Assembly: GCA_030429045.1 (NCBI GenBank)
Contig: JAUIEA010000002.1
Span: forward strand, 62,001-126,000
Reading direction: 5' to 3'
Source of the DNA: Bacteroidia bacterium
GTDB taxonomy: Bacteria; Bacteroidota; Bacteroidia; Chitinophagales; Saprospiraceae
DNA length: 64,000 bases
Positions 1 to 64,000 of this stretch are shown piece by piece. A program made the position numbers and the translations under genes. Position 1 is the first letter of the stretch. Each line of letters starts with the position of its first letter. The notes beneath the pieces are model-generated. The model had not been told where the DNA came from. It saw nothing but the letters and a program-made list of their open reading frames with translations, and searched no databases.

Positions 1-1413
1 GCACCGGATATCCAGTTTGAGCATATAGGCACTCAATTCCTCCGCCATGCGTTTGGTCAGGGTGGTTACCAGGGTGCGTTCATTCCTGGCAGTTCGCTGG
101 TTGATCTCATCCAGGAGATCATCGATCTGATTGAAACTCGGACGCACCTCGATGGGCGGATCCAGCAATCCGGTAGGACGGATCAGCTGCTCGACGATGA
201 CGCCACCGGTGGCCTCCAGTTCATAATCGCCGGGAGTGGCACTGACGTACACGACCTGATTGACGATCCCTTCAAATTCTTCGAAGCTGAGGGGCCGGTT
301 GTCCAGTGCCGAGGCCAGGCGAAAACCATAGTTGACCAGGTTGATCTTGCGGGCCCGGTCCCCGCCCCACATACCCCGTACCTGGGGCACTGTCACATGG
401 CTCTCATCGATGATCATCAGATAATCCTCCGGGAAATAATCGAGCAGGCAGAAGGGACGCGTGCCCGGCTCACGGCCATCAAAAAACCGGCTGTAGTTTT
501 CCACGCCGCTGCAATACCCGAGCTCCCGCATCATTTCCAGATCGAAGCTCACCCGCTCCTTGATCCGGCGCGCTTCCAGAAGGCGACCTTCCTTCAGGAA
601 ATACTTCTCCTGGGCATGCAGTTCGTCTTCGATATCCCGAATGATGGAGTGGATCCGTTGCTTGGGGGCCACGTACAGGTTGGCCGGAAAGATGGCCGCA
701 TGTTCGATGGCCTCGATCTTCTTACCGGATTCGATCTCCAGAGTCTCAATGGATTCGATCTCGTCGCCAAAGAAGGTGATCCGATATCCATAATCCACAT
801 AGGGGAGATTGATGTCCACCGTATCCCCTTTGACCCGGAAGGTTCCCCGTTCGAGCGTGGTTTCCGTCCGGCTGTACAAGGCCTCGACCAGACTGTAGAG
901 GAAGGCATTGCGGCTGACCACCATCCCCTTGTACAGGCGGATGATCCCCGCCTTGTAGTCCTCTGGATTCCCCATACCATAGATGCAGGAAACGGAAGCG
1001 ACGATGATCACATCACGCCGGCCGGACAACAGGGAGGAGGTGGCGCGCAATCGAAGTTTGTCGACCTCTGAATTGATGGACAGGTCCTTTTCGATAAAGG
1101 TGTCCGATACGGACATATAGGCCTCGGGCTGGTAATAATCGTAGTAGGAGACGAAATATTCCACAGCATTATCCGGAAAGAATTCCCGGAACTCGCCGTA
1201 CAGTTGAGCGGTCAGGGTCTTGTTGTGGGTGAGGACCAGGGTGGGCTTGTTCAGCTGGGCGATCACATTGGCGACCGTGAAGGTCTTCCCGGATCCGGTC
1301 ACCCCGAGCAGAACCTGCCCGGGTTCGCCGGCGTTGACGCCATCCACCAGTTGCTGAATGGCCTGCGGTTGATCACCGGTCGGAGAAAAGCGGGATTCTA
1401 ATTTGAAGGACAT
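1..1413 (-). CDS. uvrB: UvrABC system protein B, C-terminus cut by window edge
   Basis: UvrB is the damage-verifying helicase-like subunit of nucleotide excision repair. It is loaded by UvrA and recruits UvrC. The minus-strand frame is open from an ATG at 1413 to base 1, giving 471 codons of a protein that is normally about 670 residues, so the C-terminal part lies outside the window. Walker A GVTGSGKT is at residues 37-44. The family hallmark YYDYYQPEAY of the DNA-binding beta-hairpin follows around residue 95, and a helicase motif reading LTKRMAEELSAYM is near the cut end. TATCTTTA at 1418-1425 on the same strand resembles the Bacteroidota -7 element but sits very close to the start. uvrC lies 57 kb away in the same window. 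Identification is secure. Confidence 0.97.
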   Translation of the reverse strand, partial: MSFKLESRFSPTGDQPQAIQQLVDGVNAGEPGQVLLGVTGSGKTFTVANVIAQLNKPTLVLTHNKTLTAQLYGEFREFFPDNAVEYFVSYYDYYQPEAYMSVSDTFIEKDLSINSEVDKLRLRATSSLLSGRRDVIIVASVSCIYGMGNPEDYKAGIIRLYKGMVVSRNAFLYSLVEALYSRTETTLERGTFRVKGDTVDINLPYVDYGYRITFFGDEIESIETLEIESGKKIEAIEHAAIFPANLYVAPKQRIHSIIRDIEDELHAQEKYFLKEGRLLEARRIKERVSFDLEMMRELGYCSGVENYSRFFDGREPGTRPFCLLDYFPEDYLMIIDESHVTVPQVRGMWGGDRARKINLVNYGFRLASALDNRPLSFEEFEGIVNQVVYVSATPGDYELEATGGVIVEQLIRPTGLLDPPIEVRPSFNQIDDLLDEINQRTARNERTLVTTLTKRMAEELSAYMLKLDIRC

Positions 1414-1492
1414 GAGGTAAAGATAAGGCGCATTGGTGCTAGAAACGTGTCCAAACGATGAACGTTCATCCGGTTCCATATGTTTGCTCCCC

Positions 1493-2278
1493 ATGATCCT
1501 TCATCACAAGATCCAGGGCCACGGCGATCCGTTGGTCATCCTGCACGGCCTGTTTGGCACGTCGGACAACTGGGCGACTCTGGCCCGGCGCTGGGCCGAT
1601 CATTTCACCGTTGTCACTGTAGACCTGCGGAATCACGGGCGGTCCTTCCATGCCGATGAGATGAACTATCCGGTGATGGTCGAGGATGTGGTCCGGCTGA
1701 TGGAGCAGGAGTGGATCCACAAGGCCCATATCCTGGGCCATTCCATGGGCGGCAAGGTGGCCATGCATCTCGCCCATGCTCACCCCGACCTGGTCGATCA
1801 GTTGCTCGTGGCAGACATCGGCACCAAAGACTATCCGGGTGGCCATGAAACCATCCTGGATACCTTGAATGCCCTGCCTCTTGATCAGCTGGACAGTCGA
1901 ACGGATGCTGAAGCGTTTCTGCGGCGCAATATCCATCAGGACAGCGTAGTGCAATTCCTGCTCAAGAACCTGGCCCGCGACGGGCAGAATGGATTTCGCT
2001 GGAAGATCAATCTGCCCGTGATCACCGCCCACTATGATCAGATCGTGGCAGGTGTTCATCCCGGGCATCCCTATGATGCGCCGGCGACCTTCCTGCGCGG
2101 TGGTCGATCAGACTATATCCTGGATGAGGACTGGCCGAACATCCAGGAAGGATTTCCGCAAGCTCAACTGATAACCTTTCCTGATGCCGGGCACTGGCTG
2201 CATTCCGAGCAGCCTGAAGATTTCTACCGTGCCGTCATCCAGGTATTATCCGGATCCGACGGAAGCCGTTATTCATAG
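1493..2278 (+). CDS. Alpha/beta-hydrolase fold esterase (YbfF/ABHD11-like)
   Basis: A predicted soluble serine hydrolase of 261 residues. The nucleophile elbow GHSMGG puts Ser at 84. The oxyanion HG is at 18-19, the LRNHGRS motif near 45-51 is typical of YbfF and ABHD11 relatives, and the catalytic His is 234 in DAGHW. The frame is open back to a start codon at 1433, but the ATG at 1493 begins exactly where family members begin (MILHHK), so the 20 upstream residues are discarded. The substrate cannot be read from sequence; YbfF relatives hydrolyse short acyl and thio-esters. The last 10 bp overlap the end of the convergent gene at 2269-2727. Confidence 0.88.
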   Translation: MILHHKIQGHGDPLVILHGLFGTSDNWATLARRWADHFTVVTVDLRNHGRSFHADEMNYPVMVEDVVRLMEQEWIHKAHILGHSMGGKVAMHLAHAHPDLVDQLLVADIGTKDYPGGHETILDTLNALPLDQLDSRTDAEAFLRRNIHQDSVVQFLLKNLARDGQNGFRWKINLPVITAHYDQIVAGVHPGHPYDAPATFLRGGRSDYILDEDWPNIQEGFPQAQLITFPDAGHWLHSEQPEDFYRAVIQVLSGSDGSRYS

Positions 2279-2727
2279 GCAAAAAAGGAACGGGCCAGAC
2301 GAATGGCCTGTTCTCTCCGCTCCGGTGTAAAGACGATCACCCCCAGATAATTATTTGCCGATTGGGTGTCCATCAATGCGATGACAAAGGCAAGGGCACC
2401 ATCCTTTCTCCCCTCCACATAATAGCCATAGAGGTCATTCAATTCAAGATCATCGGCATCGGTCAGGTCATCGTACTCCATTTCAGTGGCCATGGCAATA
2501 ACCGCATCTGCCAGATCGGCTTCAGTGATGGTTTGATCATGAATGGGCAGGATGGTCAGGTAGAGATCCTCACTTTCAGCAGAAAAGGTATCCCCGTCAT
2601 TTTCTGTGATGGCCATTCCCCGTGGCAGGGTAAATCCCAAACCATAATCATCCCAGATCATGTCAACCTGGGCAGAGAGTCCGAATGAACAGCAAAGAAA
2701 GAACAGGGTTTGCAAGAGCCTTTTCAT
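2269..2727 (-). CDS. Small exported protein of unknown function
   Basis: A protein of 152 residues with a clean Sec signal peptide (basic start MKRLLQ, hydrophobic core, cut expected after GLSAQ near residue 20). The mature part is acidic and has no motif I recognise. It looks like a small alpha/beta domain with one conserved-looking stretch, YGYYVEGRKDG. It is probably periplasmic, since neither a lipobox Cys nor a sorting domain is present. The start codon is followed directly by the signal peptide, so the start is well supported. It is convergent with the hydrolase gene, sharing 10 bp at the 3' ends. No function is proposed. Confidence 0.75.
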   Translation of the reverse strand: MKRLLQTLFFLCCSFGLSAQVDMIWDDYGLGFTLPRGMAITENDGDTFSAESEDLYLTILPIHDQTITEADLADAVIAMATEMEYDDLTDADDLELNDLYGYYVEGRKDGALAFVIALMDTQSANNYLGVIVFTPERREQAIRLARSFFAYE

Positions 2728-2788
2728 GGTGACTGGTTTTATCCAATAAAGATCTGCAACTGAATGGATTGTTGCATCGGTAGCACCA

Positions 2789-3235
2789 CTATTTATTTTT
2801 CAGGACCATCGCCTGGTGGGGGATGCCGTCTTCCAGATATTCCTCACCGGTAGGGACAAATCCGAGCGAGGTGTAGAATCTGTCGAGATAACATTGTGCA
2901 CTGATCTTGATCGGAACTCCCGGCCATCGGGTTTGGATCCAGGCGATGGATTCTTCCATGATCCGCCTTCCGGCCCCGGTCTTGCGTTGATCCAATCGGC
3001 TGATCACCCGGCCAATGGCCACATACCCCGCATAGCCTACACCCTCCGGCAGCACCCGGCAATACGCAATCATGCGGTCCTGCTCATCCGTCAGCCAGAG
3101 ATGCCAGCTGGCCTTGTCCTTCTCGCCATCTGCATCCAGGTAAGGACAGTCCTGCTCCACCACAAAGACCTCCTGCCGAAATTGCAGGATCTCGTACAAC
3201 TCATCCCGGGTGAGGTCTCTGTATTGCTTGATCAT
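2789..3235 (-). CDS. elaA: ElaA-type GNAT N-acetyltransferase
   Basis: A 148-residue single-domain GNAT protein. The N-terminus DLTRDELYEILQFRQEVFV and the following EQ.CPY segment are the signature of the ElaA subfamily. The acetyl-CoA-binding strand and loop are visible as IGRVISRLDQRKTGAGRR near residues 75-92. The C-terminus LGFVPTGEEYLEDGIPH is also family-typical. The acceptor substrate of ElaA proteins is not established. It is a single gene with its own start, followed upstream by the exported-protein gene in the same direction and a 61-bp gap. Low-complexity DNA begins 3 bases past its start codon. Confidence 0.9.
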   Translation of the reverse strand: MIKQYRDLTRDELYEILQFRQEVFVVEQDCPYLDADGEKDKASWHLWLTDEQDRMIAYCRVLPEGVGYAGYVAIGRVISRLDQRKTGAGRRIMEESIAWIQTRWPGVPIKISAQCYLDRFYTSLGFVPTGEEYLEDGIPHQAMVLKNK

Positions 3236-3238
3236 TGG

Positions 3239-3376
3239 AAGGTTGGGGAGGTTATGAGGTTATGAGGTTGGAGGAATGAGAAAACACCATTTCCGCTTTC
3301 CGACTTCCGACTTCCGACTTCCGCTTTCCGACTTCCACCTTCCGACTTCCGACTTCCGACTTCCGCTTTCCGCTTT
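3239..3376. repeat. Low-complexity simple repeats between elaA and the M28 gene
   Basis: Two kinds of simple repeat fill the gap. Positions 3239-3280 hold variants of GAGGTTATGAG. Positions 3296-3376 hold about eleven imperfect copies of the 7-8-bp unit CTTCCGA/CTTTCCG. The same GAGGTTATGAG phrase recurs at 8345-8395 and, as its complement, at 8918-8985. No coding potential is believed here; the ORFs that cross it are composed of the repeat. Confidence 0.85.
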
Positions 3377-3379
3377 CCA

Positions 3380-4372
3380 TCAAAAGCGCTGCATATAGGT
3401 ATTATAGACTGTGGCAACAACGACTTGTCCGACAGCTTTGAGGCTGCGCTGGTCGATGATCTCCAGGCCATCACTGTGGGTATGCCAATGCGGACCAAAT
3501 CCGGTTTCAGATGCCAGCGGTTGATTGATGATATTCACAGAGGGGATCCGGAGCAATTCATTGATGAATTTATGGTCGTCCGTCACGGGGTTGGTCAGGT
3601 CATTGACAAAGAACATCCCATAGCCCATTCCCTGAGCCATCTTCCAGATTTTTTCCTGGATCTGCGGGGCGTAGGATCGGGAAAAACCCTCCTTTCCAAA
3701 ACGGGGATTCTTGGCGCCCACCATATCCAGGTGGATGCCAAATTGGGCCTTGTAGTTATCCGTATGCGGTTTTCTACCCCAATACTGTGCCCCCTGACAC
3801 CAGGAGAGTGGATCCACACCATTGTTCTTGCCCTGGTCCTCGGCATCAAACAGAACGATATCCACGCCGAGTTTGATGGGGGTGGCCTGCAGGAGACGTG
3901 CCACCTCCAGTAAGACGGCAACGCCACTGCCCCCATCATCCGCACCGGGAATGGGAGAGCTGTGCCGACTCGGATCAGGGTCATAGTCTCCATGGGCCCG
4001 GGTGTCCCAGTGCGCACTCAGCAGCACTCGTCGTGAAGCTTCCGGGTGAAAGCTGGCAATGATATTGGTCGCCTCATATTTCTGATCCTGCAGATCGCGG
4101 GCCGTAAAATCCTGAGCGGTGACCTGGGCTCCAAAGGAGGAGAAGGTTTCGATCAACCAGTCGCGGCAGGCCTGATGACCGTCGGAACCCGGATGTCGCG
4201 GACCGAAGGCCACTTGCTGTTCAATATAGCCAAAAGCGGAAGCCGCATCAAAAGAGGGGATATTCACCCTGGCCGGAGGCGGAGCAGGTGTGGTGGTCTC
4301 ATTTTTAGGGGTATCCTGCTTACAGCCGGCGACAAGAAGGAGCAGGGCAATACCCAGACTGATAGAACGCAT
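3380..4372 (-). CDS. M28-family lipoprotein, probable glutaminyl-peptide cyclotransferase
   Basis: A 330-residue lipoprotein: lipobox VAGC with Cys17, then a Pro/Thr-rich linker, then an M28 zinc-hydrolase fold. Metal-binding motifs appear in order: SAHWDTR, GADDGGSG, DAEDQG, HLDMVG and HWHTHSDG. The layout matches the bacterial and animal glutaminyl cyclase branch of M28, which turns N-terminal Gln into pyroglutamate. In Bacteroidota such enzymes are periplasmic and act on exported proteins whose new N-terminus is Gln. That fits this genome: several signal peptides here end in AQ (for example the exported proteins at 2269, 37047, 38640 and 46354). A plain aminopeptidase remains possible. Confidence 0.85.
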   Translation of the reverse strand: MRSISLGIALLLLVAGCKQDTPKNETTTPAPPPARVNIPSFDAASAFGYIEQQVAFGPRHPGSDGHQACRDWLIETFSSFGAQVTAQDFTARDLQDQKYEATNIIASFHPEASRRVLLSAHWDTRAHGDYDPDPSRHSSPIPGADDGGSGVAVLLEVARLLQATPIKLGVDIVLFDAEDQGKNNGVDPLSWCQGAQYWGRKPHTDNYKAQFGIHLDMVGAKNPRFGKEGFSRSYAPQIQEKIWKMAQGMGYGMFFVNDLTNPVTDDHKFINELLRIPSVNIINQPLASETGFGPHWHTHSDGLEIIDQRSLKAVGQVVVATVYNTYMQRF

Positions 4373-4431
4373 GCGATATACTTTACCGCAAAAGAACGAG
4401 AAAAGAGGGAGAAATGATCTGTTTACAGATG

Positions 4432-5310
4432 TTAAGCTGTCGCTTTTACCAATCGGGGCTGCTTGGTCTTGGGGGCAGCGTCATTGGTAAAGGTTCCGGA
4501 TTCGCCCAGTTGCTCCTGGCAGAAGGTATAGGCTTTTCGGATCTCCTTCTTTACATCTGCGAGCAGCTTGGGTCGGGAGTCCATCCGGGTCAACAGGGCT
4601 TTCAGCTCTTTGGCCGCCAGGGTATACTCTTCATTGGCCTGATAGATCACCGCCTTGAGATGGCGGGCACGCCAGTGGATGTCCTCCAAAGGCATACTGT
4701 TTTTCATGGTCCTGGCAAGGAAGGTCAGGGCCTCCTTGGTTTCACCCAGGCGATATTTACATCGCGCATAGGCCAACAGCGCACCACTGTGTTCTGCATC
4801 GCGCTCCAGGGCCCGATCCAGGTCTACCAGGGCTTCAGACAGTTGATCGGTGTCCATTTCTATCTGGGCACGTGCCACCAGTGCATCACAATGCGCCGGA
4901 TACTTTTCGATCGCCTGATTGAGCAGGTCCCGCCGATTTTCCATGTCATCGGTTTCCATGGCATGGATATACAGGATCACGGCCGCTTTTTCACTGACAG
5001 GGCGTACGACGACGCCCGGCTTTTTGGTGGCTCCCAACTGGAAGGCCATCACTTCACCACAGAGGGCAAACTGGGCCATGAATTCCAATCCGTCAATGGC
5101 ATGCTTCCAGGTCCGATCGGTCAGGTGCATACTCTCCGGACGGATGATAACCTGCTCAGCCCCTTCCGGGAACAGGTCTTCCAGTTTCCAGGGAAAGTCA
5201 CTCTTGTACAGATTGAGAATCCGGGGCTCCAGCAACCGCATGATACGGCTGACCGTTTCCGGAGAACCGAAGTCGAATTTACCTTTGAAGATGACTCTAG
5301 TAGCCTGCAT
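4432..5310 (-). CDS. TPR-repeat protein of unknown function
   Basis: A cytosolic protein of 292 residues without a signal peptide. The first 110 residues have no motif I recognise. From about residue 110 to 260 there are three to four tetratricopeptide-like helical pairs (for example AHCDALVARAQIEMDTDQ and HSGALLAYARCKYRLGE). The C-terminal 25 residues are polar and likely disordered, ending in PKTKQPRLVKATA. TPRs usually mediate protein contacts, so a scaffold role is possible, but nothing in the neighbourhood identifies the partner. The gene ends 59 bp from the start of the M28 gene and could be co-transcribed with it. TACCTTTA at 5361-5368 on this strand, about 50 bp upstream of the ATG, is a plausible -7 promoter element. 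Confidence 0.75.
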   Translation of the reverse strand: MQATRVIFKGKFDFGSPETVSRIMRLLEPRILNLYKSDFPWKLEDLFPEGAEQVIIRPESMHLTDRTWKHAIDGLEFMAQFALCGEVMAFQLGATKKPGVVVRPVSEKAAVILYIHAMETDDMENRRDLLNQAIEKYPAHCDALVARAQIEMDTDQLSEALVDLDRALERDAEHSGALLAYARCKYRLGETKEALTFLARTMKNSMPLEDIHWRARHLKAVIYQANEEYTLAAKELKALLTRMDSRPKLLADVKKEIRKAYTFCQEQLGESGTFTNDAAPKTKQPRLVKATA

Positions 5311-5667
5311 AGATCGAGCGGGTTTTGGGATTCGGGACTGTCAGTTCGGGGAACGGCCTATAAAGGTATGAAAACGAATTGGTTGTACGTAAAATTTTAC
5401 CAGAAGTTTTCTCTACAGGTCATAAAATCAAGGGGATATGAACTGCATTTTTGCGCAATCCGCGACAAATGGTGAAGAACCTTATTACATTTCACCTTTA
5501 TCCTCTGTATCTTAGACAGTTCTCATTCCTCGTCTGAGGATACCTGAAGCAGAGCCCTGAATTTTGACGTACAGAACGATCGAATGAGTGCCTCTGACCT
5601 TCCAGAAAGGATTTGATCGAATTCCTGGAAGACGGAGTTTTCATTGTACCCCGTAATCGTTCTTCCT
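5311..5667. other. Intergenic spacer between divergent genes
   Basis: A 357-bp divergent spacer between the TPR gene and the T9SS gene. Apart from the -7-like element TACCTTTA on the minus strand at 5361-5368, I see no repeat, hairpin or conserved motif. ORFs that cross it are extensions of the neighbours without a credible start. Confidence 0.5.
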
Positions 5668-7344
5668 ATGAAACAGCTGCCCATCCTGATCTGCATTCTG
5701 TTCTGGCTATCCGGATCCCTGATCGGCCAGCCCTGCAATGAGCCCCCAGCTGCCGATAACTGTGAATCTGCCCCGCTCATTTGCGACCTCGATGTGCTGA
5801 ATGGTTATTGCACTTCCATGGAGGACAATCAGACAGGAAATGGACCAACACCCTTTTGTGAGAATGTCGGAGTCCCGAATAACCCTATCTGGGTCGCTTT
5901 TTATGCAGGCTGCCCGACATTAACCATGACCATAAGTGTATCGAATTGTGTCGGCTTGGGGGGCAGCTTCGGCATTCAGGCTGGTATTTTCGGGTATGAT
6001 CATCTCGATGGATGTACGAACTCATATGACATTCCTGATGAATACATCGATTGTGCAGGAACGTGTCCAATGGTTAACGACGATCTACTTCTGCATGCAG
6101 ATGGACTTCAGGTAGGTAAAGTCTATTATTTAGTTATTGATGGCTGTGCTGGATCCTACTGCGATATCTCCATTTCTGTGGCTGAATCCTGTGATCCACC
6201 CCATATCGAAGATTGGGAACTGGAACCCTTGACCGGTCCAACCACAGCCTGCACCGGATCCACAACTACTTATAGTGTCCAATCACCTGTCGGAGCCATC
6301 CTCTACCATTGGTCCGTAGATAGCCTGGAACTTCCAAATCAGAGCGGTGACACCCTGGATATCCAATGGGCCATGGCCGGGACATTCGAATTATGTGTAG
6401 ATGTGTCCAACCCATGTGTACCGGCGAGTGAAAATCCTATTCCACAATGCATGACCGTCACTGTTACAGATGTCGTTGGTGACGATCCAGTACCTGTAGT
6501 GATTTGTAGTGATGATACTTACTCATATGGCGGTTCACAATATCCCCCAGGTGTGCATGATGTTGTTTTGATCACACCTGAAGGTTGCGATTCTCTAGTG
6601 ACCTTGATCGTAAATAGCACACCGGATCAACAAACCGATCTGGGGTACTTTTACCTTTGTGATGGTGACATATTAAATATTGGGAACACTTCTCTTTCAT
6701 GCAATAATGAAGGGCCCCAGGAGGTCGTTCTCTCCCAATCTACGTACCCCTTCTGTGACAGCATTTTATCCTTCAACATCCTTTGTCTTTCACCAGATGC
6801 CTATGTCTTTGATCCCCCCATCCTGGCAGAAGGGGTGGATACTGTGGAACTGGATGGCGGTAACTCATTGGCTGACCCACCATTTTTTCCAACCTATTTC
6901 GATTGGTACATGGTGGATACCACCAGTTGGCAATGGGTGGGTGACAGCAGCATCTATCTGGCCACTGAACTCGGAATGTATTGCCTGGTCTTCACCATCA
7001 TTTCACCGGACTCGATAGCGATCTGCTCCGATACCGCTTGCGTAGTTGTGGATAGTATCAAATCTGCCATTCAACCGGTAACCAATATCGGTCAATGGCA
7101 GATCTCTCCCGTTCCCGCCAGGGAAATTCTGACCGTCCAATGTCAGGGCGCGCATTGTCCATCAGAGGGTATATTAGAATGCTGGGATGTCCACGGAAGA
7201 AAAGTGAAGGAGATACGGGTCGAACACTCAGCTACACTGTGGGAATTCTCAGTTGCCAACTGGCCAACCGGCCCCTATTGGATCACCTGGCGGAAGGATG
7301 GGCTATCACCTGTGTCTATTGGTGTTGGTCTCATTCAACGTTAA
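5668..7344 (+). CDS. Cysteine-rich secreted protein with PKD-like domain and T9SS sorting domain
   Basis: A secreted or surface protein of 558 residues. Signal peptide MKQLPILICILFWLSG is cleaved near QPCNEP. Residues 25-180 are cysteine-rich and start with DNCESAPLICDLD, a phrase common in Saprospiraceae surface proteins. A PKD/Ig-like segment follows around 195-275 (YHWSVDSLELPNQSGDT). The C-terminal 80 residues form the type A T9SS sorting domain (ISPVPAREILTVQ ... VHGRKVKEI ... WPTGPYWITWR). The frame opens at 5644, but the ATG at 5668 places the signal peptide at the N-terminus. The binding target is unknown. Its stop overlaps the end of the convergent ACMSD gene by 4 bp. Confidence 0.85.
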   Translation: MKQLPILICILFWLSGSLIGQPCNEPPAADNCESAPLICDLDVLNGYCTSMEDNQTGNGPTPFCENVGVPNNPIWVAFYAGCPTLTMTISVSNCVGLGGSFGIQAGIFGYDHLDGCTNSYDIPDEYIDCAGTCPMVNDDLLLHADGLQVGKVYYLVIDGCAGSYCDISISVAESCDPPHIEDWELEPLTGPTTACTGSTTTYSVQSPVGAILYHWSVDSLELPNQSGDTLDIQWAMAGTFELCVDVSNPCVPASENPIPQCMTVTVTDVVGDDPVPVVICSDDTYSYGGSQYPPGVHDVVLITPEGCDSLVTLIVNSTPDQQTDLGYFYLCDGDILNIGNTSLSCNNEGPQEVVLSQSTYPFCDSILSFNILCLSPDAYVFDPPILAEGVDTVELDGGNSLADPPFFPTYFDWYMVDTTSWQWVGDSSIYLATELGMYCLVFTIISPDSIAICSDTACVVVDSIKSAIQPVTNIGQWQISPVPAREILTVQCQGAHCPSEGILECWDVHGRKVKEIRVEHSATLWEFSVANWPTGPYWITWRKDGLSPVSIGVGLIQR

Positions 7345-8342
7345 GCCTCTTTACCCAACCAGGTCAGGGCACTCTTGCCGAGCAACCAGGCCTTGGTTTC
7401 CTGGTCGTACTCGTCCATGGAATGGATGAGTTGGCCCGGTTCCAGTTCGCCAAGGGGGAAGGGATAATCGGTGCCGAGTGCCACCTTGTCCCGACCCACC
7501 AGATCGACGATATACCGGAGCATGGCCGGATCATGGACCAGGGAGTCCAGCCAGAACTTTCCCAGATACTCCCGGGGATTTACCTTGTTGTCTACCGCCA
7601 CCAGATCGGGACGCACATTGAAGCCGTGTTCGATCCGGCCGATGGTCGCCGGAAAGGACCCACCCCCATGCGCGAAGGCCACGCGCAATTTTGGAAACCG
7701 ATCAAAGATGCCCCCGAAGATCATGGAGCAGATGGCCAGACTGGTCTCAGCCGGCATGCCGACCAGCCAGGGAAGCCAGTATTTACCCATTTTATCCTTG
7801 CCCATCATATCCCAGGGATGGACAAAAAGGGCAGCACCCATTCGTTCACAGGTCTCATAAAAGGGATATAATGCCGGATCATTCAGGTTCCAGTCGTTGA
7901 TATGTGAACCGATCTCGATCCCGGCCAGTCCCAGTTCTCCCATGCAGCGCTCCACCTCCCGGCAGGCCAGGTCCGGATCCTGCATGGGTACTGTACCCAG
8001 CCCGATGAACCGGTCGGGATAGCGTTGCACAATCCCGGAAATATGATCATTCAGAAACCGGGACACCTCCAGGGCGTCCTTCGGCTTGGCCCAATAACTG
8101 AACAACACCGGAATGGTGGACAGCACCTGCATATCCACATGATGGTGGCCGCAGTCCCGGAGGCGGGCGTCGGCATCCCAGCAATTGTCCTCCACTTCCC
8201 GAAAGAACTTGTCGTCCTGCATCATCCGTGCACAACACGGCTTGTGATGATCCAGATGAATAAATCCGCCGTAGCCGAATTTGTCGGCCCAGCGGGGCAT
8301 TTCGCCGGGCATGATGTGGGTGTGGATGTCGATGGTTTGCAA
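7341..8342 (-). CDS. 2-amino-3-carboxymuconate-6-semialdehyde decarboxylase (ACMSD)
   Basis: A 333-residue amidohydrolase-superfamily enzyme. It decarboxylates the unstable product of 3-hydroxyanthranilate dioxygenase to 2-aminomuconate semialdehyde, steering kynurenine carbon to energy metabolism instead of NAD. Zinc-site motifs seen are HTH at residues 7-9, FVHPWDMMGKDKMGKYWLPW in the middle, AHGGGSFPATIGR and the late GTDYPFPLGE Asp. Length and motif order match ACMSD closely. It is transcribed leftward as the last gene of the cluster with the ALDH, TDO and RidA genes, although the four-helix-bundle gene lies between. HAAO, which makes its substrate, is at 20.7 kb. The symbol is left blank because bacterial naming varies. 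Confidence 0.93.
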   Translation of the reverse strand: MQTIDIHTHIMPGEMPRWADKFGYGGFIHLDHHKPCCARMMQDDKFFREVEDNCWDADARLRDCGHHHVDMQVLSTIPVLFSYWAKPKDALEVSRFLNDHISGIVQRYPDRFIGLGTVPMQDPDLACREVERCMGELGLAGIEIGSHINDWNLNDPALYPFYETCERMGAALFVHPWDMMGKDKMGKYWLPWLVGMPAETSLAICSMIFGGIFDRFPKLRVAFAHGGGSFPATIGRIEHGFNVRPDLVAVDNKVNPREYLGKFWLDSLVHDPAMLRYIVDLVGRDKVALGTDYPFPLGELEPGQLIHSMDEYDQETKAWLLGKSALTWLGKEA

Positions 8343-8397
8343 TGGAGGTTATGAGTTTGGAGGTTATGAGGTTATGAGGTTATGAGGTTATGAGGAA
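8343..8397. repeat. Tandem 8-bp repeat GTTATGAG
   Basis: Four perfect head-to-tail copies of GTTATGAG occupy 8363-8394, with one further copy at 8348-8355. They fill the 56-bp gap between the ACMSD start codon and the stop of the four-helix-bundle gene, where a ribosome-binding or promoter element would be expected. Confidence 0.9.
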
Positions 8398-8398
8398 T

Positions 8399-8851
8399 TT
8401 AGTTATTCAAGCTTTTTTGCAGTCCATATATCATGGCTGTTATTTCCTGGATTTTCTGTCGGGCTTCAGATTCTTGAGAGGCTGAAATAAACTGAAGACG
8501 CAGAGCAATGATCATTTGGTTCAACAATTCAATTGCACTGGAATATGAAATATTTAGAAAATGGCTCTTGTCTTTTGCAGTTCTGCGACCACTCCCCTCA
8601 GCAATATTCGAAGAAATAGAGATCGCTGACCTTCTTATCTGTGAGGTTAGAATAAACTTTTCTTCACTCGGAAAATTGGAGGTCACTTCGTAAATCCACT
8701 CCACCAAATCAATAGATTTTTTCCACACCAACAATTTCTCAAAACTATATACATGATTCCCATAAACCGGAGAAGGTTCATTTAATTGATCCTCCCAGAA
8801 CTGGTCACCCAGATCGTTCATCCATTGTTCAACTTGAAAATCAAACTCCAT
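8399..8851 (-). CDS. Four-helix-bundle protein (S23/IVP family)
   Basis: A protein of 150 residues. After a 35-residue N-terminal extension the rest matches the S23-type four-helix-bundle family: FEKLLVWKKSIDLVEWIYEV (helix 1), FILTSQIRRSAISISSNIAEG (helix 2), then LNISYSSAIELLNQMIIALR and a last helix to the C-terminus. The family was first met in 23S rRNA intervening sequences and includes the Avd accessory protein of diversity-generating retroelements, but most members are orphan genes of unknown role. No reverse transcriptase or template repeat is present nearby. The gene is more AT-rich than its neighbours and sits in the kynurenine cluster between simple repeats, which suggests late insertion. 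Confidence 0.85.
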   Translation of the reverse strand: MEFDFQVEQWMNDLGDQFWEDQLNEPSPVYGNHVYSFEKLLVWKKSIDLVEWIYEVTSNFPSEEKFILTSQIRRSAISISSNIAEGSGRRTAKDKSHFLNISYSSAIELLNQMIIALRLQFISASQESEARQKIQEITAMIYGLQKSLNN

Positions 8852-8914
8852 TCAAGTAGGTATTAGAATTTCACATTTTTTTGACCTAATTGCCAAACTT
8901 TCAATCCACATCCC

Positions 8915-8988
8915 CTCATAACCTCCTTCACTCATAACCTCTTCGACTCCTCCCCTGAAACCTCCTTCACTCAAAACCTCCTCGACTC
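8915..8988. repeat. Low-complexity repeat (CCTCATAACCTCC / CTCGACTCCT)
   Basis: This stretch is made of pieces such as CTCATAACCTC and CTTCGACTCCTCCCC, which are the reverse complements of the GAGGTTATGAG and GAGGAGTCGAGGAG phrases found elsewhere in the window. Together with the repeat at 8343-8397 it frames the four-helix-bundle gene in inverted orientation. Confidence 0.75.
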
Positions 8989-10431
8989 CTACACTTTAAT
9001 ACAAACATTCTTCGGTTCCGTAAAAAAGCGCATCGCTTCCCAGCCGCCTTCCCGGCCGACTCCGCTGTCTTTCATGCCGCCAAACGGGGTACGCAGGTCG
9101 CGGAGCAGCCAGCAGTTGACCCAGACGATCCCGGATTCAAGGGCATGTGCCACCCGGTGCGCACGTTTGAGGTCGCTGGTCCAAACCGTGGTGGCCAGGC
9201 CATAGCGCACGCCGTTGGCCATGTTCAAGGCTTCCTCCTCGGTGGAGAATGGTTGAATGGTCACCACCGGACCGAAGATCTCCTCCTGGTTGGTGCGGCA
9301 TCCTTGATCCAGACCCTCGATCACCGTGGGTTGAATGAACCAGCCATTGGCACATCGGCCCTCCAGTTTTACGGCCTTTCCGCCGCACAGGATCCTGCCT
9401 CCTTCTTCTTGTGCCAGGGCGATATAGGAGAGGATCTTGTCCTTGTGGGCTTCGGAGACAATGGCCCCAACCCGGGTTTCAGGATCATTCGGATCGCCGA
9501 CTTTGAGGCGGCTGATCTTCTCGACATAGGCATCCCGGAACTTTTCATAGATGGGCTCTTCGATCAGGATCCGGGATCCACACAGGCAGATCTCCCCCTG
9601 ATTGGCAAAGCCGGATTGAACAGTCGTCCTCAGCACATCATCAAAGTCCGCATCGGCAAAGATGAGAGTGGGATTCTTACCCCCCAATTCCAGGGAGAGC
9701 TTCTTGAACATCGGGGCTGCGGTGGCGGCGATCCGTGCTCCGGTAGCCGTGCCGCCTGTAAAGCTGATGGCCTTGATGCCGGGATGGGTGACGATGGCTT
9801 CACCGACCCGGGGGCCGGTTCCGTGGACAATATTCAGGACACCCGGAGGTAAACCCGCTTCCATGCAGATCTCCCCCAGTCGCCAGGCGGTATAAGGGGT
9901 GATCTCCGAGGGCTTGGCGACGACCGTATTGCCTGCTGCCAGGGCCGGTGCGATCTTCCAGCTGAACAGGTAGAGGGGCAGATTCCAGGGAGAGATACAA
10001 CCCACCACGCCGATAGGTTGGCGCAAGGTGTAATTGATGGCCTCCCCCGGCATTTCATGGGATTCGGACGAGAAGTGCATCAACCCGGTCGCATAGAACC
10101 GGAAGTTGGAGGACGCCCGGGGGATGTCCACCTTGCGGGCCAGCCAGACCGGTTTGCCGTTATCCCTACTTTCAGTCTGAGCCAGTTCGTCCAGATGGTG
10201 TTCGATCAGTTCGCTGATTCGGATGAGGATGCGGTATCGCTCTTCCAGGGGCGTTTTCGACCAGGCAGGAAAGGCTGCTTTGGCCGCCTCATAAGCCATG
10301 GCCACATCTTCCTGATCCGAATCCGGAATACGACTGTAGACCTGGCCTGTTGCCGGTTCAACATTATCCAGATAGGCATTGCACTTGGGCGGCACCTGCC
10401 GGCCATTGATGTAATTGTTCAGTTGGATCAT
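8989..10431 (-). CDS. 2-aminomuconate-6-semialdehyde dehydrogenase (ALDH8-like)
   Basis: A 480-residue NAD-dependent aldehyde dehydrogenase. The catalytic Glu lies in LELGGKNP (about residue 247) and the catalytic Cys in NQGEICLCGSR (about residue 281). The cofactor-site motif SPWNLP and the FTGGTATG loop are intact. The GEICLC context and the neighbours point to the ALDH8/2-hydroxymuconic-semialdehyde group. I infer it oxidises the ACMSD product to 2-aminomuconate. Its ATG (10429-10431) shares one base with the TGA of the TDO gene (10431-10433), a TGATG arrangement that implies translational coupling. Confidence 0.9.
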   Translation of the reverse strand: MIQLNNYINGRQVPPKCNAYLDNVEPATGQVYSRIPDSDQEDVAMAYEAAKAAFPAWSKTPLEERYRILIRISELIEHHLDELAQTESRDNGKPVWLARKVDIPRASSNFRFYATGLMHFSSESHEMPGEAINYTLRQPIGVVGCISPWNLPLYLFSWKIAPALAAGNTVVAKPSEITPYTAWRLGEICMEAGLPPGVLNIVHGTGPRVGEAIVTHPGIKAISFTGGTATGARIAATAAPMFKKLSLELGGKNPTLIFADADFDDVLRTTVQSGFANQGEICLCGSRILIEEPIYEKFRDAYVEKISRLKVGDPNDPETRVGAIVSEAHKDKILSYIALAQEEGGRILCGGKAVKLEGRCANGWFIQPTVIEGLDQGCRTNQEEIFGPVVTIQPFSTEEEALNMANGVRYGLATTVWTSDLKRAHRVAHALESGIVWVNCWLLRDLRTPFGGMKDSGVGREGGWEAMRFFTEPKNVCIKV

Positions 10432-11534
10432 CAGGACTGGACGGAATAGTGAAAGTTGAGATTATCCCGGACGGTTTGCGGCAGCACCGGCAATTCCGAT
10501 CGGGGGATCAACAGGGTGGAGATATTGTGAAAATCTGAAAAAATGCTGTGCTTGGCTGCCGTTGCCGCCAGATAGTCATGTCCACTGGAGCCTCCTGTTC
10601 CCATCTTGCGTCCGAGCATGCGCAATACCATCTGGGCGTGACGAGTCCGCCAGGCGGTCAGTCCCTCATCGATCTCCGACAGTTTTTGCAGCAGGATGAA
10701 GGGCTGATGAAGGATGGGTTCGTCTCGATACAGATTGATGAGCAGTGCAGCGATGGTCGCCTGATAGGACAGGCGCAACTTGCCCTCTTCCCGCATGGCC
10801 TGATGCTGATCGGGATCGAGTACAGCCATGATATAATCCTCGTTGTTCTGAAGGATCTCCAGGCGCATGGCTTTGGATTCCTCACTGAGCAGGGGCGCCT
10901 CTTTGATCGCACTCCGCTCGCTTGCCATCATGCGCATGACCGCATCCTTATAGCTGGACAGGAAGTTGAAGTCGCCAAAATCCAGGAAGGGCGTCCGTTC
11001 CAGCCATTTTTCGATAGCCGAGAAGATGGTGCCATGCTCTTCCAGGTTGTCGAGCACTTTTTTCTGGTCTTCCTCGAAGACAATATGGTAGGGCTTCTGG
11101 TTGTAGGTCAGTCGCTGTTTGCTCTGCAAACCCAGCATGGCTTCCACCTGCCGAAACTGGTAGCTCTGGAATCCGGAGGCGGGGAACAGGTGGTGTCTGA
11201 AATCCAGGAAATCCAGGGGAGTCATGGTTTCCATGACCAGGATCTGCTGCACCAGCAGCTTCTGGATCTCGATCACCCGGTTCAGCCGGGAGATGGCCAG
11301 GCCGAGATTGCGCTCATCGATCGCACCTTTGGCAAAAAGGTCGCGGACGGAACCCATGTCATGGATGATCTCCTTGAACCAGAGCTCATAGACCTGGTGG
11401 ACAATGATGAAGAGCATTTCATCATGGGCCGGCTGCCCCGCTTTTTCACTCATCAGATCCTGTGCATCCAGGAGTTTGTCGAGTTGGAGGTATTGATGAT
11501 AGTGGATGGAGGTATAAGACTTGGGGTCACTCAT
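10431..11534 (-). CDS. kynA: Tryptophan 2,3-dioxygenase
   Basis: A haem enzyme that opens the indole ring of tryptophan to N-formylkynurenine, the first step of the kynurenine route. The chain has 367 residues from the ATG at 11534; a longer frame to 11588 adds 18 unlikely residues. Family motifs: DEMLFIIVHQVYELWFKEI, LGLAISRLNRVIEIQ, PLDFLDFRHHLFPASGFQS and the C-terminal GTGGSSGHDYL, whose His is the proximal haem ligand. The chain is longer than the roughly 280-residue proteobacterial form, with an insert in the middle, as in other Bacteroidota. The stop overlaps the ALDH start by one base. The RidA gene lies 90 bp upstream in the same direction. Confidence 0.95.
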   Translation of the reverse strand: MSDPKSYTSIHYHQYLQLDKLLDAQDLMSEKAGQPAHDEMLFIIVHQVYELWFKEIIHDMGSVRDLFAKGAIDERNLGLAISRLNRVIEIQKLLVQQILVMETMTPLDFLDFRHHLFPASGFQSYQFRQVEAMLGLQSKQRLTYNQKPYHIVFEEDQKKVLDNLEEHGTIFSAIEKWLERTPFLDFGDFNFLSSYKDAVMRMMASERSAIKEAPLLSEESKAMRLEILQNNEDYIMAVLDPDQHQAMREEGKLRLSYQATIAALLINLYRDEPILHQPFILLQKLSEIDEGLTAWRTRHAQMVLRMLGRKMGTGGSSGHDYLAATAAKHSIFSDFHNISTLLIPRSELPVLPQTVRDNLNFHYSVQS

Positions 11535-11624
11535 GAAGTTCAGATTTGATCGAGGGGGAAGATAGCAAGTATCCCCTTGCTGCCCCAACCATCATGACCT
11601 GAATCACCCCGAAATCCGGAATCT

Positions 11625-12041
11625 CTATTTAGGCTTGTAGGCCACCGCCTTGATCTCGATCAGGAGATGAGGATGAGGGAGCTGGTGGACGGCCACGGTG
11701 GTTCGGGTCGGTCCCGAGAAGTCAAAATACTGTCCATAGACCTCGTTGTATCCACCGAAGTCATTCATATTGACCAGGAAGGTGCTAATCTCGACGACAT
11801 CCTCCAAGCCGGCTCCTTCCGTACCCAGGATGTCCCGGATATTTTCCAGAACGGCTTTGGTTTGTACCCGAATGTCCAGGTTGGTGGTACCCATTTCATC
11901 CACTTCTACACCGTCAAAGGAATTGTCTGGTCGACGGCTGGACGTACCTGAAATGAATAGAAAATCTCCAGCGCGTTTGATGTGGGGAAATTTCCCTCTG
12001 GGAGTGGCTTTGCCGGAAACAACGGTGGAACGGGTGGTCAT
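11625..12041 (-). CDS. RidA-family protein, probable 2-aminomuconate deaminase
   Basis: A 138-residue RidA/YjgF/UK114-family protein. The C-terminal signature [20 protein letters not shown] contains the conserved Arg that binds the substrate carboxylate in deaminase members. The N-terminal phrase [21 protein letters not shown] is specific to the subgroup that accompanies kynurenine and 2-nitrobenzoate degradation genes. I infer it hydrolyses 2-aminomuconate to 4-oxalocrotonate plus ammonia. The frame continues to 12071 but the ATG at 12041 aligns with the family start. It is the first gene of the leftward TDO-ALDH cluster. A general imine-quenching RidA role is the alternative. Confidence 0.85.
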
Positions 12042-12728
12042 ACACGATGATTTGCACACAAGGTACGGCAACGAAAGGATGGTTGAGGAATGAGGAATGA
12101 TGGCGTTATTGGGTTATTGGACTATTTCGACAATCAAATTGTCCATTTCAAATAAGAGGAGTTGAAATCGAGATTGATTTGGCAATGACCTATCACCCCC
12201 TTCACGTTACCTCAATATTTGGAACCGTCTGCCCTGTGGCTCAAGCCATTGATGCAATTTGGCGAACGACGAAGAGCCTATTCTCAGGGATGAGGAATGA
12301 GGAATGGAGACGTTATTTCCTTATTGGGTTATTTCGAAAATTGAACGTTTCCATTTGATGAGAGCGTTCGGGATTTAGCGATCGGGATTTGGCCTTGACC
12401 TTTTACCTTTTACCCCTACATTAGGAGCCCAATAGAACCAAAATCAGATCTTGGCTCCAGCCACTGGCATCCATTGCAAAGGGGGAATAGCGCAGTGGAG
12501 TTGAGGAGGCGAGAAGTTGAGGAGAAAAAAACAAAGAGATTCTCAGTACCGGAGAGCCCTCTTTCATTGACCTTTTACCCACCTATCAGGACCGGATAGT
12601 CCAGGTGGCACGGTCCATTGTAATCCTTTGACGATGGGTCAGGCGGCCTCGGAGATCTGACATTAAACGATCTGCGTGAGCAACGTGATCTGTCAGGCTC
12701 GTTTCAATGCATCTGAATCAGATTGATC
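12042..12728. repeat. 687-bp spacer with degenerate repeats
   Basis: No gene is seen here. Two related pieces at about 12090-12150 and 12290-12350 share GAGGAATGAGGAATG followed by a GTTATT...GGGTTATT...TTTCGA phrase. A further stretch (12485-12590) contains GTTGAGGAGGCGAGAAGTTGAGGAGA and GACCTTTTACC. The same vocabulary builds the much cleaner repeat array at 48.7-50.6 kb, so this looks like a decayed member of that family. Confidence 0.65.
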
Positions 12729-14216
12729 TTATTGCTCGCCTGCAACCGGAGGATCAGCTGTCCCTTTCCTTTTCATCAATACACCACCCCCCAAATACGA
12801 CTGTACCCTTTCAAACTGCGGATTCATAACGTCCTGATCCGAGTCAAAAACATAATAGTAATCGACATCCGCCATCGGCTGGAGATCCTTGTCATAGTCC
12901 GACAATAAGACGTGATCCGCCTTTCCCGTTTCACAATAAAAATAAAAAGAGGGGTGAAACTCCCATCGGGTTTTCAGCTTCACCGTATCCTCTCCGGAAT
13001 TTTCCTTCAAATATTGGAGGACATCCAGGGTATTGGCATCAAACCACCACTCACGGAAGTTTTCCATTTGTGTCCGTGATTGAACATGGTAGATCGAACC
13101 AGCCAGGAAACTGCACGCCAACAGGATGTGCCATACCTTGGAGATTCGAATTGCCGGAAGCTGCCCCATCAGTCCGGCAACCACCGCCGCAAACATCGGA
13201 TACAGAAAGAGGGCCGTTCTGCCAGTTAGATTGGGGGTCGCTAAAAAGGTAATTTGATACACATTTACCTGTACGGTCAGGAAGAAATAGAGGGCGGTTA
13301 TGACCAACGGGTTGCTGAAAGCTTTTTTACCTGCCATCCTAAACTGGTGGATACTCCAAACCACTGAACTAAACAAAAGCACCCCTCCACCCAGAGCGAA
13401 CCAATGGGAAGAGGGTTTGGAGTAAAGTGGCCATTTATATCGCCAATGATCGATCAGGGACAGAAACGTATCCTTGTAGATCCCCTGGGATGTCCAGAAC
13501 TGGAATTGATCGGTACTGTTCATTTTATAGATCGGAACAGCGATCAAAGCCAGAAATCCAAGGATAGCCAATCCAATGAAAACCAGGAATTTTCGTCGAA
13601 TATTTTGATCAACGGACCAGGTGAAAGGAACCACCAACAGAATCAATACCAGGGCTGCCCAGGCGATAATCGCCGTCATGTTCGCATAGGTTGCCAGCAT
13701 GGAAAAAAACAGGGCCCACCACAAGTATTTTTGTCGATTCAGTCTCATTCCGTCTATCAAGAAACTGAGTGACAACAACACCATCGTACTGGATAATGCA
13801 TACCCCCTGCCAAGTGAAAAAAAGTCGTTTAAATAGGGATTTGTAAAAAACAATGCTGCTCCTGCCAGAAAATAGAGGGACTGTTCACCAATCAACTGCT
13901 TACAGATCCGAAACACAGCCCATCCAAAGACCAGAAAGGAAAGCAAACTGGACAGGCGTACCGCCCATTGTTCCAGCCCGAAGGCCCCGGTAAAAAACTT
14001 GATGAACAAGGTGTTCAAGATGTGATTGTTCGGAACCGCGTCGGGGAGCATCATGATCTCCCACCCTGAAAACTGGGCATAGCGGAGGGCTGTTGCCGTC
14101 TCATCATGAGTGATGGGCAAGTTGATCGCTTTTATGAGGATCACCCCAAAACAGATCAACAGCAAGATCCAAAAGAGGACCTTGTTCAATAAAATCACTC
14201 TGGAATCTTCGTTCAT
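12729..14216 (-). CDS. Multi-spanning membrane protein, GT-C glycosyltransferase-like
   Basis: A 495-residue integral membrane protein with about 10-11 hydrophobic helices and a C-terminal periplasmic-looking tail of roughly 110 residues. The first loop carries ITHDETATALRY, matching the acidic loop that binds metal and lipid-phosphate sugar in GT-C transferases (ArnT/PMT-like). The second loop has AVPNNHILNT. I infer transfer of a sugar from a polyprenyl carrier, acceptor unknown. The frame is open to 14243 by a TTG, but the ATG at 14216 puts the first helix at the start. It lies 32 bp downstream of the TMTC-like gene and is probably in its operon. Confidence 0.72.
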   Translation of the reverse strand: MNEDSRVILLNKVLFWILLLICFGVILIKAINLPITHDETATALRYAQFSGWEIMMLPDAVPNNHILNTLFIKFFTGAFGLEQWAVRLSSLLSFLVFGWAVFRICKQLIGEQSLYFLAGAALFFTNPYLNDFFSLGRGYALSSTMVLLSLSFLIDGMRLNRQKYLWWALFFSMLATYANMTAIIAWAALVLILLVVPFTWSVDQNIRRKFLVFIGLAILGFLALIAVPIYKMNSTDQFQFWTSQGIYKDTFLSLIDHWRYKWPLYSKPSSHWFALGGGVLLFSSVVWSIHQFRMAGKKAFSNPLVITALYFFLTVQVNVYQITFLATPNLTGRTALFLYPMFAAVVAGLMGQLPAIRISKVWHILLACSFLAGSIYHVQSRTQMENFREWWFDANTLDVLQYLKENSGEDTVKLKTRWEFHPSFYFYCETGKADHVLLSDYDKDLQPMADVDYYYVFDSDQDVMNPQFERVQSYLGGGVLMKRKGTADPPVAGEQ

Positions 14217-14248
14217 AATCGAGTGAATCAATGAGCCTGACAAATTCG

Positions 14249-16108
14249 CTAATTCTGTTCAGCATTCCCCAATCGGGCCGCCTTGTCCAGATATACCTGC
14301 CCTTTTTCCGGTTGCCCACTGTCCCGATAGGAAGACCCCAGCATCGTGAGCAAGCGTACATTATCCGGATCGTATTTCAGGGCTTCTTCAAAATGTCGGA
14401 TGGCTGTAGGGAAATCGCCCATTTGGGCCGCAATGGCGCCCAGGTTCATCCACCCGTCGGAAAAACGTGGATCAGCGGCCACCGCCTTTTCATACACCTC
14501 CCGCGCTTTTTCCGGTTGACCCCGCTCTGCATAGATGATCCCCATATTGCTCCAGGCAATGGATGCCTTGGGATTCAAGGTGGTGGCACGGGTATAATAC
14601 TCCAGGGCCTTGTCGCGATTTCCTCTCCGAAATTCATACAACCCGGCGGTCCCGAAAGCCTCCCAGTAGTTGGGATGGGCTTTCATGACCATCTCCAGGT
14701 CTTTCAATGACTCATCCAGCATCCGTTTGCGTTCCGGTCCGTCTGCGATCAGGGCAGCGGCCTTCCCTGTTTCGAGGGCATGATGGTAGCGCAACTTTAC
14801 ACTTCCGGGAGAGGCCTCGATGTCGGTGGCATACAGAGTGGCACTGTCATACCAGGCCGGATTGCGCAGGATGGTCAGGATGGCAAAGATGCCGATGATG
14901 CCGAGAAAGCCATAGCCCAGGGGCGAACGCAGCCATCCCGGCCAGGGTGGATTGGAGCCCGCATCCTTCCACCGGAAAAGGGCCGCTACCGCGATGGCAA
15001 ATCCGGCACTGGGAAGGAAGAGCAGTCGCTCGCCGTAAGAGGTGCCGATCAGGAACAATAGATTGGAGGCCAGTGCAAAGGTAAAGACAAACCAGAGCAG
15101 GCCGAAAACAAGTCGTTTCCGGGAATTCCAATACCGGACCATCACCAGGATCCCGCCTCCAATCGCCAGGACACTCAGCCAGACCCCCGGGCTGCTGAAG
15201 TCCACCAAGGGAATCTGGTTCCAACCCTTATCGGAAACCAGGGGCCAGGGGGCCACCAGCATGCGCAGGTATTCGCCGATAAACCGGATCGCGGAGGCCA
15301 GTGCTTCGGGCGCACTTTGTGCCCCGGCCAGGATATTATCCAGAAAGGACACCTTTTCCACACCGCGTACCGAACCTAAAACCGCCTGCCGGGCAAAGAG
15401 GAAAAGTCCGGTCGGGATCAACAGGATCAGGGTCATCCAGTAATCGGCCTTCAATGGTTTTTTTCGAAAGACATATACGCTCAACGGCAACAGGGGCAAA
15501 AAAGTGACTGCGTTCTCCTTGGATAAAAGGGCCAGAGAAAACGCCACCACTGATACCGCCAGATAGATGATTTTCGGTCGGTGATGCTGCATCCGCTGCC
15601 AGGCCCACCAGGTCAGGACCAGAAACAGCATGGCCAGGATCTCATCCCGGCTCTTGATATTGGCGACCACCTCCGTATGCACCGGATGAACAGCAAAAAG
15701 AAGGGAAGCGATCATAGAAAATGACCCGCTGCGACTCCAGCGATACAGGGCCAGACCAAACAGGCCGCACAGCAAACCGTAGAGCAACACATTGATCAGG
15801 TGGCCGGCAAACGGATCATCCCCGAAGAGAGCCCATTCCACCGAAAACATGATCAGCGAAAGGGGTCGATAGAGATCCCCCTGACTGTTCCAGTAACCAT
15901 ATCGGTAATCGTGGGTCAGATGATCGGAAATGCCATCCATCCCCTTTTGGGTCACCCAGTTGTCCACAATGACGGAATAGTCATCCAGGCACCACTGATG
16001 GCCCAGGGTATTCGCGTAGATCAGCGCGCCGAGCAGGCCGGGCAGGACCAGCCACCAGGTCGAAAAAGCGGGACGTTTCTGTTTTGTTTTTTTTGGACGA
16101 GTGCTCAT
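14249..16108 (-). CDS. TMTC-like membrane protein with C-terminal TPR repeats
   Basis: A 619-residue protein. The N-terminal 400 residues contain about 10 transmembrane helices with the acidic motif CLDDYSVI in the first extracytoplasmic loop and YRPLSLIMFSVEWALFG after it, as in the TMTC/O-mannosyltransferase-like GT-C group. The last 200 residues hold about five TPR units (for example ASIAWSNMGIIYAERGQPEKA). Known TMTC proteins mannosylate Ser/Thr of exported proteins; here the acceptor is unknown. The start overlaps the stop of the SH3 lipoprotein gene by 4 bp (ATGA), and the second GT-C-like gene follows, so the three form one leftward operon. Confidence 0.8.
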   Translation of the reverse strand: MSTRPKKTKQKRPAFSTWWLVLPGLLGALIYANTLGHQWCLDDYSVIVDNWVTQKGMDGISDHLTHDYRYGYWNSQGDLYRPLSLIMFSVEWALFGDDPFAGHLINVLLYGLLCGLFGLALYRWSRSGSFSMIASLLFAVHPVHTEVVANIKSRDEILAMLFLVLTWWAWQRMQHHRPKIIYLAVSVVAFSLALLSKENAVTFLPLLPLSVYVFRKKPLKADYWMTLILLIPTGLFLFARQAVLGSVRGVEKVSFLDNILAGAQSAPEALASAIRFIGEYLRMLVAPWPLVSDKGWNQIPLVDFSSPGVWLSVLAIGGGILVMVRYWNSRKRLVFGLLWFVFTFALASNLLFLIGTSYGERLLFLPSAGFAIAVAALFRWKDAGSNPPWPGWLRSPLGYGFLGIIGIFAILTILRNPAWYDSATLYATDIEASPGSVKLRYHHALETGKAAALIADGPERKRMLDESLKDLEMVMKAHPNYWEAFGTAGLYEFRRGNRDKALEYYTRATTLNPKASIAWSNMGIIYAERGQPEKAREVYEKAVAADPRFSDGWMNLGAIAAQMGDFPTAIRHFEEALKYDPDNVRLLTMLGSSYRDSGQPEKGQVYLDKAARLGNAEQN

Positions 16109-17046
16109 ACCATTCGCTCAAGATCCCATTGTTGGTTGACGCCCCGGATCAGTTTCCAATGGGAGAGGTCTCCCCGGTTGTCTCGCAGGGTCACCACCGG
16201 CAACCCGTCCTTTCCCCAACGGACACTGACCAGGGATTGCTCGGGAAAATCCTGGTGGAATACTTCCCTGAGCAGCCGTGGCTCCGCAGAGACTATGGAC
16301 AGGGCGTAATCCCCCGGGTTATTGGTTTTGGGTCCGAGACAGAACAGACTGCGACTCAGGGGAATGGGCTGAGCAATACCCGGTACCTCCAGTTGCTCGC
16401 CGGTCACCTGGTGCACCAGCAGAAAGGAAGAACCGTCACGGGCATTCTTTTTCACCACATATACCGGGTCGATCTCGCCCAGATACTGATAGGACTTATA
16501 GGCCTTGCCGGGTTGCAGGTTGTTGAGCAGTTGGACTGTGTTGCCGTCCTGGAGTCGAAGCCGTAGTCCGGACTGACTGGCTTGCACACTCTCCGGTCCG
16601 CTCAGGGTCTGGCTGATGCCATCCAGACAGGGGTAAAACCGGGAGAAGTCACCCTCATTAAATGCAGTGGCACAATCCGGATACGGAAGTCCGTCGCCAT
16701 AGGTCCAGGGGGTCAACGCCCCGGCAAAGGTCCATCCGGTCATGCCGGCGAAGGTCTCCACTTCATACCAGGGGGCGATGACCTGCTTTCCACGCAGCAT
16801 CACCGTATCCTGCAGTTCACTGACCTGGCCGGTCCAGAGGACTGCCTCCCCTTCCCGCAGCGAGCTGACCACTTCAGCATCACGAACAGACTCCCGGCGT
16901 ACACGCAGGTAGTCGACCATACTGGTCATCATCACCACATCCTGTTTCTGAGAACCAGTAGCATGACTCTCCGACTCCACCTCGGGATTCGTATTTTTGC
17001 ATGCTGCCAAAAGGAACAAGACGGTAAAAATCCGCCAAATGGACAT
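16105..17046 (-). CDS. Lipoprotein with SH3-like domain
   Basis: A 313-residue lipoprotein: signal with lipobox LAAC, Cys16. Residues 35-110 read like a bacterial SH3 domain (VDYLRVRRESVRDAEVVSSL ... GWTFAGAL), a fold that often binds peptidoglycan or peptides. The remaining 200 residues have no motif I recognise; the end (SVRWGKDGLPVVTLRDNRGD) looks beta-rich. It is the first gene of the operon with the two GT-C-like proteins, overlapping the next gene by 4 bp. TACCTTTA at 17074-17081 on this strand, 28 bp upstream of the ATG, is a good -7 element. Confidence 0.78.
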   Translation of the reverse strand: MSIWRIFTVLFLLAACKNTNPEVESESHATGSQKQDVVMMTSMVDYLRVRRESVRDAEVVSSLREGEAVLWTGQVSELQDTVMLRGKQVIAPWYEVETFAGMTGWTFAGALTPWTYGDGLPYPDCATAFNEGDFSRFYPCLDGISQTLSGPESVQASQSGLRLRLQDGNTVQLLNNLQPGKAYKSYQYLGEIDPVYVVKKNARDGSSFLLVHQVTGEQLEVPGIAQPIPLSRSLFCLGPKTNNPGDYALSIVSAEPRLLREVFHQDFPEQSLVSVRWGKDGLPVVTLRDNRGDLSHWKLIRGVNQQWDLERMV

Positions 17047-17073
17047 AAGGAAATTGGACTTTGTTCGTTCGGG

Positions 17074-17081
17074 TAAAGGTA
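17074..17081 (-). promoter_or_regulatory. Bacteroidota -7 promoter element for the SH3 lipoprotein operon
   Basis: On the minus strand the sequence reads TACCTTTA, seven of eight matches to TAnnTTTG. It lies 28 bp upstream of the lipoprotein ATG, inside the 45-bp spacer shared with the divergent LysM gene. No clear -33 TTG is seen at the usual distance. Confidence 0.5.
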
Positions 17082-17091
17082 GTTGATTCTA

Positions 17092-18363
17092 ATGAACATG
17101 ATGCTAACAGCACTGATCCGGATCGCATTGAGCGCCCTTCTCTTGATTCCCTTTTCCATGACGGATGGAGAGGTGCATGAAGATTATATTCGGACCTATC
17201 GGGAGATCGCGGTCAAGGAAATGGAGCGAACCGGTATTCCCGCCTCTATCAAACTGGCCCAGGCCATCCTCGAATCCAACGGTGGTCGCAGTGAACTGGC
17301 CCGAAAGGCACACAACCATTTTGGGATCAAATGCGGGAATGACTGGCAAGGAGAGACCTATCATCTGGAAGATGACGACTACGACTCTGGCGGTAACAAG
17401 GTCAAGTCCTGCTTTCGGGTCTACCGGCGGGATGAAGCCTCCTTTATTGCCCATTCCGAATTTCTGCGCGATCCAAAAAAAGCCGCTCGTTACGGGTTCC
17501 TCTTCCGCATTCCACCCACCGATTACCGACGCTGGGCTCACGGGTTGAAGAAAGCCGGTTATGCCAGCAATCCCCGGTATCCCCAGCTGCTGATCGACCT
17601 GATCGAGCGATACAAGCTGGATCAATACGACCTGGTCAGCCCGGATGCCCTGGACAAACTGGCCGGCATCAGTCGGATCAATGATATCCGACTCACCTTC
17701 GCCCGGGAGGGTGAATCCCTCGGATCCATCGCCAACCGCACGGAGTCGTCTGTCAACAAGCTGATCAAGTACAATGACTACCTGTATACAGCCGACGGGC
17801 CTCTCCCGGAGGAAGCCCTGGTCTACCTCCAGCCCAAGCGCAACTATTTCAGGGGGAAGCAGCAGTGGCACAAGGTTCAGGCAGGAGAAACCCTGATGTC
17901 GATCAGTCAGCTGTATGGCATCAAGGTGGCCAAGCTTCGCAAGAAAAACCGCATTCCATACGGCTTTGAGCCGGCTGTGGGTGAACGCATCCGCCTGCGC
18001 TGGAAGATCTCGAAAAAGGATATTCCCCGAACTGTTCGACCGGGACCGCTACCGGAAAAAGGCCAACCCATCCCTACACAAGAACCCACACCACCAGAAC
18101 CTTCCACACGACCTGATCCACAGGTGATCGATGACAGTGATCTGCCCCTGGCAACACCTTCACCCCCGCAGGGAACGCCCACGCTTCCCGGGATAGAAGA
18201 CGAACCCGGCCCCGCAACTTCGCCCATATTGCATACTGTTGCCCCCGGTGATACCTTGTGGCAGATTTCCCGGAAATACAAGATCAGTGTGGCCCAGATC
18301 AAAATTCTAAACCAGCTGGATACCGATGCGATTCAGGTCGGCCAGAAATTGCGCTTGAAATAA
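17092..18363 (+). CDS. Exported peptidoglycan hydrolase (glucosaminidase + LysM)
   Basis: A 423-residue cell-wall enzyme. A short signal or anchor segment is followed by a FlgJ/LytG-type glucosaminidase domain at about residues 25-170, with the catalytic Glu in LAQAILESNGGRSELA and the typical HNHFGIKCG and CFRVYRR motifs. LysM-like modules follow: one weak at about 200-245, one at about 260-305 (HKVQAGETLMSISQLYGI) and a clear one at the C-terminus (HTVAPGDTLWQISRKYKI). A Pro/Thr-rich linker of about 65 residues separates the last two. It cleaves the glycan backbone and is probably held on the wall by LysM. TTG at 17083 could also start the frame, but the ATG at 17092 is preferred. A beta-barrel gene follows 5 bp downstream. 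Confidence 0.9.
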   Translation: MNMMLTALIRIALSALLLIPFSMTDGEVHEDYIRTYREIAVKEMERTGIPASIKLAQAILESNGGRSELARKAHNHFGIKCGNDWQGETYHLEDDDYDSGGNKVKSCFRVYRRDEASFIAHSEFLRDPKKAARYGFLFRIPPTDYRRWAHGLKKAGYASNPRYPQLLIDLIERYKLDQYDLVSPDALDKLAGISRINDIRLTFAREGESLGSIANRTESSVNKLIKYNDYLYTADGPLPEEALVYLQPKRNYFRGKQQWHKVQAGETLMSISQLYGIKVAKLRKKNRIPYGFEPAVGERIRLRWKISKKDIPRTVRPGPLPEKGQPIPTQEPTPPEPSTRPDPQVIDDSDLPLATPSPPQGTPTLPGIEDEPGPATSPILHTVAPGDTLWQISRKYKISVAQIKILNQLDTDAIQVGQKLRLK

Positions 18364-18368
18364 CTGCG

Positions 18369-19091
18369 ATGAAAACAACCCTGACAACTCTACTCTTCCT
18401 GATCCTGACCCTGCTCTCCGGACCTCTCGAAGCCCAATCCTATGCCTTTGGCCTGAAAGGTGGTCCCGCCATCGGCTTTCAGCGTTGGGGTGAGGGCCAG
18501 CGAGATCCGCTGTGGGCCTACCATGTGGCCGGATTTATTGAATCAGCTCCACCGCTGGACGACGGGGTGATCTATGCCCAGGCCGGCTATCATGTCCGGG
18601 GCAGTGCCATTCGATTTCCGGCAACAACTACTGCCCAGGGAATAAAACTAAAACAGAGAACTGAGGAATTTAGGTACAACAATTTATCTGTGGCCGTCGG
18701 CTTTAAAAAGCGATATGCGATTGGTGTGGGCGTGGCCTACTACCTTTTTGGATTGCGGGGTGACTATACCCTCGGGACCAATCTCAAGGACTATGAAGAG
18801 CTTTATCCAAATAATGCATATTATCCAACAGAGGGATCTGTCCGGAAATTCAATTACGGCCTGTCTCTGGGTGGCGGCTGGGAGATCCCGATGGGGGACT
18901 ACGTGTCCGGCGTCATCGAATTGAGTTTTCACCCTGACTTCAGCCGACAATATGATCAGCCTAGTATCCCAAACATTTTTGACCCTTTTACAGGGACATA
19001 CAGAGACATTCCTGAACGCCGGATCGTCAACTATACGGGGGAGATCTCTTTCGGATTGCGGTTTCTGCGGGAAATTGAATATTACGATTGA
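18369..19091 (+). CDS. Outer-membrane beta-barrel protein
   Basis: A 240-residue protein with signal peptide MKTTLTTLLFLILTLLSG and cleavage near LEAQS. The mature chain is a series of amphipathic strands (YAFGLKGGPAIGFQRW, GVGVAYYLFGLRGDYTLG, YGLSLGGGWEIP) ending in LRFLREIEYYD, the pattern of the small PorT/OmpW-like barrels abundant in Bacteroidota. A longer frame from 18258 overlaps the LysM gene and is rejected. The 5-bp gap indicates co-transcription with the peptidoglycan hydrolase. Function beyond membrane location is unknown. Confidence 0.8.
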   Translation: MKTTLTTLLFLILTLLSGPLEAQSYAFGLKGGPAIGFQRWGEGQRDPLWAYHVAGFIESAPPLDDGVIYAQAGYHVRGSAIRFPATTTAQGIKLKQRTEEFRYNNLSVAVGFKKRYAIGVGVAYYLFGLRGDYTLGTNLKDYEELYPNNAYYPTEGSVRKFNYGLSLGGGWEIPMGDYVSGVIELSFHPDFSRQYDQPSIPNIFDPFTGTYRDIPERRIVNYTGEISFGLRFLREIEYYD

Positions 19092-19202
19092 TCCAACGAC
19101 CGGCCTGGTATTTCGACAGGCAAGTAACCTCCTGTTCCTGGTATCACACATACCAATGCATAACCGGTCGACGTTCATTTCGATAACCAACACCCATCCA
19201 TT

Positions 19203-19832
19203 ATGATCACGCGCTCCCTGCTATTGCTGGCCCTCACACTTCTGTTCGCCTGCCAATCCGATCGCACGGTGGAACAGGACCTGTCCGGAGACTGGAATGT
19301 CCGCGTCTCCCTTTCTGAAAAAACGAAAGAAAAGGTCGACCGCGATCTGACCAAGTCAGAGGTTGATGTTCAGGAAGCAAAAAAAGAAATCCGCACCGAG
19401 TTTGACGCAGCAAAGGACGAGATACGCAAAGCCCTGGATGAAAATGGCATCCGGATCACCACTGATGAAGGAAAAGATGTCACTTCCACAGATCTGGCAG
19501 AAGGGTTGGAAAAAATGGTTGAAGGCCTCGGGCAGATGGTCGAAGGAATTGCCGGAATGGGAATCGGATTGGGCACCGCCATCACCAGGGCGATCACAGA
19601 ACATCTGGAACTGGCTGTTACACTGCAACCGGATGGCAGCATCCAGGCATCCAGCCGGAATGGCGATATCGACATCGATATCAACGACAGCGACAATCGC
19701 TGGAAAATTGAGAATGGAAAATTCATTCTCTATGGCGATGGCTCACCGGAAATTTTTGATATTCAGACGATGGACAGCGGATATGACCTCAAAGGAGAAG
19801 AGGTGATCCTGCATCTTCGCCGTCCTGAATAG
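19203..19832 (+). CDS. Lipoprotein of unknown function
   Basis: A 209-residue lipoprotein with lipobox LLFAC (Cys17). It has three visible parts: a short beta segment LSGDWNVRVSLSE; a charged coiled-coil stretch at about 40-85 rich in Lys, Glu and Asp; and a Gly/Met-rich hydrophobic segment (GLGQMVEGIAGMGIGLG) at about 105-125 that could contact membrane. The C-terminal half is a beta-rich domain (DGSIQASSRNGDIDIDIND). The LSGDW start resembles lipocalin-like proteins of this phylum. It lies 111 bp after the beta-barrel gene. No function is claimed. Confidence 0.72.
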   Translation: MITRSLLLLALTLLFACQSDRTVEQDLSGDWNVRVSLSEKTKEKVDRDLTKSEVDVQEAKKEIRTEFDAAKDEIRKALDENGIRITTDEGKDVTSTDLAEGLEKMVEGLGQMVEGIAGMGIGLGTAITRAITEHLELAVTLQPDGSIQASSRNGDIDIDINDSDNRWKIENGKFILYGDGSPEIFDIQTMDSGYDLKGEEVILHLRRPE

Positions 19833-19856
19833 TCACCGTTGGGGGTTAGCAGTTGA

Positions 19857-20642
19857 TCACAAACACCCCGTCCGTCCCCCATCGACCGGTAGATTGATCC
19901 CGGTGATATAGGCAGCTGCGGGCGAGGCCAGGAAAGCGACTGCCGCTCCGAACTCCTCCGGCCTGGCAAACCGCCCCATGGGGATCTCCGCTTCCATAGC
20001 GGATATCGTATCCTCTTCACTCAGCCCGGACTTCCCGGATTTATTGCGAATGATATCTGCCAGGCGTTCCGTCCGGGTTGCTCCAGGCAACACATTGTTG
20101 ACCGTGATCCCGAATGGTGCCACTTCGGTCGCCAGGGTTTTTGCCCAGTTGGCCACGGCAGCACGAACGGTATTGGAGACGCCAAGACCATTCAAGGGCT
20201 GTTTGACAGAGGTGGAGATCACATTGATGATACGGCCGTATCCGTCGGCACGCATGCCCGGCATGAGCAACTGGCTCAGGATCTGATTGACCAGGAGGTG
20301 ACGGCGAAAGGCCACCTCGAACTCTTCCACTTTAGCCAGACGTATAGGTCCGCCAGGAGGTCCACCGGTATTGTTTACCAGAATATGGTAAGCCTGGGTT
20401 TCCAGTTTTTTACGGACAGCCTGCCGAACCTCCTCCGGTTGATCATAATCCAGGGCCATGACATCATGCTGCTGACCCTGTGGTGTAGGTAATGTCTTGA
20501 CCGCCTTCATCAGGTCAGATTCCGTTCGTGAGACCAGGGTGACTGTCGCACCCATGCCGGCCAACTCTGTAGCACTGGCCAGTCCCAACCCTTTGCTTCC
20601 TCCCCCTACCAGGGCATATTTTCCCGTCAGATCCAGATTCAT
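19857..20642 (-). CDS. SDR-family oxidoreductase with atypical active site
   Basis: A 261-residue Rossmann-fold protein of the short-chain dehydrogenase family. The cofactor motif GGGSKGLG is at residues 13-20, NNTGG at 90-94, and PVDGG near the C-terminus. The active site is unusual: Ser/Thr residues 143-145 are present, but where YxxxK is expected the chain reads SNTVR (156-160), so Tyr is Ser and Lys is Arg. An SNxxR variant recurs in a known SDR subgroup whose substrates are unclear. The gene is divergent from HAAO with 53 bp between starts, suggesting a link to 3-hydroxyanthranilate metabolism. Confidence 0.85.
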   Translation of the reverse strand: MNLDLTGKYALVGGGSKGLGLASATELAGMGATVTLVSRTESDLMKAVKTLPTPQGQQHDVMALDYDQPEEVRQAVRKKLETQAYHILVNNTGGPPGGPIRLAKVEEFEVAFRRHLLVNQILSQLLMPGMRADGYGRIINVISTSVKQPLNGLGVSNTVRAAVANWAKTLATEVAPFGITVNNVLPGATRTERLADIIRNKSGKSGLSEEDTISAMEAEIPMGRFARPEEFGAAVAFLASPAAAYITGINLPVDGGRTGCL

Positions 20643-20695
20643 TCGATATTGTTTTTTCTATCTTACCGGTAAATATCGTTAAACCTGACTGGCTT

Positions 20696-21226
20696 ATGGC
20701 AATTCGCAGACCATTCAACCTGCAAGCCTGGATCGATGAACATCGACATGAACTGAAACCTCCCGTAGGCAACCGGAACCTGTATCACGATGCCGGAGAC
20801 TATATCGTCATGATCGTCGCCGGACCCAACGCCCGGAAGGACTATCATTACAACGAGACAGAAGAGCTCTTTTATCAGCTCGAAGGAGATATCAACGTGC
20901 GCATCCAGGAGGATGGAAAAGCCGTTGACATCCCGATCCGGGAAGGAGAAATGTTTTTGCTCCCGGCGCGGATTCCCCATTCACCGATGCGATCTGAAGG
21001 TAGCATCGGACTGGTGATCGAGTGCAAGCGCCAGAAGGAGGACATCGATGGATTGCTCTGGTTTTGTGATGCCTGCAACCATAAACTTCATGAGTCCTAT
21101 TTCCATCTCGACAATATTGAAAAAGATTTTCTACCCCGTTTCCGGGAATATTACGGCGATGATAAAATGCGGACCTGTTCCAATTGCGGAGAGGTCATGG
21201 CTGCAGATCCACGCTTTGTGGGCTAA
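20696..21226 (+). CDS. nbaC: 3-hydroxyanthranilate 3,4-dioxygenase
   Basis: A 176-residue cupin dioxygenase that opens 3-hydroxyanthranilate to 2-amino-3-carboxymuconate semialdehyde, the substrate of the ACMSD at 7.3 kb. Iron ligands are visible in DYHYNETEELFYQLEGD (His and Glu) and PARIPHSPMR (His). The C-terminal WFCDACNHKLHE ... CSNCGE gives two CxxC pairs, the rubredoxin-like site of bacterial HAAO. Length and order match the family. The SDR gene is divergent, and lpxH follows 47 bp downstream in the same direction. The gene is 8.7 kb from the rest of the kynurenine cluster. Confidence 0.95.
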   Translation: MAIRRPFNLQAWIDEHRHELKPPVGNRNLYHDAGDYIVMIVAGPNARKDYHYNETEELFYQLEGDINVRIQEDGKAVDIPIREGEMFLLPARIPHSPMRSEGSIGLVIECKRQKEDIDGLLWFCDACNHKLHESYFHLDNIEKDFLPRFREYYGDDKMRTCSNCGEVMAADPRFVG

Positions 21227-21273
21227 AACGGATCGGATATTGGATCCACGGTATAGTTGACGGAACGGCAGGT

Positions 21274-22050
21274 ATGAAGAAGATCTATTTTGCGTCCGAC
21301 TTTCATCTGGGTGTTCCCGGAGCAACCAGCAGTGCGGAGCGTGAACGACAGATCGTCCGCTGGCTGGATCAGATCGCGGCCGATGCAGAGGCCATCTACA
21401 TTGTCGGAGACCTCTTCGACTACTGGTTCGAATACCGGGCCGTCGTTCCGAAAGGATATTTGCGTTTGTTGGGAAAACTGGCAGAGCTGCGTGACCGCGG
21501 CTTGCCAGTTACCTTTTTTACTGGCAACCACGATATGTGGATGTTCTCCTATTTCCAGGAGGAATTGGGCATCCCGGTGTTGCGTGAACCCGTCACCCGC
21601 GAGTATGGAGGCAAGCGTTTTCTGATCGGACACGGTGATGGCCTGGGGCCGGGCGATCACGGCTACAAATTCATTAAAAAGGTTTTTGCCCACCCCGTTT
21701 GTCAATGGCTGTTCGCTCGCCTGCATCCCAATCTTGGAATCGGCTTAATGCGCTATTTCTCCGGACAAAGCCGGGAGGTCACCCGGGGTGATGAGCTCTA
21801 CCTGGGGGCAGATCGGGAATGGCTGGTCCAGTACTGTGAGGAACACCTCCGCCAGGAGGAGATCGACTACTTCATCTTCGGTCATCGGCATTTACCGTTG
21901 GACATCCTGTTGTCCAATGGTACATCCCGTTATCTCAATCTGGGAGATTGGTTGCATTATCGATCCTATGCCGTCTTTGATGGCACAGAACTGGAGTTGA
22001 AATTTTTTGAAAATCCGGACGGCAAAGCTGCCAATCTGAAGGAGCAATAA
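21274..22050 (+). CDS. lpxH: UDP-2,3-diacylglucosamine diphosphatase
   Basis: A 258-residue calcineurin-like metallophosphoesterase. The metal-site blocks appear in order: DFHLG, GDLFDYW, GNHD, HGDG and GHRH. The DYWFEY and KFLIGHGDGLGPGD-type contexts are those of LpxH, which cleaves UDP-2,3-diacylglucosamine to lipid X in lipid A synthesis at the inner membrane. A longer frame from 21184 overlaps HAAO and has no family similarity, so the ATG at 21274 is used. It is convergent with frr, with 10 bp between the stops. Confidence 0.9.
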   Translation: MKKIYFASDFHLGVPGATSSAERERQIVRWLDQIAADAEAIYIVGDLFDYWFEYRAVVPKGYLRLLGKLAELRDRGLPVTFFTGNHDMWMFSYFQEELGIPVLREPVTREYGGKRFLIGHGDGLGPGDHGYKFIKKVFAHPVCQWLFARLHPNLGIGLMRYFSGQSREVTRGDELYLGADREWLVQYCEEHLRQEEIDYFIFGHRHLPLDILLSNGTSRYLNLGDWLHYRSYAVFDGTELELKFFENPDGKAANLKEQ

Positions 22051-22060
22051 TCTTTTCCTG

Positions 22061-22627
22061 TTAGACAGTCATGATATCTGCGTCCTTCACTTCGACGGCA
22101 TGATCCACCTTGGCTGAATAGTCGTTGACCATTTCCTGCACCTGGGCCTCCCGGCGTTTGGCATTATCCTCCGGATAGTGGTCCTTCACCGCTTTTTTGA
22201 TGGTTTCCATCATCTTGTGGCGAGTCGACCGGATACTGATCTTGGCTTCTTCACCCAGATGCTTGGCCTGCTTGACCAGGTCCTTTCGTCGTTCTTCGGT
22301 CAGGGGTGGAATAGCCAGGATGATCTGCTCCCCGTTGTTCATGGGCGTGATCCCCAGATTGGCTTCAAAAATGGCCTTTTCAATGGCGCCGATCAAGGTC
22401 TTTTCCCATGGCTGGATGGCGATGGTCCGGGCATCGGTCGTATTGACGTTGGCCACCTGGTTCAGTGGTGTTGGAGATCCATAGTAAGGCACCAGGATTT
22501 CGTTCACCATGGAGGTGGACGCTTTTCCCGTCCGAATCTTGCCTAGTTCATGGATCAGGTGTTCAATGGCATGAGACATTTCCTCGTGAGCTTCCTTGAA
22601 ATGCTGATCCATTTCCTCTTGTGTCAT
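22061..22627 (-). CDS. frr: Ribosome recycling factor
   Basis: A 188-residue three-helix-bundle RRF that, with EF-G, splits post-termination ribosomes. Typical segments are KIRTGKASTSMVNEILVPYY, PLNQVANV, TIAIQPWEKTLIGAIEKAI, PPLTEERRKDLVK and ISIRSTRHKMMETIKK. The frame extends to 22681 but the ATG at 22627 gives the usual length. A -7 element TATCTTTA lies 20 bp upstream at 22647-22654. pyrH, its usual neighbour, is not here; the next gene upstream is a rhomboid protease. Confidence 0.97.
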   Translation of the reverse strand: MTQEEMDQHFKEAHEEMSHAIEHLIHELGKIRTGKASTSMVNEILVPYYGSPTPLNQVANVNTTDARTIAIQPWEKTLIGAIEKAIFEANLGITPMNNGEQIILAIPPLTEERRKDLVKQAKHLGEEAKISIRSTRHKMMETIKKAVKDHYPEDNAKRREAQVQEMVNDYSAKVDHAVEVKDADIMTV

Positions 22628-22646
22628 GGTGCTGTTTTTATTCAGG

Positions 22647-22654
22647 TAAAGATA
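22647..22654 (-). promoter_or_regulatory. Bacteroidota -7 promoter element for frr
   Basis: Minus-strand TATCTTTA matches TAnnTTTG in all but the last base and lies 20 bp upstream of the frr ATG, inside the longer open frame. Its position supports the shorter start. Confidence 0.55.
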
Positions 22655-22711
22655 GACGACTGGCCGGATTTTGAAAACCAATTCAACTATTCATGGGGTT
22701 CAACAACAGGG

Positions 22712-23398
22712 TTAAACCAGGAGTTCCACCTCGCTGACACGTCGTTTGAGCAGGGTCCGGAAATAAAAGCCGGCCAGGAAGCCAAATCCGAAGCCGCCGA
22801 TATGTGCCCACCAGGCCACTCCCCCGGTATCCAGGTCCACGGTGCTGATCGCCCCTACGCCGGAGATGGTCTGCTGCAGGATCCAGATGCCCAGAAAGAG
22901 AAAGGCAGGAATGGATGCGGAGGTAAAAAAGATCAGGATCAGTACCTTGATCCGGGATGCGGGGAACATCACCAGATAGGCGCCCAATACCGCTGAGATA
23001 GCTCCACTGGCACCCACAGCCGGCACAATACTCTCCGGATTGAAGAGGGTATGCGCGACCCCGGCAATGATCCCACCCAGGAGGTAGAACAGGAGGAAAC
23101 GCCAGGGACCAATGGTCGCTTCTATATTATCGGCAAAGACCCACAGAAACAGCATATTGCCGATCAGGTGCATCAATCCTCCATGCAGGAACATGCTGGA
23201 TCCCAGGGTCCACCAGTCCTGGCCATGGTTGATCTCCCGGGGAATGGAGCCATAGGTCGTGTAGAAGGAATTGATCCCTTCCGGTGGGATCATCATGAAC
23301 ATAGCCGCAAAGACGACGATATTGGCGGCAATGAGAGAGTAGCTGAATACGGGGCGATCGCCCCCGACGACCTGGTCATCACCTATAGGAAAGATCAT
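22712..23398 (-). CDS. Rhomboid-family intramembrane serine protease
   Basis: A 228-residue protein with six or seven membrane helices. Rhomboid hallmarks: WWTLGSSMFLHGGLMHLIGNM (loop 1 and helix 2), the nucleophile in AVGASGAISAVLGAY, and the catalytic His in WWAHIGGFGFGFLAGF. It cleaves membrane proteins within the bilayer; the substrate is unknown. The start at 23398 gives a short hydrophilic N-terminus (IFPIGDDQVVGGDRP) as in relatives. The hairpin-repeat array starts just upstream of the gene. Confidence 0.93.
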   Translation of the reverse strand: MIFPIGDDQVVGGDRPVFSYSLIAANIVVFAAMFMMIPPEGINSFYTTYGSIPREINHGQDWWTLGSSMFLHGGLMHLIGNMLFLWVFADNIEATIGPWRFLLFYLLGGIIAGVAHTLFNPESIVPAVGASGAISAVLGAYLVMFPASRIKVLILIFFTSASIPAFLFLGIWILQQTISGVGAISTVDLDTGGVAWWAHIGGFGFGFLAGFYFRTLLKRRVSEVELLV

Positions 23399-23454
23399 TC
23401 AAACGGTTTTTCGATCAATGGAAATGGAACACCCAACATAAGAAAAGTGTTCCT

Positions 23455-24545
23455 GATTGCCAGTGGTAGGCTGGATTCCTGCCTGCCAGCCGGAGGCTGG
23501 ATTCCTGCGTTTGCTCCCCCGAGAACTCGGGGCTGGTTCCTGGTTCCTCGGTCCTCGGTCCTCAGTCCTCGGCCCTGATTCTGCTTTTGAACTAACCTTA
23601 GTTAACAAAATAATTTTGGTGTTGGTGCCGGTGTCTCACCGGCAGCGCAAGATGTGCCGCTCCTTACATCTCTTCCTTGGAGTAATATATTCCCTTTTGT
23701 CACCCCCTCTCCTTCCTCGGGAAGGAGAGGGGGCCGGGGCCTAGACGATGGCCCCGACCACTCAGGGCCATGTCTGGATCCGGATATCCCGCTGAAGCGG
23801 GATCGTCCGGAGGTGAGGTTAAACCATGAACCACCAAGTAATCAGATCGCCACTGCGATCGGGACGGCGGCTAAAGCGCGCCGATACGAATAGCTGTATC
23901 TCGGGACCTTAAACTTTTTGACGCCGGTGCCGGTGTCTCACCGGCAGCGCAAGATGTGCCGCTCCTTACATCTCTTCCTTGGAGTAATATATTCCCTTTT
24001 GTCACCCCCTCTCCTTCCTCGGGAAGGAGAGGGGGCCGGGGGGTGAGGTTAAACCATGAACCACCAAGTAATCAGATCGTCGCTGCGATCGGGACGGCGG
24101 CTAAAGCGCGCCGATACGAATAGCTGTATCTCGGGACCTTAAACTTTTTGACGCTGGTGCCGGTGTCTCACCGGCAGCGCAAGACGTGCCGCTTCAATCT
24201 TCACTTTTCATGGAAGATCATCTGGGGCGGTGTCTCACCGCCTGGCAGTCTTTCTGTATGATTCTGGGCGCACTGAAGGCGTGATTGCGTTATTGCGAAG
24301 TAGGGGATTGAAGTTCCTCGGCCCTGGGCCCTGATTCTGCTTTTGAACCAACCTTGGTTAACATAAAAGTTATTGGTGTTAGTGCAGGTGTCTCACCGCC
24401 TGGGCCTTTCTTCAGGTCGTAAGTCAATTGGAACGCAGTTCGTTTCCAGGGTGTCCACCCCCGTCTTTTATCCTGACCTCCGGCCAGGATAAAATCCACC
24501 CCCGCCAGCGGGGGACAAGAACCATCCCCATAATGATAAGGGGTA
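23455..24545. repeat. Hairpin repeat array A (about 1.1 kb)
   Basis: A non-coding array built from hairpins. The anchor hairpin TGCCGGTG-tct-CACCGGCA occurs at 23626-23644, 23928-23946 and 24158-24176, giving units of 302 and 230 bp. Inside the units are a 14-bp perfect stem (23703-23733 and 24005-24035), TCCCGC-tgaa-GCGGGA and GATCG...CGATC stems. Flanking pieces add CCAGCC-gga-GGCTGG, CCCCGAG-aa-CTCGGGG, AACTAA-cc-TTAGTT, GGCGGTG-tct-CACCGCC (24226-24242) and TTTTATCCTG...CAGGATAAAA (about 24468-24493). ORFs across it are accidental. The rest of the gap up to 24648 shows nothing further. Confidence 0.92.
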
Positions 24546-24648
24546 CAGGAACCCGGAACACCCTCCATTTTAGTCTACCCACGACAATTGCACAGAATTA
24601 CATTGCCCCTTCAATGCATTTCAGCGAATATCGAAGAAAAATGGAGAT

Positions 24649-26223
24649 ATGAAAGCGATATGGATCGTTGTGACGGCCATCCTTTGTGTGTCTTTTCCAC
24701 ACAGGAGTCATGCTCAATTGAAGTTGGGAATGGACAGCCTGTTCAATTTGGTTGATGATGGCGATTTCAGCGAACCGTGCCTGAGAGAGGAAGTCTACAT
24801 GCCGTACAACTTCGAGAGTGAAGGGCACAACAATTCACCGGACATGGTGGTCTTCCGGGAGGATTCTACGGGAGGGCAATTGTATTGGGATGAGTTTGGC
24901 TGTCTAAAGGATCGATACTTTCTCCCTTACCTTCCCCTACATTATGCCTGTTGCCGAACCAGGCAGGAACCACCCATTCCACCCGCCTATTCCGGTCATA
25001 ACTATGCCTGCCTGATCCGGGAACCTATGGTGAATGAAGCCCTTGTCTACAAACTCAAAGCTCCTATTCATCCCGGCCAGCCCTACCGGGTCACTTTTGC
25101 TGCCCGGGCCATGAGCCCTTTCTGCCCGCGTCCTTCCATTCGGGTGTCCGTCAGTTCCACTGAGCCCTGCCGGCAAAAGGTGAATAGCCTGAACGACCAA
25201 GAGACAACCCAATGCTGGAGGGGACTCACATTTACCCCAACGACTATTTTCCAATCGGATACAATCGGATTGTCCTGGACGCCCTTTGAACAGATCCAGA
25301 TCGCTTCGGATACCCTGAAATGGATCATCTTCAGTCCGGGACCAGTGGATACGACTGACGGACTGCCCTATCTGGGCATTGATGATATTCAGGTAAATCT
25401 CCTCCCCATACCCACAGTGGTGTCCACCCCCGTTCATCAGCATCTACTCGGTGAAGAACAAGAGTGGACGATCACCTTTCGAAACCCCTATCCACTGGCC
25501 ATCAGCCAATATCCCATCATCCTCTATCCCGATGACAAACTGGCACTGCTACACTGTGCCGGTATGGACACGATGTTTTCGGATGGCGGCATTCGGGTAT
25601 TGGTGGATATCCCGGAGGGAACGGCAGCACATCCGGCCGAAGTCCACACCACATTCACCTGGCGCTGCCTGTCCGAATGTCCTCTGCGCAGCCAGCTGGT
25701 CCTCGGTCAGATCGCAGGTGATTTGTGGCCTTACCGTCTGGAGATCAGACAACCGGATCCGTCGCCGATCATCTACATTCCCGATTCGACCCTGTCACTG
25801 TTGGCTGCCATTCAAAAAGGGCTGCTCCCAGCAGATTCGATCCAGGGACAGGAGATCTTTCTGAATGGAGATTTTATCCTGAATGCCCCGACATATCGGT
25901 TTGTCGATTGCCTGATCCGGGTCAGGTGGGGTTCACAATTGATCGTACCGCCCGATCGATCGGTCTCCCTGATCCGTACCGAGTTTCGTGGCTGTGGTCA
26001 ACCCTGGGAAACCATCCGGATCATGAAAGATGGCAAGATCTATCTCGAGGACTCTTTGATCCGGGAGGCGAAAAGCGCCCTGCTCTGCCGGCCAGGATCC
26101 TTTATCCGCATGCGCGGTTCTGATCTGCGTGGTACAGAAATGGATGTGGAAATGGAAAAAGACGATCCCTTTTCGGAAATTGAAAAAACAACCAAACGGA
26201 ATAAGAACCAGCGTGAAAAATGA
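24649..26223 (+). CDS. Exported protein between repeat arrays, probably truncated
   Basis: A protein of 524 residues with signal peptide MKAIWIVVTAILCVSFPHRS and cleavage near HAQL. Residues 30-245 look like a carbohydrate-binding-type beta-sandwich region of Bacteroidota surface proteins (VDDGDFSEP at the start, YLGIDDIQVN at the end). Then comes an Ig-like segment (about 255-370). From about 400 the text resembles the first turns of a right-handed beta-helix (EIFLNGDFILNAPTY ... RFVDCLIRVRWGSQL ... KIYLEDSLIREAKSAL). It ends abruptly in a charged tail (EKTTKRNKNQREK) without a T9SS sorting domain. The repeat array begins at the stop codon, so the C-terminus was probably replaced. Function unknown. 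Confidence 0.78.
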   Translation: MKAIWIVVTAILCVSFPHRSHAQLKLGMDSLFNLVDDGDFSEPCLREEVYMPYNFESEGHNNSPDMVVFREDSTGGQLYWDEFGCLKDRYFLPYLPLHYACCRTRQEPPIPPAYSGHNYACLIREPMVNEALVYKLKAPIHPGQPYRVTFAARAMSPFCPRPSIRVSVSSTEPCRQKVNSLNDQETTQCWRGLTFTPTTIFQSDTIGLSWTPFEQIQIASDTLKWIIFSPGPVDTTDGLPYLGIDDIQVNLLPIPTVVSTPVHQHLLGEEQEWTITFRNPYPLAISQYPIILYPDDKLALLHCAGMDTMFSDGGIRVLVDIPEGTAAHPAEVHTTFTWRCLSECPLRSQLVLGQIAGDLWPYRLEIRQPDPSPIIYIPDSTLSLLAAIQKGLLPADSIQGQEIFLNGDFILNAPTYRFVDCLIRVRWGSQLIVPPDRSVSLIRTEFRGCGQPWETIRIMKDGKIYLEDSLIREAKSALLCRPGSFIRMRGSDLRGTEMDVEMEKDDPFSEIEKTTKRNKNQREK

Positions 26224-27115
26224 GTCGTGATTGCGTTATTTCGAAGGAAGGGGATCGAATTTCCTGGTTCCTGCCAGCCGTAGGCTGGGTTCCTGATTCC
26301 TGCGTTCCTGATTCCTGTGTTTGCTCCCCCGAGAACTCGGGGCTGGTTCCTCGGTCTTCGGTCTTCGGTCTTCGGTCCTCGGCCCTGATTCTGCTTTTGA
26401 ACTAACCTTAGTTAACATAAAAGTTATTGACGCTGGTGCCGGTGTCTCACCGGCAGCGCAAGACGTGCCGTTCCTTACATCTCTTCCTTGGAGTAATATA
26501 TTCCCTTTTGTCACCCCCTCTCCTTCCTCGGGAAGGAGAGGGGGCCGGGGCCCAGACGATGGCCCCGACCACTCAGGGCCATGTCTGGATCCGGATATCC
26601 CGCTGAAGCGGGATCGTCCGGAGGTGAGGTTAAACCTTGAACCACCAAATAATCAGATCGTCGCCGCGATCGGGACGGCGGCTAAAGCGCGCCGATACGA
26701 AAAGCTGTATCTCAAGACCTTAAACTTTTTGACGCCGGTGCCGGTGTCTCACCGGCAGCGCAAGACGTGCCGTTTCAATCTTCACTTTTCATGGAAGATC
26801 ATCTGGGGCGGTGTCTCACCGCCTAAACAGTCCTTCATCATGATTTTGGGGCGCACTGAAGGCGTGATTGCGTTATTGCGAAGGAGGGGATTGAAATTCC
26901 AGGTTCCTGCCAGCCGTAGTCTGGGTTCCTGATTCCTGCGTTTGCTCCCCCGAGAACTCGGGGCTGGTTCCTGGTTCATCAGTCCTCGGTCCTCGGTCCT
27001 CAGTCATCGTCCTTGATTCTGCTTTTGAACTAACTTTAATTCACACTAAAAAAATGGTTTTGGTGCAGGTGTCTCACCGCCTGGTCAGTCTTTCTAAATA
27101 AAATCAGTGCGAGCT
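26224..27115. repeat. Hairpin repeat array B
   Basis: A second copy of the array, in the same orientation. It starts directly at the stop of the upstream gene with GTGATTGCGTTATTTCGAAG. Then come the GCTCCCCCGAGAACTCGGGG block, AACTAA-cc-TTAGTT (26400-26413), a full 302-bp unit between anchor hairpins at 26437-26455 and 26739-26757 (14-bp stem at 26514-26544), GGCGGTG-tct-CACCGCC at 26807-26823, a second CCCCGAG-aa-CTCGGGG block near 26947, a decayed AACTAA-ct-TTAATT copy and a last partial CAGGTG-tct-CACC hairpin near 27066. Confidence 0.92.
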
Positions 27116-27703
27116 GAAGGCGTGATTGCGTTATTTCGATATTGCGTGATTTCGAAGGAGGGGGAATGAAGTTCCAAGTCAGAGCAGGCGCTCTGACGTT
27201 CAAGGTTTAACGTGACCATATATCTTCCAGTTTGGACACTGATCAGGCGTTATTCAACAAGCTTTAAAACGTGGGATGTCCCCCTCCCAGAATACGTCCA
27301 AAACCGGAGACAAAGACTTTCATGAGGGGGTGGTTTGGCGACGGAATGATGTCATGGAGGATCACCTCAAGCGCGCCAAACCGGGGGAGGCAGAGTATTA
27401 TTGGCTCCTCCATTCCTGATTCCTGGTCAAACTTCGGGTTGAGCATTAACCTAAATCTTCTGGCTCCTTGAATATTGGCTGAGCCGTTCAACATGTCAGG
27501 AAGGAATCGCCGCAGCTTCTGTTCAAAGTTCAACACGAGGTACACTAAGTGTTGAATGGCCAAAACCAAACCAGCTAAATAACCATTGACAATCTGGAAT
27601 CAGGAACAATCCCGCATACGTGCGGGATGCAGGAATAAGGAACAGTCCAAAAGCCCACTAATGCGCATCGTTTCAACCTGGAATCCAGACGACGTATAAA
27701 CAA
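27116..27703. other. Spacer without recognised gene
   Basis: A 588-bp stretch between array B and kdsD. It starts with the phrase GGCGTGATTGCGTTATTTCGA, shared with other repeats of the window. Positions 27240-27570 contain an open minus-strand frame of 101 codons without similarity I recognise; it could be the remnant of a lost gene. A hairpin CCCGCA-tacg-TGCGGG lies at about 27611-27626. Nothing else is seen. Confidence 0.5.
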
Positions 27704-28675
27704 CTAGATGATCCCCTCTCGAATGAGGTCGTGCAGATGGATCATGCCCACGTACTCGGTGCCCTTGCAGACCGGTATCTGGGTAATATTGTGCGACCGC
27801 ATCACCTCCAGGGCGTGGACCGCCAGGTCGTCGGCCTGGACGGTTTTGGGGAGGGGGGTCATGATCTGTTCAGCGCAAAGATGTTTGGTGTTGTGTTCCT
27901 TTTCCAGCATCCGGCGCAAGTCTCCATCGGTAATGATGCCGATCGGAATACCCTCCTCCAGGACGACGGTAGCCCCCAGTCGCTTGGAGGTCATTTCCAG
28001 GATGGTTTCGCGAACCGTACTTTCTTTCTGGACAGCCGGACATTCATTGAGGGGATACAGGTCCCGTACCCGCAGGTAGAGTTGTTTGCCCAATGACCCT
28101 CCGGGATGGAAACGGGCAAAATCCTGGGGGGAAAACCCCCGCTGGTCCAGCAGCGCCGTCGCCAGGGCATCACCCAGGGCCATCTGAGCAGTCGTACTGG
28201 TGGTCGGGGCCAGATTGTTGGGGTCCGCTTCCTGGCTGACCGGGGTGAGCAGGACCAGATCGGCCTGTCGGGCGAGATAGCTGTCCGGCTGTCCCACCAT
28301 ACCGATCAGGGCCTTCACCCGATTCTTCAGGAGGGGCAGTAATACTTTGATCTCTGGTGTCTCGCCACTTTTGGACAGGCAGAGTACGGCATCATCCGAA
28401 CGGATCATCCCCAGATCGCCGTGGATGGCATCCGCAGCATGCATAAACAGCGCCGGCGTACCGGTGGAATTGAGGGTAGCTACGATCTTCTGACAGACAA
28501 TGGCACTCTTGCCGATACCGGTCACCACCAGCCGTCCGGGCAGACCCAGGATCAAGGTGACCGCCTGCACAAAATCATCATTCAAACTGGCCTTCAGATC
28601 GATCAGGGCACGCGCTTCGATGTCCAGCGTTTTTTGTGCAATTTCCAGAATCCGACCTTTCATTTCTTCCTTCAT
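27704..28675 (-). CDS. kdsD: Arabinose-5-phosphate isomerase (KpsF/GutQ family)
   Basis: A 323-residue enzyme that converts ribulose 5-phosphate to arabinose 5-phosphate, the precursor of Kdo in LPS. An N-terminal SIS domain (about 35-170) shows VVTGIGKSAIVCQKIVATL and CLSKSGETPEI with the active-site HAADAIHGDLGM. The FARFHPGGSLGKQL motif follows at about 200. Two CBS domains occupy about 210-323 (IGIITDGDLRRML, MRSHNITQIPV). The ATG at 28675 is used; a second in-frame ATG four codons on is possible. It is divergent from recQ across a 171-bp spacer. Confidence 0.95.
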   Translation of the reverse strand: MKEEMKGRILEIAQKTLDIEARALIDLKASLNDDFVQAVTLILGLPGRLVVTGIGKSAIVCQKIVATLNSTGTPALFMHAADAIHGDLGMIRSDDAVLCLSKSGETPEIKVLLPLLKNRVKALIGMVGQPDSYLARQADLVLLTPVSQEADPNNLAPTTSTTAQMALGDALATALLDQRGFSPQDFARFHPGGSLGKQLYLRVRDLYPLNECPAVQKESTVRETILEMTSKRLGATVVLEEGIPIGIITDGDLRRMLEKEHNTKHLCAEQIMTPLPKTVQADDLAVHALEVMRSHNITQIPVCKGTEYVGMIHLHDLIREGII

Positions 28676-28750
28676 TCCCCTAATTTTGATGCCCCGTTTG
28701 AAAAGGGGTAGAAATCTGCTTTTTTTTCCGTCTTGTGCATAACTAATTCC

Positions 28751-28836
28751 CTAGAAATACTGTTAGAATAAGGCCTTTCCCTTATATTGGAGTAATAGAC
28801 AGCCCCCTTGCGGAGCAGACCTAAAAATACTGTTTA
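28751..28836. promoter_or_regulatory. Two copies of a CTARAAATACTGTT motif upstream of recQ
   Basis: The 16-mer CTAGAAATACTGTTAG at 28751-28766 recurs as CTAAAAATACTGTTTA at 28821-28836 (13 of 16 identical, same orientation, 70 bp apart). Both lie in the kdsD-recQ spacer, the second ending 10 bp before the recQ ATG. Position and repetition suggest operator sites of an unknown regulator. The shape CTA...TAG of the first copy is partly palindromic. Confidence 0.4.
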
Positions 28837-28846
28837 ATTCGTTGGA

Positions 28847-31054
28847 ATGCCCACCTTAACCACTCAGGATACTTTAATCGATTCCCTACAGCATCATTTC
28901 GGTTTTGATCAGTTCAAAGGTGACCAGGATGCGATCATCCGCAACCTGCTGGATGGCAATGATACATTTGTCATTATGCCAACCGGCGGTGGAAAGTCTC
29001 TTTGCTATCAGCTACCGGCTCTCATTCTGGAAGGAACAGCCATTATCATCAGTCCGCTGATCGCCCTGATGAAAAACCAGGTGGATGCCATTCGCGGATA
29101 CAGCCAGGAAAATGCAGTCGCCCACTTCCTCAACTCTTCCCTCACCAAGATCCAGATGCGGGAAGTGAAGGCCGATATCATGGCGGGGAAGACCAAGATG
29201 CTCTACGTCGCACCCGAGACCCTGACCAAGGAGGAGAATATCGAATTTCTCAAACAGGTCCAGATCTCCTTTGTAGCGGTTGATGAAGCGCACTGTATTT
29301 CGGAATGGGGGCATGACTTCCGCCCGGAATATCGTCGCATTCGCCATATGATCGAAGAGATCGACAACAAGATCCCCATCATTGCCCTGACCGCGACCGC
29401 CACACCCAAGGTTCGTTCTGATATTATCAAGAACCTGGACATGGATGATCAGCATACCTATATCTCCTCGTTCAACCGGCACAATCTCTATTATGAGATC
29501 CGGCCGAAACTGAAAAAGGAGCAAACCCTCCGGCAGATCATCGAGATCATCAGTGGTATTCGCAACCAGTCGGGTATCATTTATGTCCAAAGCCGGAAAG
29601 CGGCCGAAGAGATCGCCCAGTTCCTCGTGGTCAACAGCATCAAAGCGGCACCCTATCACGCCGGCCTCGATGCCAAGGTGCGCAGCAAAACCCAGGATGA
29701 ATTCCTCATGGAGGATATCGATGTGATCGTAGCCACCATCGCTTTCGGGATGGGTATTGACAAACCGGATGTCCGGTTTGTCATCCACTACGACATTCCC
29801 AAAAGCATCGAAAACTATTACCAGGAAACCGGTCGTGCCGGCCGGGATGGCCTGGGGGGTAAATGTGTGGCCTTCTTTGCTCCGAAGGACATGCTTCGCC
29901 TGGAAAAGTTCCTGCGCGACAAGCCCGTTGCCGAACGCGAACTGGGCGCACAACTGATGCAGGAAATGGTCGGCTATGTCGAGACCAGCTCCTGTCGCCG
30001 ACAATTTCTCCTCCATTATTTTGGCGAACACTTCGACGCCGAGAATTGTGAGAAAATGTGCGACAATTGCAAGCATCCCAAGGAGCAGATCGAAGCAGGT
30101 GAGGATTTACAGATCGCCCTGAAGAGTATCCAGGAGACCAAGGAGAATTATCGCATCAAAACCATGATCGATTTCATCATCGGCAACCCTACCAAGGAGA
30201 TGATGGATTATGGTTTTACCGATTATCCCCTCTTCGGCGCCGGTAAAGAAAAGGATGAAACTTACTGGCATTCCATCCTGCGCAATGCCCTGCTCCAGAA
30301 TTTCATCTACAAGGACATTGAAAAATACGGCCTGCTCCGTTTATTCCCGGCCGGGCGCAATTTTATCAAAAAGGGTGGTTCCTTCAAAGTCACCCTCAAT
30401 CACAGTTTTGTAAATGAAGGCGGTGGCGACTGGGAAGAAGCCGCAGCCAAATCGTCTGTCCTCGACGACACCCTCCTGCAGATGTTGCGGGATGTTCGCC
30501 GCCAGGAAGCCAAGCGCCAGGGTGTTCCCCCTTACGTGATCTTCCAGGAACCCTCCCTGGAGGATATGGCCACCCATTATCCGGTGACCATGGAGGATAT
30601 GGCCCGGATATCCGGAGTCAGCATCGGCAAAGCCCAGCGCTACGCCAAGCCATTCCTGGAGGTGATCAGCCACTATGTCCACGAAAATGAGATCGAGCGT
30701 CCGACGGATATCCTGGTCAAAACCGTCGCGGATAAATCACGCATGAAGGTCGGGATCATCCAGGGCATCGACCGAAAGCTCCCCCTTGACGATATCGCCC
30801 GCAGTAATTCCCTGAGCATGGAGGATCTGCTCGAAGAGCTGGATGCCATTGTGACCTCCGGCACCAAGGTCAACCTCGATTACTGCATCGAGGACGAGGT
30901 CGATGAATATGTACGGGAAGATATCTTCAACTACTTCATGGAAGCCGAGACGGATGATATCGATACGGCATACCACGAATTGAAAGAGGATGATATCACC
31001 ATTGAGGAGATTCGGTTGATCCGGATCAAGTTCCTCTCTGAAATGGCCAACTGA
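28847..31054 (+). CDS. recQ: ATP-dependent DNA helicase RecQ
   Basis: A 735-residue 3'-5' DNA helicase. Helicase motifs: MPTGGGKS (44-51), VDEAHC with DEAH at 146-149, SEWGHDFRPEY, GIIYVQSRK, ATIAFGMGIDKPDVR and ETGRAGRDG. The RecQ zinc site follows near 380-415 (SSCRRQFLLHYFGE ... CEKMCDNC). After a winged-helix RQC domain come an HRDC-like segment (about 540-600) and a C-terminal helix-turn-helix region ending in an acidic tail. It acts in recombination and fork repair. aroQ starts 2 bp after its stop, so the two are co-transcribed. Confidence 0.97.
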   Translation: MPTLTTQDTLIDSLQHHFGFDQFKGDQDAIIRNLLDGNDTFVIMPTGGGKSLCYQLPALILEGTAIIISPLIALMKNQVDAIRGYSQENAVAHFLNSSLTKIQMREVKADIMAGKTKMLYVAPETLTKEENIEFLKQVQISFVAVDEAHCISEWGHDFRPEYRRIRHMIEEIDNKIPIIALTATATPKVRSDIIKNLDMDDQHTYISSFNRHNLYYEIRPKLKKEQTLRQIIEIISGIRNQSGIIYVQSRKAAEEIAQFLVVNSIKAAPYHAGLDAKVRSKTQDEFLMEDIDVIVATIAFGMGIDKPDVRFVIHYDIPKSIENYYQETGRAGRDGLGGKCVAFFAPKDMLRLEKFLRDKPVAERELGAQLMQEMVGYVETSSCRRQFLLHYFGEHFDAENCEKMCDNCKHPKEQIEAGEDLQIALKSIQETKENYRIKTMIDFIIGNPTKEMMDYGFTDYPLFGAGKEKDETYWHSILRNALLQNFIYKDIEKYGLLRLFPAGRNFIKKGGSFKVTLNHSFVNEGGGDWEEAAAKSSVLDDTLLQMLRDVRRQEAKRQGVPPYVIFQEPSLEDMATHYPVTMEDMARISGVSIGKAQRYAKPFLEVISHYVHENEIERPTDILVKTVADKSRMKVGIIQGIDRKLPLDDIARSNSLSMEDLLEELDAIVTSGTKVNLDYCIEDEVDEYVREDIFNYFMEAETDDIDTAYHELKEDDITIEEIRLIRIKFLSEMAN

Positions 31055-31056
31055 TC

Positions 31057-31500
31057 ATGCGCATTCTGATCCTGAATGGCCCCAACCTGAATCTGGTGGG
31101 GACCCGTGAACCGGCAGTATATGGTACCCGTTCTCTGGAAACCGCCGAAACCGACCTGCAAACACAATTCCCTGATCACGATCTGATCTGGAAACAGAGC
31201 AACCACGAAGGTGAACTGATCGATTGGGTGCAGAGCGCTCAACAGGATGGCTGCCAGGGGGTGATCATCAATCCGGGAGGACTATCCCATACGTCAGTGG
31301 CCCTGGCAGATGCCATTCGTTCCATCGACCTTCCGGTGGTAGAGGTCCATATCAGCAATATTCACGCACGGGAATCCTACCGGCAGCAAACCGTGACCGG
31401 AGCAGCGTGTAACGGGGTCATCAGCGGTCTCGGACTCAGCGGCTACGCCTTGGCGGTGACGGCCTTGCTGGGGGGAGATCTTGCCGGATCAACCCGTTGA
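31057..31500 (+). CDS. aroQ: Type II 3-dehydroquinate dehydratase
   Basis: A 147-residue shikimate-pathway enzyme that dehydrates 3-dehydroquinate; the family forms dodecamers. Conserved blocks are LILNGPNLNLVGTREPAVYG (flexible lid with catalytic Tyr), KQSNHEGELIDW, GVIINPGGLSHTSVALADA, VEVHISNIHARESYR and ISGLGLSGYALAV. It follows recQ by 2 bp. Its last 65 bp (31436-31500) overlap the 3' end of rnpA on the other strand, so the last 21 codons of each gene are read from the same DNA. Confidence 0.96.
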   Translation: MRILILNGPNLNLVGTREPAVYGTRSLETAETDLQTQFPDHDLIWKQSNHEGELIDWVQSAQQDGCQGVIINPGGLSHTSVALADAIRSIDLPVVEVHISNIHARESYRQQTVTGAACNGVISGLGLSGYALAVTALLGGDLAGSTR

Positions 31501-31864
31501 TCACCTTTTTGACCGATCGTTCGATGGTAGCATAGGCCGAATCCTCCGGCTTTCCCGCATAGATCAGGACAAGCGCACAAGACTTTCCGGCTGACCGAAG
31601 GTGATCGATCAGGGGCTGGCGATGAATTCGCCAGGCTTCCATCATCCGTCGCCGGACCGGGTTGCGGGCGACCGCCAGCCGGAATCGACGCTTGGGGACA
31701 GAAAAGGCAATTTGAAGGGGATAGCCTGCCTCAGAATCCTGGAGAGTCCAGGCAATTCGAAAGGGGTAGATAAACGATATGGAGTCGCCGGTAACCAGGT
31801 TACCAATGACCTTTCGGCTCTTCAGCCGCTCAGCTTGAGGATATCGAAAAGGTGATTGCAGCAT
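31436..31864 (-). CDS. rnpA: Ribonuclease P protein component
   Basis: A 142-residue basic protein that assists RNase P RNA in trimming tRNA 5' ends. The start (FRYPQAERLKSRKVIGNLV) and the RNR-type motif VARNPVRRRMMEAWRIHRQ are diagnostic. It lies 23 bp downstream of rpmH, the classic pairing. The C-terminus (RQDLPPARPSPPRRSR) is Pro/Arg-rich and read from DNA antisense to the end of aroQ, so it may be an extension gained by loss of an earlier stop. Confidence 0.93.
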   Translation of the reverse strand: MLQSPFRYPQAERLKSRKVIGNLVTGDSISFIYPFRIAWTLQDSEAGYPLQIAFSVPKRRFRLAVARNPVRRRMMEAWRIHRQPLIDHLRSAGKSCALVLIYAGKPEDSAYATIERSVKKVINGLIRQDLPPARPSPPRRSR

Positions 31865-31887
31865 GGGTCAGATCGGACCCACCGCCA

Positions 31888-32043
31888 TTATTTCACGTGC
31901 TTCTCGTCAGAGACAGACAGCTTGTGACGGCCGGCAGCCCGCCGACGTGCAAGCAGCTTGCGGCCATTCTTGCTCGCCATCCGCTCACGAAAACCATGCT
32001 TGTTGGCGCGTTTCCTCTTTGACGGTTGATAGGTCCTTTTCAT
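31888..32043 (-). CDS. rpmH: 50S ribosomal protein L34
   Basis: A 51-residue basic protein, read directly from the minus strand. It starts [20 protein letters not shown], continues with [20 protein letters not shown] and ends [11 protein letters not shown]. These are the universally conserved L34 features with a short C-terminal extension, as in other Bacteroidota. It is followed 23 bp downstream by rnpA and preceded by a strong promoter (32086-32116). Confidence 0.97.
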
Positions 32044-32085
32044 TTCCGGCGGTTCTTATTCCAATAGGTAGGTAAAAAGCGAATG

Positions 32086-32116
32086 CAAAGGTAAGCCTGT
32101 CAGGGCAATTCTCCAA
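32086..32116 (-). promoter_or_regulatory. Consensus Bacteroidota promoter of rpmH-rnpA
   Basis: On the minus strand, TTG at 32114-32116 is separated by exactly 20 bp from TACCTTTG at 32086-32093, matching the -33/-7 consensus of this phylum. The -7 box ends 42 bp upstream of the rpmH ATG. It is the best promoter match in the window. Confidence 0.75.
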
Positions 32117-32160
32117 TACTTGACGCCTGTTTTCTTTATTCAATTTCGATTCGGCAGCGT

Positions 32161-34047
<1,887 letters not shown>

Positions 34048-34251
34048 AGGAAGAACGATGTTAGATAATCGTTATCAAAAAGGTGGGAATAAAGGGATAC
34101 GTATTGTTACGAATCGAATATAATAGGACTGTCAGGGTAGGTGCTCCTCAGAGGTTCAAAACCGGGGAAAGATCCCGGCAAGAGTTGATGAGGGAAGGTA
34201 GGAACTCTTCTACAGCGCTGCGAAGATAAGTATAATTCCTTGTTCAGCACC

Positions 34252-34259
34252 TATCTTTG
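34252..34259 (+). promoter_or_regulatory. Bacteroidota -7 promoter element for serS
   Basis: A perfect TATCTTTG (TAnnTTTG), 45 bp upstream of the serS ATG. No TTG is seen at the usual -33 distance. The rest of the 257-bp spacer to rho (34048-34304) shows a short GC-rich hairpin-like stretch at about 34163-34176 (CCGGGG-aaagat-CCCGG type) but no recognised riboswitch. Confidence 0.55.
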
Positions 34260-34304
34260 CGTGAATCCAAGTGGAAATTTACAACCCAAAGAGAAAAGCA
34301 CGCT

Positions 34305-35582
34305 ATGCTGCAAGCAAATACGATCAGACAGGAGAAGGAGCGGATCATTGCCGGATTGAAAAAACGCCATTTCCAGGACCTGGATGTGGTGGATCGCATT
34401 CTTGCGCTGGATGATGACCGCCGCAAATTCCAGGCTGCCGGAGATGATATCCAGGCAGAGATCAACCGCCTGTCCAAACAGATCGGTGATCTGTTCAAAT
34501 CCGGAAAAGCTGCTGACGCAGCGGCCCTGAAGGACCAGGTAGCTGCGCACAAAGAACAACTGAAAACGGTTCTGGAAGATCAGGAGTCCACTGCAGTACA
34601 GCTGGAGGAACTCCTCATTTCCGTACCGAATATTCCACATGAGTCCGTTCCTGCCGGAAGAACGCCCGAAGACAATGAAGTCTTCCAGGACTGGACCAAG
34701 CCCATGCCCGACCTGCCCAAGGATGCCAAACCGCATTGGGAACTGGCCGAGGACCATGGTATTATCGACTTCCCGACCGGCGTGAAGATCACCGGCGCAG
34801 GGTTCCCCCTTTACCGTGGCAAAGGGGCCATCCTGCAGCGGGCCTTGATCAATTTCTTTCTGGATGAAGCACGAGCGGCAGGATTTGAAGAGATCCAGCC
34901 CCCCCTGATGGTCAATGCCGATTCTGCCCGGGCCACCGGCCAGTTGCCGGACAAGGAAGGACAGATGTATTATGTCGAAAAAGATGACCTCTACCTCATC
35001 CCCACTGCGGAAGTACCGGTCACCAACATCTATCGGGATGTCATCCTGGAAGAAAAGGACCTGCCCATCAAACTCACCGGATACACCCCCTGCTTCCGCC
35101 GGGAAGCGGGCGCCTACGGGAAGGACGTGCGCGGTCTGAATCGCGTCCACCAGTTTGACAAGGTAGAGATCGTCATTCTCGATCATCCGGAACGTTCCTA
35201 TGAGACCCTGGACATGATGCTCAATCATGTCCGTGGATTGCTGGATAAACTGGAATTGCCCTATCGCATCCTCCGTCTCTGTGGTGGCGATATGGGATTC
35301 ACCTCTGCGCTGACCTACGACTTTGAGGTGTGGTCTGCTGCCCAGGAACGCTGGCTGGAGGTCAGCTCTGTGTCGAATTTCGAGACCTTCCAGAGCCACC
35401 GGATGAAACTGCGGTATCGCCCGGAAAATGAGAAAAAGACCCAGTTGACCCACACGCTGAACGGCAGTGCCCTGGCCCTGGCCCGGATCGTTGCCGCATT
35501 GTTGGAGAACAACCAGGACAGCTTTGGCATTCGTGTGCCGGAAGCTCTCCATCGATATACCGGCTTTGATCGGATTCCCTGA
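34305..35582 (+). CDS. serS: Seryl-tRNA synthetase
   Basis: A 425-residue class II synthetase that charges tRNA-Ser. The N-terminal long coiled-coil arm is visible at about 25-100 (DDIQAEINRLSKQIGDLFKS). The catalytic domain shows motif 2 (YTPCFRREAGAYGKDVRGLNRVHQFDKVE) and motif 3 (LNGSALALARIVAALLENNQ). The frame opens at 34257 by a TTG, but the ATG at 34305 gives the standard N-terminus MLQANTIRQ. It is divergent from rho. Confidence 0.97.
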   Translation: MLQANTIRQEKERIIAGLKKRHFQDLDVVDRILALDDDRRKFQAAGDDIQAEINRLSKQIGDLFKSGKAADAAALKDQVAAHKEQLKTVLEDQESTAVQLEELLISVPNIPHESVPAGRTPEDNEVFQDWTKPMPDLPKDAKPHWELAEDHGIIDFPTGVKITGAGFPLYRGKGAILQRALINFFLDEARAAGFEEIQPPLMVNADSARATGQLPDKEGQMYYVEKDDLYLIPTAEVPVTNIYRDVILEEKDLPIKLTGYTPCFRREAGAYGKDVRGLNRVHQFDKVEIVILDHPERSYETLDMMLNHVRGLLDKLELPYRILRLCGGDMGFTSALTYDFEVWSAAQERWLEVSSVSNFETFQSHRMKLRYRPENEKKTQLTHTLNGSALALARIVAALLENNQDSFGIRVPEALHRYTGFDRIP

Positions 35583-35670
35583 TCTGCCGTTGGTCGATAA
35601 TCTATCCTGGATCACGAACGATTCAGGACCTTGCACCGTTTAGTCTTCAGAACAAAAAAATCGTTGACCT

Positions 35671-36360
35671 ATGTATATGGGACTTATTGTCATCAGTATT
35701 GTATTTGCCGGCATTGGCTGGCTGATCAGCAGCAAGCTGAAAAGGAAGTTTGCCACTTATAGTAAAGTCGCTCTCCAGAATGGCATGAGTGGCCGGGAGA
35801 TCGCCAGCCAGATGCTGGATCACTACGGCATCCACGATGTCAAGATCATCCAGGGTGAAGGGATGCTGACGGACCACTACAACCCCCAGACCAAGACCGT
35901 CAGTCTGAGTCCGGATGTGTACAATGGTCGTCACGTGGCCTCCGCAGCCGTAGCTGCTCACGAATGTGGTCATGCAGTCCAACACGCGGAAGCCTATGCA
36001 GCCTTGAAAATGCGCTCTGCGCTGGTGCCGGTGGTCCAGATCTCTGCTTCCCTGCAGCAATACCTTTTTATGTTCGGTATCGTGGGGATCGCCAGCTTCA
36101 ACAGTCCGATCATTCTGATGATCGCCATCGCTGCCTTTGGCGTGACAACGTTGTTCAGTGTCATCACCCTGCCAGTGGAGTTTGACGCCAGCAAGCGGGC
36201 CCTGGCCTGGTTGGATTCCAGCAATGTCACCCACGGCCAGGAATACACCGGTGCCAAGGATGCACTGACCTGGGCCGCGTTGACCTATGTGTCCGCTGCC
36301 CTGGCTGCCCTGGTGCAGTTGCTGTACCTGGTCATGTATTTCATGGGCGGTCGCGACTAG
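35671..36360 (+). CDS. Membrane-bound neutral zinc metallopeptidase (YugP family)
   Basis: A 229-residue membrane protease-like protein. One N-terminal helix, a cytosolic domain with the zinc motif AAHECGHAVQHAE (HExxH type, HECGH) near residue 96, two central helices (about 120-168) and a C-terminal helix. The phrase SPDVYNGRHVASAAVAAHE is characteristic of the YugP/zinc metallopeptidase_2 family, whose substrate is unknown. It follows serS by 88 bp and ends before a strong terminator at 36411. Confidence 0.9.
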   Translation: MYMGLIVISIVFAGIGWLISSKLKRKFATYSKVALQNGMSGREIASQMLDHYGIHDVKIIQGEGMLTDHYNPQTKTVSLSPDVYNGRHVASAAVAAHECGHAVQHAEAYAALKMRSALVPVVQISASLQQYLFMFGIVGIASFNSPIILMIAIAAFGVTTLFSVITLPVEFDASKRALAWLDSSNVTHGQEYTGAKDALTWAALTYVSAALAALVQLLYLVMYFMGGRD

Positions 36361-36410
36361 AACACCTTGAATTGAAGGTACCCCAAACCATATCTTTAAC
36401 CGGATATGGG

Positions 36411-36443
36411 CCCGTGCTTCCCCCGAAGCACGGGTTTTTTTTT
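36411..36443 (+). terminator. Rho-independent terminator after the YugP-family gene
   Basis: Perfect 10-bp stem CCCGTGCTTC / GAAGCACGGG (36411-36420 and 36425-36434) with a CCCC loop, followed by nine T. It lies 50 bp after the stop codon of the zinc peptidase. Confidence 0.92.
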
Positions 36444-36477
36444 GTGCGTATATGGAAGATCCCTATCCAGATGAATA

Positions 36478-36899
36478 GGGTATTGGGTATTGGGTAATGG
36501 GTAATGGGTAATGGGTAAAAGGTATTGGGCCAAAATCAGGAGACGTGGAATATCTGGAATGCCTCACCAACCTGGATCTTTATCCTTGACCACGGAGGGG
36601 TCACATATCTGTAACCGAACCTCCAAACAAGAACTCGACCCTGGAAGGGTCGCATGTCAACCCTGAAAACAAATCCTCCTCTTTTCAAGAAGATGGTAAT
36701 GGGTAATGGGTATTGGGTATTGGGTATTGGGTATTGGGTAAAAGGTATTGGGCCAAAATCAGGAGACGTGGAACATCTGGAATGCCTCACCAACCTGGAT
36801 CTTTATCCTTGACCCCGGAGGGGTCACATATCTGTAACCGAACCTCCAAACAAGGACTCGACCCTGGAAGGGTCGCATGTCAACCCTGAAAACAAATCC
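36478..36899. repeat. Two-copy 223-bp repeat with GGGTATT/GGGTAAT runs
   Basis: Two nearly identical blocks lie 223 bp apart (the phrase GGCCAAAATCAGGAGACGTG starts at 36528 and 36751). Each begins with a run of GGGTATT/GGGTAAT heptamers and contains two hairpins with gga loops: TGACCCC-gga-GGGGTCA (the first copy has one mismatch, A for C) and CGACCCT-gga-AGGGTCG. The remaining gap to 37046 holds GACTCCTCCACT-type low-complexity sequence. No gene is seen. Confidence 0.9.
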
Positions 36900-37046
36900 C
36901 TTTTTTAGTAAGAAGTAATCAGCCTGACTCCACAAGAAAAGATGGATCAAGCAACCCTCTCTTCGACCCCTCCCCTCCTCGACTCCTCCACTAAATCCCC
37001 TGGAAGAAAGGCTGAAAGGATTCTACCAAACAAGCCGGATAGTTCA

Positions 37047-38534
37047 TTACTCCTTCACTACCCGAACGAATGCCTCTTGTTGATGGTTGGCGATCTTTAA
37101 AAGATAGACTCCTGCAGGTGCGTCAAACTCATAAGATAGTTCAGAGATATTCTGATCAGTTTTAGTTTCTAACAGCTTTCCATCCATTGTGAATAACGAA
37201 ACGCGCAACTCTTGCTGAGGCTCACTAAATGCAATTAATAAATGTCCTTTGGTTGGATTGGGATAGATGGAGAATAAATCGATAAATGAGTTTTCGATTA
37301 TTCCGACAGTTGGAAGACTATAGACCTGGACATATCCCGTATCATTAAAACTTCCTTTTGCTCCAATTCCAATAGTATTTACATCCGGCATACTTACTGA
37401 CCAACCCAACCAGTCGAGAGTCCCCCTCCCAATGATATCTTGCCCAATCTGTACCCAATCTGTACCATTCCAAGCCATGATATATACAAGTCCCGATTCT
37501 TTGCCATTTCCATGGTGCCCAAATGCTCCAATGGCAACGGTATTAGCATTCGGCATACTCACTGCTTGCCCTGTCAGGTCCCTTGCCGATTTCCCCAGAA
37601 TATCATGCCCCTTCTGAATCCAGGATTTCCCATTCCAGGTATATATCAGGACCCGCCCTGTATCACGCTCAGTTGCACCAATAAAATCTGCACCAATGGC
37701 TACCGTATTGCCATCTGGCATACTCACAGAATAACCCGCCCGAAAGCCAGCTGCTTTCCCATCGATATCCTGTCCTTGTTGCATCCATTCCTTGCCATTC
37801 CAATGAAATACACGAACATGACCTGAGTTCCTGCCATTGCCATCATTTAGATAAGCACCAATGGCTACCGTATGGGCATCCGGCATACTCACAGCATATC
37901 CGGATCGATCCCCTACTGCCTCTCCATCAATGTCAAGACCTTTTTGCCTCCAGGCTGTACCATCCCAGGTAAATATCCGCACATGTCCCGAACTAATCCC
38001 GGTCCCATCATTTTTATATGCTCCAATAGCTACTGTATTGGCATCCGGCATACTGACCGACCAGCCCGATCTGTCGCCTTCTGATTCACCATCAATATCT
38101 TGCCCTCTTTGCATCCACATTCGGCCATCCCAACTGTATATTCTCACATGCCCGGCTCTGTTGCCATTTCCCTTATTCCAGATGGCACCAATAGCCACTG
38201 TATTGGCATCCGGCATACTCACTGACCAACCTGAAACATCGGATGTCGCTTCTCCATCGATATCCTGACCTTTCTGTATCCACTCCTTCGTATTCCAGGT
38301 ATATACCCGCACATGCCCGGCATTCTCTTCACTACCATCATTCCAGATTGCACCGATTGCGATCGTATGAGCATCTGGCATACTGATTGAAGTTCCGGAC
38401 TCATCACCCAAGGCCTCACCCTCTATATCCTGACCAATTTGTATTTGAGCGGTTGAGATCAAAGAGCAACCAAGCATGGCCACCGACACGATAAAAGCAG
38501 TACTGATATGTCGAATTTTTAGGTTTAACTTCAT
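37047..38534 (-). CDS. Surface protein with seven tandem beta-propeller-like repeats and T9SS sorting domain
   Basis: A protein of 495 residues with signal peptide cleaved near STAQIQIG. Seven repeats of about 52 residues run from about 35 to 400; each contains GQDIDGEA, then SGWSVSMPDANTVAIGA, then GHVRVYTWNG and W.Q. This is the layout of FG-GAP-like propeller blades. The last 80 residues are a T9SS sorting domain (FSIYPNPTKGHLLIAF ... PAGVYLLKI). Seven blades would close one propeller. The frame opens upstream at 38618, but the ATG at 38534 is chosen from the signal peptide. The ligand is unknown. It begins the AT-rich block. Confidence 0.85.
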   Translation of the reverse strand: MKLNLKIRHISTAFIVSVAMLGCSLISTAQIQIGQDIEGEALGDESGTSISMPDAHTIAIGAIWNDGSEENAGHVRVYTWNTKEWIQKGQDIDGEATSDVSGWSVSMPDANTVAIGAIWNKGNGNRAGHVRIYSWDGRMWMQRGQDIDGESEGDRSGWSVSMPDANTVAIGAYKNDGTGISSGHVRIFTWDGTAWRQKGLDIDGEAVGDRSGYAVSMPDAHTVAIGAYLNDGNGRNSGHVRVFHWNGKEWMQQGQDIDGKAAGFRAGYSVSMPDGNTVAIGADFIGATERDTGRVLIYTWNGKSWIQKGHDILGKSARDLTGQAVSMPNANTVAIGAFGHHGNGKESGLVYIMAWNGTDWVQIGQDIIGRGTLDWLGWSVSMPDVNTIGIGAKGSFNDTGYVQVYSLPTVGIIENSFIDLFSIYPNPTKGHLLIAFSEPQQELRVSLFTMDGKLLETKTDQNISELSYEFDAPAGVYLLKIANHQQEAFVRVVKE

Positions 38535-38639
38535 GCTCCAAATATGTTTTCGTGTTGCATCATTCAAATATTGACACATTTTTTTAAATAGACTACAAAA
38601 CCAATAAGAAATAAACATAATATTCCGTTCTGGCAGTAA

Positions 38640-39269
38640 TTAATTTTCAATCAATCCATTTAAAAACACCTCACTGTCATCAAGATAATCATCAAATAAA
38701 TTCTCACCCGTATAAGTCAGTAACTGAATTGTACCATTATCATTTGAATAATAGTATCCATAATATGTAAATCGCATGCCTTGAATTGTACCTGACATCT
38801 GCATCATTAGAACTTTGATCCCATTTACGTTTCTATATTCTTCTTTAACTACCTCAATATCAGGTGCTACACTTTTGGCGTTTTCAATCGCTATCCCCTT
38901 TAATGTTTCAATTGGTATCTGCATTTTCTCCGAAATCAACATCGCATACAGGTCTCCACCCTTTTTCTGGAATTGAAACTCAAAGTCATCATTTTCTGAT
39001 CCTTTTGTAAATTTCCAACGCTTAGGATCAATCCATATTCCAACATTTAACCTCTTGCTCTTTACTAAAAATGTCGACTTTTCGTCCTTTACAAACTCCT
39101 TGTCATTTACTGTTATTTCAGAATTCTCAATGACATTATCATATAAGTACTTCCATGTACCATTCTCATAAAGAATCACTTCATCCCCAGTCTCTGTTAC
39201 AGCATTGATCTGTGCGTTTATCAACTGTACTGAAATCATTAACAATCCAGTTAAAATCAATTTTCTCAT
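38640..39269 (-). CDS. Exported protein of unknown function
   Basis: A 209-residue protein with signal peptide MRKLILTGLLMISVQLINA. Right after it comes AVTETGDEVILYENGTWKYL, a short motif found at the start of many Bacteroidota exported proteins. The rest is an alpha/beta domain (LNVGIWIDPKRWKF ... GIKVLMMQMSGTIQGMRFTY). No catalytic motif is seen. The upstream extension to 39347 is discarded because the signal peptide begins at 39269. The gene is AT-rich. Probably periplasmic or in the outer membrane. Confidence 0.7.
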   Translation of the reverse strand: MRKLILTGLLMISVQLINAQINAVTETGDEVILYENGTWKYLYDNVIENSEITVNDKEFVKDEKSTFLVKSKRLNVGIWIDPKRWKFTKGSENDDFEFQFQKKGGDLYAMLISEKMQIPIETLKGIAIENAKSVAPDIEVVKEEYRNVNGIKVLMMQMSGTIQGMRFTYYGYYYSNDNGTIQLLTYTGENLFDDYLDDSEVFLNGLIEN

Positions 39270-39470
39270 AATTTGAAATATTAATTGTTTCAAAAAGCCT
39301 GTCCTTTCAATATATGCGTATTGGATAGCCCAGCTTACACACAACACAGATCGAGACGTAATAGTAATGATTAGGGGCCAATGTCATTCCCCGTGTTGTT
39401 AGCAGTCGTTTATTTCCATATCTAATCCGTTTGAAATTTTCAAAATGACATTCTTAGTTCCAATCATTAA
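39270..39470. other. Spacer without recognised signal
   Basis: About 200 bp, AT-rich, between two leftward exported-protein genes. No repeat or hairpin stands out. Confidence 0.4.
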
Positions 39471-40427
39471 CTAGAAGCAGACATCCCCTTCTATTCCATA
39501 TATCTCAAAGAATGCATTACCAAGCTCATTACGCAGGATCCTTTCCTTTTTATCTAATTCTTCACCAAGCATCCTATTTTCACGCGTCAAAATGACAAGT
39601 TCGCGTGCCGCGACTATCGCTGGATCTTCGCTTTCTTGAATTGCATTCCACCCTAAGCTCACTATAGAATCACGCTTTCTGGCGAACGCAACAAGACTAC
39701 TAATCTTGTTGCTGTTTTCGCCTCCATAGACTGCCTCCAGGAATTCTTTCCCACTCCTGCCACAATAAACTTTTGTGAATAATGGATCACTATCATTTAG
39801 CCAATGGTGAGCCCGGGTGAGGTGGTCCACAAAAAAGGCTCTCCCAAATAAATTGTCACTTATTGGATAACTTGACATCGATTTGTAGTTTTCCAATATT
39901 TTGATGGCTTGCTCGCGATTCTCCCTGGTTTCATTCGGATCGCACGATCGCACAATATGAACTGCCGCATCCAACAAAACAAGTCCCCCAGTTGAGTGAA
40001 ATTGTATCCTAGTTTCGTGTCGACTACGTTCCTCGGCCAGGTCCTTGATTCGATCCCAAAGGTTGTTGTACTTCTTTCCAAGTTTCTTGTCCCCCATCAC
40101 ACGGTTCTTGAATACCGTTTCTACTTCTGTCTTCTGCACGATCAGCATTGTGTCTTTAAGGTCATTCAAGTCAGCGAAAGTTGCCTTTTGGTCTTTCTCC
40201 AGTCTGAATATTGTTTCCTGGAATTGAGGCCATTCAGTCTGCCAATTCGGTCCCAGATTCTCTTTCCAGATGATCAATGTATTTGTGAGCTCCTCAATTT
40301 TGATCGGAATCTTGATATCGCGCTCAAACTCCAGATATGCCTTTGTAAAAAATGGACTTGTCGTTGTCTCTTGTGCGTGGAGGTGGAAAGACAAAAGGCC
40401 AAGGATAAAGAAGGGAAGTATTTTCAT
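39471..40427 (-). CDS. Exported helical protein resembling the helical domain of S46 peptidases
   Basis: A protein of 318 residues with signal peptide MKILPFFILGLLSFHLHAQ. The rest is almost all helical. The C-terminal segment (AIQESEDPAIVAARELVILT ... GNAFFEIYG.EGDVCF) reads like the stretch of dipeptidyl-peptidase 7/11 (family S46) just before its C-terminal catalytic half, where relatives continue YGT..PDATF. The preceding 200 residues fit the alpha-helical lid of those enzymes. The catalytic Ser/His/Asp parts are absent. It could be an excised lid domain acting alone, a remnant, or an unrelated helical protein. AT-rich, with its own signal peptide. Confidence 0.55.
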   Translation of the reverse strand: MKILPFFILGLLSFHLHAQETTTSPFFTKAYLEFERDIKIPIKIEELTNTLIIWKENLGPNWQTEWPQFQETIFRLEKDQKATFADLNDLKDTMLIVQKTEVETVFKNRVMGDKKLGKKYNNLWDRIKDLAEERSRHETRIQFHSTGGLVLLDAAVHIVRSCDPNETRENREQAIKILENYKSMSSYPISDNLFGRAFFVDHLTRAHHWLNDSDPLFTKVYCGRSGKEFLEAVYGGENSNKISSLVAFARKRDSIVSLGWNAIQESEDPAIVAARELVILTRENRMLGEELDKKERILRNELGNAFFEIYGIEGDVCF

Positions 40428-40517
40428 ATCTGTGGTTTTCAGTGACTGCTAACGGTTAGTACATGCGGCGTGCGACGTTAGGAGCATGATCGTCATGTAC
40501 ATTGTTGTGTAGCGTAA

Positions 40518-41225
40518 TCACTTTTTCTCTATTTCGAATTTGACTTCTGCTTTACTCTCTACTTTGATTTTCTCAAATTCAACAGATATACTTTCATATT
40601 CTTGTTTAGCCTTTGAGTACTCATAAATTTCAATTCCCGCAACTCTGCCTTGTAGAGCATTAACAATGTTCGTTTGCAAATCCGAAATAAAAATGGCATT
40701 TCCTATTTCTTGATTCAAGGGTTTTATCATGGCTTCTGCTTGTAGTTTTGCCTTCTGTACTGCTTTAGATTTGAGTTCAAGTTTCAATTCTTCAATTTTT
40801 GAGTATTCAGTTCGCTCTAAATCAACATTGGAAATCCCAATTCCCTCCAATTCGTAAATTACTCTACCTGCAGTTTTGGCATCAAATACTGTTAGTTCAT
40901 AGGATTTCGCTTTTAATATATCTTGCTTTTTTAGAAAGTACTTTTTAAAATTGCTTGACAAATCCGAAAGTACAAGTTGGTTATTTAATTCAATACCAGC
41001 AGCGGTTAATTTATTTGTCATTAATTGTTCCAATTCTTCTACTGTTTGCCTCCCCTTTGTGTCGCTCTCGGATATTAAAATTGAGAGGTATATTCTATCT
41101 GGAGTTACGAGTGTATCTACTTTTGCGGTAGTTTCAACAAAAGGTTGGTCAATAAAATTCTTGGTCTGTCCAATTGCAGTTGAGCAAATGGTTATCAATC
41201 CAATTAGTAATAATATTCTATTCAT
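40518..41225 (-). CDS. SIMPL-domain (DUF541) exported protein
   Basis: A 235-residue protein with signal peptide MNRILLLIGLITICSTAIG. The mature part fits the SIMPL/DUF541 family: FVETTAKVDTLVTPDRIYLS, ILISESDTKGRQTVEELE and the helix KLELKSKAVQKAKLQAEAMI. Members are periplasmic or outer-membrane proteins of unclear role. The C-terminal region is rich in Lys and Glu. It is AT-rich like its two neighbours and transcribed in the same direction. Confidence 0.8.
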   Translation of the reverse strand: MNRILLLIGLITICSTAIGQTKNFIDQPFVETTAKVDTLVTPDRIYLSILISESDTKGRQTVEELEQLMTNKLTAAGIELNNQLVLSDLSSNFKKYFLKKQDILKAKSYELTVFDAKTAGRVIYELEGIGISNVDLERTEYSKIEELKLELKSKAVQKAKLQAEAMIKPLNQEIGNAIFISDLQTNIVNALQGRVAGIEIYEYSKAKQEYESISVEFEKIKVESKAEVKFEIEKK

Positions 41226-42772
41226 TTAAGTTATTTTTTATGCTACACAACTCCCTTATACCCGCTACATTCCCGTATCAATCTTTCGCTTTTTTAGACC
41301 TCAAGGATTGTTATCCACACTGAAAAAACCCATAACACTATCACTCAGTCACTGAAAGGCACTTCCCGAAGGCCCTGCTGAAAAGCAGCAGGTATGTCAG
41401 CAGCCACTTGCGTGTCCTGTTGTGGCAATACTGAATTCTCCTCCTGGATGGAGGATATGCCGGATCGTACACCTGAAGTCGGGACACCGACAGTGGTTCC
41501 GGAAGGGGGAAGCGATAGATCTTTATCTATCCCTTTGGTAAATAGTGTTCCTTCTTGCTGGCCGAATTCTGGCGTTTAGCTTTCCACTGGACAAAATCCT
41601 GCAGATCGTTGCACCTCGCTCTCGGAGCCCGTCATCCTGGATATCCTTCGTAAAATACAACACTGGGTGAATTTTTCCAAGTAGCCTGGGTGAGCAACAG
41701 AAACAGACTGTGGAAGGCAACTCATCGCTCCTGAATGCATCATTCCTCTCATGGAGGGCAGCAGGCCACCTTGACCCCGTATGAGGTGCCCGCTGAAGCC
41801 GGATCAGACCTGCTAATCATTCGCAGAATGCAGGTTTATGAAGTATCGATCTCCTATCTATGAAGTATAGATGAAGTAGGGATGAAGTATATATCAAGTA
41901 TGTATGAAGTATATAAACCTGCTTGAAGGACCCCCATTGGAGTGCTCTGACAGGACGTTTGAAGTACCCTGGGGATACTAGTGCCCACTGGAAGGGTTAA
42001 ACGCTAAGACGCCAAAACACGAATGCATGTCAGACGAGGTCTGGATGAACATTTGAATGCCACAAAGACACCATGACACAAAGCATCACCAAGGATGCTT
42101 TCCACAAACTAAACTCTGTGCAACTCCGCGCCCTCTGTGGTTTTCAGGACATAGTGACGTAGAGACTGAGGGACAAAGTGAAAAGATAATCTTTGGACTT
42201 CAAGGATTACTTCGTGCTCTACCCTCCACTTCAGAAGAACCCCAAACTCTCCAGCCCTCTTTTTATATCATCAGAAGAAGCCCCTGAGTGACTCAGTGGT
42301 AAATGAAGACAGTGAGACTTTAAGACGATGAGACTGAGCGAAGAAAATGCCAACCAGAATCTCTTTGCGCCTTCAAATTTTTCGCGCACTTGCGCCCTGA
42401 CGATCAGCTTTGGAGAAAAATTGAGTTTTAGACTCACTGCCCTCTTTGGTTTTCAGGACGTAGAGACTGAGGGACAAAGTGAAAAGATAATCTTTGGACT
42501 TCCAGGATTTCTTAGTGCTCTACCCTCCAATGCAGAAGAACCCCAAACTCTCTAGACCACTTTCTATATCACCAAAATAAGCACCTGAGTGCCTTAGTGG
42601 TGAACACCAATCAGGCATTGACACCTGGCGAATCGCAAAAAGCGAACAGCCAACGCCTCCTCCTCCCCTCCTCGACCCCTCGACTCCTCCCCTCATTTTG
42701 ACAATAAGATGACAACCAAAAATCGGCTTTGGCAGTGAAAGGTCGGTCCTTTGTAGTTCAATACAATACAGG
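41226..42772. repeat. 1.5-kb gene-free region with tandem and direct repeats
   Basis: No credible gene. At about 41837-41925 an 11-bp unit like ATGAAGTATAG recurs about six times imperfectly. Two direct repeats of about 165-170 bp follow at 42131-42305 and 42440-42604; both start CCCTCT.TGGTTTTCAGGAC and share AGACTGAGGGACAAAGTGAA and ACCCCAAACTCTC. A perfect 7-bp stem GATAGAT-cttt-ATCTATC is at 41513-41530. The end (42655-42700) holds CTCCTCGACCCCTCGACTCC low-complexity DNA. Confidence 0.75.
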
Positions 42773-44059
42773 ATGATGAAACAGCTATACCTCCTTTCCA
42801 CACTACTGTTGATCAGCTTTGGCCTCCAGGCCCAGGTCTTTGTCGAACTGGCCTGCGGTGCCAACTATGCCAACCAGGCCTACTACCGCCTGTCGGACGA
42901 TCAAACCACCACCCTGACCAATCCGAGTTGGGACCTCGCCTTTACAGCCGTCGGATTTCAGGATGCCGGCATCCTCATCAACGAGTCATCCGCATCCTCC
43001 TTTACCGCTCCCCTTCCCGAGTTTGAGGCCTATGCTGCCGGGGTAGAATTCTTCGACGACTTCATCGATCCGGCATCCCTGGAAGATCGTCGCTACAACC
43101 AAGAGAAGAACTGGCTGAACGGCGCCCTCAACACCGACAAGGACCCGATGAACCCCTTTGATTTCGGCTGGGGACAGTACGACCCCATGACCAACAAGGT
43201 CATCGGTAACAAAGTATGGGTCTTCAAGCTGCGCAACGGGGCTTACAAGAAATTCATGGTCGACTCTGTCGTCCTTACCACCTACTACATCCGTTGGGCT
43301 GATCTGGATGGATCCAACCTGCAAACCTTGGCCATCAACAAAAGTGATCACATGGATGCCGGATTTGCCTACCTCTCCATCCAGAACAATCAGATCCTGA
43401 CTGATCCACCCAAGGACTGGGACTTCTTCTGGGGTCGCCACACCACACCGCTGGATGATGGCAATGGTGGCATCATCGAGTATATGGTCACCGGCGTGCT
43501 GACAGGCCCGGGCATCCAGGTCGCCGAAGCCGATGGCGTCGATGTCCTGGAAGTGGATTACATCGAGGGCAATTATGCCGACTCCCTGTCTTCCGATCCC
43601 AACACCATCGGCAATGACTGGAAGTATTACGACTTCTCCACCGGATGGAATATCGATTTCGATCGCGCCTTTTTTGTCAAAACCCGCGATGACCATGTCT
43701 GGAAGGTGATCATCATCGACTTTGAGGGCAGCTCGACCGGGAACATGGTCTTTGAAAAGACCGACCTCGGCGTGATCAGCGCTCTGGAGCCCGTCCAGCC
43801 TTCGGCCTACAGCATCCAGGCCGGACCGAATCCGGCCCGCCCCGGCGATCCACTGATGGTCGACTGGACCGGTGAGGCCGGACCTGCCACCTTCACCCTG
43901 GTCGACCTGCAGGGCCGCCAGGTCTGGTCGACAACCACTCAGCTCACCCCCGGATTCCAGCAGATCAACAACACACCTGCGCACCTGATCCCGGGTATGT
44001 ACGTCCTTCAGGTCCGCCAGGGCAATGGCCTCTGGGTGGGTCAATGGATCATCCGCTAA
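42773..44059 (+). CDS. HmuY-like haem-binding surface protein with T9SS sorting domain
   Basis: A protein of 428 residues with signal peptide MMKQLYLLSTLLLISFGLQA. HmuY-family traits: YYRLSDDQTTTLTNPSWDLAF at the start of the fold, repeated use of WDLAF/WDFFW/WNIDFDRAFFVKTRDD, and the final FEGSSTGNMVFEKTDL. The last 80 residues are a T9SS sorting domain (IQAGPNPARPGDPL ... LIPGMYVLQVRQG), so it is exported to the cell surface. HmuY of Porphyromonas captures haem for its TonB receptor; here a receptor gene follows 14 bp downstream, which supports the role. Haem ligands cannot be assigned with certainty. Confidence 0.75.
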   Translation: MMKQLYLLSTLLLISFGLQAQVFVELACGANYANQAYYRLSDDQTTTLTNPSWDLAFTAVGFQDAGILINESSASSFTAPLPEFEAYAAGVEFFDDFIDPASLEDRRYNQEKNWLNGALNTDKDPMNPFDFGWGQYDPMTNKVIGNKVWVFKLRNGAYKKFMVDSVVLTTYYIRWADLDGSNLQTLAINKSDHMDAGFAYLSIQNNQILTDPPKDWDFFWGRHTTPLDDGNGGIIEYMVTGVLTGPGIQVAEADGVDVLEVDYIEGNYADSLSSDPNTIGNDWKYYDFSTGWNIDFDRAFFVKTRDDHVWKVIIIDFEGSSTGNMVFEKTDLGVISALEPVQPSAYSIQAGPNPARPGDPLMVDWTGEAGPATFTLVDLQGRQVWSTTTQLTPGFQQINNTPAHLIPGMYVLQVRQGNGLWVGQWIIR

Positions 44060-44073
44060 ACGATATCACGGGC

Positions 44074-46137
44074 ATGCGCATACTGACCTTCCTGATCCTG
44101 CTCCTCTCTGGTACAGCTGTCGCCCAGCACATGGCCGACAGCGTCACCTGGAACCTGGACCTCACCAACATCGTGGTCACGGCTCAGTATGCACCCACTG
44201 ACGCCCGATCAGCCATTCACCCCATCCGCACCCTGGATCGTCGGGAGATCGCCCGCCGTTTTTCCTCCACCCTCGATGAGGTACTGGCCTACGATGGCGG
44301 TATCCGCATTCGTCAGGATATGATCCTGGGCAGTGCCCTCAGCCTCCAGGGCCAGGATGGACAGGGCATCAAGATCCTCCTGGATGGTGTACCCGTGATC
44401 GGCCGCATGAACGGCAACGTGGATATGGGGCAATTACCCCTCCATCAGATCGATCGGATCGAGATCGTCGAAGGACCGCTTTCGGTACAATACGGCACAG
44501 ATGCCCTGGGTGGGGTGATCAACCTGATCACCAAACCCTCCCAACTGAAGGCCTGGGAGACCAGCCTGCGCACCAGCTATGAATCCCTGGGCGAAACCCG
44601 GGTAGACGCCTCGCTGGGTCATTGGGTCAATCCCGATCTCCTGGTCCGGGCGGAAGGTGGCTTCCTCCGCTTTGACGGCTGGGGCGGACTGACGGACAGT
44701 CGGGACCAGCTCTGGAATCCGAAGGACCAATGGTATGCGGGCGCCAATGTGCGGTATAACACCTCGCCCGAAGGCAGCATCCGGTATCGGTTTCACCAGA
44801 TGAATGAGGTGATCACCAACCTGGGGGAGTTGCGAAGGCCCCAGTTCAAACCCTATGCCTTTGACGACACCTATTATACCAATCGTCAGGATCATACCCT
44901 CCACTGGAATCGCACCTGGAACCAGGACAAATTGTACAGCGAAGTCATCGGCAGCTACAACCACTGGGACCGCATCAAGGAACGGGTGCGGACGGATATG
45001 ACCTCCGGCGATGGTGATCCCATCCTGGGCGAACAAGACACCAACGATCTGACTGGTCTCCACCTTCGCGCGACAATGGCCACAAGATTTGCCGGTCAAT
45101 GGAACGGGATGATCGGCACCGAAAATCGCTGGGACATCGCCTCTGGCAACCGAATCATCGATCCAAACGAAAGTAAGATCGGCTACAGCCGGATCGAAGA
45201 TTACGCTGTGTTTGGCAGCCTGCGTTACGAGCCCTTCCATTGGCTGAACCTGGAAGGCGGTATGCGCTGGACCTACAATGAGCGGTTTCCCTCTCCGGTT
45301 GTCCCGTCCTTCCACGTTCGCAGTGCCCTGGCGCCTGGATGGACCTTGCGGGCTTCTTACGCCCGGGGTTTTCGAGCCCCGACCGCCAAGGAGCTCTACT
45401 TTGAATTCGTGGATGCCAACCATTTCATCCTCGGCACTCCTGACCTGAAACCCGAAACCTCGGACAATGTGCAGCTTTCCCTGAATTGGGAAAAAGAGCA
45501 ACGAGACCTCGATTGCTCCGTTCGAGTCAATGGCTTCTACAATGATGTCCGCGACAAGATCGATATCTACGAATACTATGTCAAGGATGGTGTTCGAGTT
45601 CCTGCCCGGGGGGATACGACTACCCTGCAATTCGCCTATTTCAATTACGACCGCTTCCAGAATGTCGGCTCACAGGTCCAGGGCAAGATCCACTGGCAGG
45701 CATTTACCCTGCAGGCCAGCCTGATGACCAATGGCTACGTCCAGCCGGAACACAGAAACGACCCGGGCGTACCCCGGATGACCTGGGCCAATGAGGTGGG
45801 CTGGGACCTGAACTGGCAGTGGCAGAAAGCCAATGCCTCCGTCAGTGTCATGGGCCGGTATTACGACCAGCTGGTCACCTTTTATCCAGAGCCGGATAAT
45901 GGCGAATCCGTCGTCCGCCGCCGGGTGCAGGATGGGTTCACCCTTCTGGACTGTATGCTCGGCAAGTCCTTCTTCGATCAGCGCCTCCGACTGAATGTCG
46001 GAGCCCGCAACCTCCTCAACATCCGCCAGACCGGCGTACTCGACACGGGCGCCAGCCTGCAACACAACAGTGGCAGTGGCACCATCCCCGTCAGCGCAGG
46101 CAGGACCTGGGTGGTGGGGCTGGAGTGGCGAGGGTAA
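44074..46137 (+). CDS. TonB-dependent outer-membrane receptor, probably for haem
   Basis: A 687-residue receptor with signal peptide MRILTFLILLLSGTAVAQH. The plug domain (about 30-150) shows NIVVTAQYAPTDARSAIHPI (TonB-box region), LQGQDGQGIKILLDGVPVIG and IEIVEGPLSVQYGTDALGGVINLIT. The barrel fills the rest, with the conserved YARGFRAPTAKELYFEF and the terminal LNVGARNLLNIRQTG ... GRTWVVGLEW. Size and the partner fit the HmuR class, importing haem captured by the HmuY-like protein. An ATG at 44044 overlapping the upstream gene is less likely. Its last 58 bp are duplicated at 48653. Confidence 0.9.
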   Translation: MRILTFLILLLSGTAVAQHMADSVTWNLDLTNIVVTAQYAPTDARSAIHPIRTLDRREIARRFSSTLDEVLAYDGGIRIRQDMILGSALSLQGQDGQGIKILLDGVPVIGRMNGNVDMGQLPLHQIDRIEIVEGPLSVQYGTDALGGVINLITKPSQLKAWETSLRTSYESLGETRVDASLGHWVNPDLLVRAEGGFLRFDGWGGLTDSRDQLWNPKDQWYAGANVRYNTSPEGSIRYRFHQMNEVITNLGELRRPQFKPYAFDDTYYTNRQDHTLHWNRTWNQDKLYSEVIGSYNHWDRIKERVRTDMTSGDGDPILGEQDTNDLTGLHLRATMATRFAGQWNGMIGTENRWDIASGNRIIDPNESKIGYSRIEDYAVFGSLRYEPFHWLNLEGGMRWTYNERFPSPVVPSFHVRSALAPGWTLRASYARGFRAPTAKELYFEFVDANHFILGTPDLKPETSDNVQLSLNWEKEQRDLDCSVRVNGFYNDVRDKIDIYEYYVKDGVRVPARGDTTTLQFAYFNYDRFQNVGSQVQGKIHWQAFTLQASLMTNGYVQPEHRNDPGVPRMTWANEVGWDLNWQWQKANASVSVMGRYYDQLVTFYPEPDNGESVVRRRVQDGFTLLDCMLGKSFFDQRLRLNVGARNLLNIRQTGVLDTGASLQHNSGSGTIPVSAGRTWVVGLEWRG

Positions 46138-46147
46138 TATGAAGATG
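46080..46147. repeat. 68-bp duplicated segment, copy 1 (end of the TonB receptor gene)
   Basis: Covers the last 58 bp of the receptor gene and 10 bp beyond. It recurs at 48653-48720 with one difference in 68 positions (GGCAGGACC against GGCAGAACC). Both copies have the same orientation. Confidence 0.95.
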
Positions 46148-46353
46148 GAGTGGAATTCAGCTTTTGGTACTCTGTATTCGGTTTCATCGTCTCCATATTT
46201 CACCACAGAGTACACTGAGGATTTTAGACCAGTGAAATACAGATTTGTCAAGAGTCATAACTTCGATTGAAGCTAAAAGTAGTCCCCAAAGTGACTTGGA
46301 ATATCGGTACTCACTTGAACAAGATCGCCGGATGAAACTACTCGAGGCTCCCA

Positions 46354-48525
46354 TTATAATTTAATCACATGTTGAATGACCGACCTATGATTGGAGTCCA
46401 ACAGTCGAATAAAATATATGCCGGAGGGTAACCAGGATATATCTAACGTCTCATTAATAATAGCTTGTTGATTGATTACTCTTCCATGCGCATCATATAC
46501 CATACAATGGATAAACTCGTGGCCTTGGATCATGATTAATCCTGTTGTCGGATTTGGCATTATTTGTACAGTCAAATCGTCTTTTCCCTGGCAGCATGCA
46601 GAAGTTTTCAACTCCATCCGCCAGGCACCAAACAGTTGGGATACATTGTAGAACCATCCATCGATGATGCCTAGAGAGTAGGTGCTGATTCCTACATCTT
46701 CCGGATCCAACCTGGTCCACGTTCCCCCATAATCCGGAGAGTAAAAAATCCCTTTACCCCTTATGCCCAGAAACCATTTGTTTTCCTGGATGGCCAGGCC
46801 TGAAATCTTCCTGGAGGAAATATCAACCTCATTTTCATCGGATAAAAACAAAGAATTGGACACAAGTTCCCACGAGGAATTGCTCTCCTGCCAAGTGTAG
46901 ATCCGGTATTGATCTGTATCATTCAAAATCGAAAATGTACCGATATAATAGAGCGTATCATGTATGGATATAAGCCGATTGGGGTGATCCCACCATGTGG
47001 TCGGGAGGGAAATTTTCTCCCATGAATCACCCGCATCAAATGATCGATAAACGTCATCTCCAAGATAACAAATCACACTGCTCTGAAACTCGATTATCCG
47101 AAAAAATGAATTTGAAATCGGCAGACTGGCAGTGATATCCACCCAGTTGGCTTCACCTGCTTTCCTTCTGTACACCGTACCAAACATTTCTTTTAAAAAC
47201 AAAGCTCCTGATGTCGATGTCAATACACCGGAGGCATTCATCATATCCAGATCCCATGTGATTCCCTGATCAGCTGACCTGTACACATGGATGCCTTTCG
47301 GTCCCGAACTCACCCGCCACAATTTTCCATCAAACCTTGCCACAGACTCTGTGTACCATTCCCTGGGACCAAGGACACTCCAGCTACCCGAGCCTGCCAG
47401 TTGAAAAAACAGACCGTTCCCGGTGCACACATAGACGCCCGAACTGTCCAATAGGGTGCCATTGATCCAGGGCTCATCAATCCCCTCTTCCTTGACGACC
47501 CAGGTAAACCCGTGGTCATCCGAACGCAAAAGCGCCTTTGAATTCCTGGGCTCGTCTTGTTCTGGATAACCAAAGCGATTGGAAGTCGTAATAAATAATG
47601 AACCTCCGTCCGTCTCCAATGTGGCATCTCCCCATGTCAAACCGGGATATGCAAAAGGCGTTGTCCGAAGGGAATCTCTGACAAATTCATCGACATCCAG
47701 GTCGGCTAACCACATGGATTTCCCGGGCCAGACTTTCGGCCATAAAAACACAGAATCAGCGATTACTGAAACATCAAATGATTCAATGCCGGCCAACTCC
47801 GGTTTTTCTTCGAAATCACAACCGAAACAAGGGGCCACCCAAAAACTGTTGGGGGCTGGCCAAGGCTCATCAGAAATAGCAAATGTGATCCCATTCTCCA
47901 TCCGAAACGTTGCCGGTATCAAATCGGGAATCTCCATGGGAAATGCGACCCATAAATCCGGAAACTGGATACATCTGTAAATGGAATCCGAAGTCCAATA
48001 ATACCACTGGTCTTGATCATTTTGAACTCCCACAATGTCTGTTGGGAGGAATTTCAGGTTCCAATACTTCTTATTGCTGGAATAGAAAAGCAGACTGTCT
48101 TTATACATGTAGATCAGGGAGTCACCAATAACAAAATCTCCTTTGATCACCTTTCCTTTGTACTGTGGCAGCACCGGCTCCATCCACGTCATTCCGAAAT
48201 CCCTGGAATATCGAAGGTGGATTTTCGCATCCCCATAATACCACACGATGACCTGGCTATCCCGTGCAGCCAATGGCCAATCGTTCGTAAAGCCGAAAGG
48301 TTGAGAATTATACAGATTGGAACTGATGGGAATGTCGATCAATTTTTGCCATGTATCCCCCTTGTCCTTCGTCCGGTAAACGCCAAGCAACGTTGTCACA
48401 TAAGTCACCGAGTCGCCCTGAGCCATACGGAGGATAGATGCTCCGAATGGCCCGCCTGCATACTCCAGTTGAGCCTGTAGATTCACGAATCCACAAAAGG
48501 CAATCAGGCAAAACCAAATGCGCAT
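46354..48525 (-). CDS. Large surface protein with Asp-box (BNR) repeats and T9SS sorting domain
   Basis: A protein of 723 residues with signal peptide MRIWFCLIAFCGFVNLQAQ. At least six Asp-box motifs of the type SxDxGxTW are spread along the chain (TKDKGDTW, SRDFGMTW, SDDHGFTW, SADQGITW, SFDAGDSW, SPDYGGTW), the mark of beta-propellers of the sialidase/sortilin kind. No sialidase Arg triad is recognised, so binding rather than hydrolysis is more likely. The end is a T9SS sorting domain (IMPNPTTGLIMIQG ... WLPSGIYFIRLL). The ATG at 48525 replaces an upstream start at 48570. It is transcribed against the receptor gene and is framed by the 68-bp duplicate. Confidence 0.85.
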   Translation of the reverse strand: MRIWFCLIAFCGFVNLQAQLEYAGGPFGASILRMAQGDSVTYVTTLLGVYRTKDKGDTWQKLIDIPISSNLYNSQPFGFTNDWPLAARDSQVIVWYYGDAKIHLRYSRDFGMTWMEPVLPQYKGKVIKGDFVIGDSLIYMYKDSLLFYSSNKKYWNLKFLPTDIVGVQNDQDQWYYWTSDSIYRCIQFPDLWVAFPMEIPDLIPATFRMENGITFAISDEPWPAPNSFWVAPCFGCDFEEKPELAGIESFDVSVIADSVFLWPKVWPGKSMWLADLDVDEFVRDSLRTTPFAYPGLTWGDATLETDGGSLFITTSNRFGYPEQDEPRNSKALLRSDDHGFTWVVKEEGIDEPWINGTLLDSSGVYVCTGNGLFFQLAGSGSWSVLGPREWYTESVARFDGKLWRVSSGPKGIHVYRSADQGITWDLDMMNASGVLTSTSGALFLKEMFGTVYRRKAGEANWVDITASLPISNSFFRIIEFQSSVICYLGDDVYRSFDAGDSWEKISLPTTWWDHPNRLISIHDTLYYIGTFSILNDTDQYRIYTWQESNSSWELVSNSLFLSDENEVDISSRKISGLAIQENKWFLGIRGKGIFYSPDYGGTWTRLDPEDVGISTYSLGIIDGWFYNVSQLFGAWRMELKTSACCQGKDDLTVQIMPNPTTGLIMIQGHEFIHCMVYDAHGRVINQQAIINETLDISWLPSGIYFIRLLDSNHRSVIQHVIKL

Positions 48526-48652
48526 AGGGAATTGATTTGTAACAAAATACAAACTTTTCATTCGGAACACAATGTTCAGAAACCCTCAACGATAAATGCC
48601 TGCGACCTGCCATTTACCCTGGGAGCCCGGACAAACCTAAACTTAACAGACT

Positions 48653-48720
48653 CACCATCCCCGTCAGCGCAGGCAGAACCTGGGTGGTGGGGCTGGAGTG
48701 GCGAGGGTAATATGAAGATG
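48653..48720. repeat. 68-bp duplicated segment, copy 2
   Basis: Same orientation as copy 1 and 67/68 identical, but here it is not part of a receptor gene: the DNA upstream (GGGAGCCCGGACAAACCTAA) resembles the receptor's VGARNLLN coding region only loosely. It lies 127 bp upstream of the start of the T9SS protein gene. Confidence 0.95.
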
Positions 48721-48724
48721 CGGA

Positions 48725-49020
48725 CAATTAACGGCGTTATTGCGTTATTTCGATATTGGGTTATTTCGAAAATGATTCAGTAATCAGTGAGGTAGCATCG
48801 TCAAACCGCAGCCGCTGAGTTGAGAAGTGGAGGAGTCGAGAAGTCCAGGAGTCGAGGAGAAAGTCCATCACTGGTGAGCCTTTTTCCATTCACCTTTTAC
48901 CGTCCCATCCTGTGAATCCTGATCCTGACAGTTTGCGACGTTATCGGGGGCTTTCGCTATTTCGAAAATCAATCAATAAACTGTGAGTCGAGGAGTCGGT
49001 CCATCCTTACTGGGCCTTCA
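48725..49020. repeat. GTTATTTCGA / GGAGTCGAGGAG repeat, upstream of the aldo/keto reductase
   Basis: One complete unit (about 48730-48945): GTTATTGCGTTATTTCGATA, GTAATCAGTGAGGTAGCATCG, GTCGAGAAGTCCAGGAGTCG, TTTTTCCATTCACCTTTTAC and GATCCTGACAGTTTGCG. It is followed by a degenerate second piece to about 49020. The same unit occurs three times after the reductase gene at 50115-50655. Confidence 0.88.
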
Positions 49021-49072
49021 CTCCACCATATGAGCAACCATCTTTTTACCTTTCCACTCAACTCACAAGATT

Positions 49073-50110
49073 ATGCGTTACAAACTCCTCGGCCGATCCG
49101 GCCTTCGCGTCTCCGAGATCTGTCTGGGCACCATGACCTTCGGCCTTGAATGGGGCTGGGGTGCCGACAAGGACGAAAGCAGGAAGATCTTTGATACCTA
49201 CGCCAAGGCAGGGGGTAACTTCCTGGATACCGCCAATCGGTACACTGAAGGTACCAGCGAATCCTGGCTGGGGGATTTCATCCAAGACGACCGGGACCAC
49301 TGGGTAGTTGCCTCCAAATACAGCCTCCAGGACAAGCCGGGCGATCCCAGCTTTTCTGGCAACCACCGCAAAAACCTGATGCGCTCCATCGAGGGCAGTC
49401 TCAGGCGCCTGAAGACGGATCATGTCGATCTGCTGTGGGTCCATGCCTGGGATGGTCTGACCCCCGTGGAAGAAGTCATGCGTGGACTGGATGATCTGGT
49501 CCGTCAGGGGAAGGTCCACTATATCGGTGTGAGTGATACCCCGGCCTGGATCGTCAGCCGGGCCAACACCATGGCCGAGCTGCGCGGATGGTCGGCCTTT
49601 GTGGCACTCCAGGTGGAGTACAGCCTCCTCCAGAGGACCCCCGAACGTGATCTCCTGCCCATGGCCGACGCATACGGCATGAGCATGACCGCCTGGGCCC
49701 CATTGGCCGGAGGTGCACTTACCGGAAAATACCTCGACAAACAGGATGAACCCAAGCGGCTGTCTGCAGAAAGCAAGCGGCTGAACGAACGCAGCACGGC
49801 CATTGCCCAAAAGGTGGTGGATATCGCCAAAGAACTTCATGTCTCGCCTGCCCAGGTCGCGCTCAACTGGGTCCGGCAACAACACCCACACTACATTCCC
49901 ATCGTTGGTGCCCGGAAAGCCGAGCAACTGGAGAACAGCCTTCAATGTCTGTCATTTACGATCCCACCGGCCATGCTGGAACAACTCCATGAGATCAGCG
50001 CCATCGAACCCGGCTTCCCCCATGATTTTCTGGCTTCCGATGGCGTTCGGCAGATCCTCTATGGTGGCACCTTCAATGCGATTGAAAAGCCGATCGTACC
50101 GAGACTGTAG
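49073..50110 (+). CDS. Aldo/keto reductase
   Basis: A 345-residue NADPH-dependent TIM-barrel oxidoreductase. The catalytic tetrad is visible: Asp in FLDTANRY, Tyr in the same motif, Lys in VVASKYSL and His in WVHAWDG. The C-terminal cofactor motif is IPIVGARKAEQLENSL. The opening MRYKLLGRSGLRVSEICLGTM is that of the YajO/PdxI-like group. The substrate cannot be inferred. The gene stands alone between repeat blocks, with 50 bp of spacer upstream. Confidence 0.93.
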   Translation: MRYKLLGRSGLRVSEICLGTMTFGLEWGWGADKDESRKIFDTYAKAGGNFLDTANRYTEGTSESWLGDFIQDDRDHWVVASKYSLQDKPGDPSFSGNHRKNLMRSIEGSLRRLKTDHVDLLWVHAWDGLTPVEEVMRGLDDLVRQGKVHYIGVSDTPAWIVSRANTMAELRGWSAFVALQVEYSLLQRTPERDLLPMADAYGMSMTAWAPLAGGALTGKYLDKQDEPKRLSAESKRLNERSTAIAQKVVDIAKELHVSPAQVALNWVRQQHPHYIPIVGARKAEQLENSLQCLSFTIPPAMLEQLHEISAIEPGFPHDFLASDGVRQILYGGTFNAIEKPIVPRL

Positions 50111-50114
50111 GGGG

Positions 50115-50655
50115 AGTTGAGAAGTGGAGGAGTGGAGGAGTACAGGAGTCGAGGAGAAAGTCCATCACTGGTGAGCCTTTTTCCATTCACCTTTTACCGT
50201 CCCACCCTGTGAATCCTGATACTGACAGTTTGCGGCATACAGCGTTATTTCGATATTGGGGTATTTCGAAAATTATTCAGCAATCAGTGAGGTAGCATCG
50301 TCAAACCGCAACCGCTGAGTGGAGAAGTGGAGGAGTCGAGAAGTCAAGGGGAAAGTCCTTCCCTGGTGGGCCTTTTTCCATTCACCTTTTACCGTCCCAC
50401 CCTGTTAATCCTGATCCTGACAGTTTGCGGCATCCAGCGCTATTGTGTTATTTCGATATTGGGTTATTTCGAAAATTATTCAGTAATCAGTGAGGTAGCA
50501 TCGTCAAACCGCAACCGCTGAGTTGAGGAGTCGAAAAGTAGAGGAGAAGGCCTGGACTTGCAGGACTTTTTACCTTTTTCCATTCGCCTTTTACCGCCTC
50601 ATCCTGGTCATCCTCAAATCCTGAAAACCCAGATCCTGACAGTTTGCCGTATTCT
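50115..50655. repeat. Three tandem copies of the 195-203-bp repeat after the aldo/keto reductase
   Basis: The landmark AAGTCC in the GGAGAAAGTCC phrase is at 50158 and 50353, with a diverged third copy at 50547 (periods 195 and 194 bp). The landmark GGTAGCATCGTCAAACC is at 50291 and 50494 (203 bp). The first copy begins 4 bases after the reductase stop and lacks the 5' half of the unit. No gene is seen between 50111 and 50762. Confidence 0.9.
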
Positions 50656-50762
50656 TTCGGCGTATTTTCAGGCGTTCATTGAAGGTTCGCTACTGTGCAG
50701 ACTTCATAGATCTTACCACCCGACCCGGAAATACGATTCACCATGAGCACTGCCCACCCTCT

Positions 50763-51407
50763 ATGAAAGTCCTCCTCGTTTACGCACATCCCGAACCGAC
50801 ATCCTTCAACGGCGCCATGAAGGATCAGATCATCGAGACCCTCACCCGGGAAGGTCATGAGGTTACCCTGTCCGATCTGTATGCCATGGACTGGCAGGCC
50901 GCCACCGGACCCGAAGATTTTACCTTCCGGGCCAACCGGGAGGTGCTTCGTCTCCAGACCGAACAGGCCCATGCCTGGCGCACGCGTTCGTTTGCACCCG
51001 ATCTGGCCCGGGAGATCGATCTGCTGGATGCTGCCGAACTGGTCATTTTTCAATTCCCCCTGTGGTGGTGGTCCATCCCTGCAATTCTCAAAGGGTATGT
51101 GGATCGGGTCTTCGCATATGGATTTGCCTATGGCCAGGGCGCCAGCCTCGCCGGGAAAAAATCCCTCTGCTGCCTCACTACTGGTGGACCTGCACCCGCT
51201 TTTGAATCCGGCACCCGAGGAACCGTTCTGGAGATGTTACGCCCCGTTCATGCCGGCGTCTTCGACTTCTGCAAGATGGCAGTCCTCCCTCCATTTGCCG
51301 CCTATGGTGCAGCTCGTTTGGAGGAATCCGCACGCAAGGAAGTCCTGCAGCGGCTGGATCAATATCTCACCCGGATCGAGGACACACCTGCCCTGACCTT
51401 TGGTTGA
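50763..51407 (+). CDS. NAD(P)H-dependent flavodoxin-fold oxidoreductase
   Basis: A 214-residue protein of the NQO1/KefF/MdaB type. The FMN/FAD-binding start KVLLVYAHPEPTSFNGAMKD, the QFPLWWWSIPAILKGYVDRV block and LTTGGPAPAFESGTRG are diagnostic. It reduces quinones or similar acceptors by two electrons. An upstream frame extension to 50679 is rejected because the fold begins at 50763. A small membrane-protein gene follows after 42 bp and may be in the same transcript. Confidence 0.9.
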   Translation: MKVLLVYAHPEPTSFNGAMKDQIIETLTREGHEVTLSDLYAMDWQAATGPEDFTFRANREVLRLQTEQAHAWRTRSFAPDLAREIDLLDAAELVIFQFPLWWWSIPAILKGYVDRVFAYGFAYGQGASLAGKKSLCCLTTGGPAPAFESGTRGTVLEMLRPVHAGVFDFCKMAVLPPFAAYGAARLEESARKEVLQRLDQYLTRIEDTPALTFG

Positions 51408-51449
51408 TATCGTCCGGGTTCCCGATCTTTCGCCCCCAATCCGCCTGCT

Positions 51450-51638
51450 ATGAAACCCCTGTACAGAAATATCATCCTGTTTACCATCGGCCTGGCACTG
51501 CTGACACTCTCTCTGGAAGTCTACCGCAAGGGCCGCCTCGAACTGGACCAGCCCGGCAATTTCGCCGTGGCCATTATCGTCCTGGGCATGATCGGTGGAT
51601 ACGTCGTCACCTGGGTGCAGAAGGCGCAAGGGAGATAG
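51450..51638 (+). CDS. Small two-helix membrane protein
   Basis: A protein of 62 residues with two hydrophobic segments (IILFTIGLALLTLSLEV and FAVAIIVLGMIGGYVVTWV) joined by a charged loop YRKGRLELDQPG. There is no signal peptide cleavage site and no motif beyond this. It follows the oxidoreductase gene closely in the same direction. Composition and a plausible start support a real gene; function is unknown. Confidence 0.65.
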   Translation: MKPLYRNIILFTIGLALLTLSLEVYRKGRLELDQPGNFAVAIIVLGMIGGYVVTWVQKAQGR

Positions 51639-51840
51639 GCATTCACCTCAAATCGGATATTACCGGACAGACTGGGCTGTTCAACGTTCAAGTCGTGCTC
51701 TGACGAGCCCTTGTTCAATGTTCAATGCACTACACAGGATCTATCTCCAGGTGGAGCATCGATCCTCGAATAGCAATCGTAAAAATGGTGGTTTACTACC
51801 AGGGTCCAATCCTGCCGATACGACCTTCTCCTCCCCTCCT

Positions 51841-51885
51841 TAACTCCTTAACTCCTTAACTCCTTAACTCCTTAACTCCTTAACT
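51841..51885. repeat. Tandem 8-bp repeat TAACTCCT
   Basis: Five perfect head-to-tail copies of TAACTCCT (51841-51880) and a partial sixth, ending 4 bp before the stop codon of the YfcC gene. The remaining DNA back to 51639 shows nothing else. Confidence 0.92.
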
Positions 51886-51888
51886 GAA

Positions 51889-53334
51889 CTACGGCAGATT
51901 CATCCAAACCGCAATAGCCAGGAAGATCCCAGCCAGGGTGATCAGGATACCAAACAACGGCAGCATAAACCGCAACCATTTTCCATACGGGATTTCTGCC
52001 AGGGCCAGCATGGCCATCAACACGCCGGATGTCGGGATGATGGTATTGGAAAAGCCATCGCCACAAGTAAAGGCAAAGACTGCCGTATCCCGACTGATCC
52101 CCAGCAGATCTGCCAGCGGTGCCATCAACGGCATGGTCGTGGCGGCCTGCCCCGAACCGGAAGGGATGAAGAAGTTCAACATGGATTGAAAGACCAGCAT
52201 GCCTTCAGCAGCAACGATCCTGGGGAATCCATCCAGGATATTCGCGGCATACTGGATGAAGGTGTCCATGATCTGTCCATCCTCCATCACCACCTGTATC
52301 CCCTTGGCAAATCCGACCACCAGGGCGGCCACCACCATTTCCTCCATGCCTTTGACAAATGCGTTGACGGTTTGATCCACCGTCATACCGGCCATCCAGG
52401 CAGCTATGGCGCCCATCAGCAGGAAGCCACCACTCATTTCGGCCAGCCACCAGCCCTGGGTCTGCACCCCGTAAATAATGGCGATAAACAACACGGCGCA
52501 CATCACTGCGATCCAGATATGACTGCGCTTCAGCGTGTAGGTGATCTTCTCCAGTCCCTTGATATGAAAGGAGTCGATGCCCATAATGGATCGCTCCGGT
52601 TGACCTTTGATCCGCCGGCCATAGGAGAGCAAGTAAAGGATGGTAGCAGTCATGCAGGTCAGATAGAAAACCACCCGGAATCCCAGGTCACTGCCCAGTG
52701 GGACCTCGGCGATCCCCTGGGCGATCTGGACCGTAAACGGATTCGTGGTGGCGGCAGCAAAACCCACGTCCGCTGCGACCATCACCAGGGCTAGTCCATA
52801 GATCCGATCATAACCAAGTTCCTTGGCCACATAGAGGAAAATGGGCACCAGGGGGATAAATTCTTCTCCCATGCCCAGGGTCGAACCGGCGATGGAGACC
52901 GTGAGCATCAGAATGATGGTCAACAGCGGTCCCGACCCGGAAAACCGGGTTACCAGACTGTGGATGATGGCGGTGATCATCCCGGTTTGCTGCAGGATTC
53001 CAAAAACTCCACCGATCAGAAAGATCAGGAAAATGATATCTGCCGTGCCTTCGAGTCCGCGGGGAATAGCGCTGATGAATTGGACGAGGCTGACCGGAGA
53101 GGCCTGGCCTTCCACCTCCTGCGGCAGGATCACGCCTGTAAGACTATATGCTTTGGGAAGTTCCTTGAATGTCCCGGGAACGACCATGGTGCGAGTCAGT
53201 GTGCCGATCTGCCGTTCTTCCCGATCGAAAGATCCCGAGGGAATGATATAACTGAGCAAACTGCAGAACAGAATGACCCCCGCCAGCAATGCAAAAACAT
53301 GGGGCATTTTTATCCGAGGAGAGAAGAGAGGCAT
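51889..53334 (-). CDS. YfcC-family membrane transporter
   Basis: A 481-residue carrier with about 12 membrane helices. The first loop after helix 1 holds YIIPSGSFDREER, and the paired SIAGSTLGMGEEFIPLVPIF and FFIPSGSGQAATTMPLMAPL hairpins are the hallmarks of the YfcC/C4-dicarboxylate-anaerobic-carrier-like family (IT superfamily). Members transport dicarboxylates or amino acids; the substrate here is unknown. The frame opens at 53376 but MPLFSPRIKMPHVFALLAGV from 53334 fits the family start. It is divergent from prs, which starts 163 bp away. Confidence 0.88.
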   Translation of the reverse strand: MPLFSPRIKMPHVFALLAGVILFCSLLSYIIPSGSFDREERQIGTLTRTMVVPGTFKELPKAYSLTGVILPQEVEGQASPVSLVQFISAIPRGLEGTADIIFLIFLIGGVFGILQQTGMITAIIHSLVTRFSGSGPLLTIILMLTVSIAGSTLGMGEEFIPLVPIFLYVAKELGYDRIYGLALVMVAADVGFAAATTNPFTVQIAQGIAEVPLGSDLGFRVVFYLTCMTATILYLLSYGRRIKGQPERSIMGIDSFHIKGLEKITYTLKRSHIWIAVMCAVLFIAIIYGVQTQGWWLAEMSGGFLLMGAIAAWMAGMTVDQTVNAFVKGMEEMVVAALVVGFAKGIQVVMEDGQIMDTFIQYAANILDGFPRIVAAEGMLVFQSMLNFFIPSGSGQAATTMPLMAPLADLLGISRDTAVFAFTCGDGFSNTIIPTSGVLMAMLALAEIPYGKWLRFMLPLFGILITLAGIFLAIAVWMNLP

Positions 53335-53446
53335 AGGGGGTGGGTCAGGTGTAGGGCAATCAGGTTCGGCACGCAAAATAGTCGATTGACCTCATTCATC
53401 AGAAATGTAGAACGCACCATCCCGAATTGAGATGATCGTCAGGCAA

Positions 53447-53481
53447 TTGAAAACACGGCTGCCTGTGGTTTTGTACCTTTG
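53447..53481 (+). promoter_or_regulatory. Bacteroidota promoter of prs
   Basis: TACCTTTG at 53474-53481 is a perfect -7 element, 16 bp upstream of the prs ATG. The nearest TTG upstream is at 53447-53449, 24 bp away, slightly more than the usual 19-21. Confidence 0.6.
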
Positions 53482-53497
53482 CCCAAAGCCCCCTCTC

Positions 53498-54430
53498 ATG
53501 GTCGAAGTCAAACTCTTTTCCGGTACTCAATCCCGATATCTGGCGGAGAAAATCGCTGATTTTTACGGTTACAGTCTCGGAGATATCACCCTCCAGCGCT
53601 TCAGTGACGGAGAAATGCAACCGGTCATCAACGAATCGGTTCGCGGCGCCTATGTCTTTCTCATCCAGTCTTCCTTTTCGCCTTCCGACAATCTGATGGA
53701 ACTCCTGCTGACCATTGATGCCGCCAAACGGGCTTCTGCCGGGTATATCACAGCGGTCATGCCCTATTTCGGCTATGCTCGTCAGGACAGGAAGGACAAA
53801 TCCAGGGTGCCCATCAGCGCCAAACTGGTGGCCAATCTCCTCCAGGCTGCCGGCGCACACCGGGTCATGACCATGGACCTGCACGCCGATCAGATTCAGG
53901 GCTTTTTTGATATTCCGGTCGATCACCTTCGCAGTGAGGCGATCTTCATTCCCTATCTGCAGAAGCAGAATATGGATGCCGTGATCTTTGCCTCCCCGGA
54001 TGTCGGTGGGGTCAAGCGGGCTCGGACTTACGCCAAGTTCTTCGGATGCGACCTGGTGATCTGCGACAAGGAACGGAAGCGGGCCAATGAAGTAGCCGGC
54101 ATCACAGTCATCGGTGAGGTAAAGGATGCCGACGTGATCCTCGTGGATGACCTGATCGATACAGCTGGCACCCTGTGTAAGGCGGCAGATGCCCTGATGG
54201 CCAAGGGAGCCCGCAGTGTTCGTGCCATCTGCTCTCACCCTGTGCTGTCCGGAAAGGCCTATGAAAATATCGCCAATTCGTCTCTCAAGGAGTTGATCGT
54301 TTGTGATACCATTCCCCTGCAAACCGAGTCGCCCAAGATCAAGGTCCTGTCGACAGCCAAACTGTTTGCCAAAGCTATCCGAAACACGCATGAGCACCGG
54401 TCCATCTCTGCCCTCTTCGTAGAGGGATAG
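53498..54430 (+). CDS. prs: Ribose-phosphate pyrophosphokinase
   Basis: A 310-residue PRPP synthetase. Motifs: KLFSGTQSRYLAEKIA, FSDGEMQPVINESVRGAYVF, the catalytic loop PYFGYARQDRKDKSRVPIS, MDLHADQIQGFFDIPVDHL and the PRPP-binding VILVDDLIDTAGT. It makes PRPP for nucleotides, His and Trp. The upstream in-frame extension to 53432 is rejected because the promoter box lies inside it. rplY follows 81 bp downstream with its own promoter box. Confidence 0.97.
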   Translation: MVEVKLFSGTQSRYLAEKIADFYGYSLGDITLQRFSDGEMQPVINESVRGAYVFLIQSSFSPSDNLMELLLTIDAAKRASAGYITAVMPYFGYARQDRKDKSRVPISAKLVANLLQAAGAHRVMTMDLHADQIQGFFDIPVDHLRSEAIFIPYLQKQNMDAVIFASPDVGGVKRARTYAKFFGCDLVICDKERKRANEVAGITVIGEVKDADVILVDDLIDTAGTLCKAADALMAKGARSVRAICSHPVLSGKAYENIANSSLKELIVCDTIPLQTESPKIKVLSTAKLFAKAIRNTHEHRSISALFVEG

Positions 54431-54479
54431 ATTTTTTCAAAAAAGGTCCTCATTATAAGCATATTACCACCGAACCCCT

Positions 54480-54487
54480 TATCTTTG
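54480..54487 (+). promoter_or_regulatory. Bacteroidota -7 promoter element for rplY
   Basis: Perfect TATCTTTG, 24 bp upstream of the L25 ATG. No consensus -33 TTG is obvious. Confidence 0.55.
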
Positions 54488-54511
54488 CGTGCCATTTTAC
54501 AAAGCGACAGA

Positions 54512-55147
54512 ATGAATTACATACAGATAGCCGGAGAGTCCCGGGAAAACACAGGTAAGAAATCTTCTAAAGCCGTACGGAACAACGGAGCCATCCCTTG
54601 TTGCATCTATGGTGAGAAGAATATCAACTTCTCCACTACGGCCAAGGATCTTCGCCATCTGGTGTATACACCAGATTTCAAACTGGCGGATATCAACATC
54701 GATGGGAAGTCTTACAAGTGCATCTTGAAGGATATCCAGTTCCATCCGACAACAGAGGCGATTGTGCATGTGGATTTCCAGGAGCTCATCCCCAAGCGAC
54801 CCATCAAGGTCGAGATCCCCGTACGTCTCACCGGCGTAGCAAAGGGTGTCAAGAATGGTGGAAAGATGCTGAACCTGTTGCGCCGGATCAAAGTGAAAAC
54901 TACCCCTGAGAGTCTGGTGGATGAGTTGTTCGCAGAAGTGTCACATCTGACACTCGGACAGGCCATGCGTGTCAGTGAGGTGAAAGTACCGGAAGGTGTG
55001 GAGATCCTGGTCGCCCCGAATATTCCCATTTGCCAGGTGGAAATCCCACGTGCATTGCGGAGTGCAACTGCAGAAGCGGAAGCAGAAGCAGAAGCAGCCG
55101 AAGGTGCACCAGCAGATGCGGAAACCGCCGAAGCTACCGAAGAATAG
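54512..55147 (+). CDS. rplY: 50S ribosomal protein L25 (CTC form)
   Basis: A 211-residue 5S rRNA-binding protein. The N-terminal L25 domain (about 1-95) shows GESRENTGKKSSKAVRNNGAIPCCIYG and HVDFQELIPKRPIKVEIPV. The C-terminal beta domain (about 96-185) is the long TL5/CTC type. The last 30 residues are Ala/Glu repeats, probably disordered. The upstream frame to 54485 is not used because it lies across the promoter. A strong terminator follows. Confidence 0.96.
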   Translation: MNYIQIAGESRENTGKKSSKAVRNNGAIPCCIYGEKNINFSTTAKDLRHLVYTPDFKLADINIDGKSYKCILKDIQFHPTTEAIVHVDFQELIPKRPIKVEIPVRLTGVAKGVKNGGKMLNLLRRIKVKTTPESLVDELFAEVSHLTLGQAMRVSEVKVPEGVEILVAPNIPICQVEIPRALRSATAEAEAEAEAAEGAPADAETAEATEE

Positions 55148-55170
55148 GATTCTTCGCTCAACGATCAAAA

Positions 55171-55203
55171 AGACCCTTTCTTCGCCGAAAGGGTCTTTTT
55201 TTT
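55171..55203 (+). terminator. Rho-independent terminator after rplY
   Basis: Perfect 10-bp stem AGACCCTTTC / GAAAGGGTCT (55171-55180, 55187-55196) with loop TTCGCC and a run of T to 55203. It begins 24 bp after the L25 stop. Confidence 0.93.
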
Positions 55204-55267
55204 GCCCTCGCTTGAAATGTTTGATTGCACGCCGAGGAAGCCATGGTGAATTGCGTATTTTAAAGGC

Positions 55268-56044
55268 ATGAATTCACTGCGCATTGCCCTGCTTCAGTCT
55301 TCTCTGTATTGGGAAGACGCTCGCATGAACCGACAGATGTTTGCCTGGAAGATCCGGGACCTGGGCGGAGAGGCAGACCTCATCGTCCTGCCAGAGATGT
55401 TTTCCACCGGGTTTACCATGGAACCCGGCCATGTAGCCGAGGACCCCGGTGGGCCGACAACCACCTGGATGCAGGAACTGGCTCACGAAACCGGGGCGGC
55501 CATTACCGGAAGCCTGGACATCAAGGAAAATGGAGCTTACTTCAATCGGCTCCTCTGGGTAGAGCCAAGCGGACACATACAACACTACAACAAGAGGCAC
55601 CTCTTTGGGATGACCGGAGAAGACAAGGCATATCAGGCGGGAAAAGACCGCCTGATCGTCGAGTGGAAGGGATGGCGGATCTGTCCAATGATCTGCTACG
55701 ATCTCCGCTTCCCGGTGTGGTGTCGCAATGATGACGCCTATGACCTGCTCCTGTTTGTGGCCAACTGGCCGGAACCCAGACGGCAACACTGGCAGCAATT
55801 GCTGCGCTCCCGGGCTATTGAAAACCTCGCCTTTGTCGCCGGGGTCAATCGATTGGGCAAGGATGAAAACGGATTGGTCTATGTGGGCGACACAGCACTG
55901 ATCGACTATCGCGGAGAGACCCTGGTCAGTTCCGCACATGCAGAAACCACGCTCCAGGCCACGATCCAACTGGACGACCTGATCAGCTGGCGGGCGCGGT
56001 TCCCCTTCCTGGACGACCGGGATGCCTTTACCCTGGATCCCTGA
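55268..56044 (+). CDS. Nitrilase-family omega-amidase
   Basis: A 258-residue carbon-nitrogen hydrolase. The catalytic triad is visible: Glu43 in VLPEMFSTGF, Lys109 in HYNKRHLF and Cys143 in ICYDLRFP. The YNKRHLFGMTGED context is that of YafV/Nit2-type omega-amidases, which hydrolyse alpha-ketoglutaramate and similar compounds in metabolite repair. It is a single gene after the rplY terminator. Confidence 0.92.
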   Translation: MNSLRIALLQSSLYWEDARMNRQMFAWKIRDLGGEADLIVLPEMFSTGFTMEPGHVAEDPGGPTTTWMQELAHETGAAITGSLDIKENGAYFNRLLWVEPSGHIQHYNKRHLFGMTGEDKAYQAGKDRLIVEWKGWRICPMICYDLRFPVWCRNDDAYDLLLFVANWPEPRRQHWQQLLRSRAIENLAFVAGVNRLGKDENGLVYVGDTALIDYRGETLVSSAHAETTLQATIQLDDLISWRARFPFLDDRDAFTLDP

Positions 56045-56139
56045 TAACAGGCAATCTCTCTCCTTCACGTTCGTTCTATCTCTCCACAGGAAACCGAATC
56101 AAGGGTCTTGCGTATACCTATAGACAAACGCAACCCTGT

Positions 56140-56688
56140 ATGGCTTTATTCATCCATTTGACCCCTCTTTTTCGCCTGTCCCTCCGTTTGCTTTTTCCCC
56201 TGTTGCTGCTCCTGGCAACGGGATGTCAGGTTGCCCGCTCAGTCCATAGTCCCACCGCCGCAAAAGCCAGGGATGCTGAATGGTCATTGCGGGAAGACAT
56301 CTGCAGGGAAGCGGCCCGACATATCGGTACACGATACAAGTATTCCGGCATGTCACCCGGTACGGGATTCGACTGCTCCGGCCTGACCAGCTACATCCTG
56401 GCCCAGCATAATATCCAGCTGCCCCATCAATCCGGTGCACAAGCCCGGGAGGGTAGTGCCGTCAACGTTTCGCGGCTTCAACCGGGAGACCTGGTGTATT
56501 TTGCCCGGAAAGGGCGGATCTTCCATGTTGCTCTTGTGGATGAGAACGATGCCTCCGGGATCACGGTGATCCACAGTACCACCAGCCGGGGAGTGATCCG
56601 GGAAAACATCAGTCAGTCCAGCTATTGGAAGCCCAAGATTGCCGGCGGACGCGATGTTGTTCGAGCGAATGTCACTGCTTCTCGCTAG
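56140..56688 (+). CDS. NlpC/P60-family lipoprotein hydrolase
   Basis: A 182-residue lipoprotein (lipobox LATGC, Cys29) with an NlpC/P60 cysteine-peptidase domain. The nucleophile is Cys79 in GTGFDCSGLTSY, the His is in RIFHVALVD, and a third polar site is in VIHSTTSRGV. It cleaves peptide cross-links of peptidoglycan at the outer membrane. The N-terminal region before the lipobox is long, so a start further in is possible. adk follows with its own promoter. Confidence 0.92.
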   Translation: MALFIHLTPLFRLSLRLLFPLLLLLATGCQVARSVHSPTAAKARDAEWSLREDICREAARHIGTRYKYSGMSPGTGFDCSGLTSYILAQHNIQLPHQSGAQAREGSAVNVSRLQPGDLVYFARKGRIFHVALVDENDASGITVIHSTTSRGVIRENISQSSYWKPKIAGGRDVVRANVTASR

Positions 56689-56713
56689 CCTCTTTTCCCT
56701 CATCGATTTTCGC

Positions 56714-56721
56714 TACTTTTG
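56714..56721 (+). promoter_or_regulatory. Bacteroidota -7 promoter element for adk-obgE
   Basis: Perfect TACTTTTG (TAnnTTTG), 21 bp upstream of the adk ATG. The -33 region is T-rich (CTCTTTTCCC) without a clean TTG. Confidence 0.6.
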
Positions 56722-56742
56722 CAGCTTCAATAAAGATCACAT

Positions 56743-57321
56743 ATGATCCATTTAATACTATTTGGCCCCCCAGGTTCCGGCAAGGGCACCCAGGCGGCCA
56801 AACTCGTTGAGCATTACGGGCTCACCCATATTTCAACGGGCGACCTGTTCCGATACGAGATGGAAAATAACACCCCGTTAGGAATCAAGGCCAAAGCCTT
56901 TATGGCCGAAGGACAACTTGTCCCGGATGAGATCACCATCGGCATGTTGCGCAATAAGGTCAACAGCGTTAAGGAGACCCGCGGTTTCATTTTCGATGGG
57001 TTCCCCCGGACAGTGGCTCAGGCCGAAGCACTGGACCACCTCCTCGAAGAACGGGATGAAGAGATCACCGGACTGGTAGCCCTGGACGTGCATGAAGAAG
57101 AAATCGTCCAGCGCATCCTGCTCCGGGGTAAAACATCCGGACGCCCTGATGATAATGACGAATCCATTATCCGAAACCGGATCGAAGTCTACAAATCCGA
57201 GACCACCCCGGTATCCGATCATTATCGCAGGATCGGCAAATCGCACACTGTACAAGGCATAGGCTCACTGGATGAAATCTTCCAACGTCTGACCGGGGTG
57301 ATCGACAGTCTGATCGACTGA
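56743..57321 (+). CDS. adk: Adenylate kinase
   Basis: A 192-residue kinase of the short type without the zinc or LID insertion of larger bacterial enzymes. The P-loop [10 protein letters not shown] is at residues 8-17, followed by [28 protein letters not shown] and the short lid [20 protein letters not shown]. It interconverts ATP, ADP and AMP. obgE begins 8 bp after its stop, so they are one operon. Confidence 0.97.
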
Positions 57322-57329
57322 CCCCTGAT

Positions 57330-58322
57330 ATGGAAAAAAACTTCATCGATTACGTCAAGATTTGCTGCCGCTCCGGAAAGGGCGGAGCAGGATCTGCTCA
57401 TTTCCACCGGGATAAGATCACCTCCATGGGAGGCCCCGACGGAGGTGACGGCGGACAAGGTGGAGCCATCATTCTCAAAGGAAATAAACAGCTCTGGACA
57501 CTCCTTCATCTGAAGTATCGCAAACACGTGATCGCAGAGGACGGACAGAATGGCGGAAGCGCCCGAAAGTCCGGAGCCATGGGCAAGGATGTGATCCTTG
57601 AAGTCCCCCTGGGCACCGTCGCCAAAGATGTAGAAACCGGGGAGGTCCATTTTGAGATCACGGAGGATGGTGAGACCAGGGTGCTGACACCCGGAGGTCG
57701 CGGCGGATTGGGGAATGCCCATTTCGCTACCCCGACCAATCAGGCCCCCCGTTTTTCCCAACCCGGCGAACCGGGGCTGGAAGAATGGAAGATCCTCGAA
57801 TTGAAAGTCCTGGCAGATGTCGGCCTGGTCGGCTTCCCCAATGCAGGCAAATCCACACTGCTGGCTTCCATATCTGCAGCCAAGCCGGAGATCGCTGATT
57901 ATCCGTTTACAACCCTGGTGCCCAATCTCGGGATGGTTCCCTATCGCGATCATCGATCCTTCATCATGGCGGATATTCCAGGGATCATCGAGCACGCACA
58001 CGAAGGAAAAGGACTGGGGCATCGCTTCCTGCGCCACATTGAGCGGAACGCACTCCTCCTCTTTATGATCCCCTGCGATGCGGACAATATTCGCGAACAA
58101 TATGACATCCTGGTCAATGAACTCCAGATGTACAATCCGGAGCTGCTCGATAAACCACGTTTTCTGGCCATCACCAAATGTGACCTGGCCGATGAGGAGC
58201 TCATGGAAATGCTGCGCCCTGAATTGCCAGAAGGCGTAGACTCCCTCTTTATCTCCGCCGTTTCCGGCTTCAATCTCATGCAACTCAAGGATGCCATCTG
58301 GCAGCGAATAGACCAGGAGTAA
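57330..58322 (+). CDS. obgE: GTPase Obg
   Basis: A 330-residue ribosome-assembly GTPase. The N-terminal Gly-rich OBG fold shows [20 protein letters not shown] and [12 protein letters not shown]. The G domain has [11 protein letters not shown] (G1), [12 protein letters not shown] (G2), [16 protein letters not shown] (G3) and TKCDLAD (G4). The variable C-terminal domain of longer Obg proteins is missing, as is common in Bacteroidota. Confidence 0.97.
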
Positions 58323-58365
58323 AGCCAACTACCGTGAATGGCGATTCCTCCCGCAGACGGCTCTG

Positions 58366-58393
58366 TTGAATACCGTCTATTGCCCTACTTTTG
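58366..58393 (+). promoter_or_regulatory. Bacteroidota promoter of uvrC
   Basis: TTG at 58366-58368, then 17 bp, then TACTTTTG at 58386-58393. The box ends 17 bp before the ATG at 58411. The open frame also starts at the TTG, but the promoter shows that this is not the translation start. Confidence 0.6.
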
Positions 58394-58410
58394 AGGTGAA
58401 CCTGCAGGAT

Positions 58411-60228
58411 ATGACCAACGCCGACTACCAGGCCATGCTTCCCACCCTTCCCGATGAACCGGGGATCTACAAGTACCTCAATGAGGAGGGGACCATCCTG
58501 TATGTGGGCAAAGCCAAGAACCTGAAAAAACGGATCGGATCCTACTTCGGCGAAAAGAAACAACAGTATTACAAGACCCGAGTGATGATCCGCGCCGCCC
58601 AGCGACTGGAGTATACCATTACAGAATCAGAACACGATGCCCTCCTGCTGGAGAACTCCCTCATCAAAAAACACCAACCCCGGTACAATGTCAACCTGAA
58701 GGATGACAAGAGCTATTCCTATATCTGCATCAAGAAGGAACGCTTTCCCCGGGTGTTTTTTACCCGCAGGGTCATCCGCGACGGTTCCACCTACTTTGGC
58801 CCCTACACGTCCAAACACCGGACTGCCATCGTCCTGGACCTGATCAAGAAACTCTTCACTCTTCGGACTTGCAAATACAATCTCTCCCAGGAGAATATCG
58901 ATGCCGGCAAATTCAAAGTCTGCCTGGAGTATCATATCAAAAACTGCCTGGGCCCCTGCGAAAACCTGGAAAATGAAGCCGACTACCTGGACAAGGTCGC
59001 CCAGATCAAAAACATGCTCTCGGGCAACTTTTCAGAGGTCAAACGTCACCTTCAACAGGAATTGAACCAGCATGTGGCCAAGCTGGAATATGAACTGGCC
59101 CACCAGGTGAAGATCAAACTGGATGCCTTCGAAGACTACCAGAGTAAATCCGTAGTGGTCAACCCCTCCATCCGGGATGTAGATGTCTTCTCCATTGCCT
59201 CGGATGACAAACACGCCTATGTCAATTACCTCAAGGTGATCAATGGCGCCATCATCAATACCTATACCCAGGAAATGGTGAAGAACCTGGATGAAGAACC
59301 GGAGGATCTCCTGGTCTATGCCATCCAGCATTTGCGGGATAAATTCAACAGCATCACACCAGATGTGATCGTCCCCTTTCCGATCACCTACCTCGAAGAA
59401 GATGTCCGCATCATTGTCCCCCAACGAGGCGACAAAAAAAAGCTGCTGGATATGTCCTTGAAAAATGTGGACTATTTCCTCTTGCAGAAAAAACAACAGG
59501 CTGCAACAAAGATCAAAAAGGTGACCTCAGCAGAACGCATCCTCACAGCGCTTCGGGATGCCCTCCATATGCAGGAAATGCCCCTGCACCTGGAATGTTT
59601 TGACAATTCGAATATCCAGGGGACCCATCCGGTCTCATCCTGCGTCGTGTTTAAAAATGCCAAGCCGGCAAAATCGGATTACCGCCACTACCATGTCAAA
59701 TCCGTCGTCGGCCCCGATGATTTTGCCAGTATGGAAGAAGTCGTCTATCGCCGGTATAAACGATTGCTGGAGGAGGAATCACCCCTTCCGCAACTGATCG
59801 TCATCGATGGTGGCAAGGGACAACTGAGCGCCGCAGTTCAAAGCTTGAAAAAACTGGACCTGTACGGGAAGATCACCATCGTGGGTATTGCCAAGCGACT
59901 GGAGGAGATCTATTTTCCCGAAGATCCCCTGCCCTTGTATATCAATAAAAAATCAGAAGGGCTGAAACTGATCCAGCAGGCCCGAAATGAGGCCCACCGG
60001 TTTGCCATTACTTTTCATCGCAACCTGCGGTCAAAATCATTCCTCAGATCTGAACTCACCGAGATCCCCGGAGTGGGTGACAAGACGGCCCAAAAACTGC
60101 TGAAACACTTTGGATCCGTGAAAAAACTGATGGCCGCATCACCTGAGCAATGGGCCGAAATTGCCGGCCCGTCTGTGGCAAGACAGATCGAATCCTATAT
60201 CAAGGGAGAGCAAACCGAAGAAGAATAA
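58411..60228 (+). CDS. uvrC: UvrABC system protein C
   Basis: A 605-residue excision nuclease that makes both incisions after UvrB loading. The GIY-YIG domain is at the start (PGIYKYLNEEGTILYVGKAKNLKKRIGSYF). The UvrB-binding UVR region is about 200-240, and the RNase H-like domain holds HLECFDNSNIQGTHPVSSCV and VIDGGKGQLSAA. The helix-hairpin-helix end is LTEIPGVGDKTAQKLLKHFG. The start at 58411 is chosen because the promoter precedes it. It follows obgE by 88 bp. Confidence 0.97.
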   Translation: MTNADYQAMLPTLPDEPGIYKYLNEEGTILYVGKAKNLKKRIGSYFGEKKQQYYKTRVMIRAAQRLEYTITESEHDALLLENSLIKKHQPRYNVNLKDDKSYSYICIKKERFPRVFFTRRVIRDGSTYFGPYTSKHRTAIVLDLIKKLFTLRTCKYNLSQENIDAGKFKVCLEYHIKNCLGPCENLENEADYLDKVAQIKNMLSGNFSEVKRHLQQELNQHVAKLEYELAHQVKIKLDAFEDYQSKSVVVNPSIRDVDVFSIASDDKHAYVNYLKVINGAIINTYTQEMVKNLDEEPEDLLVYAIQHLRDKFNSITPDVIVPFPITYLEEDVRIIVPQRGDKKKLLDMSLKNVDYFLLQKKQQAATKIKKVTSAERILTALRDALHMQEMPLHLECFDNSNIQGTHPVSSCVVFKNAKPAKSDYRHYHVKSVVGPDDFASMEEVVYRRYKRLLEEESPLPQLIVIDGGKGQLSAAVQSLKKLDLYGKITIVGIAKRLEEIYFPEDPLPLYINKKSEGLKLIQQARNEAHRFAITFHRNLRSKSFLRSELTEIPGVGDKTAQKLLKHFGSVKKLMAASPEQWAEIAGPSVARQIESYIKGEQTEEE

Positions 60229-60261
60229 GGTCCATCAGAAGCGCCTCCCATATTCCTCTGT

Positions 60262-60984
60262 TCACGCCGTTTTGGTGTCAATTTCTCTCATGTCCAGTTC
60301 CTTGAACAATCGGCGTTTTGCACGCTCGTACATGTATTGGTCCAGGACATAAAACCGAAGCTCCACCCGGTTCTTTTCCATCACGATATCAATGGGCCGG
60401 GTCACAATAATCCAGGGATTGGCATACATCGCTTCCCTGATCCGGCTGTAGGCCGTATCCATATCCTGATCCTTCACCTCAACGGTCATAGACATGAATT
60501 TGACATCCGGAATACCCTTTTGCTCGATCCGCACAGCCACATTCATCAGGCGATAGGGTAATAACACGCGTTCGCCCCGGGCCGTCACGAGGTGAACTGC
60601 CTGATGCCCGAACTGCGCAACCCGGCCTCTGATCTCTCCAACCACAACATGATCGCCAACCTGAATATCTCCGTTAAACGCATAGGTGATACCCAGAAAA
60701 AAGTTGACCCAGAAATCCCGAAAGGCCACAAAAACCACAGCGACCAGAACTGTCGACACCAGAATATTGTGACGGAGCAGGATGTACAACACAATGACCG
60801 AAAAGATGGACCAAACCGCTATTTCCACCTGATGAAGCAAGTGCTGTACCCGCTCCCCATCAGGCTGCTGCAGTTTGCCGGGCAAAACAAATCGCTTGTA
60901 CAGTCGAAATACAAAATAGATCCCCAGGCCACACAAGAGGCTGATAAACATGACTTGATACGGTAATCCGTGGGTGACACTCAT
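60262..60984 (-). CDS. MscS-family mechanosensitive channel protein
   Basis: A 240-residue protein with three N-terminal helices, the third being the pore-like LVAVVFVAFRDFWVNFFLGI. The beta domain follows with NGDIQVGDHVVVGEIRGRVAQFG, then a C-terminal alpha/beta part (VKFMSMTVEVKDQDMDTAYS). The Gly/Ala pore-packing pattern of E. coli MscS is weak, so gating properties are uncertain. It begins 9 bp after the stop of the large P-loop gene in the same direction, implying one transcript. Confidence 0.88.
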   Translation of the reverse strand: MSVTHGLPYQVMFISLLCGLGIYFVFRLYKRFVLPGKLQQPDGERVQHLLHQVEIAVWSIFSVIVLYILLRHNILVSTVLVAVVFVAFRDFWVNFFLGITYAFNGDIQVGDHVVVGEIRGRVAQFGHQAVHLVTARGERVLLPYRLMNVAVRIEQKGIPDVKFMSMTVEVKDQDMDTAYSRIREAMYANPWIIVTRPIDIVMEKNRVELRFYVLDQYMYERAKRRLFKELDMREIDTKTA

Positions 60985-60993
60985 GGTTCCAGA

Positions 60994-63900
60994 TTAATGA
61001 AAAAAGCTATGTTGTTCCAGCCAATATTCAACCACCGGCCGGACGACAGGATTCAGGATAAAGCCCTGGGAACCCTCCTTCTGAATGACCTGGCTGCGCT
61101 CCAGTTCGTACAGCAATTCATGAATGGCCTCTGTATCGCCCTCAAACAGATGGATGATCTCATCACGGGTCAGATGGCGACTCAGAATCAATTGATAGAT
61201 CATCCATTTCCACCCGGCCCGCCTGACCTGCAGGTCGACCTGGTCTGCTCGTCGGTCAATCGTTATCTCATGATTCGAACAGGTGATGATCGACCGCAAC
61301 CACAACTGCAAGGTGCGCCCTGCATTCCCATGGCTCTTTTCGACGAACTGCCGTAGATACCGGCGAAATGCCAGGGTGTGATACGGATTTTTTTCACCCT
61401 TGTAGACAAGATCCAACCCGCCGATCTGATGCCGTTCCAAAACCATTTGGATCAGGTCATCATCGGACATCGGAGTGAGGATAATGGTATTCGTGATCAC
61501 TCTTCCCAACGGGCGATGCTCGCGCAGGGCCGAAAGCGCAAACAGATTGACATTCAGGATAAAGAAGTGCTTCTTCTGGTATCTTTCAACGACCTGGATC
61601 AAGCGTTGACACGCATCCTCCTTCCGGGTACGATCCCACCATACCTCCAGGTCATTCACCAGAATAACTGAATGTGATGGCAGCTGATCCAGACATTCCT
61701 CTATACTGCCTTTAGCATTCGTGCCGGTATGAATCAGACGCTTCAATTCCTGGAGGGTCCCCTGCCGGCCCGACAGTTCCAAAAGCTCATTGCCTTTCGT
61801 TTTCAGTTGCTGCGCCAGATATCTCGAAAAATGTGTTTTTCCCGATCCGCTCTTGCCTGCGATCAACAACGCACCCCGACTTTTTTCATCCTTCCAGGCA
61901 TCGAAGGCCCTCAGTTCTCGCTGACGCCCGATGTACTCACTTTGCACTGGCAGGTGTTTTCCAAGAAAGAGTTGTTTATAATAAAATGGAAGTTGCGAAA
62001 GAACCTTTTTGGGGGGTAGAAAATCCTGGACAAAATGGAGGCCCCTTTCCAGGTCGGTCTTTTGTTCATACAGGGTGAGAAACTCGGAAACTTCAGATTC
62101 ATGTTGCTTGGCCTGAAAGATCCGGGCCAGATCTTTCACCCCGTTCCGCATAGCGGACCGAATTCGATTGAGCATGACCTGAAGGCCTGCCTTTCGCTTG
62201 GAGATGGTAATAAAGCGATCCCAGTTCTCAGCGTGTTCAACCAGGTATCGGCTATCCAATTCCAGGTGTAGCTCGTAGAAGACGGTGCGAATACCCTCCT
62301 CCAGTTTGGCCACCCTGGACTGGAATTCTTCCAGCTCCATCTGATTGCGCTCCTTCATGGTCTGGAGCAACTTCCTGATTTCCCTCCTGGAAATTTTGGA
62401 TGATTTTTCCTCTGCCAACGTAGACCTCAGGAGAATAACCCGATTGAACTGCTGGTCCTGCAATGCGGCCACCTCCTGCAGATACCGCTCCACCAGACGC
62501 TGTACCGGTTCGAATAGTTTGGTCTCCAGAATAAAATCGAGGATCCTGGGCATGTCCAGCGTGACCGGGGTCATCCCCTCCAGTTGATATTGCTGAAAAT
62601 CTTCGAAGAGCTGGCGGTTGAAGACCACAGAATCGTGATGCAAAAGCGGCTGGAGAGCAGCCGAGATGGTACTGATCTGGGCCATGAACGGATTGATATC
62701 CCATGCAGGACCTTCAGCATGTTTGTAGGCATCGAATACACTCAGGTCAGCATCCTCCACGTGCTCCTCCGGCAATTGTGCCAGATCCTGCCCATGTTGC
62801 CGGATCTGATCGGCCACCCGTAGGTTGACCTCCGTCTGCAATCGGGCAAGCATCAATTCCAGCTGTTGTCCGATCATCAGATTCACCCGGGCAAGGGTCA
62901 GGTTCAATGCACTGGTCGAATGCAGGGCTTCCTGGTTCTCTCCCCATTGCTGTGGAAACTGAGTCAGATACTGCACTTCTGTGCGGACGCGGCGTTTATC
63001 CAGGTTCGAGCGGATCTGCCGCAATTCAAAAACAGGATCTGCGGATTGGCAATTCATCAGCATGTCATTGATCAATTGCCGAACGGCCTTCAGAAGCTCA
63101 TCCTGTACCTGAGCCTTCAATCCCTGGAAATATCCGGCGTGTTCCTGCACGACGTGTATGATCTCGGTCTTGGTCTGGTCAATATGCGCTGCTGCATACC
63201 GATCTGATGCAGAAAATCCCTCCCATTGACACAAATGATAGATCTTCGAAATGACCTCATTCGTTGTCTTTGCCAGGTGGGAATAACAGGCATACCCGAA
63301 ATCCCGATAGACCTTCAACACCATCGGTACCAGGGTGCGCTGGATCTGAAGGTTCCCCAGCTGACGCAGTGGAATGCGAACCTGAAGGCCTTCTGTGGTA
63401 TATCGAACCCGTTTGGGCAGCCCTTTGATCGCCGCATTGAGTTCCTCCAGGTACAACTGATTGTGCTCTGCGTACATCTCCACCAGAATGCGCAGATCTC
63501 CGGTTTGGAGACTTTGCAGGTGCTGCTCAAACTGGCTCAGCTGCTCTTCAAAGAAAGACATGACCTCTTGCACATCTGTGCCAGGAAGATCCCTCCCTTC
63601 CCATTCGCGGATCACCGCCTGGAACAATCCGAGGTATTTATCCTGGATAGGGCCAAACACCTCTTCCGAAAATCGCCTGACAACTGCAGTCAGCTCCTGG
63701 TCCAACTGGATCAGCTGTCCGCGCAAAGCCTGGTCATCGAGTTCGACCACGTCCGGAATGGTCGCTTCAGCTGCATCGATCTGTGTCACCTGCTCCGATT
63801 GCGGTGACAGCAATGCGATCTCATTGAATTGGGTGGATGCCTTGACCAAAAGGGTAGTTCCGATCGTGCTGACCAGGTCATTGGTATTCCCCACAAACGT

Positions 63901-64000
63901 CCCGGCTTCTTCCAATTGGACTTCCGGGATGCCCACCAATACCAGGTCAGTATCCGAAGAATAGATCTTCATTAATTCATAGAGCTCCCGATGTTCCGTG
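60994..64000 (-). CDS. Very large helical P-loop NTPase, N-terminus beyond the window
   Basis: The frame is open from the stop at 60994 to the window edge. An ATG at 63972 would give 992 residues, but codons upstream (reading TEHRELYEL) continue the frame, so the true start is probably outside. Counting from that ATG, residues 1-675 are predicted mainly helical, with coiled-coil-like stretches at about 85-180 and 525-645. A STAND/ORC-like P-loop domain follows: IGRQRELRAFDAW, Walker A GKSGSGKT at 706-713 and Walker B VILVNDLEVWW at 769-779 (Asp774, Glu776). A sensor-like GNAGRTLQLWL and a winged-helix-like C-terminus follow (about 930-990). I do not recognise the family. It is co-transcribed with the MscS gene. 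Confidence 0.8.
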   Translation of the reverse strand, partial: TEHRELYELMKIYSSDTDLVLVGIPEVQLEEAGTFVGNTNDLVSTIGTTLLVKASTQFNEIALLSPQSEQVTQIDAAEATIPDVVELDDQALRGQLIQLDQELTAVVRRFSEEVFGPIQDKYLGLFQAVIREWEGRDLPGTDVQEVMSFFEEQLSQFEQHLQSLQTGDLRILVEMYAEHNQLYLEELNAAIKGLPKRVRYTTEGLQVRIPLRQLGNLQIQRTLVPMVLKVYRDFGYACYSHLAKTTNEVISKIYHLCQWEGFSASDRYAAAHIDQTKTEIIHVVQEHAGYFQGLKAQVQDELLKAVRQLINDMLMNCQSADPVFELRQIRSNLDKRRVRTEVQYLTQFPQQWGENQEALHSTSALNLTLARVNLMIGQQLELMLARLQTEVNLRVADQIRQHGQDLAQLPEEHVEDADLSVFDAYKHAEGPAWDINPFMAQISTISAALQPLLHHDSVVFNRQLFEDFQQYQLEGMTPVTLDMPRILDFILETKLFEPVQRLVERYLQEVAALQDQQFNRVILLRSTLAEEKSSKISRREIRKLLQTMKERNQMELEEFQSRVAKLEEGIRTVFYELHLELDSRYLVEHAENWDRFITISKRKAGLQVMLNRIRSAMRNGVKDLARIFQAKQHESEVSEFLTLYEQKTDLERGLHFVQDFLPPKKVLSQLPFYYKQLFLGKHLPVQSEYIGRQRELRAFDAWKDEKSRGALLIAGKSGSGKTHFSRYLAQQLKTKGNELLELSGRQGTLQELKRLIHTGTNAKGSIEECLDQLPSHSVILVNDLEVWWDRTRKEDACQRLIQVVERYQKKHFFILNVNLFALSALREHRPLGRVITNTIILTPMSDDDLIQMVLERHQIGGLDLVYKGEKNPYHTLAFRRYLRQFVEKSHGNAGRTLQLWLRSIITCSNHEITIDRRADQVDLQVRRAGWKWMIYQLILSRHLTRDEIIHLFEGDTEAIHELLYELERSQVIQKEGSQGFILNPVVRPVVEYWLEQHSFFH

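Follow-up and report, generated by a model that had tools for sequence, protein, structure and literature searches.

REP elements tagged with GTAG form short hairpins whose unpaired foot is conserved; most are intergenic, and they cluster near a gene for a REP-associated tyrosine transposase (RAYT). Families with alternative complementary stem residues have been reported among them (PMC3733652, PMC8266576). The enzymes of E. coli and Stenotrophomonas are strand-specific on single-stranded REPs, loop bases can be critical, and changes or mismatches in the stem alter REP activity to varying degrees (PMC8266576). Among the RAYTs, subclass 2.6, which corresponds to group 5 of Bertels and colleagues, occurs mostly in Bacteroidetes and carries the motifs NH[LIV]H, WQ, and YIH[QN]NP; its flanking repeats were identified by manual inspection and described as atypical, without GT[AG]G and with further genomic copies (PMC6006769). 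CGTC-tagged REPs are found in Bacteroidetes among others, with loops of 4-5 nt and stems of 8-9 bp, and their authors found no flanked transposase gene (PMC3733652). The IS200/IS605 elements are also related, with hairpins at both ends, recognition of a single strand, and a guide sequence at the foot of the hairpin (PMC6006769, PMC8266576). RAYT-repeat recognition and the joint change of repeat and enzyme have been studied in a few proteobacterial models.

The window analyzed here is the whole stretch of 64,000 nt (positions 62001-126000 of contig C99) from the draft genome of a Saprospiraceae bacterium (4.27 Mb, 256 contigs), hereafter the source genome. An earlier note on this DNA had described strings of hairpins at 23.5-24.5 and 26.2-27.1 kb, and both were recovered. 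Array 1 (23455-24545) contained 14 non-overlapping perfect hairpins with stems of at least 6 bp (mean 1.6 and maximum 6 in 100 first-order Markov resamples), and array 2 (26225-27180) contained 10 under the same criteria (resample mean 1.5, maximum 6). The density of perfect hairpins in the remainder of the window was 2.0/kb on average. An ORF of 524 aa (24649-26223) lies between the two arrays. Judging by the translations, the genes that border them on the outside are rhomboid-like (22712-23398) and sugar-phosphate isomerase-like (27704-28675).

The anchor element of the arrays is a same-strand doublet in which hairpin H1 is followed by the shorter hairpin H2, both built around the core GGTG-tct-CACC (GGTGTCTCACC). 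In H1, the foot G-Y-T carries a stem of about 10 bp closed by the loop tct. The features of the two arrays are as follows.

23621..23646, + strand: H1 hairpin copy 1, with foot GTT, arm GGTGCCGGTG, loop tct and arm CACCGGCAGC
23923..23948, + strand: H1 hairpin copy 2, foot GCC
24153..24178, + strand: H1 hairpin copy 3, foot GCT, upstream half of an H1-H2 doublet
24226..24242, + strand: H2 hairpin GGCGGTG-tct-CACCGCC, downstream half of the doublet
24378..24403, + strand: solo hybrid, H1-type left arm and H2-type right arm at a shared core, arms non-complementary
26432..26457, + strand: H1 hairpin of array 2, foot GCT
26734..26759, + strand: H1 hairpin of array 2, foot GCC, upstream half of a doublet
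26807..26823, + strand: H2 hairpin of array 2
27059..27084, + strand: solo hybrid of array 2, H1-type left and H2-type right
23866..23887, + strand: module GGCGGCTAAAGCGCGCCGATAC, copy 1, GTAT foot on the minus strand
24096..24117, + strand: module GGCGGCTAAAGCGCGCCGATAC, copy 2
26677..26698, + strand: module GGCGGCTAAAGCGCGCCGATAC, copy 3
23775..23808, + strand: hairpin ATCCCGCT-ga-AGCGGGAT
26586..26619, + strand: hairpin ATCCCGCT-ga-AGCGGGAT of array 2
24466..24494, + strand: hairpin TTTTATCCTG..CAGGATAAAA, followed by CCCCCGC-ca-GCGGGGG at 24499-24514
23590..23603 and 26400-26413, + strand: hairpin AACTAA-cc-TTAGTT, with AACCAA-cc-TTGGTT at 24346-24359 and a broken copy within 27023-27044
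23703..23733, 24005-24035 and 26514-26544, + strand: 14-bp hairpin CCCCCTCTCCTTCC-tcg-GGAAGGAGAGGGGG
23517..23532, 26327-26342 and 26948-26963, + strand: hairpin CCCCGAG-aa-CTCGGGG, dispersed in the genome

The anchor core was present in 57 exact copies in the source genome, compared with 1 for the reversed control. Across 119 genomes, the source genome included, it was expanded in three of the five genomes of the genus, namely the source genome, G001 (15 copies) and G002 (60 copies), while the other two were at background (1 and 0) and all remaining genomes had 0-2 copies. Array 1 as a BLAST query matched 71 places in the source genome. In addition, a 302-bp unit was duplicated locally (23616-23915 and 26427-26726, 95% identical), and unit copies across the two arrays were 95-96% alike. 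Among the loci examined for hairpin copies, which amount to about a tenth of the source genome and parts of G001-G003, the 14-bp CCCCCTCTCC hairpin (up to 5 mismatches) and the GATCG-n6-CGATC hairpin (up to 6 mismatches, three copies) were found in the window only; the region of the CCCCCTCTCC hairpin had partial BLAST matches elsewhere in the source genome. Local duplication is thus superimposed on dispersed elements. The case that the earlier note had set against itself, copies found only here as recent tandem duplications, fails for the anchor, but among the loci examined the GATCG hairpin, a part of the 302-bp unit, had copies in the window only.

Loci of three species provided 150 cores with at most one mismatch, of which 59 were classed as H1. 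These cores made up 41 doublets, 19 with a core-to-core spacing of 14-18 nt and 22 with a spacing of 55-59 nt. Neighboring cores no more than 80 nt apart were on the same strand in 48 cases and on opposite strands in 11. The H1 classifier demanded a Y-T foot, so foot counts on that set are biased; when counted without this condition and without the H1 class definition, the G-Y-T foot was present in 35 of 38 distinct upstream members from 47 same-strand pairs. Fifty of the 59 H1 copies lay between ORFs, 3 were inside mechanical ORFs and 6 lacked a flanking ORF on one side. The GTAG or GTRG tetranucleotide was not found at the hairpin foot, whose sequence is G-Y-T, and the doublet does not have the two inverted REPs of a BIME or REPIN, although inverted pairs of doublets do occur at one locus (L083). 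An H1-type left side is joined to an H2-type right side in several solo copies, including those at 24387 and 27068 in the window, and this structure suggests that such hybrids arose by deletion between two cores. A triple hairpin H1-H2-H2 was observed on the minus strand at L083 (5100-5180), suggesting that the H2 copy number may change by slippage or recombination between cores. Some contigs of the draft assembly (L009, L014, and L053) end within about 300 nt of these repeats, so the true number of copies may be higher than counted and the assembly could lack a cognate RAYT.

H1 and H2 were analyzed separately for compensatory change, and this replaced a pooled analysis of all cores because mixing the two classes by itself yields an association. 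In 45 distinct H1 copies, outer pair 1 was Watson-Crick in 34 (18.8 expected) and pair 3 in 37 (24.9 expected), and in 36 distinct H2 copies pair 2 was Watson-Crick in 25 (13.9 expected). The cells of the outer six positions were paired in 199 of 270 cases for H1 (shuffled-arm mean 170.3, maximum 184, none of 5000 shuffles as high) and in 97 of 216 for H2 (shuffled mean 82.1, with 7 of 5000 shuffles equally high), figures that ignore the kinship of copies and so are not formal probabilities. Slid registers of the arms gave less pairing than the true register in both classes. Pairs 2 and 4-6 of H1 pair without covarying, and many outer pairs of H2 are unpaired.

Other hairpins of the arrays changed in a similar manner. 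In the ATCCCGCT hairpin, 9 copies of which were found, one outer pair was G:C in 5 copies, including both window copies, and A:T in 3 copies, and the remaining copy (L031) had a mismatch there. The TTTTATCCTG..CAGGATAAAA hairpin at 24466 corresponds to TTATATCCTGAC..GGTCAGGATATAA in the orthologous position of G002 (L082) and to TTTTAACATGAC..GTCATGTTAAAA in L017, with paired arm changes in each case, and a more distant copy in L045 behaves likewise. The examples given in the earlier note were weaker. It had reported the change from AACTAA-cc-TTAGTT (23590, 26400) to AACCAA-cc-TTGGTT (24346), which is as stated; this is a single compensated event, and the note omitted the broken copies, that is, the mismatched arms of the fourth window copy (27023-27044, AACTAACTTTAATT) and of more distant copies in L011 and L019. 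With their cores aligned, TGCCGGTG-tct-CACCGGCA and GGCGGTG-tct-CACCGCC do differ by a C:G to G:C swap, but these are paralogous hairpins of one element and not alleles. The stem of GATCG-n6-CGATC was indeed constant in all three copies, and the hairpin was rejected as evidence of covariation because a stem that never varies is uninformative on compensation. Paired change of the stem arms is nevertheless real and extends beyond the window locus, as seen in H1 and H2 and in the ATCCCGCT and TTTTATCCTG hairpins. The interpretation in the earlier note, selection or copying acting on folded RNA or single-stranded DNA, is partly supported.

A search with PF01797 in the four other genomes of the genus identified a divergent gene on contig C14 of G002, within a cluster of anchor cores. 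It codes for a protein of 204 aa, for which the curated RAYT model (cut-off 80) gave 102 bits and the IS200 model (cut-off 55) gave 24.5 bits. On the strand of the gene, a degenerate H1 lies about 100 nt before it and an H1-H2 doublet about 20 nt after it; both sides also have intact inverted doublets within 200 nt. Copies of the GGTG-tct-CACC family thus flank a RAYT, in G002 only. The protein has the motifs NHIH, WQ, and YIHQNP, which agrees with the motifs, the phylum and the flanking repeats without GT[AG]G of subclass 2.6 (PMC6006769), and probably belongs to this Bacteroidetes subclass (group 5). The assignment is probable and not settled because the HuH-Y spacing of 87 is nearer to the median of subclass 2.4 (88) than to that of subclass 2.6 (82) (PMC6006769). 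The spacing was 82-87 in homologues with both motifs seen, and several of 30 homologous loci lacked one subclass 2.6 motif in the aligned stretch or had other residues. A PDB sequence search with the protein gave no matches at E 0.001. We saw no full-length element in repeated copies that encloses a transposase between an H1 and an H2, and G002 has a single RAYT with this family.

At E 0.001, no homologue of the G002 RAYT was found in the source genome, G001, G003, or G004, so the link of the family to a RAYT comes from one gene. Doublets are nonetheless present in the source genome and G001. The anchor copies of the source genome therefore look orphaned, or their cognate RAYT is missing from the assembly.

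The earlier note was correct that the window contains no REP-associated transposase. Searches of the source genome found Y1_Tnp genes only on contigs C7, C73, C175, and C136, and matches to the RAYT model only on C2, C7, and C136. The search for such a gene elsewhere in the genome, which the note had proposed, identified a RAYT-like gene on C2 with 62.4 bits in the genome search and 64.8 bits as a protein, both below the curated cut-off of 80. The GCTAAAGCNCGCCGATAC module has two copies upstream and one copy downstream of this gene. With up to one mismatch, the source genome contains six copies of it, three at the C2 gene and three in the window arrays, and the latter lie in the duplicated unit and are non-independent; G002 has two copies with one mismatch each. 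Outside the arrays, the 18-base core of module GGCGGCTAAAGCGCGCCGATAC was found in the source genome only around the C2 gene, and copies of the GCTAAAGC module flank this gene, whose score is below the cut-off. This division of the six GCTAAAGCNCGCCGATAC copies means that the arrays contain a module otherwise marking a RAYT-like gene of the source genome.

The four Y1_Tnp genes of the source genome were rejected as the source of the anchor hairpins. Their flanks bear other palindromes, as seen in a hairpin scan of C7 and C136 and on visual inspection of C73 and C175. The IS200 model gives their Y1 domains higher scores than the RAYT model does, and the absence of a homologue of the G002 RAYT from the source genome (E 0.001) also argues against them. 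The C136 gene is followed, after about 500 nt, by a divergent doublet that was judged coincidental. At least three of the four IS200-like genes (L064-L067) are near repeated palindromes, for example CCCAGGGTTTTAACCCTGGG, CCCCTACGGGGC, and CCCCGGGTTTCACCCGGGG. The Y-motif of the four, as read from the translations, resembles that of subclass 1.2, which is tabulated as without REPs (PMC6006769). A RAYT-like gene of G004 (L201, contig C50; 36.5 bits, below the cut-off) was observed among TCAAATT-tccag-AATTTGA repeats, a palindrome unrelated to the families of the window.

At E 1e-8, a search of 396 genomes from the order found homologues of the G002 RAYT in 185. Thirty of these loci were used to form a loop rule, a T-N-Y triloop or its complement, and 40 further loci served as a held-out set. 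T-N-Y triloops on either strand accounted for 65 of 67 triloop hairpins in the first set and 55 of 56 in the second (randomized flanks, mean below 1), counts that exclude loops with complementary ends; before this exclusion the first set gave 64 of 72. The stems of these hairpins were diverse, with 32 and 34 distinct stems in the two sets, and 20 of 30 and 20 of 40 loci (40 of 70) had at least one T-N-Y triloop hairpin within 350 nt on either side. Hairpins with 4-nt loops, which fall outside the triloop rule, were also enriched (11 vs 1.8 and 35 vs 1.6). In 280 background segments of the source genome, 11 of 20 triloop hairpins had T-N-Y loops, indicating that part of the loop bias is non-specific. 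The doublets at homologous RAYT loci were mostly on the same strand. Of the H1-like hairpins, 27 of 32 and 22 of 33 (49 of 65) had the G-Y-T foot precisely at the base of a 10-bp stem, compared with 5 of 28 and 4 of 22 other hairpins. This rule was formed after the doublets of all 70 loci had been viewed, and the second set does not count as held-out for it. At two offsets on either side, G-Y-T occurred in none of the H1-like hairpins.

The H1-like class in the foot test scored G-T as pairing, which the count of G.T against A.C avoids. At stem positions 7-10, the 50 foot-selected hairpins had 36 G.T and 2 A.C, uncorrected for the base composition of the arms, and 57 other hairpins without the foot had 27 G.T and 17 A.C. 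Such an excess of G.T on one strand is the asymmetry expected if one strand acts in the folded form.

The most likely mechanism behind these patterns is a RAYT that would bind the folded single strand, reading the foot, the loop and the pairs next to it by base and the outer stem mainly as a duplex, by analogy with the E. coli and Stenotrophomonas enzymes. A stem mutation would then persist or spread once the partner base changes too, and this requirement would lead to paired changes in the stem arms. In E. coli, a regular stem in place of the natural bulge of the REP abolished activity (PMC8266576), so pairing is not always what the enzyme reads. A more specific proposal, for which we consider the chances evenly divided, is that this RAYT group shares a code: a G-Y-T foot, a stem of exactly 10 bp and a T-N-Y triloop, followed by a shorter T-N-Y hairpin on the same strand. 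The loop and foot would be read by base and the stem by shape, and at a distance of about 7-8 positions from the loop G.T would be tolerated or preferred. The doublet would act as both ends of an IS200-type element in miniature, and joint rewriting of the arms would give rise to new families. The left and right end hairpins of IS200/IS605 elements lie on the same strand.

Taken as a whole, the arrays are best explained as BIME-like mosaics in which REP-type elements of at least two RAYT systems were thickened by local duplication, the anchor being served by a RAYT that reads a folded strand, and we hold this explanation to be likely. It accounts for the dispersal of the anchor, its restriction to the genus, the flanking of a RAYT, the covariation of the arms, the loops and feet recurring at homologous RAYTs and the excess of G.T on one strand, all of which were observed. 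It would involve binding, cleavage, and transposition by the enzyme, and the loss or non-assembly of the cognate RAYT of the source genome. As the studied members of this kind of system act on folded single-stranded DNA, it also supports the reading of the earlier note in kind.

The hairpins might instead be conserved as parts of transcripts, such as mRNA stabilizers, terminators or small RNAs, with paired changes keeping RNA stems intact. The predominance of G.T over A.C on one strand (36 vs 2) would be expected for RNA as well, and the same inference was drawn from G-T pairs in GTAG repeats (PMC3733652). However, the H1 copies showed no clear strand bias relative to genes: apart from the 3 inside mechanical ORFs and the 6 lacking a flanking ORF on one side, 15 were in convergent, 14 in divergent and 13 in co-directional positions, and 8 were directed against both genes. 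The window had no Rfam match at the gathering score, and the direct flanking of transposase genes is not predicted by an RNA role, which we regard as unlikely.

Replication template switching between the arms, known as quasi-palindrome correction, would change both arms without selection, and has been proposed as a source of multibase compensatory changes (PMC8794818). The perfect arms of the arrays fit this process. On the other hand, it would not be expected to favor G.T over A.C on one strand, nor to keep loop and foot constant across unrelated stems. As the full cause of the pattern, template switching seems improbable to a similar degree, yet it may supply the double changes on which recognition then acts. 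Mere local tandem duplication with paired changes arising by chance would suit the similarity of the array copies, the window-only GATCG hairpin among the loci examined and the single compensated event of the TTAGTT hairpin, but is very improbable overall and is refuted for the anchor, which lies on many contigs and in sister species with its arms covarying there.

Under the RAYT-based explanation, the kind of system is already known, and what appears to be new at the sequence level is the T-N-Y triloops on diverse stems, the G-Y-T foot on a 10-bp stem and the same-strand doublets at RAYT loci. The G-Y-T foot differs from the GTAG foot of the tagged REPs. The longer type of anchor often seems to have GACG before H1, which is CGTC on the opposite strand and recalls the CGTC-tagged REPs. 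For the repeats of subclass 2.6, we found no consensus in the account of these REPtrons by Quentin et al. 2018 (PMC6006769), and a foot, a stem length, a triloop, and a same-strand doublet are proposed here. In the open-licence literature, we found no description of this foot-stem-loop consensus or of the same-strand doublet; Table S1 of PMC6006769 may list related motifs. The main text of PMC12306157 has no word beginning with "compensat" or "covari". The Bacteroidetes RAYT group with "atypical" repeats thereby gains a testable consensus. If the consensus is true, it could link the repeat families of many genomes with the enzymes that serve them, and recognition of a folded single strand would explain compensatory change in DNA repeats without an appeal to RNA function.

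The locus itself differs between related species. In G001 the flanking genes are 277 nt apart, with no core hairpins or intervening ORF, and in G002 the same interval is 4.2 kb long and contains the ORF, but its doublets are not the same set. Other orthologous intervals differ too. Clean insertion junctions were sought at the orthologous intervals and none were found, the intergenic sequence being too diverged; the comparison shows turnover but not precise insertions. Heptad runs (such as TTCCTGN, TTCCTCA or TCGGTCC) border hairpins in the window (23500-23580, 26270-26390, and 26900-27010) and at L158 (2700-2760). The G001 interval, though without core hairpins, retains such heptads.
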